Source of the DNA: Paracoccaceae bacterium
Lineage (GTDB): Bacteria > Pseudomonadota > Alphaproteobacteria > Rhodobacterales > Rhodobacteraceae
DNA: 64,000 nt
Assembly: GCA_024226455.1 (NCBI GenBank)
Contig: JAAELR010000260.1
Span: forward strand, 1-64,000
Direction of reading: 5' to 3'
Position 1 is the first letter of the stretch, and each line of letters starts with the position of its first letter. The notes under the pieces were generated by a model, which was not told the DNA's origin, did not search any database, and saw only the letters and a list, made by a program, of their open reading frames with translations. Both the position numbers and the translations under genes were made by a program. Below are positions 1 to 64,000 of the stretch, piece by piece.

Positions 1-2
1 AA

Positions 3-44
3 AAAGAGTTTGCCGATGAAACGCCATTCAGCCGCCTGGGATGA
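3..44 (+). CDS. possible C-terminal end of an upstream gene (partial)
   Basis: In the third forward frame the window opens with an uninterrupted stretch encoding KEFADETPFSRLG followed by TGA at 42-44. The residue mix looks protein-like, and the gene would converge on the trans-sulfuration gene that ends at 132. Fourteen codons are too few to identify a family, so this may equally be non-coding. Confidence 0.25.
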   Translation, partial: KEFADETPFSRLG

Positions 45-131
45 CGGCTATCTCGAAAGGGTTATCATGCCGTAACGTTCAGTCGATTGCCCTGGTACCG
101 CATCCCAGCAGATGCCGACCGTCCACCATGC

Positions 132-1316
132 CTAACCCATGGCCGACGCCACGGCGGTGGCGAACTCCTCGATCAGTGTGCCGCTCTCCTCGACCCCGAC
201 CGAGACGCGGAAAAAGCCTTCGCTCATGCCCAGTTCAGCCCGGCGCTCGGACGTCAAAGCCCGGTGCGAAGAGGTGGCGGGATGCGACAGGATGGTGCCA
301 ATATCGCCCAGCGTCGGCGCAAAGGGGATCTGTCCTGCCGCCTTGACCAGCCGGTTTGCCGCTGCCCGCCCCCCATCGATCTCGAAGCTGACCATGTTGC
401 CGCCGCGCGCGCCTAGCAGAGCCACGGCGCGGTTGTGGTCGGGGTGGTCTGGTCGGGTCGGGTACAGAACGCGGCGAACCCCCGGCATTTCGGCAAGGGC
501 ATCGGCCAGCGCACCGGCATTCGCCTCGGCCCGGTCATAGCGCAGTTCGAACGAGTACAGCCCGCGCTCGGCCAGCCAGCAATCGAACGGGCTGGGCGTC
601 AGGCCCAGCGTCACGGCGGTACCCAGCATGGCGGCGCGGTGATCCGGCTCGCGGGCCGAGACATAGCCCAGCGTCGCATCGGAATGCCCGGCCAGCAGCT
701 TGGTCACCGAATGCAGCACGATATCGGCGCCGTGATCGTAGGGCTGAAAGCCACGCGGCGTGGTGAAGGTGTTGTCGATGGCCAGCAGGATGCCGCGTTC
801 GCGGCAGATCGCAGCGATACCGGCCACGTCCGACACCCGCAGCGTGGGGTTCGACACCACCTCCAGCAGCACGACTCTGGTATTCGGGCGGATCGCCGCT
901 GCAAAGCTGGCCGCATCCGTGGGGTCGGCCAGTCCGGTCTCGACCCCTAAACGTGGCAACTCTTCTGCCATCATCCGCATCGAGCGGCCATAGAGCTGGT
1001 TGCCGCCCACCACATGATCGCCACTTTTCAGCAGCGCCATCGCCATCGCGGTGATCGCCGCCATGCCGCTGCCGGTGATGAAACCGCCCCCGGTGCCCTC
1101 CATCGCGTCGATCTTAGTCGCCAGTACGTCGGCGTTGGGATGTGCCTCACGGGCATAGGAATAGCCCGGCGCAGCGCCCTCATAGATCTGGTCCAGCGCG
1201 TCGGGGCTGGCAGAGGCATAGACAACCGACGCCTGCAGCGGTGTCACCACCGGGCGGCTGGAACTAACCGGCCAGGCCGTGCGTCGCACCAGGGTTTTAC
1301 CTGTTTTATCCGTCAT
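132..1316 (-). CDS. Cys/Met metabolism PLP-dependent enzyme (trans-sulfuration family)
   Basis: A 394-aa fold-type I PLP enzyme of the cystathionine gamma-synthase/beta-lyase/O-acylhomoserine sulfhydrylase family. Visible landmarks are the YSYAREAHPN substrate loop near residue 52, the glycine-rich cofactor region around 80-84, the cofactor aspartate in AIDNTF (D181) and the Schiff-base lysine in SVTKLLAGHSD (K206). The start codon directly follows the stop of the carbonic anhydrase gene, so it is the last gene of the yicC-gmk-CA unit. Family members differ in substrate (O-acylhomoserine, cystathionine, methionine), and the sequence alone does not let me choose. Length is normal and the fold is intact. 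Confidence 0.85.
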   Translation of the reverse strand: MTDKTGKTLVRRTAWPVSSSRPVVTPLQASVVYASASPDALDQIYEGAAPGYSYAREAHPNADVLATKIDAMEGTGGGFITGSGMAAITAMAMALLKSGDHVVGGNQLYGRSMRMMAEELPRLGVETGLADPTDAASFAAAIRPNTRVVLLEVVSNPTLRVSDVAGIAAICRERGILLAIDNTFTTPRGFQPYDHGADIVLHSVTKLLAGHSDATLGYVSAREPDHRAAMLGTAVTLGLTPSPFDCWLAERGLYSFELRYDRAEANAGALADALAEMPGVRRVLYPTRPDHPDHNRAVALLGARGGNMVSFEIDGGRAAANRLVKAAGQIPFAPTLGDIGTILSHPATSSHRALTSERRAELGMSEGFFRVSVGVEESGTLIEEFATAVASAMG

Positions 1317-1847
1317 TTACTCGATAACCCTCAAGTCACTTCGGAACGCCCGCGCCCGTTCCTGGTAATGTCGAGCAGATGCAAGCAGCCCGGCCGCCGC
1401 GGCCTCGTCCAGCATCCGCACCACCTTGCCCGGCGCGCCCATCACCAGCGCGCCAGGCGGGATCTCCTTGCCCTCGGTGACCAGCGCCCCGGCACCGATC
1501 AGCGCGCCGGCACCGATCCTGGCACCGTTCAGTACCGTGGCGCCCATGCCGATCAGCGCCCCTTCGCCGATTGTGCAGCCATGCAGGATCGCCTTGTGGC
1601 CGACGGTGCAGTTGGCGCCTACGGTCAGCGGATAGCCCGGATCGGTATGCAGAACGCAGTTTTCCTGGATATTGCTGCCCGCCCCCAGCACGATCGGCTC
1701 TGTATCGCCGCGCAGGCATGCGCCGAACCAGACCGAACCACCGGTCCCGATGCTGACCTCGCCGATCACGCTGGCGCTTGGCGCGACCCAGAAATCGCCG
1801 TCTTCCGGCGTCACGGGCTGAACTTCGCCCAGGGCATAGAGTGTCAT
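1317..1847 (-). CDS. gamma-class carbonic anhydrase family protein (left-handed beta-helix)
   Basis: A 176-aa hexapeptide-repeat protein of the CaiE/PaaY/YrdA group. The three histidines that bind metal in gamma carbonic anhydrases are present: H67 in VLHTD, and H84 and H89 in GHKAILHG. Repeated [IV]GxGA-type turns (for example [12 protein letters not shown]) run through residues 25-145 and indicate a trimeric beta-helix. It overlaps the gmk stop codon by 4 bp and abuts the trans-sulfuration gene, so translation is probably coupled. Actual CO2 hydration is unproven, because many close relatives lack measurable activity. Confidence 0.85.
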
Positions 1848-2494
1848 TGCATGTCTCCGAATTCCGCGTTCAGGCCGCGCACGAACTCCCCCAGCGCAGA
1901 TTGGCGCGCCCGTTTCAGCCGTTCGGCGCCCAGAATCGTGCGCAATTCCGCCGCCGCCCTGTCCTTGTCACTGTTGATCAGCACATAGTCGTATTCCGCC
2001 CAATGGCTGATCTCTGCCTGCGATTTCTGCATCCGCCCGGCGATCACCTGATCGCTGTCCTGGGCCCTTGCGCGCAGGCGGCTCTCCAACTCGGTGATCG
2101 AGGGCGGCAGCACAAAAATCGACACCACGTCCTGCCCCAGGCTCGATTGCCGGATCTGCTGACCGCCCTGCCAGTCGATGTCGAACAACACGTCGCGACC
2201 CTGCGATATCGCATCCTCCACCGGCCCCTTGGGCGAGCCATAGAGATTATCGAACACCTCGGCGTGCTCCAGCATCTCGCCCTTGCCAACCATGGCCTCG
2301 AACTCTGCGCGCGAGCGGAACCAGTACTCGCGACCGTCCTCTTCGCCCGGGCGCGGCGCGCGGGTGGTGGCCGAGACCGAAAAGGCGATGCTTGGGTCCC
2401 AGTCCCGAATCGCGTGGGCCAAGGTCGACTTGCCCGCGCCCGAAGGTGAGGAAAGGATGATCAGGATCCCGCGTCTGGCGGCCTCGGTGGCCAT
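1844..2494 (-). CDS. gmk: guanylate kinase
   Basis: Guanylate kinase (216 aa) phosphorylates GMP to GDP with ATP in the cytoplasm. The P-loop [10 protein letters not shown] lies at residues 15-24. The GMP-binding stretch follows ([15 protein letters not shown], then [14 protein letters not shown]), and [10 protein letters not shown] matches the family. Length is typical. The gene begins 4 bp after yicC ends, a frequent pairing in proteobacteria, and ends in a 4-bp overlap with the carbonic anhydrase gene. Confidence 0.96.
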
Positions 2495-2498
2495 GGCG

Positions 2499-3386
2499 TC
2501 ACTCCACGTTCTGCACCTGCTCGCGCATTTGATCTATGGTTGCCTTTAGGTCAAGACCGACGCGAGTCAGGTCCGGCGATTGCGACTTTGAACACAGCGT
2601 GTTGGCCTCACGGTTGAACTCCTGCGCCAGGAAATCCAGCTTGCGCCCCACCGCGTCCCGGGAGGCAAGCAGATCGCGTGCCGCCTGGACATGGGCCTGC
2701 AGGCGGTCGATCTCTTCGGTCACGTCCGTCTTCACCGCGATCATCGCCAGTTCCTGCGCCACGCGGGCCTCGTCGGCGCCCTCGGCATTGTCGAGCACGC
2801 GGGCCAGGTTTTCGCGCAGCCGCGCCGCGGTCTGGTCCTTGCGCGCCTCGGCCAAATCCGCGGCCTCGGCTGTCAGCGCGGCGATCCGGTCAAGCTGGCC
2901 GGTGATCACCTGCCCCAGCGCCCGCCCCTCGGCCTGCCGCATCGCATCGAAGGCAGTTGTCAGTTCCGGCAGATCGACGGTCAGCGCGGCGAGCAGCGGA
3001 GCGGTGTCCTCATCGGGGCTTTCGCTGGTCAGCACACCGCGCAAGCCAAGGATGTCGGCGGCACTGGGCCGCGCCAGCGTCAGGCCGGCGGCGGCGGCGG
3101 CGTCGATCCCGGCCATCTGCGTCAGCGCCCGCGCCAGCGCATCCTCGTCCAGCCGCTCGGCGCCGCCCGCGGCATCCCTGACCAGCTTCAGCGAGGCCGA
3201 AACATTGCCGCGTGCGACGGCCTTGCCCAGCACGCCTCGCACCGCCTGATCCAGCCCGTCGATCCAGTCGGGCAGCCGCAATCGGATATCCAGCCCCCGC
3301 GCATTGACCGACCGCGCCTCCCAAACCCAGCAGAACCCCAGCGCCTCGCCACGAATCGTGGCGAAACCTGTCATAGATTTAACCAT
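2499..3386 (-). CDS. YicC/YloC family endoribonuclease-like protein
   Basis: A 295-aa YicC-family protein. I chose the ATG at 3386 because the conserved family N-terminus MVKSMTGFA starts there; the frame is open 54 bp further upstream but unconserved. The YicC N-terminal domain covers roughly residues 1-155 and the DUF1732 domain the C-terminal part, with [29 protein letters not shown] and the terminal [15 protein letters not shown] region. E. coli YicC is reported as an endoribonuclease affecting small RNAs; transfer of that role here is by homology. First gene of the yicC-gmk operon. A TTAACCAT motif overlaps its start codon. Confidence 0.9.
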
Positions 3387-3477
3387 TGGAATTAACCATT
3401 TAGTGTTTTTTAACCCCCTTGAACCGTCAATCTGTGCCAAATTAAGGCAAGAGTAAGGATTCTAACCATAAGGTTAA
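3379..3477 (+). promoter_or_regulatory. cluster of CtrA-type boxes with a GANTC site upstream of the PAS_5 gene
   Basis: TTAACCAT occurs at 3379-3386 and again at 3392-3399, TTAACC at 3410-3415, and TAAC-N7-TTAA at 3463-3477, one mismatch from the CtrA consensus TTAA-N7-TTAA. A GATTC (a CcrM GANTC site) sits at 3458-3462, touching the last box. The region lies between the divergent yicC and PAS_5 starts, so either or both genes could be controlled. Binding is inferred from motif similarity only. Confidence 0.4.
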
Positions 3478-3531
3478 TAGACGGGGCATCGTGCCGCTTG
3501 CAACGCATGATGATCCGAGAGGGGTACAGTA

Positions 3532-4230
3532 ATGGAGACCGTTCATGGTTTCGAAGGAAATGTGGTGTCGTTTACCGCTCGGGCCGCAACGATGAGTTTT
3601 CCGGCAATTTCCCAGGTCGACGCCTATTGGGAGGGGTTGCGCGACGGGCGGCTGATGCCGGAACGGGCAGAGGTCGACCCGCGCGGACTGGAAAGTGCGC
3701 TGGAATTCGCATTCATGATGGAGCGCGTGGCGCCCGGCGTGGCGCGGATCCGCGTCGCCGGCATGCATCTCAGCGATCTTTTGGGCATGGAGGTGCGCGG
3801 CATGCCGATCACCGCGTTCTTTGAGCCGAAATCGCGGGCCCGGGTGGCCGAGACCATCGACCGTGTGACCGATGGCGCGCAGGTCGCGGATCTGCGGCTT
3901 TCCAGCCGCGGCGGCATCGGCCGTCCGCCTCTGACGGCCCGGATCATTCTTGCGCCGCTGGGCAATGGCGGCACCGGGTATCCGCGCATGCTGGGTGCGC
4001 TGCAAAGCCTTGGCAGCGTCGGCCGCGCCCCGCGCCGCTTTGCGATCGACCAGATCAACATGCGCCGCATCATCGCCGCCGCGGGGGCCTATGAAATGCC
4101 CAGCGACCCCAGGCAGCCCATGCGCGAACTGGCCGAAGAGCCCGCCACATTCCGGCATGCCGTAGCGAAGGAGCCCAAGGCGAAACAGAAAAAAACGCCT
4201 TTCCTGCATCTGGTTAAAACGGACAGTTAA
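3532..4230 (+). CDS. PAS domain-containing protein (PAS_5 type)
   Basis: A 232-aa cytoplasmic protein resembling the alphaproteobacterial PAS_5 family: the YWEGLRDGRLMPERAEVDPR opening (from about residue 29), then a single PAS fold over about 45-155 including RIRVAGMHLSDLLGMEVRGM and FFEPKSRARV. No kinase, cyclase or HTH domain is attached. Relatives such as Caulobacter MopJ link stress or cell-cycle signals to regulators; whether this one does so is unknown. The start has an AGAGGGGT Shine-Dalgarno about 10 bp upstream. It is monocistronic, and the upstream CtrA-like boxes suggest control by the cell-cycle regulator encoded at 31.8 kb. Confidence 0.8.
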   Translation: METVHGFEGNVVSFTARAATMSFPAISQVDAYWEGLRDGRLMPERAEVDPRGLESALEFAFMMERVAPGVARIRVAGMHLSDLLGMEVRGMPITAFFEPKSRARVAETIDRVTDGAQVADLRLSSRGGIGRPPLTARIILAPLGNGGTGYPRMLGALQSLGSVGRAPRRFAIDQINMRRIIAAAGAYEMPSDPRQPMRELAEEPATFRHAVAKEPKAKQKKTPFLHLVKTDS

Positions 4231-4270
4231 GGCACCAAAAGTGCAAACCACGCGTTAATCTTCCGGTAAT

Positions 4271-4286
4271 TGCTTCACGTGGAACA
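4271..4286. other. parS-like site (candidate ParB binding sequence)
   Basis: The 16-mer TGCTTCACGTGGAACA differs at one position (C for T at base 3) from the degenerate bacterial parS pattern TGTTNCACGTGNAACA, and contains its CACGTG core. It lies in the non-coding gap between two convergent genes, where a centromere-like site would not disturb transcription. Functional parS sites usually cluster near oriC, and no parAB or other origin-proximal gene is visible here, so this is a candidate only. Confidence 0.4.
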
Positions 4287-4292
4287 ATTTTG

Positions 4293-4320
4293 CAACGCCC
4301 GGCCCGAAAACCGGGCGTTG
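4293..4320. terminator. bidirectional hairpin terminator between convergent genes
   Basis: CAACGCCCGG (4293-4302) and CCGGGCGTTG (4311-4320) form a perfect 10-bp stem with an 8-nt loop. It lies between the ends of the PAS_5 gene (plus) and the DAHP synthase gene (minus). U-tracts are weak on both sides, so termination efficiency is uncertain. Confidence 0.6.
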
Positions 4321-4339
4321 CCGATTTCGTGCTTGCGCG

Positions 4340-5707
4340 TCAGGACGCAGCCGCTTGCCGGGTCTGACGCAGGCCGATCAGTTCTTCGGCCACCAGGAAG
4401 GCCAGCTCCAGCGACTGGCTGGCATTCAGCCGCGGGTCGCAAGCGGTGTGATAGCGATCTGAAAGATCCTCGTCGGACACAGCCCGCACGCCGCCGGTGC
4501 ATTCGGTCACATCCTTGCCGGTCATCTCGAAATGCACGCCGCCCGGCACCGTGCCCTCGGCCTTGTGGATGGCGAAAAACTCCTGCACCTCGCGCAGCAC
4601 CGAATCGAAAGGCCGGGTCTTGTAGCCGGATGACGACTTGATGGTGTTGCCATGCATCGGGTCGCTGGACCAGACCACGCTGGCGCCCTCTTCCTGCACC
4701 GCCTTGACCAGCCGCGGCAGATGTTCGGCCACCGATCCGGCACCGAACCGTGTGATCAGCGTCAGCCGTCCGGGCTCGTTTTCAGGGTTCAACGCCGCCA
4801 TCAGCGCCTTGAGATGGCCGGATGTCATGGAGGGTCCGCATTTCAGACCGATCGGGTTCTGCACGCCGCGGCAGAACTCGACATGGGCGCCGTCGGGTTG
4901 CCGCGTGCGGTCGCCGATCCAGATCATGTGGCCAGATCCGGCGATGGTGTTGCCAAGCGTGGCATCGACCCGGGTCAACGCCTCTTCGTATTCCAACAGC
5001 AGCGCCTCGTGGCTGGTGTAGAAATCCACCGTCGCCAGGTCATGGCTGCGCTCACTGGTCACCCCGGCCGCGGACATGAAATCAAGCGCGTCGGTCAGTC
5101 GGTCGGCGATGTCGCGATAGCGCGTGGCGTCATCGCGGTTGGTGAAACCCAGTGTCCACTGGTGCACCCGGTGAATATCGGCAAAGCCGCCGGTCGAATA
5201 GGCGCGCAGCAGGTTCAGCGAGGCCGCGGCCTGGGTATAGCCCTGCAGCATGCGCTGCGGGTCGGGCACCCGCGCGGTCTCGGTGAAATCGAAGCCGTTG
5301 ACGATGTCGCCGCGATAGCTGGGCAGTTCGACACCCTCGATGGTTTCGGTCGGCGCACTGCGCGGCTTGGCCATCTGCCCGGCCATGCGCCCGACCTTGA
5401 TCACCGGCACCTTGGCGCCGAAGGTCAGCACCATGGCCATCTGCAGCAGCACCTTGAAAGTGTCGCGGATACTGTCGGCAGAGAATTCCGCAAAGCTCTC
5501 GGCACAATCGCCGCCCTGCAGCAGGAACGCCTCGCCGCGGCTGACCGCGCCCAGCTTGCGCTTGAAATTGCGCACCTCGCCGGCAAAGACGAGCGGCGGA
5601 TAGCTGGCAAGCCGAGCCTCAACGGCGTTCAGCTTGGCTTCATCCGAATAAACGGGCATCTGGATTCTCGGCTTGCTGCGCCATCCAGACTTGTCCCAGG
5701 TGCTCAT
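4340..5707 (-). CDS. class II 3-deoxy-7-phosphoheptulonate (DAHP) synthase
   Basis: A 455-aa plant-like (class II) DAHP synthase, which condenses phosphoenolpyruvate and erythrose 4-phosphate in the first step of the shikimate pathway. Metal-site landmarks are present: the cysteine of QGGDCAESF (C68), the histidine of SDPMHGNT, the glutamate of VHFEMTG and the aspartate of TACDPRLN. Length matches the family (about 450-470 aa). Two further shikimate genes, aroB and aroK, lie at 58.4-60.0 kb, so the pathway is dispersed. It is transcribed divergently from the GlxA-type regulator, with 188 bp between the starts and no obvious leader peptide. Confidence 0.95.
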
Positions 5708-5895
5708 TGTCTTTGCTCCGGTTGTTATGTGTAAAACGAAACCCGGTTATAGGGAGCCCAAAAGCCTTCGCCAACCGCGAATTCCACGCTTTCATCGGGT
5801 AACCTGCGCAATCGGTGCAGTTTTGATCGCCACCTCTCTTGATCGCCGGATATAAACCTGTATCGCTCAGAGTACCGGAGCAGGGAAATAGCCAC

Positions 5896-6900
5896 ATGCA
5901 TATGGCACGTCAGATGGTCGAGGTGGCCGATAACGGGCGCAAGCCGCGCCGGATGGTTTTCGTGCTGCTCAACAATTTCTCGCTGCTCAGTTTCTCGGGC
6001 GCGTTGGAAAGCCTGCGCATTGCAAACCGAATGGCGGGAAAAGAGCTGTATGGCTGGTTGCTGGTCGGCGAAGGCGGCGAGGAAATGCGCTGTTCCGCCG
6101 GTCCCTGGTTCCGGCTGGACAGTGACCTGGCAGAGCTGTCGCGTGACGACACGGTGCTGGTCTGTGGCGGCATCGACGTTCAGGCGGCGACGTCCAAGAA
6201 GATGCTGAACTGGCTGCGCCGCGAGGCCCGGCGCGGCGCCACCCTCGGCGGGCTCTGCACCGCGGGGTATACGCTGGCCAAGGCCGGGCTGCTCGACGGC
6301 AAGAAGGCCACCATTCACTGGGAGAATCAGGACAGTTTCGTCGAGGAGTTCGACGAGGTGGAACTGACCAAATCGGTCTTTGTGGTGGACGGCAACCGGG
6401 TTACCACGGCTGGCGGCACCGCCTCTATCGACCTGATGCTGAAGATCATCGCCGACGATTATGGCGAGGACCTGGCCAACGCTGTGGCAGACCAGCTGAT
6501 CTATACCTCGATCCGTACCGATCAGGACACCCAGCGCCTTTCAGTGCCCACCCGCATCGGCGTGCGCCACCCCAAGCTGAGCCAGGTGATCCAGATGATG
6601 GAACAGAACATCGAGGAACCGGTCAGCCCCTCGATCCTGGCCCGCGACGTGGGCATGTCGACCCGGCAGCTGGAACGCCTGTTCCGGCGCTACCTGAACC
6701 GCTCGCCCAAACGCTATTACATGGAGCTGCGCCTGCAAAAGGCGCGCAACCTGCTGATGCAGACCGATATGAGCGTGATCAACGTGGCCCTTGCCTGCGG
6801 CTTTGCCTCTCCGTCGCATTTCTCCAAATGCTACCGGGCGCATTATGACACCACGCCCTACCGCGAGCGCGGCAGTCAGGCGGCGCGGGTGTCCCTCTGA
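5896..6900 (+). CDS. GlxA-family transcriptional regulator (DJ-1/PfpI + AraC HTH)
   Basis: A 334-aa regulator with an N-terminal DJ-1/PfpI-like domain (about residues 17-185, starting RRMVFVLLNNFSLLSFSGAL and including GLCTAGYTLAKAGLL) and a C-terminal AraC/XylS double helix-turn-helix (about 225-325, with DVGMSTRQLERLFRRYLNRS and VALACGFASPSHFSKCYR). I chose the ATG at 5896, preceded by CAGGGA, over a weak upstream start. Family members such as GbdR and ArgR sense small amines, amino acids or betaines. The substrate here is not deducible, and the neighbours (DAHP synthase, rhodanese-HigA fusion) give no clue. Confidence 0.88.
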   Translation: MHMARQMVEVADNGRKPRRMVFVLLNNFSLLSFSGALESLRIANRMAGKELYGWLLVGEGGEEMRCSAGPWFRLDSDLAELSRDDTVLVCGGIDVQAATSKKMLNWLRREARRGATLGGLCTAGYTLAKAGLLDGKKATIHWENQDSFVEEFDEVELTKSVFVVDGNRVTTAGGTASIDLMLKIIADDYGEDLANAVADQLIYTSIRTDQDTQRLSVPTRIGVRHPKLSQVIQMMEQNIEEPVSPSILARDVGMSTRQLERLFRRYLNRSPKRYYMELRLQKARNLLMQTDMSVINVALACGFASPSHFSKCYRAHYDTTPYRERGSQAARVSL

Positions 6901-6922
6901 GCGCAACAAAAGGAAGACACGG

Positions 6923-7582
6923 ATGTCCGACAAGCCTCAGATCGCCGTTCAGGCAGCGAATGTGCGCCAGATCCGCGATTGGCTGGACCGCAACGAGATC
7001 GTGCTGGTCGACGTGCGCGAAACCTCCGAATACGAGCAGGAACATATCGCCGGCGCACTGCTGCTGCCGCTTTCCAGTTTCGACCCAGAGGTGTTTCCGT
7101 CGATCCCCGGCAAGAAACTGGTGCTGCATTGCGCGGTCGGCAAACGATCCGAGGCTGCCGGAAAGATGCTGCTAAAACAGGGCCACGAGAAGGTCGTGCA
7201 CATGACCGGCGGCATCGAGGCGTGGAAATCGGCGGGATATCCGACCGAATTCCAGATCCTGCCGCCGAACGAGCAAGCCGCCAAACCGGTGTTCCTGTGC
7301 CCGCCCCCGGGCAAGGTGCTGAAAGAGGAATATCTCGACCCGCTGGGCATCGCGCCAAAGGATCTGGCAAAAGCGGTCGGCGTGCTCGAAGGCCGTATCG
7401 CCGATGTTCTGGCAGGCGAATCATCGATCGGGGTAGAGCTGACCCTGCGGCTGGCGCGGTATTTCTCCACCGCGGCGGATTTCTGGGTGCAGCTGCAACT
7501 GGAACACGATCTGGAGCGCGCGCGCCACTCGCTGGGCGAGGATATCCGCAAGGGCATCACCCCGCGCACATCCACCCTCTAG
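6923..7582 (+). CDS. rhodanese domain fused to HigA-type antitoxin HTH
   Basis: A 219-aa two-domain protein. Residues 9-108 are a rhodanese (VLVDVRETSEYEQEHIAGAL; active loop CAVGKR with C70, then HMTGGIEAWKSAGYPTE). Residues 126-200 match the HigA/VapI XRE antitoxin core: PPPGKVLKEEYLDPLGIAPK, LAKAVGV, LRLARYFSTAADFWVQLQ. The catalytic cysteine is kept, so sulfur transfer or sulfide/persulfide sensing is possible. No HigB/RelE toxin gene adjoins it. It starts 22 bp after the GlxA-type regulator with an AAGGAAG Shine-Dalgarno, so the two may be cotranscribed. A redox- or sulfur-responsive DNA-binding role is my inference. Confidence 0.85.
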   Translation: MSDKPQIAVQAANVRQIRDWLDRNEIVLVDVRETSEYEQEHIAGALLLPLSSFDPEVFPSIPGKKLVLHCAVGKRSEAAGKMLLKQGHEKVVHMTGGIEAWKSAGYPTEFQILPPNEQAAKPVFLCPPPGKVLKEEYLDPLGIAPKDLAKAVGVLEGRIADVLAGESSIGVELTLRLARYFSTAADFWVQLQLEHDLERARHSLGEDIRKGITPRTSTL

Positions 7583-7659
7583 CCGCGTATTTGGGCAGTG
7601 TCATGGGCGGTGTCACGTAACCGCTCGCAATCCCCCTGCCCCGCTGATACGCGGATGTG

Positions 7660-8871
7660 ATGAATTTCACCCAAAAAAAACACCTTGGCCAGCCGGAATT
7701 CATTGCGCTGATCGGCATGCTGTTCGCCACAGTGGCGTTTTCCATCGACGCCATGCTGCCAGCGATGAGCGACATCGCCGAAGAACTGACCCCCGACGCC
7801 CCGAATCGCGCCACCCTGATCATCACCAGCTTCGTGCTGGGCATGGGGCTTGGTACGCTGGTCACCGGACCGCTCAGCGACGCTTTCGGGCGCAAGAAGG
7901 TGATATTGGCCGGCGCCGTGGTTTATTCACTGGGCGCGGCGCTGGCCTGGGCCGCCCAGTCGCTGGAACTGGTGTTGGCCGCGCGCGTACTGCAGGGGCT
8001 GGGGGCGGCTGGCCCGCGGGTGGCGGCGCTGGCCATCGTGCGCGACCTCTACGCCGGTCGTCAGATGGCACGGGTGATGTCGTTCGCGATGATTGTCTTC
8101 ACCCTGGTCCCGGCCGCGGCGCCGCTGGTTGGATCCTGGATCATCTGGCTTTCCGACTGGCGCAGCATCTTCATCGCCTTCGTGGTGTTCGCTTTGTGCT
8201 GCAACGGCTGGCTGGCCCTGCGCCAGCCAGAGACGCTGGCCCCCGACCGCCGCCGCCGCTTTTCCATGCGCAAGATCCGCGCCGGCATCGTCGAGGTGAT
8301 GGCCATCCACCGGGTTTCGCTATCGATCTTCGCGCTCGGCTTTGTCTTTGCCATCCTGTTCTCGACCATTTCCACCGTGCAGCAGATATTCGAGCAAAGC
8401 TTTGACCGGGCGGACGAATTTCCCTACTGGTTCGGCGCCGTCGCGCTGCTCAGCGGGCTTGCCAGCCTGCTGAACGCGCATCTGGTGATGCGGCTGGGCA
8501 TGCGCCGGGTAATCGTGCTGACGCTGGTGGTCGAGACGGCGATTTCGGTCGCTCTCAGCTTTGCCATCCTGGTCGGCGCCCTGACCGGACCCGTGTATTT
8601 CGCCGCTTTCGTGCTCTGGATGGTCTCTGTCTTCTTTGTCGCTGGGCTGACCATCGGCAACCTGAACGCGCTGGGGATGGAGCCGCTGGGCCATCTCGCG
8701 GGCCTCGGCGCTTCGATCGTCGGCTCTGTCTCTACCATTGTCGCGGTTATCATCGCCCTACCTATCGGTTTTGCCTTTGACGGCACGCCACTGCCGCTAG
8801 CCATCGGCACCGCGGTCTGTTCGATCTGCTCACTTTTTTTGATCTGTGTGATGGGATCCGAAGATCCCTGA
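7660..8871 (+). CDS. Bcr/CflA-type MFS multidrug transporter
   Basis: An inner-membrane major facilitator protein of about 403 aa with twelve hydrophobic segments and the motif-A loop GPLSDAFGRKKVILAG after TM2. The DHA1 Bcr/CflA subfamily is suggested by FSIDAMLPAMSDIAEEL in TM1 and by the RVLQGLGAAGPRVAALAIVR region of TM4. Probably a proton-driven drug or metabolite exporter; the substrate is unknown. A GTG at 7657 precedes the ATG at 7660 directly, and either could be used. Convergent with the secreted protein gene that ends at 8881. Confidence 0.9.
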   Translation: MNFTQKKHLGQPEFIALIGMLFATVAFSIDAMLPAMSDIAEELTPDAPNRATLIITSFVLGMGLGTLVTGPLSDAFGRKKVILAGAVVYSLGAALAWAAQSLELVLAARVLQGLGAAGPRVAALAIVRDLYAGRQMARVMSFAMIVFTLVPAAAPLVGSWIIWLSDWRSIFIAFVVFALCCNGWLALRQPETLAPDRRRRFSMRKIRAGIVEVMAIHRVSLSIFALGFVFAILFSTISTVQQIFEQSFDRADEFPYWFGAVALLSGLASLLNAHLVMRLGMRRVIVLTLVVETAISVALSFAILVGALTGPVYFAAFVLWMVSVFFVAGLTIGNLNALGMEPLGHLAGLGASIVGSVSTIVAVIIALPIGFAFDGTPLPLAIGTAVCSICSLFLICVMGSEDP

Positions 8872-8880
8872 TGCTTAGCG

Positions 8881-9606
8881 TCACGGCCGGGTAATCCGGC
8901 GGCAAACCGGAGCAATGCCCTGAATCACCGTCCGGCCGCTGCTTCCGTCCCGGGTCGAAATCGCCAACCCAGTCACCACTTCAGAGTCCGAACACATCGC
9001 CTCGTCGCGCCAGCGGTCGTTGCAGTTGGCCTGCGCACTTCCTCGCGACTTGCGCGCCTGTGGTGTTCCGCACTGCACCAGCCGGGGCGCCGGATCGCTG
9101 CGCACCGTGTGGTCGCTGCCGCCCTGGCTGAAATGCGACGTGGCCGATCCCATCACATAGTATGTGTCGTCCTCGCCCAACACGCATTCCAGCCTTTCGC
9201 CGATCAGCTTGATGCCCTTGATCCGGTTGTTCCCCAAATTCATGCAGGCTTGAACCCCGGTCACAACATAGCCCTGCACGTTGTAGCTTACCGAGCGGCG
9301 GCTGTTTGTCGTCGAGAATCGTTTGTTCGAATTCCTGTGGCAATCCGCAAATAGCTCGCTGTCGCTGGAGCCGCTCTCCATATCCGTGGCCCGGGTCACG
9401 ATATGGCAGGGTGCATCGCTGCGTTCGCCCCACATCACAAAGGCCAGCAAGCCACCGTCGCCGCCCGACTCGATCTGCTGCAGAACGCCCAGCGTGCCGG
9501 ACACCGCACGCGTCACCGCCGAATTCGTGAATTCGATACCTTGCGCGGAAACTGGCGTACTCAAAGAAAGAATTGCTGGAATCAGGCCCAAAATGAAATG
9601 TCTCAT
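8881..9606 (-). CDS. secreted protein of unknown function
   Basis: A 241-aa protein with a clear Sec signal peptide (MRHFILGLIPAILSLSTPVS, cleavage expected after SAQ). The mature part has several cysteines (near CHIVTRATD, FADCHR, CMNLG, CVLGEDD, VQCGTP, NCNDRW, MCSDSE and the terminal CRRITRP), which suggests a disulfide-bonded periplasmic or extracellular domain. I recognise no family. It lies downstream of mfd on the same strand after a 92-bp gap and converges on the MFS gene. Confidence 0.65.
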   Translation of the reverse strand: MRHFILGLIPAILSLSTPVSAQGIEFTNSAVTRAVSGTLGVLQQIESGGDGGLLAFVMWGERSDAPCHIVTRATDMESGSSDSELFADCHRNSNKRFSTTNSRRSVSYNVQGYVVTGVQACMNLGNNRIKGIKLIGERLECVLGEDDTYYVMGSATSHFSQGGSDHTVRSDPAPRLVQCGTPQARKSRGSAQANCNDRWRDEAMCSDSEVVTGLAISTRDGSSGRTVIQGIAPVCRRITRP

Positions 9607-9698
9607 GGAATACCCCTGTCACGATTGATTGCCAGAGAAAGTTTTGCACGTGGCCTGCCCTGTGAAAAGTCAGGTATTCCGGTAGCTAACCCGCAGCT

Positions 9699-12600
9699 TT
9701 AACCGGCCTTGACGAACCGGGCCAGATCCTGCGCGATGGCAAAGGCGCCCTTGATCTTGTCGGCTGTCTTCTTCCAGTCGCGCCGCACCACGATCTTGTT
9801 GTCGCGCACTTTGGCCAGCCCCTGCTGGGCGTTGATGAACTCGACCAGCCCGGCCGGATTGGCGAATTTGTTGTTGTGGAACAGGATCGTGGCGCCCCGG
9901 GGCCCGCCGTCGAGCCGGGCGATACCGGCCTGTTTGCACTTGTCCTTGATGCGCACGATCAGCAGCAGCATGTTGACCTCTTTGGGCAGCTTGCCAAAAC
10001 GGTCGATCAGTTCGGCGGCAAAGCCTTCCAGTTCGACCTTGGTGTGCAGGTCGGAAAGCCGCCGGTAGAGCCCAAGGCGCACATCAAGATCGGGCACATA
10101 AGCCTCTGGTATCAAGACAGGAACGCCTAGATTGATCTGCGGCGCCCAGGATCTGTCGGCATCCGTCAGCCCCTCCATCTCGCCGGCCTTGATCTTGGCG
10201 ATCGCCTCTTCCAGCATCGACTGATAAAGCTCATATCCGACCTCGTGGATATTGCCCGACTGCTCTTCTCCCAGCAGGTTGCCGGCGCCGCGGATGTCCA
10301 GATCCTGGCTGGCCAGCGTGAACCCGGCCCCCAGACTGTCGAGCGAGCCCAGCACGCGCAGCCGCTTTTCCGCCGTCGCGGTCAGCTTTTGCCGTGGCTT
10401 GGTGGTCAGATAGGCATAGGCGCGGGTCTTCGAGCGCCCGACCCGCCCCCGGATCTGGTATAGCTGCGCCAGCCCGAACATATCCGCCCGGTGCACCACC
10501 ATGGTGTTGGCGGTGGGAATATCCAGCCCAGACTCGACAATCGTGGTGGCCAGCAGCACATCGTACTTGCCGTCGTAAAAGGCATTCATCTTGTCGTCCA
10601 GCTGCCCCGCCGGCATCTGCCCATGCGCGGTGACAACGGTGACCTCGGGCACCTGGCCGCGCAGGAACTCTTCGATTTCGGGCAGATCGGCGATGCGCGG
10701 CACCACAAAAAACGATTGCCCGCCGCGATAGTGTTCGCGCAGCAGCGCCTCGCGGATGGTGACCGCGTCGAACTCGCTGACATAGGTGCGGATCGCCAGA
10801 CGGTCTATGGGCGGTGTGCCGATTATGCTTAGATCCCGGACACCTGTAAGCGATAGTTGAAGCGTTCGTGGGATCGGTGTGGCGGTTAGCGTCAGCACGT
10901 GGATGTCGCTGCGCAACTCTTTCAGCCGTTCCTTGTGGGTCACCCCGAAATGCTGCTCTTCGTCGATCACCAGCAGGCCGAGATCCTTGAACCGCACCGC
11001 CTTGGCCAGCAGCGCATGGGTGCCGATGACGATATCCGCCATGCCCCGCGCCGCCGCGTTCCGGGTGTCCTCGGCGTCTTTCGCCGAGACAAAGCGCGAA
11101 AGCTGCCGCACCTCGACGGGAAAGCCGCGAAACCGGTCCGAGAAACTCTTGAAATGCTGCCGCGTCAGCAGCGTCGTCGGCGCAATCACCGCCACCTGCT
11201 TGCCGCTCATCGCGGCCACGAAAGCCGCGCGCATCGCCACCTCGGTCTTGCCAAAGCCCACGTCGCCGCAGACCAGCCGGTCCATCGGCGTGCCATTCCC
11301 GAGATCCTCGATCACCTCGCCGATGGCACGCAACTGGTCTTCGGTTTCCTGATAGGGAAACCGGGCCGAAAACGCGTCCCACATGCCCGGCGGCGGCTCC
11401 ATGATGGCACCGCGCCGCAGATGCCGTTCGGCGGCGACCCGGATCAGCCGGTCGGCGATCTCGCGGATGCGTTCCTTCAGCTTGGCCTTCTTGGCCTGCC
11501 AGGCGCCGCCGCCCAGCTTGTCCAGCATGCCCTGCTCATGGCCGTAGCGGCTGAGCAGCTCGATGTTTTCCACCGGCAGGAACAGCCGGTCGCCGCCGGC
11601 ATATTCCAGGGCCACGCATTCGTGCGCTGCCCCCAGGGCCTCTACCACTTCCAGACCCTTGTAGCGCCCGATGCCGTGGTCGACATGCACGATCAGATCG
11701 CCCGGCGTCAGCGACTGATGCTCGGTCAGGAAATTCTCGGCCCGGCGCTTTTTCTTCGGCGCCCGGATCAGACGGTCGCCAAGGATGTCCTGTTCGGCGA
11801 TCACAGTCAGCCCGGGCATCGCAAAGCCCGATTCCAGCGGCCAGACAGTCAGCGCGCAGCGGCGCTCTCCCTTCATGTCGGCAAACCGCCCGATGTGGCC
11901 CGCATCATGCAGGTCATGCTCTTCCAGCAGATGTTCCAACCGCTCTGCCGCGCCCTCAGAATAGGCGGCCAGAACCACATGGCCTTCCTCAAGTCGTGCG
12001 CGAACATGATCCGCCACAGCCCCGAAAAGGCTGATGTTTTCCTGCTGTCGCTCGGGAGAGAAGTTGCGCCCAATGCGTCCGCCCGCATCAATTACCTGCG
12101 GCCCCAGAGCCTGCGGCAGAGCCATGAACTGCAACACCCGCCGGTCCCCAAGCGCGGCACCCCAGGCGGCGGCGTCCAGATAGAGCAATTCCGGCGGGCA
12201 GGGTTTATAGACCGTGTCCATCCGGTTCTTCTGGCTCAGCGCATGGCGACGCGCCTCGTACTGGTCGGTGATCCCGTCCCAGCGCGACAGCCGCGCCGGG
12301 GTCATCTGGTCGTCCAGGCACAACGAAGCGCCGGGCATATAGTCGAACAGCGTCTCCAGCCGGTCGTGAAAGAACGGCAGCCAATGCTCTACGCCTGCGT
12401 GCTTGCGACCGGCGCTGACCGCCTCGTATAGCGGGTCATCGGTGCCCGCGGCGCCGAACTCGACGCGGTAGTTCTGCCGGAAACGGGTGATCGCCGCATC
12501 GTCCAGAATAACCTCTGACACCGGCGCCAGTTCCACCACCGACAACGGTTCCGTTGTGCGCTGCGATACCGGGTCAAAGCGCCGCGCACCGTCCAGCACG

Positions 12601-13139
12601 TCGCCGAACAGGTCAAGCCGCACCGGCCCTCCCTCTCCGGGCGGAAAGATGTCGATGATCCCGCCGCGGATAGCGTAGTCGCCGGGCTCTGCCACCGTAG
12701 GCGCCTGCACGAAACCCATGCGCACCAGGAACTGGCGCAACCCCTTCTCATCGATGCGCGAATTGACCCGGGCGGTGAACACCGCCGCGCGCAACAGCGC
12801 CCTGGCCGGCATGCGCTGGGTCGCGGCGGCAAGCGTGGTCAACAGAATGAAGGGGCCGGGCATGCCCTGCGCCAGCGTGGCCAGCGTCGCCATGCGCGCC
12901 GCCGAGATATCGGCATTGGGCGAGATCCGGTCATAGGGCAGGCAATCCCACCCCGGCAGGGTCAGGACCGGCATCTCGGGGGCAAAAAAGCGCAATGCCG
13001 CCTGCACCGCCGCCAGGCGCTTGTCATCGCGCGCGACGTGGATCACCGGGCCACCGGATGTCTGCATCTCGTTCAGCAGCAGCCTTGCATCAAAGCCCTC
13101 AGGCGCGCCGCCGACGGTGATATGGGTGGTCTCGGCCAT
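9699..13139 (-). CDS. mfd: transcription-repair coupling factor Mfd
   Basis: An 1146-aa Mfd, which removes RNA polymerase stalled at DNA lesions and recruits UvrA. I chose the ATG at 13139 (MAETTHITVGGAPEGF); the frame remains open 327 bp upstream but that part has no similarity. Visible modules: UvrB-like N-terminal region, CarD-like RNA polymerase interaction domain (LTPGDLIVHVDHGIGRYKGL), SF2 translocase with GDVGFGKTE, DEEQHFG, TLTATPIPRTL and GRVGRSKTR, and the C-terminal D7 domain (LDVRLGLYRRLSDL). Length is normal. The preceding gene on this strand ends 33 bp upstream. Confidence 0.97.
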   Translation of the reverse strand: MAETTHITVGGAPEGFDARLLLNEMQTSGGPVIHVARDDKRLAAVQAALRFFAPEMPVLTLPGWDCLPYDRISPNADISAARMATLATLAQGMPGPFILLTTLAAATQRMPARALLRAAVFTARVNSRIDEKGLRQFLVRMGFVQAPTVAEPGDYAIRGGIIDIFPPGEGGPVRLDLFGDVLDGARRFDPVSQRTTEPLSVVELAPVSEVILDDAAITRFRQNYRVEFGAAGTDDPLYEAVSAGRKHAGVEHWLPFFHDRLETLFDYMPGASLCLDDQMTPARLSRWDGITDQYEARRHALSQKNRMDTVYKPCPPELLYLDAAAWGAALGDRRVLQFMALPQALGPQVIDAGGRIGRNFSPERQQENISLFGAVADHVRARLEEGHVVLAAYSEGAAERLEHLLEEHDLHDAGHIGRFADMKGERRCALTVWPLESGFAMPGLTVIAEQDILGDRLIRAPKKKRRAENFLTEHQSLTPGDLIVHVDHGIGRYKGLEVVEALGAAHECVALEYAGGDRLFLPVENIELLSRYGHEQGMLDKLGGGAWQAKKAKLKERIREIADRLIRVAAERHLRRGAIMEPPPGMWDAFSARFPYQETEDQLRAIGEVIEDLGNGTPMDRLVCGDVGFGKTEVAMRAAFVAAMSGKQVAVIAPTTLLTRQHFKSFSDRFRGFPVEVRQLSRFVSAKDAEDTRNAAARGMADIVIGTHALLAKAVRFKDLGLLVIDEEQHFGVTHKERLKELRSDIHVLTLTATPIPRTLQLSLTGVRDLSIIGTPPIDRLAIRTYVSEFDAVTIREALLREHYRGGQSFFVVPRIADLPEIEEFLRGQVPEVTVVTAHGQMPAGQLDDKMNAFYDGKYDVLLATTIVESGLDIPTANTMVVHRADMFGLAQLYQIRGRVGRSKTRAYAYLTTKPRQKLTATAEKRLRVLGSLDSLGAGFTLASQDLDIRGAGNLLGEEQSGNIHEVGYELYQSMLEEAIAKIKAGEMEGLTDADRSWAPQINLGVPVLIPEAYVPDLDVRLGLYRRLSDLHTKVELEGFAAELIDRFGKLPKEVNMLLLIVRIKDKCKQAGIARLDGGPRGATILFHNNKFANPAGLVEFINAQQGLAKVRDNKIVVRRDWKKTADKIKGAFAIAQDLARFVKAG

Positions 13140-13171
13140 GGGGGCCTCCGATAGTCCCTCAGTGGTGCAGG

Positions 13172-13699
13172 TCAGCCGCCAAGCGCGCCAACGGTCATGT
13201 TCTGGTACATGCCCCACAATGCAGTGACAAAGATTGCCACGATCCCGATCATCTGGGTGAACAGGCGGTGCTTCCGCATCCGCTTTCGCAGCGTATCGCC
13301 GTGAAGCTGAAGCGCTTCGATACGGGCCGCCGTCCAGAGGCTCAGCGCGCCCACCAGCGACAGCGGGAAGGCCAGCAGGAACAGCGCCTGTGCGAACTCG
13401 ACCCAGTAAAGGAACCCCAGCAATCCCAGGCAGGTCAGAGCGGCGCAAGTGATCCCCAGCAGCCAAAGGCCAGAGACCCGGCCGATAAACAGGATCCGGT
13501 TGCAGTTGATCCGAACCAGGTCTTCGAGATCCTGCTCTGTCTGCCCGCCATTGCGTGCGGCACGCTGCACCATGTCAAAGGGCACGCCCAGCACCCAATG
13601 GCTGGTGCTCGACCAAACCACGGCCAGCGCGATCCAGAACCACAGGTTCGAGAAGGATCGCATGTCGATCAGTTCAAAGACGGTGTCGTACCAGTTCAA
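13172..13699 (-). CDS. integral membrane protein of unknown function
   Basis: A 175-aa protein with about four predicted membrane helices (around residues 18-38, 75-95, 98-122 and 150-168), separated by a charged loop (QRAARNGGQTEQDLEDLVRI) and a basic stretch (LRKRMRKHRLF). I do not recognise a named family. It lies 32 bp upstream of mfd on the same strand and is probably cotranscribed with it; it is divergent from hemB. Coding is supported by the hydrophobic periodicity and by its place in a compact gene array. Confidence 0.7.
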   Translation of the reverse strand: MNWYDTVFELIDMRSFSNLWFWIALAVVWSSTSHWVLGVPFDMVQRAARNGGQTEQDLEDLVRINCNRILFIGRVSGLWLLGITCAALTCLGLLGFLYWVEFAQALFLLAFPLSLVGALSLWTAARIEALQLHGDTLRKRMRKHRLFTQMIGIVAIFVTALWGMYQNMTVGALGG

Positions 13700-13820
13700 C
13701 GGGGAGCCTGCAGATTTTGATTTTGGCGGACCCTATAGCGGCTCTGCGGCGATTCCTAGGGTTGAGATGAGCCGCAATCCCTGCAATGCAGACAAAAAAG
13801 GACTGCCAAAGGACCGCGCG

Positions 13821-14825
13821 ATGACGCCCTTCCCCCCCGCTGCCTTCCCGACAACCCGGTTCCGCCGCATGCGGACATCGGCCCAACTGCGTGGCCTGAT
13901 GCGGGAAAACACGCTGACGGCCGATGATCTGATCTGGCCGGTCTTTGTGATGGAGGGCGAGGATGCAGAGCACCCGATTGCATCCATGCCCGGTGTATCG
14001 CGGCTGACTGTGGGCCGGGTGGTGCGCGCCGCCGAACAGGCCGCCGAACTGGGCATTCCGGCAATCTGTCTGTTTCCCTACATAGAGCAATCGCGCAAGA
14101 CAGAGGATTGCGCCGAGGCCTGGGACGCTGACAATCTTAGTAACCGGGCGATCCGGGCGATCAAGGCGGGGGTGCCGGATATCGCGGTGATGACCGATAT
14201 CGCTTTAGATCCCTACAACATCAATGGCCATGACGGCTATGTGGTCGACGGGCAGATATTGAACGATGAAACCGTCGAGGCGTTGGTGAAGATGGCGCTG
14301 GCCCAGGCCGACGCGGGGGCGGACATTCTGGGGCCTTCCGACATGATGGACGGACGCATCGGCGCCATCCGGTCGGCTTTAGAGACCGCCGGGCACAGCA
14401 ATGTCACTATCCTCAGCTATGCGGCGAAATATGCGTCGGCCTTTTACGGCCCCTTCCGAGATGCGGTGGGCGCGTCGGGCGCGCTGAAGGGCGACAAGAA
14501 CACCTATCAGATGGACCCGGGCAATTCCGACGAGGCGCTGCGGCTGGTGGCGCGCGATATTGCCGACGGGGCCGACATGGTGATGGTCAAGCCGGGAATG
14601 CCCTATCTCGATATCTGCCGCCGGGTGAAAGAGAGCTTCGGCGTGCCGACCTATGCCTATCAGGTGTCGGGCGAATACGCGATGCTGAAGGGCGCGGGCC
14701 TGAATGGCTGGGTCGACGGGCAAAAGGTGATGATGGAATCGCTGCTGAGCTTCAAGCGCGCCGGCTGCGACGGGATCCTGACCTATTTCGCCCCCGAGGC
14801 GGCACGGCTGCTGCGCGGCGGCTGA
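13821..14825 (+). CDS. hemB: delta-aminolevulinic acid dehydratase (porphobilinogen synthase)
   Basis: A 334-aa HemB, which joins two 5-aminolevulinate molecules to porphobilinogen for heme, bacteriochlorophyll or cobalamin. The ATG at 13821 gives the conserved RFRRMRTS N-terminus; the frame is open upstream but unconserved. The two Schiff-base lysines are K203 (SYAAKYASAFYGPFRDA) and K257 (MVKPGMPYLD). The cysteine-rich zinc site of the metazoan enzyme is replaced by DIALDPYNINGHDG, which marks the zinc-independent, magnesium-type class common in Alphaproteobacteria. Divergent from the mfd side. Confidence 0.96.
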   Translation: MTPFPPAAFPTTRFRRMRTSAQLRGLMRENTLTADDLIWPVFVMEGEDAEHPIASMPGVSRLTVGRVVRAAEQAAELGIPAICLFPYIEQSRKTEDCAEAWDADNLSNRAIRAIKAGVPDIAVMTDIALDPYNINGHDGYVVDGQILNDETVEALVKMALAQADAGADILGPSDMMDGRIGAIRSALETAGHSNVTILSYAAKYASAFYGPFRDAVGASGALKGDKNTYQMDPGNSDEALRLVARDIADGADMVMVKPGMPYLDICRRVKESFGVPTYAYQVSGEYAMLKGAGLNGWVDGQKVMMESLLSFKRAGCDGILTYFAPEAARLLRGG

Positions 14826-14987
14826 CCGGGCGTTCCCCGGCCCTTCCGGGCGGTCGTCCCAGGCCTGGGCGACGGATTGCCGATCGGCGGATCGGTGATG
14901 ACAGCGGCTACCATATCTCGTATAGTGCGGGCCAACCGCCCGCTAAAAGGGCGGCAGAGGCAACCGGCAAGAATAGGGCAAACCCCA

Positions 14988-15545
14988 ATGAGCATCCTTC
15001 CCCGTCGTACATTTCTGGCATCCGTCGGCAGCATGGCCGCGCTGGCAGCCTGCGGCAATGGCATCGGCTCTCGTGGCGGCGACACCATCGACGCCCGCGT
15101 CGACCAGACGCTGAACTATCTCTATACCAAATACCCCAACACCACCGAATTGCGTGACAAGTCTGCCGGGATTCTGGTGATGCCCGTCGTCACCAAGGCG
15201 GGCTTCGGCGTCGGCGGAGCATATGGCCGCGGCGCATTGCGGGTCGGCGGGGTGTCGGTCGATTATTACTCGGCCACATCCGGATCGTTCGGATTTCAGA
15301 TCGGGGCACAGCAGTCCAGCCACGCGCTGTTTTTCATGACGCGGACCGCGCTTGAAGGCTTCCGCCGCTCGCCTGGCTGGGCGGCTGGCGCCGAGGCTGA
15401 GTATGTACTCAGCGAAAATGGCGAGAATCTCGCCGCCGATACCGCTGTCACCGGGCAACCGGTCGTCGCGCTGATCTTTGGACAGGCGGGGCTTCACGCC
15501 GGGGCAACGCTGAGGGGCACCAAATACACCCGGATCATTCCCTGA
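14988..15545 (+). CDS. SYLF/YSC84-domain lipoprotein
   Basis: A 185-aa protein with an export signal that combines a twin-arginine motif (PRRTFLASVG) with a lipobox (LAAC), so it is probably lipidated after C22. The rest matches the bacterial SYLF/Ysc84 lipid-binding domain: a DKSAGILVMPVVTKAGFGVG start, GGAYGRGALRV and the FGFQIGAQQS core. Family members bind phosphoinositides or anionic lipids, but bacterial roles are poorly defined. ATG at 14988; an upstream in-frame start lacks a signal sequence. Followed by the convergent Lrp-type regulator. Confidence 0.82.
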   Translation: MSILPRRTFLASVGSMAALAACGNGIGSRGGDTIDARVDQTLNYLYTKYPNTTELRDKSAGILVMPVVTKAGFGVGGAYGRGALRVGGVSVDYYSATSGSFGFQIGAQQSSHALFFMTRTALEGFRRSPGWAAGAEAEYVLSENGENLAADTAVTGQPVVALIFGQAGLHAGATLRGTKYTRIIP

Positions 15546-15594
15546 TCCGTCGTTGCGCCACCAGGCGCCAGCCGGTCGCACGCCCCAGGATTTT

Positions 15595-16047
15595 TCAGCC
15601 AGCTGAAGCCGCTTGCCGGGTTCCCGCCGGTTTGCGGGTGCTGAGAAGCAGGTTGGTTTCGCTTGAAGAAACCCCGTCAAGCTGCCGGATTTCAAAGAGA
15701 ACCTGGTCAAACGCCTCAAGCGTTCCGGTGCCGATCTCGGCGATCATGTCCCAGTTGCCATTGGTGGAATGCACCGCCGTCACCTGAGCAAACCCCATCA
15801 GCCGGTGGCGGATACGCTCGGCGCCCGCACCCTCTATCTTCAGCATCATCAGCCCGCGCACCGGGCTTTGCGCCACGTCGTCGCGCGTCAGCACGGTGAA
15901 TCCCTGAATTTCACCATGTGCCAGCAGTTTTTCGATCCGGGCCCGGACGGTGGCCCGCGCCATGCCCAGCCGTGTCGCCAGATCACAGAGCGGTATCCGG
16001 GAATCGCGGCGCAGTAGCGCAATGAGTTTGCGGTCGGAATCGTCCAG
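15595..16047 (-). CDS. Lrp/AsnC family transcriptional regulator, probable CTG start
   Basis: A 150-aa Lrp/AsnC regulator: winged HTH from LDDSDRKLIALLRRDSRIP through LATRLGMARATVRARIEKLL, then a RAM ligand-binding domain (VRGLMMLKIEGAG; AVHSTNGNWDMIAEIGTG). The first ATG in this frame (15963) lies inside the HTH and would delete its first helices. Reading upstream, the only plausible initiator before the stop at about 16030-16065 is CTG at 16045-16047, with AGGA eight bases ahead; no ATG, GTG or TTG exists. It is divergent from arginase, so control of arginine/ornithine catabolism is likely. A sequencing error or mutation at the start codon is the main alternative. Confidence 0.75.
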   Translation of the reverse strand: MDDSDRKLIALLRRDSRIPLCDLATRLGMARATVRARIEKLLAHGEIQGFTVLTRDDVAQSPVRGLMMLKIEGAGAERIRHRLMGFAQVTAVHSTNGNWDMIAEIGTGTLEAFDQVLFEIRQLDGVSSSETNLLLSTRKPAGTRQAASAG

Positions 16048-16100
16048 TTTGGCAGTCCTATGTTATCATTTCGGCAAATCTGCCCCCTATTAGCGCAGAA

Positions 16101-16119
16101 TGTTGGGTTCAGTCCAACA
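16101..16119. promoter_or_regulatory. dyad in the regulator/arginase intergenic region (putative operator)
   Basis: TGTTGG-N7-CCAACA is a perfect 6-bp inverted repeat in the 122-bp gap between the divergent Lrp-type gene and arginase, centred about 60 bp before the arginase ATG. Position and symmetry suit an operator for the neighbouring regulator, but no binding evidence exists. Confidence 0.4.
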
Positions 16120-16169
16120 CATATCGGCGGCAAACCGGCACAAAGCAAACATATCTGGCGAGACAAGCA

Positions 16170-17096
16170 ATGAACCTGAAAACCTGCCTTCTGATCGGCG
16201 CCCCGGTGGACAGCGGCAAGCGCAGGCGCGGCTGCCTGATGGGGCCGGCGGCGCTGCGCGTGGCCGGGCTGGCCGATGAACTGCGCACGCTCGGGCATGC
16301 GGTACGCGACTTGGGCGATGTGACACCGCCCGCGCCGCGCGCCACCGAAGGCCCCTCTCATGTCTTTGCCCTGGCCGAAACCGTGGCCTGGACCGAAGCG
16401 CTGATCCCCGCCGCGCGCGATGCCATGGCTCTGGGGCTGCCGGTCTTCTTGGGCGGTGATCACAGCCTGTCGCTGGGCAGCGTTGCCGGCGTCGCCACCC
16501 ATGCCGCCCAAGCCGGTCGGCCGCAATTCCTGCTCTGGCTCGATGCGCACAGCGATTTTCACACCCCGCAAAGCACCAACTCGGGCCACCTGCATGGCAC
16601 ACCCGTCGCCTATGTCACCGGCCAGCCCGGGTTCGAAGCCTTTCCGCCCCTGCCTGCGCCCATATCAGAGGAAAACGTCTGCCTGCTGGGTATCCGCTCT
16701 GTCGACCGGGCAGAGAGTCAGGCGCTGGCGCAGCGCGACCTGACAGTGCATGACATGCGCCACATCGACGAAACCGGCATCGCCGCGCCGCTGCGTGCCT
16801 TTCTCGACCGGGTGGCTAAGGCAGACGGCCTGCTGCACGTGTCGCTCGATGTCGATTTCCTCGATCCCGCCATTGCCCCCGCCGTCGGCACCACCGTGCC
16901 CGGCGGCGCCACCTTCCGCGAGGCGCATCTGGCCATGGAAATGATCCATGACAGTGGGTTGTTGTCTTCGCTGGATATCGTCGAACTGAACCCGTTTCTT
17001 GACGAACGCGGTCGCACCGCATCGCTGATGGTCGATCTGGTGGCCAGCGCGATGGGCCGGCGCGTGTTCGACCGTCCGACGCAAAGCTTCGCCTGA
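16170..17096 (+). CDS. rocF: arginase
   Basis: A 308-aa ureohydrolase that cleaves arginine to ornithine and urea in the cytoplasm. The binuclear manganese site is complete: GGDHS, DAHSDFHTP and SLDVDFLDP. The SGKRRRGCLMGPAALR opening and the SSLDIVELNPFLDE end are typical of true arginases rather than agmatinases. Its stop overlaps the CtlX start by one base (TGATG), and ocd follows, forming a three-gene catabolic operon divergent from an Lrp-type regulator. Confidence 0.94.
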   Translation: MNLKTCLLIGAPVDSGKRRRGCLMGPAALRVAGLADELRTLGHAVRDLGDVTPPAPRATEGPSHVFALAETVAWTEALIPAARDAMALGLPVFLGGDHSLSLGSVAGVATHAAQAGRPQFLLWLDAHSDFHTPQSTNSGHLHGTPVAYVTGQPGFEAFPPLPAPISEENVCLLGIRSVDRAESQALAQRDLTVHDMRHIDETGIAAPLRAFLDRVAKADGLLHVSLDVDFLDPAIAPAVGTTVPGGATFREAHLAMEMIHDSGLLSSLDIVELNPFLDERGRTASLMVDLVASAMGRRVFDRPTQSFA

Positions 17097-18025
17097 TGAC
17101 GCTGCAAGCCCCCCGCGCCGCGGTGATGATTCGCCCGCATCACTTTCATTCCAACACCGAAACCCGCACCGACAACGCCTTTCAGACCGCCAATGCCATG
17201 CCCGCAGATCAGACAGCCGCCCGTGCCCTGGCTGAGTTCGACGTGGCCGTCGCCGCCCTGCGCGGTGCCGGGGTCACGGTGCATGTCTTTGACGACACCG
17301 GTACCGAGACGCCGGATTCGGTGTTTCCCAACAACTGGTTTTCCACCCATGCGGGCGGCCATGTCGCCATCTACCCGATGTTCGCACCGACGCGTCGGCG
17401 AGAGCGGCGCTGGGACGTGATCGAAGCGTTGAAATGCGATTACCGGGTGCAGGACGTGATCGACCTTTCCGGGCTGGAACAGGACGGGCTGGCGCTGGAG
17501 GGGACAGGCGCCATGGTGCTGGATCACGTGGCCCATGTCGCCTATGTGGCGCAGTCGAACCGCGCCGACCCGGTGCTGCTGGAACGGTTTTGCACCTATT
17601 TCGGCTATGAGCCCATCGCCTTCGCGGCGCATGACCAGGCCGGTCGCGCGATCTATCACACCAACGTGCTGATGACGGTGGCCAGCGATTTCGCGCTGGT
17701 TGGGCTCGACCTGATCGCCGACCCGGACCGCCGCACCACCGTCGTGCAGCGGCTGGAAGAGAGCGACCACGAGGTGATCGCGCTGAGCGAGGCACAGATC
17801 GCCCGGTTCTGCGGCAATGCCATCGAACTTAGCGGCGACCGGGGCCGGGTGCTGGCGCTTAGCCAGGTGGCGCTGGAGGCGCTGACGCCGGATCAGATCG
17901 CCATTATCGAACGCAGCGCGCGTCTGCTACCGCTTGCCATTCCCACCATCGAAACCGCCGGCGGCTCGGTCCGCTGCATGATCGCGGGCGTGCATCTGGC
18001 GCGCCGCAATGGAGACCCGAGATGA
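17096..18025 (+). CDS. ctlX: CtlX-type citrulline hydrolase (amidinotransferase superfamily)
   Basis: A 309-aa member of the guanidino-group-modifying (amidinotransferase/arginine deiminase) superfamily, resembling the CtlX citrulline-utilisation group. Landmarks are an N-terminal VMIRPHHF strand, the DSVFPNNWFSTH substrate loop, the EGTGAMVLDHVAHVAYV core with the acidic residue, the HTNVLMTVASDFAL histidine block and the late nucleophile region GGSVRCMIAGVHL. CtlX is proposed to hydrolyse citrulline to ornithine. Between arginase and ornithine cyclodeaminase, that would feed ornithine into proline. The biochemical assignment rests on homology and context. Confidence 0.82.
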   Translation: MTLQAPRAAVMIRPHHFHSNTETRTDNAFQTANAMPADQTAARALAEFDVAVAALRGAGVTVHVFDDTGTETPDSVFPNNWFSTHAGGHVAIYPMFAPTRRRERRWDVIEALKCDYRVQDVIDLSGLEQDGLALEGTGAMVLDHVAHVAYVAQSNRADPVLLERFCTYFGYEPIAFAAHDQAGRAIYHTNVLMTVASDFALVGLDLIADPDRRTTVVQRLEESDHEVIALSEAQIARFCGNAIELSGDRGRVLALSQVALEALTPDQIAIIERSARLLPLAIPTIETAGGSVRCMIAGVHLARRNGDPR

Positions 18026-19080
18026 CTGAACCAAGCCCCCGCGCCTATGTGCCATTTGTCAGCGTCGATGCGATGATGGCGCTGGTTCACCGCATCGGCC
18101 TGGCAGAGATGCTGACCGGGATCGCCAACTATATCGAGGCGGATTTTCTGCGCTGGGAGGAATTCGACAAGACCCCGCGCGTGGCGGCGCACTCACCCGA
18201 CGGGGTGATCGAGCTGATGCCGACCTCTGACGGGCAACTCTATGGGTTCAAATATGTCAACGGCCACCCGAAGAACGTGAAGAACGGAATGCAAACCGTT
18301 ATGGCTTTTGGGCTTTTGGCACATGTCGATACCGGCGCGCCGGTGCTGTTTACAGAGATGACCCTGCTGACCGCCCTTCGCACCGCGGCCATGTCGGCGC
18401 TGGCGGCAAGGCATCTGGCGCGGCCCGATGCGCGTGTCATGGCGATGATCGGCAACGGCGCGCAGGCCGAGTTCCAGGCGCTGGCCTTCGGTGCGATCTG
18501 CGGCATCGAAGAGGTTCGGCTTTTCGATATCGACCCGGCGGCGACTGCGAAGGTGGCGCGCAATCTGGCCTGCAGCGAACTGCGCGTGGTGCGCTGCCGC
18601 AGCGCCGAGGATGCGATCGAAGGCGCCCAGATCATCACCACCTGCACCGCCGACAAGGCCAACGCCACCGTGCTGACCGACAATCTCGTTGGCGCGGGCG
18701 TGCATATCAACGCCGTGGGCGGCGACTGCCCGGGCAAGACCGAACTGCACCGCGACATTCTGGAGCGCGCCCAGATCTTTGTCGAATACCCGCCCCAGAC
18801 CCGGATCGAGGGCGAGATCCAGCAACTGGATCCCGACCACCCGGTGACCGAGCTTTGGCAGGTGATGGCGGGTGAAAGCACCGGTCGGCGCGACGAGCTG
18901 GCGATTACCCTGTTTGACAGCGTCGGCTTCGCAATCGAAGATTTCGCCGCCCTGCGTTACATCAACGATCAAGTGCAAGCATCTGGCACCACTCAGAAAC
19001 TTGATCTTCTGGCCGACCCCGACGACCCCCGTGACCTGTTCGGAATGCTGCAGCGAGCCGCGCCTGCACAGGCTGCCTGA
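18022..19080 (+). CDS. ornithine cyclodeaminase
   Basis: A 352-aa ornithine cyclodeaminase/mu-crystallin family protein that converts ornithine to proline and ammonia using bound NAD. Landmarks are the KNVKNGMQTVMAFG substrate lysine region, the EMTLLTALRTAAMSALAARH segment, the Rossmann motif MIGNGAQAEFQAL and the GGDCPGKTELHRDIL catalytic region. Length and operon position (ATGA overlap with CtlX, arginase upstream) support ornithine over the lysine or alanine substrates used by other family members. Last gene of the operon. Confidence 0.92.
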   Translation: MTEPSPRAYVPFVSVDAMMALVHRIGLAEMLTGIANYIEADFLRWEEFDKTPRVAAHSPDGVIELMPTSDGQLYGFKYVNGHPKNVKNGMQTVMAFGLLAHVDTGAPVLFTEMTLLTALRTAAMSALAARHLARPDARVMAMIGNGAQAEFQALAFGAICGIEEVRLFDIDPAATAKVARNLACSELRVVRCRSAEDAIEGAQIITTCTADKANATVLTDNLVGAGVHINAVGGDCPGKTELHRDILERAQIFVEYPPQTRIEGEIQQLDPDHPVTELWQVMAGESTGRRDELAITLFDSVGFAIEDFAALRYINDQVQASGTTQKLDLLADPDDPRDLFGMLQRAAPAQAA

Positions 19081-19089
19081 CCTCTTTTT

Positions 19090-19138
19090 GGTCCCGACGT
19101 CTCTATTCTTGGCCTCACCGGGAAGCGACGTCAGGACC
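19090..19138. repeat. 12-bp imperfect inverted repeat after ocd
   Basis: GGTCCCGACGTC (19090-19101) and GACGTCAGGACC (19127-19138) are complementary at 11 of 12 positions, 25 bp apart, just past the ocd stop. It could terminate or stabilise the arginine-operon mRNA, or be a regulator site for gyrA. A T-run (CTTTTTG) precedes rather than follows the left arm. Confidence 0.4.
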
Positions 19139-19281
19139 GACGAACCCGCACGTTATTGCCGCGTGAATTCACCGGTCACATGCCTCCCCTGCCCCATCTT
19201 ACCGCAACCAGATTACTTCTCAATGAAAACAATGTGTTACAACTCTCCCCCAGCGACGGCCTGAACCCTGCGATATCGTCA

Positions 19282-19311
19282 TTGCACCCCAGATAGGGCA
19301 CGGGCTATACT
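19282..19311 (+). promoter_or_regulatory. putative sigma-70-type promoter of gyrA
   Basis: TTGCAC (19282-19287) and TATACT (19306-19311), separated by 18 bp, resemble -35 and -10 elements and would start transcription about 40 bp before the gyrA GTG. Prediction by eye only. The remainder of the 276-bp gap after ocd holds the 12-bp inverted repeat and nothing else I recognise. Confidence 0.35.
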
Positions 19312-19356
19312 GCGTCACGACAAGATATAGCGCCCAGAAGCAAAACGGACAGGCAC

Positions 19357-22113
19357 GTGAGCGACACGCCGGAACCCACTGAGAAAACTGACGATTCCAC
19401 GCCCGAACGCCCCGCCTACGAGGGCCCGCAGGTGTCGATCTCGGACGAGATGAAATCGTCCTATCTCGACTATGCCATGAGCGTCATCGTCTCTCGTGCC
19501 ATTCCCGATCTGCGCGACGGGCTGAAACCGGTGCACCGGCGCATCCTCTATGCAATGCACGAAACCGGCAATTCCCACGACAAGGCTTACCGCAAATCGG
19601 CCCGCCCCGTCGGTGACGTCATGGGCAGATACCACCCCCACGGCGATAGCGCGATCTATGACGCGCTGGTGCGCATGGCGCAGGATTTTTCCATGTCGCT
19701 GCCCCTGCTCGACGGTCAGGGCAACTTTGGCAGCATGGACGGCGATAATCCTGCGGCCATGCGTTACACCGAGGTGCGGATGGACAAGCCCGCCGCCTCG
19801 CTGCTGGCCGATATCGAAAAGGATACCGTCGATTTTCAGGACAATTACGACGGCAAAGACCTGGAACCCACGGTTCTGCCGGCCCGCTTTCCCAACATGC
19901 TGGTCAACGGCGCCGGCGGCATTGCCGTCGGCATGGCCACCAACATCCCGCCGCATAATCTGGGAGAGGTGATCGACGCCACGCTGGCGCTGATAGAGAC
20001 CCCCGATCTCGACAGCATGCAATTGATGGAATACGTGCCCGGCCCCGATTTCCCCACCGGCGGCCAGATCCTGGGCCGCTCGGGCGCGCGCAAGGCGTAT
20101 CTCGAAGGGCGCGGCAGCGTCATCATCCGGTCCAAGACCCATGTGGAAGAACTGCGCAAGGACCGTTTTGCCATCATCGTCACCGAGATCCCGTACCAGG
20201 TGAACAAGGCCACGATGATCGAAAAGATCGGTGAACTGGCCAAGGACAAAAAGCTCGAGGGCATATCCCACGTTCAGGACGAATCCGACCGCGTCGGCGT
20301 GCGCGTGGTGATCGAGCTGAAGCGCGACGCAACGCCAGAGGTGGTGCTGAACCAGCTTTTCCGCTTTACCCCGATGCAGACATCGTTCGGCTGCAACATG
20401 CTGGCGCTGAACGGCGGCCGGCCCGAGCAGCTGACGCTTCGCGACTTTCTCAGTCATTTCATTGTTTTCCGCGAGGAAGTCGTGGCCCGCCGCACTGCGT
20501 TCGAACTGCGCAAGGCGCGGGAACGTTCCCATGTGCTTTGTGGTCTGGCGGTCGCGGTCAGCAATGTCGACGAGGTGGTCGCCACCATCCGCTCCAGCGC
20601 CGACGCCGCCGAGGCGCGCACCAGGCTGATGGAACGGCGCTGGCCAGCGCATGAGATCGCGGGCTACATTCGCCTGATCGACGACCCGGGCCACACCATC
20701 AACGAGGACGGCACCTATTACCTTTCCGAAATCCAGGCCCGCGCCATTCTTGACCTGCGTCTGCAGCGCCTGACCCAACTGGGCGTTAAGGAGGTTACCG
20801 ACGAGCTTGAAGAACTGGCCGGCAAGATCAAGGACTACCTCGATATCCTGCGCTCGCGGGCGCGGATCATGTCGATCATCTCGGACGAACTGCGCGAGGT
20901 GCACGAGAAATTCGCCGTGCCGCGCCGCACCGAGATCATCGAATGGTCCGGCGACATGGAGGACGAAGACCTTATAGAGCGTGAGGACATGGTCGTCACC
21001 GTTACCGCCGGTGGCTATATCAAGCGCACGGCACTTGTCGAGTTCCGCAGTCAGCGGCGCGGCGGCAAGGGTCTTTCCGGCATGGCGACCAAGGAAGAGG
21101 ACGTGGTCACCACGCTTTTCGTCGCCAATACCCACACTCAGCTATTGTTCTTCACCACCGACGGCATGGCCTACAAGCTGAAGACATGGCGCCTGCCCTC
21201 GGGCGGGCGCACGGCGAAAGGCCGGCCCATCGTGCAGATATTGCCGATCCCGAAGGGTGTCAGCATCGCCGCGATCATGCCGGTGGACCGTCCCGAAGAG
21301 GAATGGGGCGAATTGCAGATCGTATTCGCCACCTCGAAAGGCACCGTGCGGCGCAACGCGCTGAGCGATTTCACCAACGTGATGCGCAACGGCAAGATTG
21401 CGATGAAGTTCGAGGACGAATTCGAGGACGCGACGCTGGTCAATGCGCGCATCTGTTCGCAGGACGACGACGTGATGCTGATCACCGAGATGGGCCGCGC
21501 CATCCGCTTTCCCTCGACCGAGGTGCGCGTTTTCCAAAGCCGCGCCTCTGTCGGTGTGCGCGGCATCAGGCTGACCAGGGGCGACCGGGTGGTGTCGATG
21601 TCGGTGATCCGGCATTTCCGCGCCGATGCGGATGAACGCGCCGCCTATCTCAAACAGCGCCGTCTTGTCGCCGGGGTGACCAAAGAGCCTGAAACCGACG
21701 ACGAGGAAGCCGCGGCCGAAACCGGCCAGCTTTCCACCGATCGCTATGCCCAGATGTCGGCGGCCGAGGACCTGATCGTGACCATCACCTCTGGCGGTCT
21801 GGGCAAGCTCAGTTCCAGTCATGACTACCCGGTGCGCGCTCGCGGTGGCCAGGGCGTGGCCGCAATGGACCGTGCCATGCGCGGCGGCCGCTTGCTGGCC
21901 AGCTTCCCCGTCGAGATGGACGATCAGATCATGCTGGTCACCTCGACCGGCCAATCTATCCGTTGCCCTGTCGACGGCATCTCGTTCCGCTCGCGCGGGG
22001 CGGGCGGGGTCAAGGTGTTCAACACTGCCAGGGGCGAAGAGGTCGTATCGGTTGCCTGGATTGCCGACCAGGGCGAGGAAGACGGAGAATCAGAAACCGG
22101 TGGCGGCGAATAG
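19357..22113 (+). CDS. gyrA: DNA gyrase subunit A
   Basis: A 918-aa GyrA, the breakage-reunion subunit of DNA gyrase. It starts at GTG 19357 with GGACAGG just upstream. The N-terminal topoisomerase domain shows [20 protein letters not shown], the quinolone-resistance region [17 protein letters not shown] with wild-type Ser and Asp at the usual resistance positions, and the catalytic tyrosine of AMRYTEVRM. The C-terminal DNA-wrapping domain carries the GyrA box QRRGGKG, which distinguishes it from ParC. An acidic insertion ([15 protein letters not shown]) sits between C-terminal blades, and the protein ends in an acidic glycine-rich tail. Confidence 0.97.
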
Positions 22114-22361
22114 CGCCAACGGCGCCTGTACCCTTGCACACGGGCACTAAAACACCTGGTTTCTGGCCAATCGCGGACATCTGTCGCGATTGTTTCCACA
22201 CCCCGGGCACAGGTCCGGACGAAAGGTGCCGTTAGGTACCGTTTTCCCCGGGTTTCACGGCCCGCCCGGTTCTCGCCACAATGTTGCCCCCGTGCCGCCA
22301 CGCCCCACCTGTCTTTTCGATGGCACTCAAAATGAGAGCAAGAGGACCTGGGGAGACGACC

Positions 22362-23024
22362 ATGCAAAGCACCTGCGCAACACGCACCAGACGCCCAACC
22401 CAGAAGACCGAAGCAGTGTCGCGGACCGTTCTGTCGGTTGTCCGCATCCTGATCGCCTCTTACTTTCTGGCCATGGCCACCGGGCTGATCTTCGAGCCCG
22501 CCAGCCGGACCTTCCTCGACGCTGTCCTGCCGGCCGAACAGGCCCAGTTCGCCTCTACCACTTATCTATTCCTCACCGCCTTCTGGATCATGGTGGGCCG
22601 GGCTGTGCGCCCCGCTGCCCTGCTGCTTGCTGTCTACATCTTCTGGTCAGGTTTTCTGCACTACGACATCTCAAGTAATTCTCTGGAACTCTCGGCCTAC
22701 TGGCGCGACATGGCGCTTATGGGCGCCGTGCTGCTGATCGCTGTCACAGAGCCCGGCGGCCGCACCCGGATGAGCGTTCGCAAGAAACAGGTCGCGCCGC
22801 GCCGCATCCGGCAGGACGCCGTCATCAACAGTGCCCGCCCGCCACGCGACGAGGCCCAGAAAGCCCGCGACGCAATCCTGGCCGGGTTCGTGCCCGCCCT
22901 GGCCACCGCGACCGGTTCCTCCCCGAACGATCTGACAGACGACGAGGACGATCCGGTCGAGAACCTGTTCGCGGATATCTGGGATACCGTGGTGCCCGCA
23001 GGTCCGGGCTGCGTCACGGCCTGA
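22362..23024 (+). CDS. DoxX-like integral membrane protein
   Basis: A 220-aa protein with about four hydrophobic helices between residues 25 and 130 ([66 protein letters not shown]), in the pattern of DoxX/SURF4-like proteins. A basic, then acidic, cytoplasmic tail of about 85 aa follows ([17 protein letters not shown] near the end). The ATG at 22362 has GGGGAG about 6 bp upstream. No enzymatic motif is visible and the function is unknown. It lies between gyrA and trmFO on the same strand. Confidence 0.68.
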
Positions 23025-23065
23025 ACCCTTCCCTTCCTGCGCCCGCTGACATAATAGCCGGGCGC

Positions 23066-24418
23066 ATGAGCACCCCTCTTCATATCGTCGGCGGCGGCCT
23101 TGCCGGGGCAGAAGCCGCCTGGCAGGCCGCAAATGCAGGCGTCGACGTCATTTTGCACGAAATGCGCCCCGTCACCGGCACCTTCGTCCACCAGACCGGC
23201 AACCTTGCAGAAATGGTCTGCTCCAACTCGTTCCGCTCCGATGACAGCGAACAGAACGCCGTGGGACTCTTGCATTGGGAGATGCGCCAGGCCAACGGGC
23301 TGATCATGGCAATGGCAGACCGCCACCGCCTGCCCGCCGGCGGCGCGCTGGCCGTCGACCGCGACGCCTTTGCCGGTGCCGTTACCCAACGCCTGCAAAG
23401 CCACCCCAATATCCGCATGGTCACCGAAGAACTTACCGCCCTGCCCGAGGCGGGCCACTGGATCATCGCCACCGGTCCGCTGACCTCGGATGCGCTGGGC
23501 CAGGCCATCGCTGCCGAAACCGGCGGCGACGCGCTGGCCTTCTTCGACGCCATCGCCCCCATCGTTCATGCCGACAGCATCGACATGTCGCAAGCCTGGT
23601 TTCAAAGCCGCTATGACAAGGGCGAGACCGAAGCGGAACGCCGTGCCTATCTCAACTGCCCGATGGACCGCGAAACGTATGAGGCGTTCATCGACGCGCT
23701 GCTTGCCGCCGAAAAGGCCGAGCTCCACCATGGCGAGACGGCGAGGTACTTCGACGGCTGCCTGCCCATAGAGGTGATGGCCGAACGCGGCCGCGAGACC
23801 CTGCGCCACGGACCGATGAAGCCGGTGGGGCTGACCAACCCCCATCAACCCCTGATCAAGGCGCATGCCATCGTGCAGCTTCGCCGCGACAACAAGCTGG
23901 GCACGCTTTTCAACATCGTCGGTTTTCAGACCAAGATGAAGCACGGCGCGCAGGGGCAAGTGTTCCGGATGATCCCCGGGTTGCAAAGCGCGCGCTTTGC
24001 CCGCCTCGGCGGCATCCACCGCAACACCTTCCTGAATTCCCCAACGCTGCTTGACGACCAGTTACGCCTGGCTACCCGCCCGCATATCCGTTTCGCCGGC
24101 CAGATCACCGGGGTCGAGGGCTATGTGGAAAGCGCCGCCATGGGGCTGTTGGCTGCGCGTCTGGCCGTGGCCGAGATGCGGGGGCAAGCCACGCCCGCGC
24201 CGCCGCCCGAAACCGCCACCGGCGCCCTGGTCACCCACATCACCGGCGGCGCCGATGCAAAGACATTCCAGCCGATGAACGTCAATTTCGGCCTGTTCCC
24301 GCCGGTCGACCTGAAAGGCGGGCGCAAGAACCGCCCGGCGCGCTACAAGGCCTATACCGACCGGGCAAAATCAGCCTGGAGCGATTGGCTGGCGCAATCG
24401 CCACTGGACGCCGCCTGA
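23066..24418 (+). CDS. trmFO: methylenetetrahydrofolate-tRNA-(uracil-5-)-methyltransferase TrmFO
   Basis: A 450-aa FAD- and folate-dependent enzyme that makes 5-methyluridine at tRNA position 54. The FAD-binding motif [14 protein letters not shown] lies near the N-terminus, followed by CSNSFRSDD with a family cysteine and [14 protein letters not shown] with a second. The C-terminal [10 protein letters not shown] and [16 protein letters not shown] blocks are diagnostic. Length is normal. First of a compact trio with a methyltransferase and gluQRS. Confidence 0.96.
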
Positions 24419-24440
24419 CCGTCCCGGTTACCGTCCGTCC

Positions 24441-25046
24441 ATGACAAAGAAGTTCCTCACCAGCACATACAAGCGCGCCGACCCCGACCAGACGCGGGCT
24501 CATTACGACGACTGGGCCACCAGCTATGACGCCGAGATCGCAGAAAACGGCTATGCCACCCCGGCCCGCGTCGCAGAGGCGCTGGCCCGCCACGCCCCGG
24601 GGCTTTGCGGGCCGCTGCTGGATTTCGGCTGTGGCACCGGGCTTTCCGGCGTCGCGCTGCGGGCGGCCGGGTTCACCACCATTGACGGTGCCGATCTCTC
24701 TGCCGACATGCTGAAGGGTGCTGCCGAAAAAGGCGCATACCGCAAGCTTTGGCAGATAGAGGCCACCGACCCGGTGCCAGGCGGCTACGACCTGATCACC
24801 GCCACCGGCGTCATCGGCATCGGCGCCGCTCCGTCCAGTACCTTCGACGTCCTGCTCGGCGCGCTAAGCTCCGGCGGGTTGCTGGCCATGTCGCTTAACG
24901 ATCACACCAGGACCGATCCCGAATTCGATGGCCGCTGGCGGGCCGCGCTCGACGCGGGCACCGCCCGGCTATTGTTCCAGGAATACGGGGTGCACCTGCC
25001 CGGGATAGATCTGAAATCTACCGTCTACGTCTTTGAAAAGACGTGA
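24441..25046 (+). CDS. class I SAM-dependent methyltransferase
   Basis: A 201-aa Rossmann-fold methyltransferase. Motif I is LLDFGCGTGLSGVALRAAGF (residues about 54-73), followed by DGADLSADML (motif II acidic region) and YDLITATGVIGIGAAP in the motif IV position. The substrate is unknown. The N-terminal segment YKRADPDQTRAHYDDWATSY resembles small-molecule methyltransferases of the UbiE/Tam type. It starts 22 bp after trmFO and overlaps gluQRS by 4 bp (GTGA), so the three are probably one transcript. Confidence 0.83.
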   Translation: MTKKFLTSTYKRADPDQTRAHYDDWATSYDAEIAENGYATPARVAEALARHAPGLCGPLLDFGCGTGLSGVALRAAGFTTIDGADLSADMLKGAAEKGAYRKLWQIEATDPVPGGYDLITATGVIGIGAAPSSTFDVLLGALSSGGLLAMSLNDHTRTDPEFDGRWRAALDAGTARLLFQEYGVHLPGIDLKSTVYVFEKT

Positions 25047-25909
25047 GTTACACCACCCGTTTCGCCCCCAGCCCCACCGGCCCTTTGCATCTCGGCCACG
25101 CCTTCTCGGCGCTGCTTGCGCATGACATGGCCCGCAAAAACAGCGGCCGATTCCTGCTGCGCATCGAAGACATCGACAGCACCCGCTCTCGCCCGGAATG
25201 GGAACGCCTCATCTTCGATGACCTGGAATGGCTTGGCATCACCTGGGATGACCAACCCTTGCGTCAATCCGAGCGCCTGCCCGCCTATCAGGACAGCCTC
25301 GATCACCTGTGGCATGAAAGAAACCTGCTCTACCCCTGCGACTGCACCCGTAAAGACATCGAAGCCGCGCTTTCTGCCCCCCAGGAAGGGTCAGAGCCCG
25401 CCTTTGGGCCAGACGGTCTGATATACCCAGGCACTTGCCGTGGAAAAACCGTTCGCACTGGCAGGTTTCCCAAACAAAAAGCCATGCGGCTAGATATGCA
25501 AGACGCGCTTTGCGGGATTGAGGGCATCACCTTCACTGAAACCGGCACCCCGGCGGGCGGCAGAACGAAAACCGTTCACCATTGCGCCCGTGAGCTTTTT
25601 CAGACGGTCGGAGACATTGTTTTGTCGCGCAAGGATTTTCTCGGCTCCTACCATCTGTCGGTAGTACTGGACGACGCCGTTCAGGGCATCACTGACGTTG
25701 TCCGAGGCGAAGACCTGTTTGCCGCCACCACGATCCACGCGGTTCTGCAACGGCTCCTGGATCTGCCCACACCCAGCTACCACCATCACCGTCTTGTTCG
25801 CGACGAGGCCGGCAAAAGGCTGGCCAAACGCGACGACGCGCGGGCGATCTCCAGATACCGCGCCGACGGGGCTACGCCTGCGGATATCCGCAGGCTGGTT
25901 GGCCTGTAG
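25043..25909 (+). CDS. gluQRS: tRNA glutamyl-Q(34) synthetase
   Basis: A 288-aa truncated glutamyl-tRNA synthetase paralogue lacking an anticodon-binding domain; GluQ-RS attaches glutamate to queuosine at position 34 of tRNA-Asp. The HIGH-type motif is in RFAPSPTGPLHLGHAFSAL, the KMSKS equivalent in GKRLAKRDDARAIS. The zinc-binding cysteines are the CDC pair (PCDCTRKDIEA) and YPGTCRGK. It begins at GTG 25043, four bases inside the methyltransferase gene. Its 3' end contains a 20-bp perfect palindrome. Confidence 0.94.
   Translation: MSYTTRFAPSPTGPLHLGHAFSALLAHDMARKNSGRFLLRIEDIDSTRSRPEWERLIFDDLEWLGITWDDQPLRQSERLPAYQDSLDHLWHERNLLYPCDCTRKDIEAALSAPQEGSEPAFGPDGLIYPGTCRGKTVRTGRFPKQKAMRLDMQDALCGIEGITFTETGTPAGGRTKTVHHCARELFQTVGDIVLSRKDFLGSYHLSVVLDDAVQGITDVVRGEDLFAATTIHAVLQRLLDLPTPSYHHHRLVRDEAGKRLAKRDDARAISRYRADGATPADIRRLVGL
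25876..25895. repeat. 20-bp perfect palindrome at the 3' end of gluQRS
   Basis: GCCTGCGGATATCCGCAGGC reads identically on both strands and lies within the last coding codons of gluQRS (encoding TPADIRRLV). As RNA it would fold into an 8-bp stem with an AUAU loop just before the stop codon. Confidence 0.6.
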
Positions 25910-25918
25910 GCAGGTCGC

Positions 25919-25961
25919 AACTATCGCGTGTTAGCGTTATCACGTTAAATATCCGATAGTT
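25919..25961. terminator. nested inverted repeat between gluQRS and hisI
   Basis: AACTATCG (25919-25926) pairs with CGATAGTT (25954-25961), and inside it CGTG pairs with CACG around TTAGCGTTAT. It lies between convergent genes and is AT-richer than its surroundings, consistent with a bidirectional terminator, although a U-tract is lacking. Confidence 0.4.
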
Positions 25962-25973
25962 ACCTATATGTCC

Positions 25974-26336
25974 TCATGGGGACACAGGCGCCAACAGCTC
26001 AATTTCCCGCCCCTCCCGGACCGCCGTATAGAAACAGCTCCGCCTGTTGGTATGACAGGCAGGCCCCGCCTGCCGCACCACCGCCAGCAGGCAATCCCGG
26101 TCGCAGTCCAGTCGCAATTCGACGAGTTCCTGCACATGACCCGAGGTCTCGCCCTTGATCCAGAAATCCTGCCTCGATCGCGACCAATAGGTCACCCTTC
26201 CCATCGCCAGCGTCCGCGCCACGGCCTCGGCATTCATCCAGGCCAGCATCAGCACCTCACCGGTGCCCTCGGCCTGGGCGATGCAGGGCAAAAGCCCGCG
26301 ATCATCATAGACCAGCGTTGCAGGATCAAAGCCCAT
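25974..26336 (-). CDS. hisI: phosphoribosyl-AMP cyclohydrolase
   Basis: A 120-aa monofunctional HisI that opens the adenine ring of PR-AMP in histidine biosynthesis. Landmarks are EVLMLAWMNAEAVARTL, VTYWSRSRQDFWIKGETSGH and the zinc-site residues in DCDRDCLLAV, ACHTNRRSCFY. No HisE domain is fused. It stands alone, convergent with gluQRS and divergent from the Fe-S scaffold gene, away from other his genes. Confidence 0.94.
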   Translation of the reverse strand: MGFDPATLVYDDRGLLPCIAQAEGTGEVLMLAWMNAEAVARTLAMGRVTYWSRSRQDFWIKGETSGHVQELVELRLDCDRDCLLAVVRQAGPACHTNRRSCFYTAVREGREIELLAPVSP

Positions 26337-26400
26337 CGGTTTACCTTTTCATTGCCCGGGTGCCACCCTATGTAGGAAATTCAGGAAGGTGAGGAAAGCC

Positions 26401-26850
26401 ATGAGCGACGCAGATCTGATCAAGCTCTACTCCGGTCGGATTCTGGAGCTGGCCGCCGATATTCCGTTGACTGATCGGCTGCCCGCACCGCAGGCGACGA
26501 TCAAGAAACGCTCGCCTCTCTGCGGCTCGACCGTCACCGTCGATCTGGTGATCGACGCCGGCCACATCAGCGAATTCGGCCAGGACGTAAAGGCCTGCGC
26601 GCTGGGTCAGGCCGCGGCCTCTATCATCGGCGCCAACATCATCGGTCGCAGTCACGCCGAGGTCGAAACCGCCCGCGATCAATTGAAATCGATGCTAAAG
26701 GACGGCGGCCCCGTCCCCGACGCCCCCTTCGACGGGCTCGAGGCGCTGCTGCCGGCGCGAGATTTCAAGAACCGGCACGCCTCGATTCTGCTGACCCTCG
26801 AGGCTACCGCCGAGGCCATGGCCGAGGCCGAGAACGCCGCCTGCGCCTGA
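26401..26850 (+). CDS. NifU/IscU-like iron-sulfur scaffold homologue with altered third ligand
   Basis: A 149-aa protein of the IscU/NifU-N family. The first two cluster-ligand cysteines are visible at C41 (PLCGSTVTVDLVID) and C66 (QDVKACALGQAAASI). Where canonical scaffolds carry the third cysteine in a His-Cys motif, this protein reads RHASIL (H126, A127), so that ligand is missing. It may store or shuttle clusters differently, or have another role. The ATG at 26401 has GAGG 8-11 bp upstream; four codons further upstream are also open. Monocistronic. Confidence 0.75.
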   Translation: MSDADLIKLYSGRILELAADIPLTDRLPAPQATIKKRSPLCGSTVTVDLVIDAGHISEFGQDVKACALGQAAASIIGANIIGRSHAEVETARDQLKSMLKDGGPVPDAPFDGLEALLPARDFKNRHASILLTLEATAEAMAEAENAACA

Positions 26851-26859
26851 AGCGCCGCC

Positions 26860-26895
26860 AGCCTCTTCTTCTTGGTTCCAAATACTGAAATCCCG
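26860..26895 (-). repeat. Rhodobacterales-type intergenic repeat (core TATTTGGAACCAAGAAGAAG)
   Basis: On the minus strand this reads AGTATTTGGAACCAAGAAGA continuing AAG. A related copy follows mnmA on the plus strand (TGTTTGCCAAGAGAAGAAG, 34193-34211). I recall similar short sequences after many genes in Roseobacter-group genomes. It lies 10 bp after the scaffold gene's stop, in inverted orientation. Confidence 0.45.
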
Positions 26896-26961
26896 ACCGC
26901 GAAACACAACGCCACGCTCCCCGTGGACCCTGCCTTGCATCGCGCATCAGCGCAAAAAGGG

Positions 26962-26989
26962 CCGCCGCCTCCGGGGATGGAGGCGGCGG
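26962..26989 (-). terminator. rho-independent terminator, minus strand
   Basis: CCGCCGCCTCC (26962-26972) and GGAGGCGGCGG (26979-26989) form a perfect 11-bp stem with a 6-nt loop. On the minus strand it is followed by CCCTTTTTGCG, a U-tract. It fits as the terminator of the 40-aa membrane protein gene at 27138-27260. The rest of the 287-bp gap around it holds nothing else I recognise apart from the short repeat near 26870. Confidence 0.65.
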
Positions 26990-27137
26990 AAGTGGCGTCT
27001 GTTGGGGACCCGGGACCGGCCGACGGGGCGGATAGGCGCACCCCTTTTCGCCGGGGACAGGCAGTCGGCTTTTGCGTCAACTATTGGGGACAGAGACGCG
27101 TCAGAGGCCGGACCGGGAACAGAACGCAGGCAGAAAC

Positions 27138-27260
27138 TTAAAGAAAAACAGGCAGGTAAAGACCAGCCAGCAGCAATGAGACCAAAGCTGCCGCACCTGC
27201 GAAATCCTGCAGGATGGTGTCGCCGGACCGCGCCGCGATTGTCTTGATGTCCTTGATCAT
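27138..27260 (-). CDS. 40-aa single-helix membrane protein
   Basis: A mini-protein beginning MIKDIKTIAARSGDTILQDF and ending in one hydrophobic helix (GAAALVSLLLAGLYLPVFL). The ATG at 27260 has GAGG about 6-9 bp upstream; an in-frame extension to 27410 has no Shine-Dalgarno and runs back into the recG 3' end. It has its own downstream hairpin with a U-tract. The layout (IKD near the start, short linker, one C-terminal helix) resembles the 41-aa protein at 40719-40844, so the two may be relatives. Function unknown. Confidence 0.55.
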   Translation of the reverse strand: MIKDIKTIAARSGDTILQDFAGAAALVSLLLAGLYLPVFL

Positions 27261-27361
27261 GAGTGCCTCACTGTATGTTTGTTGCCCCTTTGTTCTCAAA
27301 TTTGCGTCGACTTGTAAAGAACTTTCTAGGAACATTTGCGAACAAAATGGCAGCCCCCAAG

Positions 27362-31746
<4,385 letters not shown>

Positions 31747-31811
31747 TCAGAGGTCCAGCCCGCGCGTGGTCGTAGGTGAATGTCTTTCGGGCTTTCTGCC
31801 CGGGGCGCGGC

Positions 31812-32525
31812 TCAGGCGCCGATGGCGATCTGTTCGTCCATGATTGCCGGTTCCGGATCGCGCAACACATAGCCGCGACCCCAGACAGTCTGGATATAGT
31901 TGTCGCCGCCCGTAGCCTTGGAAAGCTTTTTGCGGAGTTTGCAGATGAAGACGTCGATGATCTTCAACTCAGGCTCGTCCATGCCGCCATAGAGGTGGTT
32001 GAGGAACATTTCCTTGGTCAGCGTAGTGCCCTTACGCAGGGAAAGCAGCTCCAGCATCTGGTATTCCTTGCCGGTCAGGTGCACTGACTTGGCCTCGACC
32101 TCGACCGTCTTGGCGTCGAGGTTCACCTCGACCTTACCGGTGCGGATGATCGATTGCGAATGCCCCTTGGAGCGGCGGATGATGGCGTGGATGCGGGCAA
32201 CCAGTTCTTCGCGGTGGAAGGGTTTGGTCAGATAATCATCGGCGCCGAACCCAAAGCCCTTGAGCTTGTTCTCGGTATCATCCGCACCCGAGAGGATCAG
32301 AATCGGCGTCTCGATTCGTGCCAGCCGCAATTGCCGCAGCACATCATGGCCGTTCATGTCGGGCAGGTTGAGGTCGAGAAGAATCAGGTCGTAATCGTAG
32401 AGCTTGGCCAGATCGATGCCCTCTTCCCCCAGGTCCGTCGCATAGACGTTGAGGTTGGCATGGGTCAGCATCAACTCGATGCTGCGCGAAGTGGTGGGAT
32501 CATCTTCAACCAATAACACCCGCAT
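31812..32525 (-). CDS. ctrA: cell-cycle/motility response regulator CtrA
   Basis: A 237-aa OmpR-family response regulator. The receiver domain (1-115) has the acidic pair E7/D8-D9, phospho-acceptor D51 ([11 protein letters not shown]) and the TKPF lysine. The winged-helix domain (about 125-230) contains [17 protein letters not shown] and [11 protein letters not shown], identical in style to CtrA. In Rhodobacteraceae CtrA is generally non-essential and controls flagella, gene transfer agents and c-di-GMP genes. The inhibitor gene sciP lies 95 bp upstream on the same strand, and that gap carries a CtrA-type box, suggesting autoregulation. Confidence 0.95.
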
Positions 32526-32579
32526 AACGCCTTCTCCACTTGGTTTTCGCCTGGTTAACTATACCTTGGTGGTAAAAGG

Positions 32580-32594
32580 TTAACGCACCGTTAC
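32580..32594. promoter_or_regulatory. CtrA-type box between sciP and ctrA
   Basis: TTAACGCACCGTTAC is TTAA-N7-TTAC, one mismatch from the CtrA site TTAA-N7-TTAA, centred about 62 bp upstream of the ctrA start. A second GTTAAC lies at 32553-32558. Consistent with autoregulation as known in Caulobacter; not tested here. Confidence 0.45.
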
Positions 32595-32620
32595 CAAGAA
32601 CCAAAGACCGGGCCAAGAAC

Positions 32621-32899
32621 CTATGGTTGCCGGTACCTCTGCAGAGCCGTAGCCTTCAGCGCCGCTTCGCCATGGGTCTCCACCGCGTGGCGCCACTCGT
32701 TGAACTCGTCCTCGCTAAGCCGGTAGGTTTCCAGCGCCTCCTTCAGAGGCAGCAACCCGAAAACCACGCCCTTGACCACCGCCGCCTTGCGGCTGGCAAC
32801 CCAGCGGCGGGTGTTTGGCGGCGGCATGTCGGCACGCGACAGAACTGCACCATCGGGCAGGTTCACGGTGCGCGGTCCGTCTATCTTGCGCAGATACAT
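32621..32899 (-). CDS. sciP: CtrA inhibitor SciP (DUF1153 family)
   Basis: A 92-aa small DNA-binding protein of the DUF1153/SciP family. Diagnostic stretches are GPRTVNLPDGAVLSRADMPP, PNTRRWVASRKAAVVKGV (the HTH entry) and LSEDEFNEWRHAVETHGE. In Caulobacter SciP binds CtrA and blocks its recruitment of RNA polymerase. Its position directly upstream of ctrA supports the same partnership here. Whether both genes share a promoter is unclear, because the 95-bp gap contains its own CtrA-like box. Confidence 0.9.
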   Translation of the reverse strand: MYLRKIDGPRTVNLPDGAVLSRADMPPPNTRRWVASRKAAVVKGVVFGLLPLKEALETYRLSEDEFNEWRHAVETHGEAALKATALQRYRQP

Positions 32900-33024
32900 C
32901 TCACTCGTCCCCTCAATCTAACAGGGCGGCAGATTGGCGCAGCAGGGTTTAATGGCAGGTGAAACAGGGTCTTGAGAGTATCTTGGATTTTCCTATATTC
33001 CCTGCTGGTTTTTAGGAGAAACCC

Positions 33025-34161
33025 ATGGCATCCAATGCGCCCCTGAATTCGCTAGGCTTTGCCCGAGCGCCGGTCGAGACGCGCGTGGTTGTGGCGATGT
33101 CGGGCGGCGTGGATTCCTCGGTGGTCGCGGCAGAGTTGTCGCGCGAGGGTTATGACGTGGTCGGCGTGACGCTGCAGCTATACGATCACGGGGCGGCACT
33201 GGTGAAAAAGGGCGCCTGCTGTGCGGGGATCGACATTCAGGATGCGCGGCGGGTGGCCGAAAGGATGGGGTTCCCGCATTACGTGCTGGATTACGAGAAC
33301 ATCTTTCGCAACGCGGTGATAGAGGAATTTGCCGAATCGTACCTTGCGGGCGCCACGCCGGTGCCCTGCATCCGTTGCAACGAGAGGGTCAAGTTCAGGG
33401 ACCTGCTGGAGACGGCAAAGGATCTCGACGCCGATTGCATGGCGACCGGGCACTATGTTCAGCGCAAGACGGGCCCGCATGGAACAGAGCTGCACCGGGG
33501 CGCCGACCCGGTACGAGATCAAAGCTATTTCCTGTTCCCGACGACGCGTGAACAGCTGGAATTCCTGCGCTTTCCGCTGGGACATTTGACCCGCAAGGCT
33601 GAAACCCGGGCGCTGGCCTTGAAACACGGGCTTGCTGTGGCCGACAAGCCCGACAGCCAGGACATCTGTTTCGTGCCTGACGGCAACTATGCCGGGGTGA
33701 TCGAAAAGCTGCGCCCCGGGGCGGCAGAGCCGGGCGAGATCGTGCATGCCGATGGCCGTGTGTTGGGCGTGCACCATGGTGTGATCCACTACACGATCGG
33801 GCAGCGCCGGGGCCTCGGGATCGGCGGGCTGGACGAACCGCTTTACGTGGTGCGGCTCGATATCGACACACGGCGTGTGATCGTCGGGCCAAAAGAGTTG
33901 CTTTCGACGCGGATTGTACCGGTGCGCGAGATCAACTGGCTGGGCGATGCACCGTTCATGTCGCAGGCAGAGTGGCCGCTGGCAGTGAAGGTCCGCTCGA
34001 CCCGCCCGCCGCGCGAGGCGGTGGTGCGGCCGGTCTCGGCGACCGAGGCGGTGGTCGAGCTGGTGGTGGCCGAAGAGGGTGTATCGCCTGGGCAAGCTTG
34101 TGTATTCTACGGCCCGAGCGGTTCACGGGTCTTTGGCGGCGGCTGGATCTGGAAGAGGTGA
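33025..34161 (+). CDS. mnmA: tRNA-specific 2-thiouridylase MnmA
   Basis: A 378-aa MnmA, which thiolates U34 of Lys, Glu and Gln tRNAs. The PP-loop is [15 protein letters not shown] (residues 24-38). The active-site cysteines are in [14 protein letters not shown] (C118 in the CN-x-x-KF position) and QDICFVPDG. The [13 protein letters not shown] block and the C-terminal beta-barrel are present. TAGGAGA precedes the ATG. Its 3' end overlaps the annotated lpxB frame on the opposite strand by 39 bp. Confidence 0.96.
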
Positions 34162-35385
34162 ATCGCCCCTTGGGCGATGCCTCCGGCGGAGGTGTTTGCC
34201 AAGAGAAGAAGGGCCCGGTCGGGCGAGGCCACTGAGGATAGCACGGGCGGCGCGCAGGCCGGGGGGCTCGGCGCCTTGCCCGAGTTTTTGCATCGTTTCG
34301 GCCATCGCGGCAGTTTGGGCGGCGCGGGTATCGGAGGCGCCGATCAGATCGTTCAGAGCGGCGGCAATTGCCGCCGGTTTACAGGCGGGGCCAAGGAATT
34401 CGGGGATCGTATTTCTGCCGGAGACGAGATTGACCAGTGTTACGGTGTCGGTCTTCAGCATGCGTGACATGATCTGCCAGGAAAGCCAGTTCATGTCATA
34501 GGCGATGACCATCGGTGTGGCAGCGGCAGAAAGTTCCAGGCTGACGGTGCCAGAAGCTGCCAGCGCGAAATCGGCAGCGGCGAAGGCCGCGCGCTTTTGG
34601 GCTGCGGCGGCTTCGTTGGTTTGCCCCCGCGGATCGATGACCACCGGGTCGCCGGGCCAGTTCCCTGCCGCCTTGATGACGGCACTGGCCACCGGTGCGG
34701 CGGCAGGCAAGACGACGCGCATCGCCGGGTGCGCCGCCAGAACCGGGCGCAGCGCCTCACCGAAGACCGGTGCCAGGCGACCAACCTCGCCGCGCCGCGA
34801 GCCCGGCAGGACCAGCAGAATGGGCGCATCGCCGATGCCGGTCTGGGCGCGGAAGGATGCCGTTTCGGAGGCGCTGGCCTGCGGTTCGGCAACAACCGGG
34901 TGGCCGACAAAATCGCAAGCCATTCCGGCGGCCTGCATATAGGCAGGCTCGAACGGCAGCAGCGCCAGCACCTGATCCATGCAATTGGCCATCTTCGCGG
35001 CCCGGCCAGAGCGCCAGGCCCAGACTGAGGGTGCTACATAGTGCACGGTGCGGACGTTTGAGACTGCCTTGACCAGACGCGCCACGCGCAGGCAGAAATC
35101 CGGGCTGTCGATGGTGACCAGAACGTCCGGTTTCGTGTCGGTGACCGCCCGCGCCATCTCGGCGATGCGGCGTTTCAGGTGGCGATATTTGGGCAGCACC
35201 TCAACGATACCGAAAAGGCTCAGCTCCTCCATCGGGAAGCGGCTGGCCATCCCCTCGGCCTGCATCAGTGGCCCGCCGACGCCGTCGAAGACTGCATCCG
35301 GGACCAGCTCTTTCAGCCCGGCCATCAGCGCCGCGCCCAGCTTGTCGCCAGAGGCTTCGCCGGCGATCAGGAAAACCTTCATCAA
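34123..35385 (-). CDS. lpxB: lipid-A-disaccharide synthase, with an atypical C-terminal extension
   Basis: A 420-aa glycosyltransferase that joins UDP-2,3-diacylglucosamine and lipid X at the inner membrane. It shows the [14 protein letters not shown] opening, MKVFL start, [15 protein letters not shown] and [14 protein letters not shown]. LpxB is normally about 380-390 aa. Here the last 30 residues or so (from about [17 protein letters not shown]) are encoded by the complement of the intergenic repeat and by the 3' end of mnmA, which suggests that the ancestral stop codon near 34216 was lost. It overlaps lpxI by 4 bp and is last in the lipid A cluster. Confidence 0.93.
34162..34192 (+). terminator. 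double hairpin after mnmA
   Basis: Immediately after the mnmA stop, ATCGCCC/GGGCGAT (34162-34168 with 34172-34178) forms a 7-bp stem, followed by CCTCC-GGC-GGAGG (34180-34192). The sequence then runs into TGTTTGCCAAGAGAAGAAG, a tail I associate with Roseobacter intergenic repeats. It lies inside the C-terminal part of the lpxB reading frame. Confidence 0.5.
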
Positions 35386-36188
35386 GGCGCCTGGGCGAGC
35401 AGGAACAGCCCGGCCTTCTCGGCAGTACGAAGCGTGGTATCTCGGTCGATCAGCAGCACCTCGCCCGCGTTGATCACGATACCCGCCAGCCCCGCAGCGG
35501 CGGCGGCGGTGATTGTCGCCGGGCCGATGGCGGGCATGTCGATGCGCAGGTCCTGGCCGGGCTTGGGCGCCTTGACCAGCACGCCGCGCGCGCGCTGGCG
35601 CAATCTGTCCGACGTCTCGGCCACAAATCGTAGCATCGCATCGGTGCCCTGAGCGGTCTCGACCCCCAGTGCTTGGCCATCGGCCACTACTGCACCCTGC
35701 CCTACATCAAGCGGGCCCAAAGCGGTGAGGATCGAGCGGGCGCGCGCCGCATCGACGTGGTCGGCATCGGCGGGCTGAGGACCGGCCAGCAATCCGGGTT
35801 CTGCCGTCAGCCCCGCCACCAGTTCGTGCGCGCCACGCACCACCAATCCTTCTTGCTCGAAGGCGCTGATCACGGCGCGCAGCAAACCATCATCGCCACC
35901 CTTCATCACCTGCATGAAGCAAGGCGCAAGCTGCATCATCTTTGGGTCGAAATTCGTCGGGTTCAGCGTCGGGCGGGTCAGGCTTCCGGCGAAAACAACC
36001 TCGGTGACGCCGGCTTGGCGCAGGCTATCGAACATCTCTCCGAAACGCTCGTACGAGACCTGGACCACTTCGTTCCCGGGCGGCGGCACTTCCATCCCCT
36101 CGAAATGCGCGAAGACCGCCTGGCGATGCGCCGCGGCGATCTTTAGCGGCAGGGCGCCCTGCCCTGCAAGGATGGCAAGGCGTGGCAT
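35382..36188 (-). CDS. lpxI: UDP-2,3-diacylglucosamine pyrophosphatase LpxI
   Basis: A 268-aa LpxI, the alphaproteobacterial alternative to LpxH that hydrolyses UDP-2,3-diacylglucosamine to lipid X. It starts MPRLAILAGQGALPLKIA, contains VVFAGSLTRPTLNPTNFDPK and GDDGLLRAVISAFEQEGL, and ends with the VINAGEVLLIDRDTTLRTAE block typical of the family. It overlaps lpxA by one base and lpxB by 4 bp, so the three are probably cotranslated. Confidence 0.93.
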   Translation of the reverse strand: MPRLAILAGQGALPLKIAAAHRQAVFAHFEGMEVPPPGNEVVQVSYERFGEMFDSLRQAGVTEVVFAGSLTRPTLNPTNFDPKMMQLAPCFMQVMKGGDDGLLRAVISAFEQEGLVVRGAHELVAGLTAEPGLLAGPQPADADHVDAARARSILTALGPLDVGQGAVVADGQALGVETAQGTDAMLRFVAETSDRLRQRARGVLVKAPKPGQDLRIDMPAIGPATITAAAAAGLAGIVINAGEVLLIDRDTTLRTAEKAGLFLLAQAP

Positions 36189-36985
36189 CAGTCCGGGGTC
36201 AGGAAGGATCGGTCCGAGGCGCCGAGCACGAAATCGGCCACCTCGCGCACATAGTCGCTGTGGGTCTCGCTTCCAAGCCGTCGGGCACGGTCTTGAAAAG
36301 TACCCTCGCCCTGTGCCAACATCTGATAGGCGGCACGTAGCGAAGTGATATCATTGCGCGCCACGCCTTTGCGTTTCAGCCCGACAAGGTTCAGTCCGTC
36401 GAGCGCGCCGCGCGGCCCCTGCACAAGCCCGTGCGGGATCACGTCGTTGGTGACCATGGTCACCGCGCCGATGATGGCACCACGGCCAATGCGCACGAAC
36501 TGATGGATACCCGACAGGCCGCCGATGATCACGTCGTTGCCAATAACGCAGTGACCGGCGAGGGCCGAACCGTTCACCATGATCACCCGGTCGCCGACGA
36601 TGCAGTCATGCGCCACATGTGCGTTGGCCATGAACACACAGTCATCGCCCACCCGGGTCACGCCGCCGCCGCCCTCGGTGCCGGTGTTCATCGTCACGCC
36701 CTCACGGATGCGGGTGCGTTTGCCGACCACCAGGCTCGTCTCTTCTCCGTTGAACTTCAGGTCCTGCGGGATGTCGCCAATACAGGCGAAGGGAAAGATT
36801 GTGCTGCCTTCGCCGATCTCGGTGATGCCGGTGATCACCGCGTGCGATTTCACGGTGATGCCGGCGGCCAGCCGCACCTTGGGCCCGATCACGCTGAACG
36901 GGCCGATGCGGCAGCCCGCACCGACCACCGCGCCGTCTTCTACCACCGCGCTGGCGTGTATCTCGGCTGATGCGTGGAGGGGCAT
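36188..36985 (-). CDS. lpxA: acyl-ACP-UDP-N-acetylglucosamine O-acyltransferase LpxA
   Basis: A 265-aa left-handed beta-helix acyltransferase that starts lipid A synthesis. The ATG at 36985 gives MPLHASAEIHASAVV; the frame upstream runs through fabZ and is not used. Catalytic histidine region: NAHVAHDCIVGD. Hexapeptide turns run to about residue 190, followed by the helical C-terminal domain (RKGVARNDITSLRAAYQML). It begins 2 bp after fabZ ends. Confidence 0.95.
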   Translation of the reverse strand: MPLHASAEIHASAVVEDGAVVGAGCRIGPFSVIGPKVRLAAGITVKSHAVITGITEIGEGSTIFPFACIGDIPQDLKFNGEETSLVVGKRTRIREGVTMNTGTEGGGGVTRVGDDCVFMANAHVAHDCIVGDRVIMVNGSALAGHCVIGNDVIIGGLSGIHQFVRIGRGAIIGAVTMVTNDVIPHGLVQGPRGALDGLNLVGLKRKGVARNDITSLRAAYQMLAQGEGTFQDRARRLGSETHSDYVREVADFVLGASDRSFLTPD

Positions 36986-36987
36986 GC

Positions 36988-37452
36988 TCAGGTGGCCGAC
37001 ATATCGATCATGGCGGTAAATTCGGCCTCGGCGGCAAGGTCGCCCTCGACCTCGGCACGGCCCTTGAACTTCCAGATCTTCGAGCCGTCGCGCCGGGTTT
37101 CCACATGCAGTTTCAAAACGTCTCCCGGAACCACCTTGCGGCGGAATTTGCATTTGTCGATGGCCATGAAGTAGATCAGGAAATCGCGGTCGGCCAGATC
37201 CCGGGCCACGCCCACCATCACCGCCGCGGTCTGCGCCATCGCCTCGATGATGGTGACACCCGGCATGATCGGGGCACCCGGGAAATGGCCCTGGAAATGA
37301 GGCTCGTTGAAGCTGACATTCTTCAACCCCGTCGCCGAATTGGTACCGTCGATATCGACCACGCGATCAACCAGCAAGAACGGATATCGGTGCGGGATAA
37401 TCCGTTGGATCAGGTCGATATCGGCGGTTTTCATCCCTTCGGCGTCGGTCAT
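36988..37452 (-). CDS. fabZ: 3-hydroxyacyl-ACP dehydratase FabZ
   Basis: A 154-aa hot-dog-fold dehydratase of fatty-acid elongation. The catalytic His and Glu are in [19 protein letters not shown], and [13 protein letters not shown] marks the N-terminal strand. The ATG at 37452 ([14 protein letters not shown]) is preferred over an upstream start that lacks similarity. Placed between ompH and lpxA as in many Gram-negative lipid A clusters, where competition between FabZ and LpxA for hydroxyacyl-ACP balances phospholipid and lipid A. Confidence 0.95.
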
Positions 37453-37523
37453 GGCAGCGTCCTTGTCAGCGGTGCGAAAGCCCGCATCTCCTAGCAATAG
37501 CATCCGCCCGGGGCAAGCACAGC

Positions 37524-38120
37524 TCAGTTGCCGCCGGGGATGGGTTCGGGTTCAGGATCGGGTGCAGGGTTGGTGGTAGCGCCTGAGTCGAGGAAGGCAT
37601 TGGTTCGCGCTATGGCCTCGTCGGTAATGTCGATGGCCTCGTCCGACATCAAAACTGAGCGGCGGTCAAGCACCATCAAGGCGCCGCGTTCGCGCACGAT
37701 CTCAGCCAGAACCGGTGTGATCTGGAGCAGAAAATCCTGCAGACCCTCATCATGCAGGCGCTGCAAATCGCGCAGTTTGATCTCCGTCTCGGTGCGGATC
37801 GCCTGAACCTTTGCATCGAACGCAGCCGCCAGCGCGCGGAACTCATCGGGTTCCAGCGTCGGGCGGAGCTCTGTCAGGTCCAGTTCCTCTGCGGTCAGTT
37901 CCTCTTCAAAGCGGCGGTTCTCTGCGGCAAGTTCCTCTCGCCGCAACTCGAACTCTTTCGCAACGCGCTCTGCCTTGCGTGAGCCGTCGAACAACCTCGC
38001 CAGGTCAAGCGTCAGGACAGGTATGGGAACCTGCACCGCCTCTTGGGCCGACAACCCGACGGCAGACGCGCCCAACAGCACCGTTGCCGCCGCAAGCGCC
38101 CTCAGGCCAGCGACGGCCAC
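37524..38120 (-). CDS. OmpH/Skp family periplasmic chaperone
   Basis: A 198-aa protein with a Sec signal ([20 protein letters not shown]) followed by the OmpH/Skp pattern: a short strand ([17 protein letters not shown]), a long charged coiled-coil (about residues 55-130) and a C-terminal strand ([20 protein letters not shown]). Skp trimers hold unfolded outer-membrane proteins. The proline- and acid-rich tail ([14 protein letters not shown]) is an addition relative to E. coli Skp. It begins 3 bp after bamA ends and probably delivers BamA clients. Confidence 0.88.
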
Positions 38121-38123
38121 TGG

Positions 38124-40466
38124 TCAGAACCGGGTCGAGATGGTCAGGTCGAAATCGCGGTCAATGTCATAGGTTTCCTTTTGCAGCGCGCGCGAAAAGT
38201 TGAACCGCAACGGACCGATCGGGGTATCCCAGAAGATTGAGACTCCGGCAGCGGCGCGCAGTTTGAAACTGTCGTCGATGGTGCCGCCCAGAGTATTGTC
38301 GAGCCCCCAGACGCTGCCAACATCAAGGAACACGCCACCATGGACACCGTATTCCTCTGGCAGGCCCACCGGAAATTCCGCCTCAAGCTTTGCAACCGCG
38401 AAATAGTTACCGCCAAGAGCGTCGACATTGCCCGCGGTGGTATCGCGTGGGCCGACACCGAAAAAGTCAAAACCGCGCATCTTGTTGTTGAGGTTGAAAC
38501 GGTTGGTGATCATGCTGGTGGTGCCGCCGAGCGAATTGTGCGCCCCACCCTCAAACACGGCGCGTAAGGTTACCTCGTTGTTGAGCACCTTGCGCTCTGC
38601 CACCACCAACGCGGTGCTTTCGACATATTGCGAATCACCGCCCACGCCAGCGAAATCCTGGCTCCACCGCAACAACACACCGGCATCAGGATTCAGCCCG
38701 GTATCGAGTGTGCTGTAGCTGTAGCTGTAGCCGACCGAACTGGTGATCTGCAGGCCAAGCGCCTCTTCGGCCGCCAGTACCGCCGACGAGGCCGCTGGAA
38801 CGTCATTCACCTCGGTACCGTCGAGCGTATAGCGCACGCCGACCCTGCCATACTCGCTGATCGGGAATTCCAGCGACGGGCTGATTGCCCCGTTCACCGT
38901 GTTGTAGCTGGTGTTGGTGACGGTGTTGCTCTGCGCGTAATTTGCAGCGACAGAGAATTTCAGATCACGACCCATAAAGGAGGGTTCGCTGAAGCCAAAG
39001 CTGTAGGTTCCCGAATTAGCGCTTGCCGTCACGCTGAAGCTCAGCGTCTGGCCACGACCGAGGAAGTTCCGCTCGATGAAGCTGACATTGGCGCCTATCC
39101 CGGAACCACTGCTGTAACTGGCACCGAAGCTGAGGCTGCCGGTGGGCTGTTCCTCGACATCGACGTCGATCACCACCTGGTCCGGACCCGAGCCCTCGCG
39201 GGCTTCGACATCCGCCTTGGAAAAGAACCCGAGCGCCCGGATGCGTTCGGCGCTGTCGCGGATCTCGCGCGGGTTGAACGGGTCGCCCTCGACGGTCCGG
39301 AACTGGCGCCGGATCACGCGGTCTAGCGTGGTGGCGTTGCCCTCGATGTCGATACGTTCCACAAATATCCGCGGCCCACGCACGACCACAAATTCAATAT
39401 CCAGCTTCAGCGTGCGGTCGTTGCGGGTGACCCGGGGCTCGACCCGGATGAAATCCATGTCTTTGCGCACTGCCAGACGTTCCAGACGGGTGATCGTGCT
39501 GTCGACCCCATTGGGCGAATAGGTCTGGCCTGACCGGATGCGGATTGCCTTGTGGAACTCATCGGCATCCACCTCGGGCAGTTCGGACGAGGTTGTGATC
39601 TCGCCGAAACTGTACTGCTGGCCTTCGCGTATGGAAAAGGTGACGAAGAACGCGTTGCGTTCCCGGGAAAACTCGGGCGCCGCCGACAGAATCCGGAAGT
39701 CGATATAGCCACGGCTGAGGTAGAAATCGCGCAGCACCTGTTTGTCGAATTCGATTCGGTCGCCGATGAATGTGTCGCGCTGAATGATCAGGCGGAAGAC
39801 ACCCGCCTGCTTCGATTCGAGCACCCGGCGCAGGCGGCGGTCGCCGAAATGGCGGTTGCCGACAAAGCTGATGCGTTCGACCTCGCTCACCCGGCCTTCG
39901 CGGATCTCAAAGACCAGATCGACCCGGTTGTTCGAGCGGCGGATGATCACCGGATCGACATTCGCCGCCAACCGGCCCGCAGTCTCATAAGCCTGAGTGA
40001 TGCGCGCGGCGTCCTGCTCGGCCAGGCTTGGGCTGTAGACCCGGCGTGACTGCGACTGGACTATCGCCATCAACTCTTCGTCCTTCAGCCTGCGATTGCC
40101 TTCGATGCTGATGGCGTTGATCGTCGGGTATTCCCGCACCTCGATGACCAGAGTATTTCCGCTGGGAAGGAAATTCACGGTTTCGAACAGCCGCGACCCC
40201 ATTACCGCCTGATAGGCTGCGTTTAGCTCGCCCGCGGTGATGGTTTCACCCCGGGCGATTCCTGCATAACTGAGGATCGTTGCGGGCTCGATCCGTGTTG
40301 CGCCCTCGACCTTGATGCTTGAAAATCGATAAGTCTGCGCTTGCGCAGGCGACGCCATGGCAAGGAAAGCCGCTGAAATCATGGTTGATATTAGGAACAA
40401 CAAACAGCTGCCTCGGGACACGCCCCCGTTCGGCGCCCCATTTCCACCCCAGATCGCTCGTCTCAT
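38124..40466 (-). CDS. bamA: outer membrane protein assembly factor BamA
   Basis: A 780-aa Omp85 protein, the core of the BAM complex. A long signal region (hydrophobic part CLLFLISTMISAAFLAMASP, cleavage after AQA) precedes five POTRA domains (about residues 45-440). The C-terminal 16-strand barrel has the GVGPRDT loop and ends in phenylalanine (LTISTRF), the usual BAM-recognition end. Length is typical. It is separated from rseP by a 41-aa gene and a hairpin, so it probably has its own promoter in the 252 bp upstream. Confidence 0.96.
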   Translation of the reverse strand: MRRAIWGGNGAPNGGVSRGSCLLFLISTMISAAFLAMASPAQAQTYRFSSIKVEGATRIEPATILSYAGIARGETITAGELNAAYQAVMGSRLFETVNFLPSGNTLVIEVREYPTINAISIEGNRRLKDEELMAIVQSQSRRVYSPSLAEQDAARITQAYETAGRLAANVDPVIIRRSNNRVDLVFEIREGRVSEVERISFVGNRHFGDRRLRRVLESKQAGVFRLIIQRDTFIGDRIEFDKQVLRDFYLSRGYIDFRILSAAPEFSRERNAFFVTFSIREGQQYSFGEITTSSELPEVDADEFHKAIRIRSGQTYSPNGVDSTITRLERLAVRKDMDFIRVEPRVTRNDRTLKLDIEFVVVRGPRIFVERIDIEGNATTLDRVIRRQFRTVEGDPFNPREIRDSAERIRALGFFSKADVEAREGSGPDQVVIDVDVEEQPTGSLSFGASYSSGSGIGANVSFIERNFLGRGQTLSFSVTASANSGTYSFGFSEPSFMGRDLKFSVAANYAQSNTVTNTSYNTVNGAISPSLEFPISEYGRVGVRYTLDGTEVNDVPAASSAVLAAEEALGLQITSSVGYSYSYSTLDTGLNPDAGVLLRWSQDFAGVGGDSQYVESTALVVAERKVLNNEVTLRAVFEGGAHNSLGGTTSMITNRFNLNNKMRGFDFFGVGPRDTTAGNVDALGGNYFAVAKLEAEFPVGLPEEYGVHGGVFLDVGSVWGLDNTLGGTIDDSFKLRAAAGVSIFWDTPIGPLRFNFSRALQKETYDIDRDFDLTISTRF

Positions 40467-40601
40467 GAATTCTACCCCGAATGCAGCAGGCTTTGAGCTT
40501 GATTAACGGGATTGGATTGCATTGTCAAAAGCCCGTTGGCCCCAAGCCACAGTGACGCAGGACCTGTTGCAATACAACATATTGTGGACACGTCTGGGAA
40601 A

Positions 40602-40645
40602 GTTTTCCACAGGCGGGCAGAATACTGCCCAACTATGTGGAAAAC
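40602..40645. repeat. nested dyad with two inverted DnaA-box-like sequences upstream of bamA
   Basis: GTTTTCCACA (40602-40611) and TGTGGAAAAC (40636-40645) are perfect inverted copies; each contains a 9-mer (TTTTCCACA) that fits the relaxed DnaA-box pattern TTWTNCACA. Between them GGGCAG (40615-40620) pairs with CTGCCC (40625-40630). The whole lies about 136 bp upstream of the bamA start. The rest of the 252-bp gap holds a terminator hairpin and nothing else I recognise. Confidence 0.5.
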
Positions 40646-40664
40646 CACGAAAGCCCTGAAACGT

Positions 40665-40690
40665 GAAACGCCCGCGTGGGCGGGCGTTTC
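40665..40690 (-). terminator. hairpin downstream of the 41-aa gene
   Basis: GAAACGCCCGC (40665-40675) and GCGGGCGTTTC (40680-40690) form a perfect 11-bp stem with a 4-nt loop, 28 bp past the stop of the small minus-strand gene. U-tracts are only moderate (ACGTTTC on the minus strand). Confidence 0.6.
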
Positions 40691-40718
40691 GGCTGTTACA
40701 GTCAGAACCGCTGTGGTT

Positions 40719-40844
40719 TCAGAGCGATATCAGGTAGCCGGCGGCAAACAGCGCGGCGGCGATCGTCGCAGGAAACAGGATGCGGTCCCAATTCACATTG
40801 GCGAGCAGTGACAAGCTGTTCATGCCGTCCTTGATCGTGTCCAT
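40719..40844 (-). CDS. 41-aa single-helix membrane protein
   Basis: A mini-protein starting MDTIKDGMNSLSLLANVNWD and ending in a hydrophobic helix (ILFPATIAAALFAAGYLISL). The ATG at 40844 has AGGA about 7 bp upstream, and a strong hairpin follows 28 bp after the stop. It sits between rseP and bamA, which are normally adjacent, on the same strand. Its layout resembles the 40-aa protein at 27138-27260 (IKD near the N-terminus, one C-terminal helix). Function unknown; too short for most automated gene callers. Confidence 0.55.
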   Translation of the reverse strand: MDTIKDGMNSLSLLANVNWDRILFPATIAAALFAAGYLISL

Positions 40845-40926
40845 GGCGTTTTCCTGACATTTGTCATGTTTTCTGAAATTCAGCCTAGTGGTGAATTGTG
40901 GCGCGATTTGGGCGCGCCTGGGGCAA

Positions 40927-42258
40927 TTACGGGCAGAGAAAATCGTTGGTCAGGGCAAAGGCCATCAAGGTTGCTATCAGCGCCAGCCCGATGCTCATCA
41001 GGATGCGCAGGGCACGGTCGCTGGGCGGTTTGCCCGACACGGCCTCGTAGGCGTGAAACACCAGGTGGCCACCATCGAGCACCGGGATCGGGAACAGGTT
41101 CAGTAAACCCACGGCGGTTGAAAGCACGGCGATGAACCCGATGAACGCATCGAGCCCCTGGCTAGCGGCGGCACCGCTGGTTTGGGCAATTCCGATGGGT
41201 CCACGCAAGCTGCATGAGTCTATCCATCCGGTCGCCATTCGGTAAACAGCGTTGAGCGATGTCTGAACGATGTAGTAGGTCCGGTCCACTCCATAACCCA
41301 TTGCCTCGAAAATGCCGGGCGTGCGGGTCGCGACGTCGAATGGGATGTCTCCGCCCATGCCGATCAACCAACGATCTTCCAGCCCGGCCTCGGTCGGAAC
41401 CGGCCCAAGCCGGGTACGGAACCGGAATTCGACTATTTCGCCCCCGCGCCAAACCGATAGCTTTAATTCCCGTCCCTCCGAGGAAATTGCTATCTTTTGC
41501 AGTTGAGAGAATGTCGTAAGCGGCGCATCGTCAATCGCCTGGATCACGTCGCCGACTTGCAGGCCCGCATCCGCGGCCGCCGATCCCGGGGCCACCGATC
41601 CCACCATCGGCGGGGCGGGGAATGGTCCAGGGACGGTCATTTTCACGCCTTCACGCCGAACCTCGTAGGTCAGGGTTGGTTCCTGCGGCAGATCATCCGA
41701 GGCACGCATCAGGTCAGCAAGTTTGCTGATTTCGATTCCCTCCACCGAAACCAGTTCGTCTCCGGTTTGAAGATGTGCGTAGCGCTCAGGCATTGGCATC
41801 AATTCACCCACGACTACCGGCGTGTCACGGGGCACTCCGAATACCAGTGTGAACGCGGCAAAGACCACAATCGACAGAATGAAGTTGAACACAGGCCCGG
41901 CAGCCACCGTGGCCGCCCGCGCCCAGAGCGGCGCGCCATGCATGGTGTGGCGCTGCGCCTCGGGCTCCATGCTTTCGAAATCGGCGTCGGTGGCGACGCT
42001 GGAGGCATCCGCATCACCGTGGAATTTCACGTATCCGCCAAACGGCAATGCCGCGATCTGCCAGACCGTACCGTGCCGGTCCGGGCGCGACCACAGAACC
42101 GGTCCGAAGCCTAGCGAGAACACATCCGCCTTGATGCCGCACCAGCGTCCGACAATGTAGTGACCGTACTCATGTACTGCCACGATGATGCTGAGCGCTA
42201 TCACGAAGGCGCCGATGGTGTAGAGCGTGTTTCCGAAACTCGGTATCAGATCGAGCAT
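40927..42258 (-). CDS. rseP: RIP metalloprotease RseP
   Basis: A 443-aa site-2 protease that cuts membrane-embedded anti-sigma factors. The zinc-binding HEYGH lies in the first helix (AVHEYGHYIVGRWCG), and the third metal ligand is in the C-terminal NLFPIPVLDGGHL. Two periplasmic PDZ domains lie between about residues 130 and 310 (VSVEGIEISKLADL; GLQVGDVIQAIDDAPL). Four transmembrane segments are visible. It starts 24 bp after dxr ends, as in the standard dxr-rseP-bamA order. Confidence 0.95.
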   Translation of the reverse strand: MLDLIPSFGNTLYTIGAFVIALSIIVAVHEYGHYIVGRWCGIKADVFSLGFGPVLWSRPDRHGTVWQIAALPFGGYVKFHGDADASSVATDADFESMEPEAQRHTMHGAPLWARAATVAAGPVFNFILSIVVFAAFTLVFGVPRDTPVVVGELMPMPERYAHLQTGDELVSVEGIEISKLADLMRASDDLPQEPTLTYEVRREGVKMTVPGPFPAPPMVGSVAPGSAAADAGLQVGDVIQAIDDAPLTTFSQLQKIAISSEGRELKLSVWRGGEIVEFRFRTRLGPVPTEAGLEDRWLIGMGGDIPFDVATRTPGIFEAMGYGVDRTYYIVQTSLNAVYRMATGWIDSCSLRGPIGIAQTSGAAASQGLDAFIGFIAVLSTAVGLLNLFPIPVLDGGHLVFHAYEAVSGKPPSDRALRILMSIGLALIATLMAFALTNDFLCP

Positions 42259-42282
42259 GAGCGGGCTTATGCCTCTTTGGGT

Positions 42283-43455
42283 TTATGTGACTGCACGAAT
42301 GGCCTCTGCCGCATATTGCCTCGCGACGCGATCCATCTCCAGAACGTTATCGAGGACAATCTGGGCTGAACTAAGGCTATAGTCCACAGACATCAGGGTT
42401 AAAACCCGCTCCACGATCTCTGGCATCTGCGTGAACCCGATCTCACGGGCCAGAAACCCGTCAAGCGCGCTTTCCTTGGCGGCGTTGAACACAGCGCCGG
42501 CCAGCCCGCCCGTCTGCATCACTTCGCGCGCCAGACGCAGCGCAGGCCAACGCGCCTCGTCGGCGGCGCGGAAGGTCAGCGCGCCGATCCGCGCCAGGTT
42601 CAGCCGCTCGACCGGCAGATCCCGGCGCTCGGGCCAGTGCAGCGCATAGCCGATGGCGTGGCGCATGTCGTGCGGACCAACATGCGCCATGATCGCGCCG
42701 TCGCAGAAGCAAACCAGCGCATGCACCAGGCTTTCGGGATGCATAATGGCTTCGATCCGGTCTGGTGAAATACCGAAATACTCGTGTGTTTCAATAAGTT
42801 CCAGCGCCTTGTTGAACATGGATGCGCTATCGATCGTGATCCGTTGACCCATCGCCCAATTGGGGTGCTGGCTGGCCTGCTCGGGCGTCGCGGTCTTCAG
42901 CTTTTCCAGCGGCCAGTCGCGGAAGGCACCGCCACTAGCGGTGATGACGATGCGCTCGACGGCGCCGACATCCTCGCCCACCAGCGCCTGAAAGACGGCA
43001 GAATGCTCGCTGTCGACCGGCAAAACCTGCGCGCCATGCGCCCGCGCCTCTGCCATCAAAAGCGGCCCGGCGGTGACCAGACTCTCCTTGTTGGCAAGCG
43101 CCAGAGTGCCGCCATGCCTGAGCGCCGTCAGGCCCGGTTTCAGCCCCGCCGCGCCGACAATGGCCGACATCACCCAGTCGGCAGGACGCTCTGCGGCTTC
43201 TTGCAAAGCATGCGCACCCGCCGCCGCCTCGACCCCGCTGCCGCCGAGCGCATCGCGCAGTTCGCCCAGCCGGTCGTCATAGGCGGTTACAGCTACCTGC
43301 GCGCCCAGTTCACGCGCGTCTCTGGCCAACTGCTCCACGTTAGCTCCGCCCGTCAAGGCAATGATCTCATACGTATTTATGTCGCGTCGAATCAAGTCGA
43401 GCGTGTTCTGCCCGATCGACCCGGTGGCGCCGAAAATCGATACTTTGCGCGGCAT
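42283..43455 (-). CDS. dxr: 1-deoxy-D-xylulose 5-phosphate reductoisomerase
   Basis: A 390-aa Dxr, the committed enzyme of the non-mevalonate isoprenoid pathway. The ATG at 43455 gives MPRKVSIFGATGSIGQNTLD with the NADPH-binding motif at residues 9-15; the frame upstream overlaps cdsA and is unused. Substrate and metal residues are in LPVDSEHSAVFQ, TASGGAFRDWP and HPNWAMGQRITIDSASMFNK. It starts one base after cdsA stops. Confidence 0.96.
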   Translation of the reverse strand: MPRKVSIFGATGSIGQNTLDLIRRDINTYEIIALTGGANVEQLARDARELGAQVAVTAYDDRLGELRDALGGSGVEAAAGAHALQEAAERPADWVMSAIVGAAGLKPGLTALRHGGTLALANKESLVTAGPLLMAEARAHGAQVLPVDSEHSAVFQALVGEDVGAVERIVITASGGAFRDWPLEKLKTATPEQASQHPNWAMGQRITIDSASMFNKALELIETHEYFGISPDRIEAIMHPESLVHALVCFCDGAIMAHVGPHDMRHAIGYALHWPERRDLPVERLNLARIGALTFRAADEARWPALRLAREVMQTGGLAGAVFNAAKESALDGFLAREIGFTQMPEIVERVLTLMSVDYSLSSAQIVLDNVLEMDRVARQYAAEAIRAVT

Positions 43456-43456
43456 C

Positions 43457-44248
43457 TCAGAACCGCAGCTCCGGCACATCGACCAGCAGCGCCACCAGCA
43501 ACATGAAAAGCGACGCCCCCAGCAGGGCATCGAACCGATCGAACAGCCCGCCATGGCCCGGCAGCAGGTTAGAACTGTCCTTGACACCCATGCGCCGCTT
43601 GACCGCACTCTCGGCGATATCACCCATTTGGCTGGCGAAGGACAATACCGAAGATATCCAGATCAGGTCGCGCCCCGAATCGGTGATCGTCAGAAAGATC
43701 AGCCCGATCAGCGCGGCAGCGATCCAACCGCAGACAATACCGGCCCAGGTCTTTTTCGGGCTGATCGCAGGCCAGAATTTCGGCCCACCGATCAGCCGAC
43801 CGCCGAAATAGCCCGCGATATCGGTGCCCGCCACGACAAGCATCAACCAAAACAGCCAGACCATGCCATAGCTGTCGCGAAACAGCGTCAGCCCAAAACC
43901 GGCGATGGTGATCCCCAGCGCATAAGCGGCGAATATCCCGGTATGCGCGCGCAGCAACACGGCGCCGGCGGCGGCGGGCGCCAGCAGCAGCGGTCCTGCA
44001 AAGATCGGGTCCAGATGGCGCGCAAGCAGCAGGCAGGTCCCGGCCAGCACGCCAAGCTGCATCGCCTGCGCGGCGCGATCCTGTGCGATCATGCGGGCCA
44101 GTTCCCAGACCATGATGCCAGTGACCAGCGCGGCGGTAACAGCAAAGACCGTGCCGCCCAGCCAGATCACGGTGACCCCGATGGCGACCAGAACGCCGCC
44201 GGTGATCAGCCGGGGACGCAGATCGTCCCAGTTGCGCGGCGCATTCAT
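43457..44248 (-). CDS. cdsA: phosphatidate cytidylyltransferase
   Basis: A 263-aa polytopic membrane enzyme that makes CDP-diacylglycerol from phosphatidic acid and CTP. The CDS signature near the C-terminus is complete: SAVKRRMGVKDSSNLLPGHG followed by GLFDRFDALL. SPKKTWAGIVCGWIAAAL precedes it. About seven hydrophobic segments are visible. It overlaps uppS by 4 bp and adjoins dxr. Confidence 0.94.
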   Translation of the reverse strand: MNAPRNWDDLRPRLITGGVLVAIGVTVIWLGGTVFAVTAALVTGIMVWELARMIAQDRAAQAMQLGVLAGTCLLLARHLDPIFAGPLLLAPAAAGAVLLRAHTGIFAAYALGITIAGFGLTLFRDSYGMVWLFWLMLVVAGTDIAGYFGGRLIGGPKFWPAISPKKTWAGIVCGWIAAALIGLIFLTITDSGRDLIWISSVLSFASQMGDIAESAVKRRMGVKDSSNLLPGHGGLFDRFDALLGASLFMLLVALLVDVPELRF

Positions 44249-44964
44249 GTGGTGACAGCACCAAAGCGGCGGTCGCGGCGGGCGTAATTACCGACGATTT
44301 CGGCAAATATCTCTTTCGAGAAGTCGGGCCAGAGCGTGTCGATGAACTCATATTCCGCATAGGCCGACTGCCAGAGCAGAAAGTTCGAGATCCGTGCCTC
44401 GCCGCTGGTTCGGATCACCAAATCAGGATCAGGCAGAAAACAGGTATCGAGATGCCGGGCCAGGGTTTCCTCGTTCACCATCTCGGGGTCGATATGGCCG
44501 GCCTTGACCTCTCGGGTCAGGCGTTTGACGGCACGTGCCACCTCGTCGCGGCCGCCATAGTTCAGGGCAATGGTCAGATTTACCTTGGTGTTTTCCGACG
44601 TCAACAGCTCCAGTTCATCCATCAGACGGACCAGTTTATCGTCGAGCTTGATGCGATCGCCGATAAAGCGCACGCGCACGCCTTCGGCCAAAAGCGCCTT
44701 TGCCTCTCGGGTGATGTAGCGGCGGAACAGGCTCATCAGCCCGGCCACCTCGGATTGCGTGCGCCGCCAGTTCTCGGTGGAAAAGGCAAATATCGTCAGA
44801 TACTTGACGCCGATATCCGGGCAGGCGCGAACAATCTCCCGGACCCGGCGCGCGCCGACATGATGACCAAACAGCCGCGGCCGCCCGCGCTGGGTCGCCC
44901 ATCGACCGTTGCCGTCCATGATGATCGCCACATGGCATGGCCCACCCTTCGGTCTGCTGTCCAC
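44245..44964 (-). CDS. uppS: undecaprenyl diphosphate synthase
   Basis: A 239-aa cis-prenyltransferase that makes the C55 lipid carrier precursor for peptidoglycan and O-antigen. Family motifs: VAIIMDGNGRWATQRG with the catalytic Asp, IFAFSTENWRR, and the C-terminal DLVIRTSGEARISNFLLWQS plus LWPDFSKE. It lies between frr and cdsA in the conserved order, 91 bp after frr. Confidence 0.95.
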   Translation of the reverse strand: MDSRPKGGPCHVAIIMDGNGRWATQRGRPRLFGHHVGARRVREIVRACPDIGVKYLTIFAFSTENWRRTQSEVAGLMSLFRRYITREAKALLAEGVRVRFIGDRIKLDDKLVRLMDELELLTSENTKVNLTIALNYGGRDEVARAVKRLTREVKAGHIDPEMVNEETLARHLDTCFLPDPDLVIRTSGEARISNFLLWQSAYAEYEFIDTLWPDFSKEIFAEIVGNYARRDRRFGAVTT

Positions 44965-45055
44965 ACTCAGTCCCTCGTGCCTGTCCTTGAAACCATATTG
45001 TTGTTCTTGATTGAAACTTCCTTGATGAACGCCGGATATCCCGCCTGATCCGGTC

Positions 45056-45619
45056 TCAGACCCGCATGATCTCTTCCTGCTTGGTCTCCAGCGCGGCGTC
45101 GATCAGCCTGATATGCTCGTCGGTCATTTCCTGGATCTCGTCATGCCAGATCTTTTCTTCGTCTTCCGACATGCCGGCATTCTTGGCCTTTTTCAACTGG
45201 TGCATACCGTCCTGGCGCACGTTGCGCACCGCCACGCGGGCCTGTTCGGCGTACTGCCCGGCAACCTTGGTCAATTCGCGCCGGCGCTCTTCGTTCAATT
45301 CGGGGATCGGCAGCATGATGATGGTTCCGTTGGTCTGCGGGTTGATCCCCAGACCGGATTCCATGATCGCCTTTTCCACCTTCTGCACCAAAGACTTGTC
45401 CCAGACATTGATGGTCAACATGCGGGGTTCCGGCACATTAACCGTGCCGACCTGGTTGATCGGGGTCTGGGCGCCGTATGCGTCGACTGTCACCGGCTCG
45501 ATCATGCTGGCAGAGGCCCGACCAGTGCGCAACGAAGCGAACTCTTGGCGCAGCGCCACCATGGCACCGTCCATCCGGCGCACAAGGTCTTTTTCGTCAA
45601 TTTCGATTTCGTCGCTCAT
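45056..45619 (-). CDS. frr: ribosome recycling factor
   Basis: A 187-aa RRF, which splits post-termination ribosomes together with EF-G. The ATG at 45619 gives [20 protein letters not shown]. The family signature [23 protein letters not shown] and the C-terminal domain with [20 protein letters not shown] and [12 protein letters not shown] are present. Five codons upstream are open but unlikely to be used. It follows pyrH by 55 bp, the usual pairing. Confidence 0.96.
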
Positions 45620-45674
45620 CGCCGCCACCTTCACTCAATTGCCCGCTCCGGGCCAATTTTTCTGGAATATAGTG

Positions 45675-46412
45675 TCAACCGTGCACGGTTGTATAGGTGC
45701 CTTGCCCGGCGAGGATGCCGCGAAAGCCGCCGGGCTCGTCGAGGCTGAACACGATGATCGGCAGGTTGTTGCCCTGCGCCAGCGCGATCGCCGTGGCGTC
45801 CATCACGCCCAGATGCCGCGCCAGCACCTCGTCATAGGTTATCCGGTCATAGCGTTTGGCGTCGTCATGTTTGGCGGGGTCCTTGTCATAAACGCCATCG
45901 ACCTTGGTGCCCTTGAAGATCGCCTCGCAGCTCATTTCATTCGCCCGCAAAGTCGCAGCCGTATCGGTTGTGAAATAGGGGTTGCCGGTGCCCGCGGCAA
46001 AGACACAGACCCTGCCCTTTTCAAGATGTCGCACGGCGCGGCGGCGGATGTAGGGTTCGCAGACCTGATCCATCGGGATGGCAGAGATTACCCGGGTAAA
46101 GATGCCTTCGCCTTCAAGCGCGCCCTGCATCGCCAGCGCGTTCATCACAGTGGCGAGCATGCCCATATAGTCGGCGGTGGTGCGCTCCATCCCCTGGGCG
46201 GAACCCTGCAGGCCCCGGAAGATATTGCCTCCGCCGATAACCATGCAGATCTCGACCCCCAGGTCGTGCACCGATTTAACCTCTTGCGCGATACGCTCGA
46301 CCGTCGGCGGGTGCAGTCCGTATCCCTGATCGCCCATCAGCGCCTCGCCGCTGATTTTCAGCATCACGCGCTTGTATTTCGTGACGGGGCTCTGGGGCTC
46401 TGGATCGGTCAT
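45675..46412 (-). CDS. pyrH: uridylate kinase
   Basis: A 245-aa bacterial UMP kinase of the amino-acid-kinase fold, making UDP. Motifs: [47 protein letters not shown] and [16 protein letters not shown]. The ATG at 46412 is chosen because the upstream extension is unrelated. First gene of the envelope cluster in transcription order and divergent from miaA; the usual rpsB-tsf pair is not adjacent. Confidence 0.96.
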
Positions 46413-46495
46413 ATCGGGGGGCTGCTCCGCTGTTGTCTTTGCTTGGCGCGCAAAATGTCGCAAAAGCAAGCCATGTTCAATGCGCAACCGCCCTC

Positions 46496-47377
46496 ATGAG
46501 ACCCGATTGGCTCAAATCCCTCAGCCCCGAGTTGCCGGTGCTGATCGCCGGTCCCACTGCGAGTGGAAAATCGGCACTGGCGCTCGAAATCGCGGCCGAT
46601 CAGGGCGGTGTGGTGGTGAATGCCGATGCGCTGCAGGTCTTTGGCAACTGGCACATCCTGACCGCGAGGCCGGGCCGGGACGAGGAATCGGTGGCGCCGC
46701 ACCTGCTCTATGGTCATGTGCCGGGGGACGCGTCCTATTCGGTGGGCCACTGGCTGCGCGACCTGGCGCCGGTCCTGCAGGGCGAGGCGCGAGCCATCGT
46801 CGTCGGCGGTACAGGGCTCTATTTCACTGCCCTGACCGAGGGGCTGGCCGATATCCCGCCGACACCGGCAGAGATACGCGCTGAGGCCGATGCGCGGATC
46901 CGGGCCGAGGGACACCTCGGGATGTTGGACGAGCTGGATCAGGACACCGGAGCCCGGATCGACGCGCTGAACCCGGCCCGAGTTCAGCGCGCCTGGGAGG
47001 TCTGGCGCAGCACCGGCAAGGTGCTTGCCGCCTGGCAAGACGAAACCCCAGAGCCGGTACTGCCGCTGCAGGCTGCCCAGACTCTGTTGATACAGACCGA
47101 ACGTGACTGGCTGGCGGCTCGGATCGGGCGGCGGTTCGACGCGATGATCGCCGACGGCGCGGTCGAAGAGACCCGCCGCAACCTACCAGGCTGGGACCCC
47201 GCCCTGCCCTCGTCCCGGGCGATCGGGGCACGGGAACTGATCGATCATCTGCTGGGCAACCGTGACCTGAAGGACGCAGTCGCCGCAGGAAAGACCTCGA
47301 CCCGGCAATATGCCAAGCGACAACGTACCTGGTTTCGGTCGAAGATGCGCGCATGGCGTTCGATTCTGTTGCCGTGA
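46496..47377 (+). CDS. miaA: tRNA dimethylallyltransferase MiaA
   Basis: A 293-aa enzyme that prenylates A37 of tRNAs reading codons starting with U. The P-loop is VLIAGPTASGKSALALEIA, followed by NADALQVFGNWHILTARPG and VVGGTGLYFTALTEGLADIP. The C-terminal TSTRQYAKRQRTWFR motif is complete. ATG at 46496, divergent from pyrH with 83 bp between starts. Length is slightly shorter than E. coli MiaA but normal for Rhodobacteraceae. Confidence 0.95.
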   Translation: MRPDWLKSLSPELPVLIAGPTASGKSALALEIAADQGGVVVNADALQVFGNWHILTARPGRDEESVAPHLLYGHVPGDASYSVGHWLRDLAPVLQGEARAIVVGGTGLYFTALTEGLADIPPTPAEIRAEADARIRAEGHLGMLDELDQDTGARIDALNPARVQRAWEVWRSTGKVLAAWQDETPEPVLPLQAAQTLLIQTERDWLAARIGRRFDAMIADGAVEETRRNLPGWDPALPSSRAIGARELIDHLLGNRDLKDAVAAGKTSTRQYAKRQRTWFRSKMRAWRSILLP

Positions 47378-47462
47378 CACTCCGCAGCGATTGCACAATT
47401 CGAACAATAAACTGGGGATAACCATGGGAACTACCTGTGGATAGTTTCACAGAACGGACCCG

Positions 47463-48290
47463 ATGCAGATATTCAGCACAAACCGGCCCGACATCAACAT
47501 GACCCTGAAAACCAAGCGTTTTCGGGTCGAGCAGCTACCGCGTGTAGCGCCGGAAACGCGCTGGCGGACAGAGGCGATGAGGTCCTACGCCCAGCCGCTG
47601 CTGTTGTGGTTCACCCGGGGTCAGGGCCGCATCACCATCGCCGGCGTGACGCACGGATTCGGGCCTCACAACGCCATCTTCCTGCCGGCGGGCACCATGC
47701 ATGGCTACGAGATGCTGGGCCAGGTCTTCGGCTCCTCGGTGTTCTTTCCCCGCGACAGCGTGCTGACCCTGCCCGAAGCCCCGGCGCATTATCGGTTCCG
47801 CGAGGTGCATCAGCAGGCCGAACTGACTGGCCTTGTCTACAATCTCGCACGGGAACTGGAACACGAGCGCTCTGGCCAGGACCGCGCCCTGATGGCGCAT
47901 GCCGGGCTGCTGTCGGTCTGGCTCGACCGCGAAACCGTCGAGGAAAACCTGCACTCGCTGGAGGGCGACGCGTCGCGGCGACTGGCGGCGGCGTTCTCGG
48001 CGATGGTCGAGCGCGACTATCGCTCTGGCCGCACGATCAACGACTATGCAGCGCACCTGGGCGTCACCCCGACCCATCTGACCCGTTCCTGCAACCTCGC
48101 CTGCGGCCGCTCTGCCTCGGCGCTTCTGGCGGACCGGATCCATTTCGAAGCGCGCCGGATGCTGGACGAGACCCGCAAGCCCATCAAGGACGTCGCCCGG
48201 CTATTGGGGTTCAGTTCTGCGGCCTACTTTACCCGTGCCTTCCAGAAACAGACCGGTTTCACCCCTTCCGAATTCCGCCGCCACAGCTGA
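47463..48290 (+). CDS. AraC family transcriptional regulator
   Basis: A 275-aa regulator with an N-terminal cupin-like sensor (about residues 20-100, FTRGQGRITIAGVTHGFGPH) and a C-terminal AraC double HTH (about 175-275, YAAHLGVTPTHLTRSCNLAC and VARLLGFSSAAYFTRAFQKQ). It precedes the oligopeptide-type ABC operon on the same strand by 252 bp, so it is a good candidate for that operon's regulator. The ligand is unknown. An internal ATG at 47499 is an alternative start. Confidence 0.83.
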   Translation: MQIFSTNRPDINMTLKTKRFRVEQLPRVAPETRWRTEAMRSYAQPLLLWFTRGQGRITIAGVTHGFGPHNAIFLPAGTMHGYEMLGQVFGSSVFFPRDSVLTLPEAPAHYRFREVHQQAELTGLVYNLARELEHERSGQDRALMAHAGLLSVWLDRETVEENLHSLEGDASRRLAAAFSAMVERDYRSGRTINDYAAHLGVTPTHLTRSCNLACGRSASALLADRIHFEARRMLDETRKPIKDVARLLGFSSAAYFTRAFQKQTGFTPSEFRRHS

Positions 48291-48542
48291 AAGAAACTTC
48301 GCCGTCGCGCGGATTTTCCTTGCGGTTCGGGCAAATGTCGTTTCTGCTCGGCTAGCATGTCGCTTTCAAACCCGGAAAGGGCGAAAGCGCGCGTTGACGA
48401 ACCGTACACTTGTGTGCGGAAGTAGCCACCGGGGAGGGTGCCGCCAATCGAAAACCGGATTGGAATGCGGGAAAGCGGCTTGGAAACAGCCCGCTTTGGC
48501 ACATTGCCCGACGATTATTGAAAACGTCCTCACAGGGAGAAC

Positions 48543-50195
48543 ATGATGACGCTTCACACCAAAACTGGTAAGGTCCACCCGGCCGCCGAGATGTACGCCA
48601 AGGAGCACAAGCAGGGTCTGATGGACCGCCGCGAATTCTTGGTGCGCGCCACGGCTCTGGGCCTTTCCGCCACTGCCGCCTACGGCCTGATCGGCATGAA
48701 TGCCCCGGCCCAGGCCAGCGAAGCCCAGCAGGGCGGCACGCTGCGCATGCAGATGGAAGTGCGCGCGCTGAAGGATCCGCGCACCTATGACTGGACCCAG
48801 ATCGCCACCTTTACCGCCGGCTGGCTGGAATACCTGGTCGAGTACAACAACGACGGCTCGTTTGAGCCGATGCTGCTGGCAAGCTGGGAGGCCAATGAAG
48901 ACGCCACCGAATACACATTGCATGTGCGCGAGGGTGTTAAGTGGAACAACGGCGACGATTTCACCGCCGATGATGTGGCCCGCAACATCGCCGGCTGGTG
49001 CGAAAAGGACGTCGAGGGTAACTCGATGGCCGGCCGCTTCGCCTCGCTTATCGATCCGGAAACCAACAAGGCTGCGGACGGCGCGATCACCGTAACCGGC
49101 AGCCACACCGTGGTTCTGAAGACCAATACACCCGACATCACCATCATTCCGGGCATGGCCGACTATCCGGCCGCGATCGTACACGGCTCACACTCGGCCG
49201 AGACCATGTTGAGCAACCCGGTGGGTACAGGCTTCATGTTGCCCGAATCCATGGATGTGGGCGTGAAAGGCGTGCTGGTGCGCAACGACGGACACGAATG
49301 GTGGGGCACCGCTGCCGGCAAGGGCGGCTACCTTGACCGTATCGAGTTTGTCGACTACGGCACCGATCCGTCCGCGACACTGGCCGGGTTCGAGGCCGAA
49401 GAGATCGACGTGAACTGGGAATCGACCGGTGAATTCGCCGATATCATGGACGGTATCGGGTTGACCCGCTCGATCGTGAACTCGGGCGCGACCATCGTGA
49501 TCCGGACCAACCAGGACCACGAGCCCTATCAGGATGTGCGGGTGCGCAAGGCCATCGCCATGGCAGTCGATAACGCGGTCTGCCTGGAACTGGGCGCTTC
49601 GGGCAACGGTATCGCCGCCGATAACTGCCATGTAGGCCCGATGCACCCCGAGCACGATCCCTCGGTCACCCGTCTGCCGCATGACCCGGCCGCCGCAAAG
49701 GCGCTGATGGATGAGGCCGGCCAGGGCGATTTCGAGCACGAACTGCTCTCGATCGACGACGACTGGCGCAAGAACACCACCGATGCGGTGGCGGCTCAGC
49801 TGCGCGACGCCGGTATTTCGGTCAAGCGCACGATCCTGCCGGGATCGACCTTCTGGAACGACTGGGCAAAATATCCGTTCAGCTCGACCAACTGGAACCA
49901 CCGGCCGCTAGGCACCCAGGTTCTGGGTCTGGCCTATCGTTCCGGTGAAGCCTGGAACGAGTTCGCCTGGTCCAATGCCGAATTCGACGCGCTGCTGGCC
50001 GAGGCGAACTCGATCGCCGATGCCGACGCGCGTCGCGTTGTGATGGGCAAGATGCAGAAGATCATCATCGACGAAGGCGTGACCATCCAGCCCTATTGGC
50101 GCCAGGTCATACGGCATCACCGCGACAACCTGGTAGGCGTCGACATGCACATCGCCTACCTTCCCCAGATCTACAAGTGGGGCATCAAGGCCTAA
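48543..50195 (+). CDS. ABC transporter substrate-binding protein, family 5 (oligopeptide/nickel type)
   Basis: A 550-aa periplasmic binding protein. The N-terminus has a twin-arginine-like signal ([20 protein letters not shown], cleavage expected after AQA near residue 59), preceded by a 25-residue hydrophilic leader, and no lipobox. SBP_bac_5 features include [20 protein letters not shown] and [18 protein letters not shown], and the C-terminal lobe ends [12 protein letters not shown]. The ligand could be a peptide, opine or other small molecule. A second ATG at 48546 is possible, with AGGGAGAAC upstream. The 252 bp between the AraC gene and this gene show no element I can name. Confidence 0.9.
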
Positions 50196-50212
50196 ACGCC
50201 AAAGCATGAAGA

Positions 50213-50241
50213 AGGGCCGTCCCGACACATGGGACGGCCCT
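50213..50241 (+). other. intercistronic stem-loop between binding-protein and permease genes
   Basis: AGGGCCGTCCC (50213-50223) and GGGACGGCCCT (50231-50241) form a perfect 11-bp stem with a 7-nt loop, 18 bp after the binding-protein stop. It is followed by AGAAAATAAG rather than a U-tract. More likely an mRNA-stabilising or partial attenuating element that raises binding-protein expression than a full terminator. Confidence 0.6.
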
Positions 50242-50298
50242 AGAAAATAAGCAACACCAGATAGTTGCAACAATAAACCAAAGCCGACAGGGGCCGAC

Positions 50299-51345
50299 AT
50301 GGGTATCTTCATACTGCGCAGGCTGGGCGTCATGCTCTTGACCGCGCTGTGCCTGACCTTCCTCGTCTTCTACATGACGAACCTCTACCCCAATCTCGAA
50401 AAACTCGCCAAAAACCAGGGCAACTTCCGGATGACCGAGGCGGAGGTCGATAGCTTCCTGACCAACCGCGGGTTCTTGAACAATGTCTTCGTCAAATATG
50501 GTGAATGGCTTGGGGTCTGGCCAGGATATGTGGTCGAAGGCAGCGACGGGAAAACCAGAGCCCGCTGTGCCAATCACGCGGAAGTCAAAGAGGATACCGT
50601 CCGGTTCTGCGGCGTACTACAAGGCAACTGGGGCCAGTCCTCGGTGTTCAAGGAACCGGTGTCCAAGGTGGTCTGGACGCGTCTGAGCCTGACCGGCATC
50701 CTGATGTTCTGGGTGATGCTGGTGATGGTCCCCGGCGCGCTGATCGTCGGCGTGCTGGCAGGGATGCGCGAGGGTTCGCGCACCGACCGGACCCTGTCGA
50801 CCGGTGCCATCATCACCACGGCAACGCCGGAATATGTGTCGGGCGTCGTCTTTATCGCCGTCTTCACCTCGTCCGCGGTGGGGCTGAAATGGTTCAAGGG
50901 CTCTGCCACAAGCGCCATGGACAACATCACGTTCGAGGCATTCTTTCTGCCGGTGATCACCATCTCGCTCTACGGGCTTGGCTATATCGCCCGAATGACG
51001 CGGGCTTCGATGGCCGAGGTGATGACCGCGCAATATATCCGCACCGCCCGGCTGAAGGGTGTGAGTTTCCGCAACATCGTTCTGAGACACGCGCTGCGCA
51101 ACGCGCTGATCGCCCCATTCACGGTGATCATGCTGCAGATTCCGTGGCTGTTGAACGGGGTGGTCATCGTCGAAACGCTCTTTAACTACAAGGGCTTCGG
51201 CTGGACGCTGGTGCAGGCCGCCGGCAATAACGATATCGACCTGCTGCTTGCGGTGTCGGTTGTCTCGGTCGTGGTGGTTCTGGTCACGCAACTGATATCG
51301 GATATCGGTTACGTGTATCTCAACCCGCGCATCCGTATTTCATAA
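50299..51345 (+). CDS. ABC transporter permease (DppB/OppB type) with periplasmic insert
   Basis: A 348-aa inner-membrane permease. TM1 (LGVMLLTALCLTFLVFYMTN) is followed by a periplasmic segment of over 100 residues containing two cysteines (RARCANHAE and TVRFCGVLQG). The canonical core follows, with the EAA loop around ASMAEVMTAQYIRTARLKG and the conserved LRHALRNALIAP. Its stop codon sits within the AAGGAGG ribosome-binding site of the next gene. Paired with the long second permease. Confidence 0.92.
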   Translation: MGIFILRRLGVMLLTALCLTFLVFYMTNLYPNLEKLAKNQGNFRMTEAEVDSFLTNRGFLNNVFVKYGEWLGVWPGYVVEGSDGKTRARCANHAEVKEDTVRFCGVLQGNWGQSSVFKEPVSKVVWTRLSLTGILMFWVMLVMVPGALIVGVLAGMREGSRTDRTLSTGAIITTATPEYVSGVVFIAVFTSSAVGLKWFKGSATSAMDNITFEAFFLPVITISLYGLGYIARMTRASMAEVMTAQYIRTARLKGVSFRNIVLRHALRNALIAPFTVIMLQIPWLLNGVVIVETLFNYKGFGWTLVQAAGNNDIDLLLAVSVVSVVVVLVTQLISDIGYVYLNPRIRIS

Positions 51346-51357
51346 GGAGGGCTGGTC

Positions 51358-53028
51358 ATGGAAGCATTGACTTGGACCGGCACGCTGGGGACCTACTTGG
51401 ACGGCCTCTTCATCTTCGCGCTGATCGTGCTGCTTGCAGCCGCGGCGTGCTATTTCGTCGCCACCTTCACGCAGGACGAACCGTCCCTGGAGTTGGCGCA
51501 TACACCCTTTGCCCGCACCAAGGACTGGACCATCGGCTCTGCCACATCGATGGGAGAACTGCTGTTTCCCGCCTTCGCGCTGGCCTTCATCATCTGGATG
51601 ATCGACACGGTCCTCTCTGAAACCACCCTGGTCGCCTGGCTGCAGGGCTCCGGCATGCCGGTCTGGTTTGCCACCGTGCTTGCCATTCTGGTCTTCACCG
51701 TCATCGGTCTGGTGCTGACCTACGCGGTCCAGCGCCTGCCAACCGAAGCATATGAGTTCGTGGTCAAGTGGTTCTTCCGCCTGGTGATGCTGGTGTTCGT
51801 GCTCTACGTTTTCCTGGGCGCGCTGATGCCGCTGGGGGCCGCGGGCATCGTCGGCGGAGTGTCAAAGCAACTGATCCCGGTCTGGATCGCGCTGATCGTG
51901 ACGTTCACCCTGTCGATCGCCTTCAAACGCAAGCTGGGGCTCTACGGCAAACTGTTCGACAGCCCGGTGGGCATGATCGGTTTCGGTCTGGTGATGTTCT
52001 GGGTTTTCACCGCCTTCATGGGCGGGCCGCTGGACATGATCGTGACCCATGACGAGCTTTCCATGGTCTCGGGCATGAAGAACCAGGTGCCCGGCACGCC
52101 ACTGAATGGCGCCGAGGAGGGTGACTATCTCTATTACCTGCTTGGCGGCGACAATCTGGCACGCGACGTCTTCAGCCGCGCGGTGAAAGGCAGCTGGATC
52201 GTGGTGGTGATCGCGCCGGCCGCGACTGTCTTTGCCTTTATGGTCGGCATCACGCTGGGCCTGCCGGCAGGTTATTTCGGCGGCAAGCTCGATACCCTGC
52301 TCAGCTTTCTGTCGAACCTGATCCTGGCCTTCCCGGTGATCTTGCTGTTCTTCCTGCTGGTGACACCAGAAATCGTGGAGACGGGGCTGCCGAACTATAT
52401 GGCAACGCTGCTGTTCGTGTTCCCGGTGATCTTCCTCGCGGTGCTGCTGAACTCTCGCTATTATACCCAGCCGCAGTTCCGCAACGTGATGATGGCCATC
52501 GTGATGACAGCCACGATCTGGCTTTATCTGTCGATGGTTTCCGAGGTCGATACCAAGGTGGCAATCCTTGCCGGTCCCATCGCATGGCTCGACTTGTTCG
52601 ATGTCCCCAGCGAGATCCTGGTGGTCTTCGTCTCGGTGGTCTTCGTCAATTCGCCCACCGTGTTCCGGATCGTGCGCGGGTTGACCCTGGACGTGAAGAC
52701 CCGCGACTACGTGGCCGCCGCCCAGACCCGCGGCGAGGGATCGTGGTACATCATGCTGTGGGAGATCCTGCCAAACGTGCGAGGACCGCTGATCGTCGAT
52801 TTCTGCCTGCGCATCGGCTATGCGACGATCCTGCTGGGTACGCTGGGCTTCTTCGGCCTCGGGCTCGAATCGGAAAGCCCTGACTGGGGCTCGACGATCA
52901 ACTCCGGTCGTCGGCTGCTGTCTATCTACCTGGCCCCGGCGCTGGTGCCCGCCCTGTCACTGATGAGCCTTGTGCTGGGTCTCAACCTGCTGGCCGATGG
53001 TCTGCGCGAAGAAAGCCTGCGGGACTAA
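51358..53028 (+). CDS. ABC transporter permease (DppC/OppC type), unusually long
   Basis: A 556-aa permease, nearly twice the usual length of about 300 aa. The C-terminal part (about 260-556) has the permease core: GDNLARDVFSRAVKGSWIVV, AAQTRGEGSWYIMLWEILPN (EAA loop) and LGFFGLGLESESPDWGSTI. The first 230 or so residues hold roughly five additional hydrophobic helices, and an extra hydrophobic stretch (about 340-400) interrupts the core. AAGGAGG lies just upstream. The extensions are likely specific to this transporter subgroup; their role is unknown. Confidence 0.88.
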   Translation: MEALTWTGTLGTYLDGLFIFALIVLLAAAACYFVATFTQDEPSLELAHTPFARTKDWTIGSATSMGELLFPAFALAFIIWMIDTVLSETTLVAWLQGSGMPVWFATVLAILVFTVIGLVLTYAVQRLPTEAYEFVVKWFFRLVMLVFVLYVFLGALMPLGAAGIVGGVSKQLIPVWIALIVTFTLSIAFKRKLGLYGKLFDSPVGMIGFGLVMFWVFTAFMGGPLDMIVTHDELSMVSGMKNQVPGTPLNGAEEGDYLYYLLGGDNLARDVFSRAVKGSWIVVVIAPAATVFAFMVGITLGLPAGYFGGKLDTLLSFLSNLILAFPVILLFFLLVTPEIVETGLPNYMATLLFVFPVIFLAVLLNSRYYTQPQFRNVMMAIVMTATIWLYLSMVSEVDTKVAILAGPIAWLDLFDVPSEILVVFVSVVFVNSPTVFRIVRGLTLDVKTRDYVAAAQTRGEGSWYIMLWEILPNVRGPLIVDFCLRIGYATILLGTLGFFGLGLESESPDWGSTINSGRRLLSIYLAPALVPALSLMSLVLGLNLLADGLREESLRD

Positions 53029-53060
53029 GGCGCGCCCGACTGGCTGAATACATCCCGGGG

Positions 53061-53085
53061 GGTCCGGGGGGCTGCCCCCCGGACC
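53061..53085 (+). other. intercistronic GC-rich stem-loop before the ATPase gene
   Basis: GGTCCGGGGGG (53061-53071) and CCCCCCGGACC (53075-53085) form a perfect 11-bp stem with a 3-nt loop in the 102-bp gap between the long permease and the fused ATPase gene. No U-tract follows. It resembles palindromes seen between genes in Roseobacter-group genomes and may tune distal gene expression. Confidence 0.6.
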
Positions 53086-53130
53086 GGCCCGAAAGACAAA
53101 GAACACACATCTCCAAAAGGGAGACCCGAC

Positions 53131-55215
53131 ATGGCGAAATGGGAATATGACGGCCCGATCCTCGAGATCAGCAAGCTCTCGATCAGCTTTTTCACCCGGC
53201 TGAGGGAAATTCCCGCGGTGATGGACTTCTCCTGCGTGGTCCAGCCTGGCGAGGCGATGGGGCTGGTGGGAGAATCAGGCTGCGGCAAGTCCACCGTGGC
53301 GCTCGGCGTGATGCAGGATCTGGGCGTCAACGGCCGCATCGTCGACGGCTACATCAAGTTCAAGGGCCGCAACCTGAACGACATGAGCGACGACGAACTG
53401 CGCGAGATCCGCGGCTCTGAGATCGCCATGATCTATCAAGAACCGATGGCCAGCCTTAACCCCGCCATGAAAATCGGCCGCCAGTTGATGGAAGTGCCGA
53501 TGATCCACGAAGGCGTCAGCATGAAAGAGGCCTATGAGCGTGCGCTCGAAGTGGTCACCGACGTGCGCCTGCCCGACCCCGAACGCATGCTGCAAAGTTA
53601 TCCGCACCAGCTTTCTGGTGGCCAGCAACAGCGTATCGTCATCGCCATGGCACTGATGTCCAAGCCCAGCCTGCTGATCCTCGACGAGCCCACGACCGCG
53701 CTCGACGTCACCGTCGAGGCCGCCGTCGTGGAACTGGTCAAGGATCTGGGCAAGAAATACGGCACGTCGATGCTGTTCATTAGCCACAACCTGGGCCTGG
53801 TGCTTGAAACCTGCGACCGTATCTGCGTGATGTATTCCGGCGAAGCGGTCGAGACCGGCAAGATCGAAGATGTGTTCGACAAAATGCGGCACCCCTATAC
53901 GCAGGCGCTGTTCCGCTCGATCCCGCTACCCGGCGCCGACAAGAACGCGCGCCCCCTGGTGGCGATCCCCGGCAACTTCCCGCTGCCGCATGAGCGACCG
54001 ACGGGCTGCAATTTCGGACCGCGCTGCGACTATTTCCAAGAGGGCCTCTGCGACGCCGACGTAATCCGCATGGCAGAGGTCGAGCATGGCGACCGCCACA
54101 CCAGCCGCTGCCTGCGCTTCACAGAGATCGACTGGGAGGCCCCGATCACCGTCGGAGAGCAAAAGGAAAAGGCCCCGGTCGGCGATGTCGTGCTGAAGAT
54201 GGAGAACCTCAAGAAATACTATGAGGTGGCGGCAAACGCACTGTTCGGCGGCGGCGACAAGAAGGTGGTCAAGGCCAACGAGACGCTCAGCTTCGAGGCC
54301 CGCGAAAGCGAAACCCTCGCTATCGTAGGCGAATCTGGCTGCGGCAAGTCGACCTTCGCCAAGGTTCTGATGGGGCTGGAAACCGCCACCGATGGCCAGA
54401 TCCTGCTGGACGGAAAGAATATCGAGGACGTGCCGATCGAGAAGCGCGACGCCAAGACCGTGGGCTCGGTGCAGATGGTCTTTCAGAACCCGTTCGACAC
54501 GCTGAACCCGTCGATGACCGTGGGCCGCCAGATCATCCGCGCCCTTGAGATCTTCGGCATCGGAGCCAGTGAGGCCGAGCGCAGGGACCGGATGCTGAAA
54601 CTGCTCGATCTGGTTAAACTGCCGCGTGAGTTCGGTGACCGGATGCCGCGACAACTCTCGGGCGGCCAGAAGCAACGCGTCGGCATCGCCCGCGCCTTTG
54701 CCGGCGACGCCCGCATTGTGGTGGCGGACGAGCCGGTCTCTGCGCTTGACGTCAGCGTGCAGGCCGCCGTCACCGACCTGCTGATGGAGATCCAGCGCGA
54801 GCACAAGACGACGCTGCTGTTCATCAGCCACGACCTTTCAATCGTGCGCTATCTCTCCGACCGGGTGATGGTGATGTATCTCGGCCATGTGGTGGAACTG
54901 GGGTCGACCGACCAGGTCTTCGCCCCGCCGTACCACCCCTATACCGAGGCACTGCTTTCCGCCGTACCGATCGCCGACACCTCGATCGAGAAACAACATA
55001 TCGTGCTCGAGGGCGACATCCCGTCAGCGATGAACCCGCCTCCGGGCTGCCCGTTCCAGACCCGCTGCCGCTGGAAGGACAAGGTGCCGGGGGGCCTGTG
55101 CGACACGCAGATTCCCGAACAGAAGACTCTCGCCAACGGCCACCAGATCAAATGCCATCTCAGCGACAAGGATCTGGCCGAGATGGAGCCGGTAATCAAG
55201 GTTGCTGCCGAATAG
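53131..55215 (+). CDS. ABC transporter ATP-binding protein, two fused nucleotide-binding domains (DppD-DppF type)
   Basis: A 694-aa protein carrying both ATPases. Domain 1 (about 8-325): Walker A GESGCGKST, signature LSGGQQQR, Walker B LLILDEPTTALD, and a C-terminal Cys-containing OppD-type tail (GCNFGPRCDYF). Domain 2 (about 350-680): GESGCGKST, LSGGQKQR, IVVADEPVSALD and a second tail (GCPFQTRCRWKD). The tails may bind Fe-S clusters as reported for DppD. One polypeptide replaces the usual DppD/DppF pair. GGGAGA precedes the ATG. Confidence 0.94.
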   Translation: MAKWEYDGPILEISKLSISFFTRLREIPAVMDFSCVVQPGEAMGLVGESGCGKSTVALGVMQDLGVNGRIVDGYIKFKGRNLNDMSDDELREIRGSEIAMIYQEPMASLNPAMKIGRQLMEVPMIHEGVSMKEAYERALEVVTDVRLPDPERMLQSYPHQLSGGQQQRIVIAMALMSKPSLLILDEPTTALDVTVEAAVVELVKDLGKKYGTSMLFISHNLGLVLETCDRICVMYSGEAVETGKIEDVFDKMRHPYTQALFRSIPLPGADKNARPLVAIPGNFPLPHERPTGCNFGPRCDYFQEGLCDADVIRMAEVEHGDRHTSRCLRFTEIDWEAPITVGEQKEKAPVGDVVLKMENLKKYYEVAANALFGGGDKKVVKANETLSFEARESETLAIVGESGCGKSTFAKVLMGLETATDGQILLDGKNIEDVPIEKRDAKTVGSVQMVFQNPFDTLNPSMTVGRQIIRALEIFGIGASEAERRDRMLKLLDLVKLPREFGDRMPRQLSGGQKQRVGIARAFAGDARIVVADEPVSALDVSVQAAVTDLLMEIQREHKTTLLFISHDLSIVRYLSDRVMVMYLGHVVELGSTDQVFAPPYHPYTEALLSAVPIADTSIEKQHIVLEGDIPSAMNPPPGCPFQTRCRWKDKVPGGLCDTQIPEQKTLANGHQIKCHLSDKDLAEMEPVIKVAAE

Positions 55216-55227
55216 CAAAAGGGTGGT

Positions 55228-55572
55228 GTGACGCCTGTGGAAGGTTTCGCCCCCCTGCCCGACCCGCCATACTATGCGGTCATCTTCACTTCGCTGCGCA
55301 GCGGCGAAGACGAGGGCTATGCGGCGATGGCCGAAGAAATGGACAGGCTCGCCGCCGAGCAGCCCGGCTATATCGGCGTCGAATTCGTTCGCAATCAGGG
55401 CGGGCAATCGATCACGGTCAGCTATTGGCGGACGCAAGAGGCGTTGCAGAACTGGAAAGCGGTTGCCGCCCACACGCTGGCACAGCAGTTGGGAAAAGAC
55501 CGCTGGTATCGGCACTACACCTTGCGGGTCGCCAGGGTCGAACGCGCTTATAGTGGCCCAGAAGGCCGATAA
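55228..55572 (+). CDS. antibiotic biosynthesis monooxygenase (ABM)-domain protein
   Basis: A 114-aa dimeric alpha-beta barrel protein of the ABM family. YYAVIFTSLRSGEDEGYAAM opens the fold, GYIGVEFVRNQGGQSITVSYW the core, and the final helix and strand (NWKAVAAHTLAQQLGKDRWY) follow. It starts at GTG 55228, 12 bp after the ATPase gene, so it is probably the last gene of the transporter operon. ABM proteins include small oxygenases, heme degraders and non-catalytic folds; the reaction is unknown. Confidence 0.75.
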   Translation: MTPVEGFAPLPDPPYYAVIFTSLRSGEDEGYAAMAEEMDRLAAEQPGYIGVEFVRNQGGQSITVSYWRTQEALQNWKAVAAHTLAQQLGKDRWYRHYTLRVARVERAYSGPEGR

Positions 55573-55619
55573 CCCGCCGATACAGGGGCACTTTCATTTA
55601 GAAAAGAACCTCGGGAGTT

Positions 55620-55638
55620 TGAGGGGCAACGCCCCTCA
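55620..55638. terminator. hairpin between convergent ABM and transglycosylase genes
   Basis: TGAGGGGC (55620-55627) and GCCCCTCA (55631-55638) pair perfectly around AAC. Located between convergent gene ends, it probably terminates the transporter operon, the transglycosylase gene, or both. Upstream TTT and downstream ATT give weak T-runs. Confidence 0.5.
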
Positions 55639-55690
55639 TTCCGCAATAAGTGCGCAAGAAAGCGTGCCAAAGACACTCATTTCTGCAAGC

Positions 55691-56281
55691 TCAACTGCCC
55701 CAGATGATCCGGACGTAGTTCCTGGTCTCTTTGTAGGGCGGTACGCCATCATATTTCTGCACCGCCTCGGGGCCGGCATTGTAGGCCGCCAAAGCCAGCC
55801 GCCAGGACCGGAACCGGTCATATTGCTGGCGCAGGTATTTGGCGCCACCCTCCAGATTTCCATACGGGTCGGTGCGGTCGACCCCCAGCGCCCGGGCCGT
55901 GGCCGGCATCAGTTGGGCCAGACCATAGGCACCCTTGTGCGACTTCGCAGTGGCGCGCCAGCCGCTCTCCTGCTGCACCAGCCGCAGGAACAGGTCCTCG
56001 GGCACCCCATGGCGCCGCGCGGCGTCGCGTGCCATGGCCAGATAGGGGCCGCTATACTTGCCGTTATAGGCGGGCGAATCCATGCCCGGCACCTCGAAAG
56101 TGCGCGGCTGCAGCCGGACCGAGTTGGCGTACTGTGTCGCGGCGCGGTTATCGAGCACATTGGTCTGCGACTTAAACAGCCCGGCGCGATTCTTCGACGA
56201 AAAGTTCAGCCCCTGGGCCAACACTGCCGGCCCGGCGAAGATCGCCGCCAGCGAAAATCCACATACAACCAGACGCCGCAT
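55691..56281 (-). CDS. lytic transglycosylase (SLT domain)
   Basis: A 196-aa periplasmic murein-cleaving enzyme. A Sec signal ([20 protein letters not shown], cleavage after AQG or LAQ) precedes the Slt domain (about residues 85-190). The catalytic glutamate is in [19 protein letters not shown], followed by [15 protein letters not shown] and [18 protein letters not shown]. Goose-type motifs are complete. Divergent from ssb; about 180 bp separate the starts. Confidence 0.93.
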
Positions 56282-56385
56282 CGCAACGTACCCCCTTCAT
56301 GGCGGGCAAAATACAGCGGAACGCCCCCCGGTACCAGAGCGTTTGTGTCCGCTGCGACCCCATGGGCGGGGCTTTGCCGCCGTTA

Positions 56386-56400
56386 TTAACCTTCCCTTTA
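56386..56400. promoter_or_regulatory. CtrA-like box upstream of ssb
   Basis: TTAACCTTCCCTTTA is TTAA-N7-TTTA, one mismatch from the CtrA consensus, 61 bp before the ssb start in the gap shared with the divergent transglycosylase gene. Weak evidence on its own. Confidence 0.25.
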
Positions 56401-56460
56401 CCGCGATGGGGTGGTGTAACCGGCGACACGGTTAATGCGAGATTCGGCAGGAGGTCTGAC

Positions 56461-56934
56461 ATGGCAGGATCGGTGAACAAGGTCATCTTGGTGGGAAATC
56501 TGGGCCGGGACCCCGAGGTGCGCACCTTCCAGAACGGCGGCAAGGTCTGTAACCTGCGCATCGCCACGTCCGAGAACTGGAAGGACCGCAACACCGGCGA
56601 ACGGCGCGAAAAGACCGAATGGCACTCGGTGGCGATCTTCCAGGAAGGTCTGGTGCGGGTGGCGGAGCAATATCTTCGCAAAGGGTCAAAGGTCTATATC
56701 GAAGGCCAGTTGCAGACCCGCAAGTGGCAGGACCAGTCGGGCAACGACCGCTACTCGACCGAGGTGGTTCTGCAGGGCTTTGGCGGCACGCTGGTCATGC
56801 TGGACGCGCGCGGAGGCGGTGGCGATGCCGGCGACGACCGCGGCGGTTATGGCGGCGACGACCAGCAGGGTGGCGGCGGCAGCTTTGGCGGGCCGGCGCC
56901 GGCGGGCAACATCGACGACGAGATCCCGTTCTAG
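56461..56934 (+). CDS. ssb: single-stranded DNA-binding protein
   Basis: A 157-aa SSB. The OB fold covers residues 1-110 ([60 protein letters not shown]). A glycine-rich linker leads to the acidic tip DDEIPF that recruits partner proteins. The ATG at 56461 is preferred because the upstream open frame is unrelated. Essential in replication and repair. Confidence 0.96.
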
Positions 56935-57053
56935 GGTCAGGCCCCGGCCTCGCCAGGGACGGCGCACGCAAAGGGTTGTCCCGCCGGCTTGCGCGAATTG
57001 CAGGCTGCCCGTACGCTCTGGATATACAGGGCAGGGCCTGCGATGGTGGCGCT

Positions 57054-58355
57054 ATGCGTTATTTTGCAATTCTGGTGATCGGTGCGGCACTGGCCGTTTA
57101 ACTGCCGGCAGGCAGGACACAAGCGCAAGCCCCGGCCGACGTCGCCGATGTCGAGTTCTGGCAATCCGTCAAGGACAGCGACGATCCGGTCGAGTTCGAA
57201 GCTTACCTGGTTGCCTTCCCGTCCGGGACCTTCACCCGCCTTGCCGAGATACGTCTGAAGCGATTGCAGACAATGGCGACCAACGGCACCGACCAGGCCG
57301 ATGCGAGTGACCTTGCCACGACGCCGCCGTTTGCCGACGACCGTGGCGGGCTCGGTGTCGAAATCACCGATCTGAACAAGGCCACTGCGGATACGTTAGA
57401 GCGGGATGATTTCTAGGGCGCGCTGGTTCTGCGGGTGTTTCCCAGCGCGCTCGCCATGGGAAAGCTGAACCGCGGCGACCTGATCCTCGAGGTCGACGGG
57501 ACGCCCGTGATTGACGCAAACTCATTGATCGCCCCCGTATCCGCTGGCGCACCCGGATCGCGCATGCTCTTTCGCCTTTTGCGGGACGGCGGCCAGATCG
57601 TCGTAGCCGCCGAACTTGGCGGACACCTTGCCGGCGCCACAGAGCGGGCCGAAGCCGGCAGCGCCAACGACCTTGTTTTGGTCGCATCCGCTTACCGTAC
57701 CGGCTATGGGGCGAAGCAGGATCTGGCGCAGGCCGTCGATCACTACCGCCTCGCCTGGGAGGCAGGCAGTCTTGAGGGCGGGTATTGGCTGGCGCGTTGT
57801 TATGACCAAGGCTGGGGCGTGACCCAGGACCGTTCCGGGGCCGCCGATTTGATGCGCAAGGTCGCCGACCAGAACTATCCCCCCGCCCAGGCCCCGACCG
57901 CCTTTTTCATCCTCACCGGCATCGGCGGCGAAGACAATCCCCTGCTCGCTCTGGTCTGCGCGGATGCGGCCGCAACAGCCGACAATGCCTTCGGTCTCTA
58001 CATGATGGGCTATATCAGCGAAGGCGTAGAGGGTATCCCGGGCAGCGACATAGAATTGGCTATCGGCTATTACCGACGGGCCGCGCAGCGCGGCATCGAG
58101 GGAGCGCTGCAGAACCTGGAGCGTCTGGGCGAGCCGGTCTATATCGTTGCCGAGGTGCAGACCCAGTTGAAGCGACTGGGTCTGTATGCGGGCCGTCCCG
58201 ATGGCGTAGTCGGCAGTGGAACTCGCAGGGCGATCCGGACCTTCGAGCGTCTAGTCGGCCTGCCGGAAACCGGCGAGATCGGTGCGGTGATGGCACGGCG
58301 GCTGACCAAAGTCATCGCGGGCACCGACTATCTGGCCGAACCGGAAGACCGCTAG
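57054..58355 (+). pseudogene. secreted PDZ/Sel1/peptidoglycan-binding protein, interrupted by two in-frame stops
   Basis: One continuous frame of 434 codons runs from ATG 57054 to TAG 58353-58355 but contains TAA at 57099-57101 (codon 16) and TAG at 57414-57416 (codon 121). Read through, it encodes a signal peptide (MRYFAILVIGAALAV), a FWQSVKDSDDPVEFEAYLVAFPSG-type segment (residues about 36-59), a PDZ domain broken by the second stop (LGVEITDLNKATA ... GKLNRGDLILEVDG), Sel1-like repeats (about 215-285) and a C-terminal peptidoglycan-binding domain (VQTQLKRLGLYAGRPDG). Both stops are one transition from glutamine codons (CAA, CAG). Probably a recent pseudogene; a sequencing artefact or strain-specific decay cannot be excluded. 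Confidence 0.75.
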
Positions 58356-58371
58356 CCCCACCTGGGGCTAG
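58352..58371. terminator. hairpin between convergent pseudogene and aroB
   Basis: CTAGCCCC (58352-58359) and GGGGCTAG (58364-58371) form a perfect 8-bp stem with an ACCT loop, overlapping the TAG stop of the PDZ/Sel1 gene and lying 13 bp past the aroB stop on the other strand. Probably bidirectional. Confidence 0.5.
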
Positions 58372-58384
58372 TCCCGGCGATCAC

Positions 58385-59500
58385 TCAGCCGCGGCCGTGC
58401 AGGGCATCGGTCAGAACCGAGCGGGTCACGCCCGGATCGACACCGTCAGCCACGAAGGCCGCGCCGATGTCGCGCGCCAGAATAAAGCGCAACTGGCCGT
58501 CGACCACCTTCTTGTCCTGCGCCATCAACGCCAGCAGCCCGTCCACGTCGGGCAGATCGCCCGGGATGTCGGCAAGGTCCGTCTTCATCCCCATGCCGTG
58601 CAGATGGGCGCGCACCCGGCTGGGGGTTTCCTGCGAAACAAGGCCAAGCCGGGCCGACGTTTCAAACGCCAACGCACAGCCGATGGCAACGCCCTCGCCG
58701 TGCAGCAGGCGCTGAGAATAGCCGGTCGCGGCCTCTAGCGCGTGACCGAAGGTATGGCCCAGGTTCAAAAGCGCCCTATCGCCCTGCTCGGTTTCGTCGC
58801 GGGCCACGATATCGGCCTTCATCTGCACCGAGATGCGCACTGCCTCTTTGCGCAGCGCATCGTCGCCGGCGGCCAATGCCGGTCCGTTCACCTCGAGCCA
58901 TTCATAAAAGCCGGCGCTGCCCAAAAGCCCGTATTTCACCACCTCGCCATAACCGGCCAGAAAATCCCGCGGGGCCAGCGTGCCCAGCCGACCGATATCG
59001 GCCAGAACCAGCGAGGGCTGGTGAAAGGCGCCGATCAGGTTCTTGCCGGCGACCGAATTAATTCCGGTCTTGCCGCCCACCGAACTGTCGACCTGCGCCA
59101 ATAGCGAGGTCGGGATCTGCACAAAGCGCACGCCACGGCGCAGCACCGCCGCGGCAAATCCCGCCAGATCGCCGATCACGCCGCCGCCGAAGGCAACCAC
59201 CATATCGCGCCGTTCGACCTTTTGCTCCAACAGCCATTCCACGGTGCGGGTGAACTGCGACCAGGATTTCGTCGCCTCTCCGGGTGGCAGAATCAACACC
59301 TCGCAGGCGATGCCCTTTGCCTGCAGCCCGGCCTGAAGTGCGGCCAGGTGCAGTCCGGCCACCGTCTCTTCGGTTACCACGAAAACCCGGGCGCGGTGCA
59401 AAAGCGGCGCCATCTCGGCGCCGGCTAGGTCGATCAGCCCGCCACCGATGCGCACGTCGTAAGATCTCTCGCCAAGCTCTACCCGAACCGTCGTTGTCAC
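58385..59500 (-). CDS. aroB: 3-dehydroquinate synthase
   Basis: A 371-aa AroB, second enzyme of the shikimate pathway, converting DAHP to dehydroquinate with NAD and a divalent metal. It starts at GTG 59500, inside the aroK stop (GTGA overlap); the longer open frame upstream is the complement of aroK. Motifs: FGGGVIGDLAGFAAAVLRRG, QVDSSVGGKTGIN, GYGEVVKYGLL with the metal Glu, and NLGHTFGHALEA with metal histidines. Coupled to aroK. Confidence 0.96.
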   Translation of the reverse strand: MTTTVRVELGERSYDVRIGGGLIDLAGAEMAPLLHRARVFVVTEETVAGLHLAALQAGLQAKGIACEVLILPPGEATKSWSQFTRTVEWLLEQKVERRDMVVAFGGGVIGDLAGFAAAVLRRGVRFVQIPTSLLAQVDSSVGGKTGINSVAGKNLIGAFHQPSLVLADIGRLGTLAPRDFLAGYGEVVKYGLLGSAGFYEWLEVNGPALAAGDDALRKEAVRISVQMKADIVARDETEQGDRALLNLGHTFGHALEAATGYSQRLLHGEGVAIGCALAFETSARLGLVSQETPSRVRAHLHGMGMKTDLADIPGDLPDVDGLLALMAQDKKVVDGQLRFILARDIGAAFVADGVDPGVTRSVLTDALHGRG

Positions 59501-60045
59501 CCCTGATCCTCCAATACGTCGGGACGCGTCAGCAATACCCGGGTCACCGCACGCGCCATGTCCTCGATCGAATAGTCGGCCCGCGCTTCGACGCAAAGCT
59601 CGGCCAGCGCATAGACCGGATCGCGCGCCCGGCACAGATCCGCCAGTGTCGCATAAGGGTCCGCGGTGCGCAGCAGGGGCCTTGTGTTCTTGTGCTTGAC
59701 CCGGTTCCACAACAATTCCAGGTCAGCCCGCAGCCAGACCGCGACGCCCAGATCGTGGATGATGCGGCGGTTTCGTTCGCTAAGGAAAGCGCCGCCGCCT
59801 GTCGACAGGATGCCGCGCTGTGACCCCAACAATCGGGTGATTACCTGGGTTTCCTTGTCGCGAAAGAACGGCTCGCCATCGCGTTCGAATATCTCGGCTA
59901 TCGACATGTTCGAGGCGGCCACGATCTCTATGTCGCTGTCCAGGAACGGCACATCAAGCATCCGCGCAAGCGCCGAGCCGACGGCGGTCTTGCCAGAACC
60001 CATCATGCCGACCAGCACGACCGTCTTTTTCAGTTCCATCGTCAC
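59497..60045 (-). CDS. aroK: shikimate kinase
   Basis: A 182-aa shikimate kinase that phosphorylates the 3-hydroxyl of shikimate. P-loop GMMGSGKTAVGSALA (about 13-27), shikimate-binding DSDIEI and FRDKET, and STGGGAFLSERNR. The lid arginine lies in NTRPLLRTADP. First gene of the aroK-aroB pair; the starts of aroK and the plus-strand small gene are 137 bp apart. Confidence 0.95.
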   Translation of the reverse strand: MTMELKKTVVLVGMMGSGKTAVGSALARMLDVPFLDSDIEIVAASNMSIAEIFERDGEPFFRDKETQVITRLLGSQRGILSTGGGAFLSERNRRIIHDLGVAVWLRADLELLWNRVKHKNTRPLLRTADPYATLADLCRARDPVYALAELCVEARADYSIEDMARAVTRVLLTRPDVLEDQG

Positions 60046-60182
60046 GAAACGGCAAAGCCCCGGCGAAAAATCCCTCGGAACTCAATGGCGGGTCCAGCCA
60101 GAAAATGCCATATATAAAACGAACCGACACCACCCGGCGCCACGCCCGGCGCCCGGCAACGCTAACAAGGCCTGGTTACGCT

Positions 60183-60317
60183 ATGCTCACGATCCTGAAA
60201 TTCATCGCGATCCTTCTGGTGCTTGGGGCGATCGGGGTGGTCGGCTATGCCTATCTCGGCGACATGTCGCCCGATCAACGGGACATAACGGCACCGGTGA
60301 CGCTGGATGTGGACTAG
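60183..60317 (+). CDS. 44-aa single-helix membrane protein
   Basis: A small protein MLTILKFIAILLVLGAIGVV followed by GYAYLGDMSPDQRDITAPVT and LDVD: one N-terminal membrane helix and a short polar, probably periplasmic, tail. The ATG at 60183 is more likely than one at 60105, which adds a basic stretch without similarity. It overlaps the 511-aa gene downstream by 11 bp, so the two are probably cotranslated. Function unknown. Confidence 0.65.
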   Translation: MLTILKFIAILLVLGAIGVVGYAYLGDMSPDQRDITAPVTLDVD

Positions 60318-61842
60318 GGGTGCCATAGCTGGGGCCGTTTTTGGCCTTAACTGCGGCTGCGCCGGTGCCGAAACACCGCTCTCGGCCATCGACTGGCTGA
60401 GCGAAAGCATCGAGACCACGGCCATGACACTGCCGGTGCTACCGCGCGAAGAGGCGGTAAGCCAAGGCGTCGGGACCGAGGTGATCACCGTTACACCGCT
60501 GGAAGCGGTCAGCGCCGATTCGGTGGGGCTGTTGCCGGCCAGTGTCACCGGGCTGCCGATCGGTCTTTGGGGACGCACGCCAAGCGCCGAATTGGCGGGG
60601 CTGTTTGGCAGGCTCGACACCGGGCTGTTGCCGGCGATGCGCGAGTTGGTCTTCACCCTGCTTCTTGCAGAGCTGAACCCGCCCGCCGACAGCGACGCCA
60701 CCGGGCAGCTGTTTCTGGCGCGAATCGACACACTTTTGGGCCTTGGCGCGGTAGAACAGGCGCAGGCTCTGTTGGAACGCGCAGGAACCGACGCGCCAGA
60801 GCGCTTTCGCCGCTGGTTCGACGCCAGCCTGCTGACCGGCACCGAGGACGCCGCCTGCGAGAAACTGCGCGCTGCCCCGGGGCTGGCGCCGACTTTTCCC
60901 GCGCGGATCTTCTGTCTGGCGCGCGGCGGCGACTGGAATGCCGCCGCGCTGACGCTGCAGACCGGTCGGGCGCTGGGGGCGATCACCGAAGCCGAGGACG
61001 CGCTGCTGGCGCGGTTCCTCGACCCGGACCTGGCCGAAGGCGCAGCACCGCTGCCGCGGCCCTCACGCCCCAGCCCGCTGGTCTATCGGCTTTACGAGGC
61101 GATCGGACAACCACTGCCGACCACCACCCTGCCGCTTGCCTTCGCCCAGGCCGATCTGCGCGCCAATACCGGCTGGAAACCCCGGATCGAAGCCGCCGAG
61201 CGTCTGGCGCGCAGCGGTGCGGCGCCCGGCAACCTGCTGCTGGGGCTTTATACCGAACGCAAGCCCGCCGCCTCGGGCGGGGTCTGGGACCGGGCCGCGG
61301 CGATCCGGCGGCTCGATGGCGCGCTAGAGGCGGGAAAGGCCGAAGCGGTGGCGGCCAGCCTGCCCGCCGCTTGGGACGCGATGCATCAGATGCAGCTCGA
61401 GACGGTGTTTGCCGGGATCTATGCCGACAAACTGGCGGCTCATGCGCTATCGGGCCCGGCGGCCGCCCTGGCCTTCCGCATCGCGCTGTTGACCGGCAAT
61501 TATGAGACCGCCGCCGCTGGCCGCGCCCCCGCCGATGCCGAAGAGCGGTTTCTCAAGGCCGTGGCGCGCGGCGATCTGGCCGGAACCGTGGCGCCGGATG
61601 AATTTGCCCAGGCCATTGCCGACGGGTTCCGCGCCACCACGGCGCCGCAGCCGCTGGCCCGGCTGGTGGCAGGCGGTGAGTTGGGGGCTGCCATCCTGCA
61701 AGCCGTCGCCATGGCCGGCGAGGGTGCGCTTGGTGATCTGGGAGAGTTGACCGAGGCGATCGCCTTTTTCCGTGCCATCGGGCTTGAGGATGTAGCCCGG
61801 CGCGTCGCGCTGCAAGTGATGATCCTGGACCCGCGCGGATGA
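60307..61842 (+). CDS. large secreted alanine-rich protein of unknown function
   Basis: A 511-aa protein beginning MWTRGAIAGAVFGLNCGCAG with a probable signal peptide ending near GAE. The rest is predicted mostly helical, rich in Ala, Leu and Glu, with repeated short helix pairs reminiscent of TPR/alpha-solenoid proteins (for example AVEQAQALLERAGTDAPERF and AAERLARSGAAPGNLLLGLY). I recognise no catalytic motif. It overlaps the 44-aa gene by 11 bp and xerD by 4 bp (ATGA), a tight three-gene unit that may link an envelope protein with the chromosome-dimer recombinase. Confidence 0.7.
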   Translation: MWTRGAIAGAVFGLNCGCAGAETPLSAIDWLSESIETTAMTLPVLPREEAVSQGVGTEVITVTPLEAVSADSVGLLPASVTGLPIGLWGRTPSAELAGLFGRLDTGLLPAMRELVFTLLLAELNPPADSDATGQLFLARIDTLLGLGAVEQAQALLERAGTDAPERFRRWFDASLLTGTEDAACEKLRAAPGLAPTFPARIFCLARGGDWNAAALTLQTGRALGAITEAEDALLARFLDPDLAEGAAPLPRPSRPSPLVYRLYEAIGQPLPTTTLPLAFAQADLRANTGWKPRIEAAERLARSGAAPGNLLLGLYTERKPAASGGVWDRAAAIRRLDGALEAGKAEAVAASLPAAWDAMHQMQLETVFAGIYADKLAAHALSGPAAALAFRIALLTGNYETAAAGRAPADAEERFLKAVARGDLAGTVAPDEFAQAIADGFRATTAPQPLARLVAGGELGAAILQAVAMAGEGALGDLGELTEAIAFFRAIGLEDVARRVALQVMILDPRG

Positions 61843-62765
61843 GCCTGCGCTGGATCCAGACCTTTCTGGATGCCCAGGCCGCCGAGCTTGACGCTGCCAC
61901 CAACACCCAACTGGCCTATGCGAGAGATCTCAAGGACTTTCTTGGCTGGCTGGAGCCGCGAGGCCAGACAATGCAAAGCGCCAGCCGCGAGGATGTAGAG
62001 GCCTATCTTATCCACTGCGACGCCCAGCGGCTGGCGCGCGCGACCCGGGCGCGGCGGCTGTCGGCGATCCGACAGTTGTTTCGCTTTGCCTTCGAGGAAG
62101 GCTGGCGCGGCGACAACCCGGCGATCCAGATCACGGGGCCGGGAAAGGCAAAGTCGCTGCCCAGGACGTTGAGCGTGGAAGAGGTCGACCGATTGCTTCA
62201 GGCGGCGCGGGACCACGGTCGCACCAGGCGGGACCGGCTGCGCAACACGTGCCTGCTAGAGCTGCTCTATGCCACCGGCATGCGGGTCAGCGAACTGGTG
62301 CAGCTGCCCGTCTCGGCCGCCCGAGGCGACCCGCGCATGCTGCTGGTGCTGGGCAAGGGCGGCAAGGAACGAATGGTTCCCCTGTCTCCGCCGGCGCGCG
62401 CGGCGCTGGCCGAATGGCTGAAGGCCCGCGATGACGCCGAGGATTCTGCCCGGGCAAAGGGTGCTGCGCCGTCGCGTTTCCTGTTTCCCTCACGCGGCAA
62501 GGCGGGGCATCTGACCCGGCACAGGTTCTACATGCTGATCAAGGAACTGGCGGTGGCGGGTGCGGTTCCGCCCGACAGGGTGACGCCGCACACCTTGCGC
62601 CACGCCTTTGCCACGCACCTGCTGGCCGGCGGTGCCGACCTGCGCGCGATCCAGACCCTGCTGGGGCATGCCGATATCTCGACCACGGAAATCTACACCC
62701 ATGTGCTGGACGAACGCCTGAAAGAACTGGTGCTGGACCATCATCCGCTGGCCAGGGACGGCTGA
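61839..62765 (+). CDS. xerD: tyrosine recombinase XerD
   Basis: A 308-aa tyrosine recombinase that resolves chromosome dimers at dif with its XerC partner. The N-terminal SAM-like core-binding domain (TQLAYARDLKDFLGWLEPRG) is followed by the catalytic domain with all active residues: Arg in YATGMRVSELVQLP, Lys in GKGGKERMVPL, His-x-x-Arg in HTLRHAFATHLL, His in LLGHADISTTEIYTHV and the nucleophile Tyr in the same stretch. No neighbouring mobile element, so a housekeeping Xer protein is far likelier than an integrase; XerC is the main alternative name. Confidence 0.93.
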   Translation: MSLRWIQTFLDAQAAELDAATNTQLAYARDLKDFLGWLEPRGQTMQSASREDVEAYLIHCDAQRLARATRARRLSAIRQLFRFAFEEGWRGDNPAIQITGPGKAKSLPRTLSVEEVDRLLQAARDHGRTRRDRLRNTCLLELLYATGMRVSELVQLPVSAARGDPRMLLVLGKGGKERMVPLSPPARAALAEWLKARDDAEDSARAKGAAPSRFLFPSRGKAGHLTRHRFYMLIKELAVAGAVPPDRVTPHTLRHAFATHLLAGGADLRAIQTLLGHADISTTEIYTHVLDERLKELVLDHHPLARDG

Positions 62766-62961
62766 ACCGGTAGACAGTTGCTCGCAGAAACCCTTTCACC
62801 GCCGGCGCATTGCGTTTGGCCGGTCCTCGTTGGTCAGCGCTCTGCCAGCCGCGGCATTTGTCGCCTGCAGGCCGGAACCTGGACCGCATCGCAACCGCCT
62901 TTCTTGAAAGCCCGGCCCCGGCACCCCATAAGGTGACGAACCTCTAAAAAGAACAAGCGCC

Positions 62962-64000
62962 ATGCAAACCGCCTCACCCATCCTTGATACCGCCTTCTGG
63001 ATCACCGCCGCCGCCATCGCCGCGCTGCTGATCCTGTCTGCCTTCTTTTCCGGCTCTGAAACCGCGCTGACCGCCGCCAGCCGCGGCAAGCTGCGATCCC
63101 AGGCCGACAAGGGCAACCGGGGCGCCGACCGCGCGCTGAAGATCACCGAGGATAACGAGCGCCTGATCGGTTCGGTGCTGCTGGGCAACAACCTGGTCAA
63201 CATCCTGGCCACCTCGCTGGCCACGGCGCTCTTCACCCGCGCTTTCGGGGAATCCGGCGTCGCACTGGCGACACTGGTGATGACCCTGCTGGTGCTGATC
63301 TTCGCAGAGGTGCTGCCCAAGACCTACGCCATCACCAATGCTGAACGCGCCGCAGCCCTGGTCTCGCCGGTCATCCGCGTCGTCATCCTGGTCTTCGCCC
63401 CCATCGTCAGCGCCGTACGCGCCCTGGTGCGCGGCATCCTGGCGCTATTCGGCGTGCGCACCGATCCGGCCAGCCAGATCCTGGCGGTGCGTGAAGAGAT
63501 CGCAGGCGCCATATCGCTGGGCCATTCCGAGGGCGCGGTGGAAAAGGAAGACCGCGACCGTCTGCTCGGCGCGCTCGACCTGGGCGACCGCACCGTCGAC
63601 GAGATCATGCGCCACCGCAGCGACATAGAGATGATCGACGGCGGCCTGCCCCCGCGCGACATCCTAGAGCAATGCCTCGCCTCGGCCCATACCCGCCTGC
63701 CCGTCTGGCGCGGCGAGGCGGAAAACATCATCGGCGTGATCCACGCCAAGGACCTGCTGCGCGCCATGTATGCGCGGTTCCGCGAGGCCGACGACCCGGC
63801 CACCGCCTTTCAGGGGGTCAACGTGCAGGACGTGGCGATGGAACCCTATTTTGTGCCAGAGACCACCACGCTGGACGACCAGATGCGCCAGTTTCTGCGG
63901 CGCCACACGCATTTCGCGCTGGTGGTGGATGAATATGGCAGCCTGCAGGGGCTGATCACGCTTGAGGACATCCTCGAAGAGATCGTCGGTGAGATCACCG
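62962..64000 (+). CDS. HlyC/CorC (CNNM/DUF21-CBS) family protein, truncated by the window end
   Basis: 346 codons are visible without a stop before the window ends. TM segments in residues 1-150 form the CNNM/DUF21 domain (AALLILSAFFSGSETALTAA, LIGSVLLGNNLVNILATSLA, EVLPKTYAITNAERAAALVS). A CBS pair follows (DRTVDEIMRHRSDIEMI; NVQDVAMEPYFVPETTTLDD), with GSLQGLITLEDILEEIVGEI at the edge; the CorC_HlyC C-terminal domain would lie beyond. Family members are linked to Mg2+/Co2+ handling. The ATG at 62962 lies 196 bp after xerD, in a gap with nothing else recognisable. Confidence 0.92.
   Translation, partial: MQTASPILDTAFWITAAAIAALLILSAFFSGSETALTAASRGKLRSQADKGNRGADRALKITEDNERLIGSVLLGNNLVNILATSLATALFTRAFGESGVALATLVMTLLVLIFAEVLPKTYAITNAERAAALVSPVIRVVILVFAPIVSAVRALVRGILALFGVRTDPASQILAVREEIAGAISLGHSEGAVEKEDRDRLLGALDLGDRTVDEIMRHRSDIEMIDGGLPPRDILEQCLASAHTRLPVWRGEAENIIGVIHAKDLLRAMYARFREADDPATAFQGVNVQDVAMEPYFVPETTTLDDQMRQFLRRHTHFALVVDEYGSLQGLITLEDILEEIVGEIT

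Follow-up and report, generated by a model that had tools for sequence, protein, structure and literature searches.

A conserved rhodanese–HigA fusion protein in Rhodobacteraceae that is very probably not an antitoxin

A HigA-type antitoxin domain that follows a rhodanese in a single protein, with no toxin gene beside it, raises the question of what such a domain does. The gene in question is located at 6923–7582 on the forward strand of the window, the whole stretch of 64,000 nucleotides that was analysed. It encodes a protein of 219 amino acids, with an ATG at 6923 and a stop codon at 7580–7582; the start codon matches those of the orthologs, and an AAGGAAG sequence lies directly 5' of it. 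The rhodanese domain spans residues 16–103 (6968–7231; PF00581, 6.2e-18) and carries the catalytic loop CAVGKRS at 7130–7150, in which C70 is encoded at 7130–7132. The HigA domain spans residues 128–202 (7304–7528) and scores 72.6 bits against TIGR02607, the NCBIfam equivalog model for HigA antitoxins, which has a cut-off of 47.7 bits; the HTH_3 match in the Pfam search is sub-threshold. The original prediction of a rhodanese with an intact C70 loop joined to a HigA domain is therefore borne out. Because the fusion scores above the cut-off of NCBI's 'HigA family addiction module antitoxin' model, annotation pipelines may well label it an antitoxin. Fusion orthologs with 45–76% identity are found in 19 other genera, with dN of about 0.18–0.25 versus dS of about 0.66–1.6. 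An AlphaFold model of the protein (pLDDT 83.6, pTM 0.46) features one half that resembles solved HigA structures and another that resembles rhodanese structures such as YgaP. Because there are orthologs, because dN is lower than dS, and because the modelled halves match solved structures, the reading frame is no chance frame, and the fusion is a conserved protein. At a pTM of 0.46 the mutual placement of the two halves, and hence the distance between C70 and C126, is not fixed by the model.

A HigA gene is normally adjacent to a HigB gene, which usually lies upstream. The fusion gene is instead flanked by a regulator gene and an MFS exporter gene, as the original prediction described, and the missing toxin is not limited to the immediate neighbourhood. 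A search with the HigB model PF05015, which was positive in four control genomes, gave no match in the window's genome (98% complete), where the fusion is the only HigA above the cut-off. HigB was likewise not found in 16 of the 19 other fusion-bearing genomes, and the HigB loci examined in the remaining ones each have their own HigA (this check left out the second HigB of the genome that carries a rhodanese-only relative, G371). A distant HigB partner, named beforehand as a finding that would speak against the prediction, was thus looked for and not found, an outcome in favour of the prediction. The residues that would face a toxin point the same way. In the GraTA complex the toxin contacts GraA at R7, E13, E18, D64, T66 and N72 (PMC6393540). 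The equivalent of N72 is Asn in most HigAs and mostly His or Arg in the fusions, and the equivalent of T66 is Thr or Ser in most HigAs and mostly Ala in the fusions. The hydrophobic positions of the toxin pocket are kept, though these are also core positions, and they are, along with the score above the equivalog cut-off, what favours a role as antitoxin for a distant HigB or a related toxin. Set against the missing HigB and the altered polar contacts, this role is very unlikely and largely refuted, and the fusion is very probably not an antitoxin. The proposed reuse of an antitoxin fold is well supported by the lack of HigB, the lack of any other HigA and the altered polar contacts, and the fusion clearly exemplifies an antitoxin fold that has outlived its toxin through being joined to an enzyme.

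The rhodanese half features a fold with a cysteine in the active-site loop, as is typical of the superfamily, and has every rhodanese feature that sequence and fold can show; its sulfurtransferase activity is predicted. The catalytic cysteine C70 is located in the sequence HCAVGKRS, and C70 as well as the Gly and Arg that follow it in the loop are invariant in 21 orthologs. Most of the HigA half is less conserved than the rhodanese half. The rhodaneses of the single-domain YgaP/PspE type share the fold and the catalytic-loop cysteine, and the YgaP rhodanese was among both the sequence and the fold matches; those proteins are joined to a membrane anchor or to nothing, whereas the fusion rhodanese has a HigA domain attached. 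There are two cysteines in the window protein, C70 and C126. The latter (codon 7298–7300), which was not remarked on in the original prediction and is new in the present analysis, sits in an FLCPxPG sequence where the HigA half begins. Of the 21 orthologs, 20 have it; the one that lacks it is the most divergent and carries a linker cysteine a little closer to the N-terminus. Exactly these two cysteines are found in 17/21 orthologs, and none of 44 distinct ordinary HigAs has a cysteine at position 126. A conserved cysteine pair is a feature of thiol and persulfide sensors, and by conservation the fusion has one, with putative reactivity. A persulfide-forming cysteine paired with a conserved junction cysteine is what a sulfur relay or a dithiol switch would be expected to show, which suggests that such a step may take place between them. 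The two-cysteine pattern also provides a simple and testable handle on the mechanism of the fusion.

The alignment of the HigA half with P. aeruginosa HigA (PaHigA), whose dimer is formed by helices 4 and 5, is free of gaps. In the fusion these helices fall within residues 171–211 (7433–7555), where conservation within the HigA half is highest; together with the tail up to residue 215 they are strongly conserved across 20 genera. Judged by sequence conservation and fold, the dimer helices are kept. Conservation was compared with a set of 44 distinct HigAs, most of them taken from genomes of alphaproteobacteria, and the entropy relative to these HigAs is 0.37 for helix 4, 0.49 for helix 5 and 1.08 for helix 3. 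Helix 3, the recognition helix (residues 156–163, 7388–7411), is charge-poor, and its mean identity is 59% among the fusion orthologs versus 41% among unrelated HigAs; its variability is thus alike in the two sets, as the ratio of 1.08 indicates. The net charge of residues 144–171 is +2.8 ± 1.5 in the 44 HigAs, with a minimum of 0, versus −1 in the window protein and, by clade, −0.1 in that of the window and −1.3 in the other, so that the window value is lower than that of every control; the charge and helix comparisons are descriptive, as the fusion family is one clade and not an independent sampling. In PaHigA, Thr40, Asp43 and Arg49 are essential to DNA binding, and S26, R32 and T40 are contacts conserved between HigAs (PMC6987408). 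The equivalent of Arg49 is basic in 68% of HigAs and in only 1 of 21 fusions. The fusion therefore lacks the positively charged HTH with DNA-contact residues that is characteristic of HigAs. The DNA-reading surface appears degenerate, with its positive charge and most of its basic contact residues gone, and strong DNA binding is probably absent. In comparison to HigA antitoxins (TIGR02607; PaHigA, GraA and C. burnetii HigA), the fusion has the whole domain, the five-helix fold and the dimer helices in common, and differs in being located behind a rhodanese, in lacking HigB, in the loss of HTH charge, in the gain of C126 and in the altered polar toxin contacts.

The best explanation, to which we give about an even chance, is that the fusion is a homodimeric two-cysteine protein for sulfane-sulfur transfer or switching that uses the antitoxin fold as a scaffold. 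The rhodanese half would load sulfur onto C70, with thiosulfate, polysulfide or a low-molecular-weight persulfide as the donor. C70 would then pass the sulfur to C126, where the HigA half starts, or form a disulfide or polysulfide with it. This step would change the seating of the two halves. The HigA half would be a captured antitoxin whose dimer helices have been kept as the scaffold, whose toxin partner is gone, and whose DNA-reading surface has decayed or been converted. We infer the persulfide chemistry of C70, the step between C70 and C126, and dimerisation. This explanation is favoured because C70 and the loop Gly and Arg are invariant and C126 nearly so, because the two-cysteine pattern of most orthologs is foreign to the sampled HigAs, because helices 4 and 5 are conserved and helix 3 is not, because the HTH charge is lost and the Arg49 equivalent is non-basic in 20/21 fusions, and because HigB is missing from the window's genome and most other fusion genomes. 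Counted against it are the conservation of helix 3 in the window's clade, the low pTM of the AlphaFold model, the small number of sulfur genes nearby, and the fact that the charge comparison is drawn from one clade.

A serious rival, which we consider possible and keep below the even mark, is that the fusion is a persulfide- or oxidation-responsive regulator whose dimeric HigA half sits on DNA and is released by the sulfur state of C70 and C126; its target in the window is perhaps the MFS exporter. The HigA HTH fold is complete, the second cysteine is conserved, and in the window's clade the helix 3 sequence LEGRxxD is almost unchanged with R158 conserved, so that helix 3 has some role there, possibly DNA binding; in the other clade the helix is variable. 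The best precedent is MsrR of Corynebacterium glutamicum, an XRE regulator that senses oxidation through one cysteine and whose operon, adjacent to an MFS gene, also contains a sulfurtransferase gene (3-mst) (PMC7532634). This system resembles the window in combining an XRE-type HTH, a sulfurtransferase and an MFS exporter with cysteine-based sensing. It differs in that the proteins are separate in Corynebacterium, and the MFS neighbour is not conserved in the fusion family. Polysulfide-responsive regulators are also represented by SqrR of Rhodobacter capsulatus, whose cysteines become polysulfide-linked (PMC10044876), and by the polysulfide repressor BigR of plant bacteria (PMC5823870). SqrR and BigR share the cysteine-based response to sulfane sulfur and, unlike the fusion, have no fused rhodanese and lie in a sulfide-oxidation gene context. 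They have an ArsR fold, and HTH–rhodanese fusions of the ArsR type exist. The window's HTH charge below all 44 controls and a recognition helix that is not conserved across the family weigh against the regulator, as do the MFS and GbdR-like neighbours, which are common to no ortholog. A sulfur- or persulfide-responsive protein, as proposed in the original prediction, receives indirect support from the invariant C70 and the conserved C126. The DNA-binding part of that proposal is weakened by the lost HTH charge and contacts and by the result of the operator searches; the helix 3 conservation and the MsrR precedent speak in its favour. As a whole, the original interpretation is partly supported.

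Neither the window gene nor the gbdR-like gene is preceded by an exact HigA-type palindrome, and for the window's clade the palindromes from a motif search of upstream regions were marginal at best. A weak HigA-type TAAC-GTTA match is present in one upstream region only, and no convincing shared operator palindrome was found upstream of the fusion genes, which is a further point against the regulator, although the searches are compatible both with autoregulation and with its absence. An upstream motif in the second clade, clade B, was considered as an operator and rejected, as it resembles a GC hairpin with a T run just past acpP and is probably the acpP terminator. In L073, L074 and L076–L078 this hairpin and T run separate acpP from the fusion gene, which suggests that the fusion gene has its own promoter at these loci.

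The two-domain architecture was sought in a Rhodobacteraceae sample of one genome per genus (395 genomes, E ≤ 1e-30), which gave 21 matches, 20 of them two-domain (the window included) and one with the rhodanese half only. The fusion is thus carried by about 5% of the genera sampled (20/395), and the named records that carry it include Seohaeicola, Antarcticimicrobium and Roseivivax. No further two-domain copies were found in samples of the class and the phylum (385 and 398 genomes, respectively), and the class matches beyond Rhodobacteraceae span the rhodanese half only. No paper on a rhodanese–HigA fusion was found in the open-access literature searched, which is not proof of absence. Spread on plasmids was considered and rejected, as no plasmid record spans both halves and the best plasmid match carries the annotation of a stand-alone rhodanese, next to sulP and an MBL hydrolase. 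That match, on a Paracoccus sediminicola plasmid (L081:2307-5330), is a rhodanese gene after sulP and an MBL-fold hydrolase gene, likely an operon of the sulfide-detoxification type. In the rhodanese tree most fusions group together, and the rhodanese-only relative in G371 (L080:4902-5234, 66% identical) is nested within them. Loss of the HigA half may be the simplest account of this relative, in a part of the tree that is unresolved. Its position inside the fusion clade and the higher conservation of the rhodanese half would suit a simple sulfurtransferase in which a vestigial HigA tail serves stability alone. Such a protein is improbable given the strong conservation, across 20 genera, of C126, of helices 4 and 5 and of the tail as far as residue 215.

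The two neighbours in the window are refined versions of those named in the original prediction and are not counted as part of the system. The upstream gene (5896–6900, forward strand) ends 22 bp 5' of the fusion gene and encodes a protein with DJ-1/PfpI and AraC HTH domains that is closest to GbdR; the original prediction called it GlxA-type. The downstream gene (7660–8871, forward strand) begins 77 bp 3' of the fusion gene and encodes a Bcr/CflA-type MFS exporter. The GbdR-like gene adjoins the fusion gene in no other genome, even those with the fusion elsewhere, and the MFS gene is found neither near other fusion copies nor near the GbdR-like regulator in six relatives (16 kb checked). A functional link of the fusion to either gene was therefore rejected as family-wide evidence, and the neighbours, whose arrangement is unique to the window's genome, carry no weight for the interpretation drawn from them. 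In 19 of 23 loci recovered, including the window, the GbdR-like gene has aroG (class II DAHP synthase) as its partner; in the window the two form a divergent pair at 4340–6900, and this pair is conserved across the family.

Tabulation of the other neighbourhoods revealed two recurrent sites. The fusion is located beside acpP at 8 loci, with fabF on the other side in 6 of the 8, and at the paaE–paaK junction of the paa cluster at 6 loci, 2 of which show one flank only. A TauE/SafE sulfite exporter gene is convergent to the fusion gene at two loci only, and few sulfur genes are nearby otherwise. The conserved adjacent sulfur or stress targets of a sensor-regulator are thus lacking, and the contexts are acpP–fabF, paa and others. 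As these contexts differ, the position of the fusion gene yields no single functional partner, and the recurrence of two unrelated neighbourhoods speaks against a regulator of purely local scope. A more specific and rather unlikely form of the two-cysteine switch is a sulfur relay in cis, in which the rhodanese and the captured antitoxin fold would form a dimeric switch that passes persulfide from C70 to C126 and acts on phosphopantetheine-thiol metabolism (CoA or ACP persulfides). If true, it would explain the recurrent sites beside acpP–fabF and the phenylacetyl-CoA (paa) genes. At L068, L073, L075, L076 and L079, terminase-like and portal-like genes lie beyond fabF–mltG and, by eye, resemble a gene transfer agent cluster.
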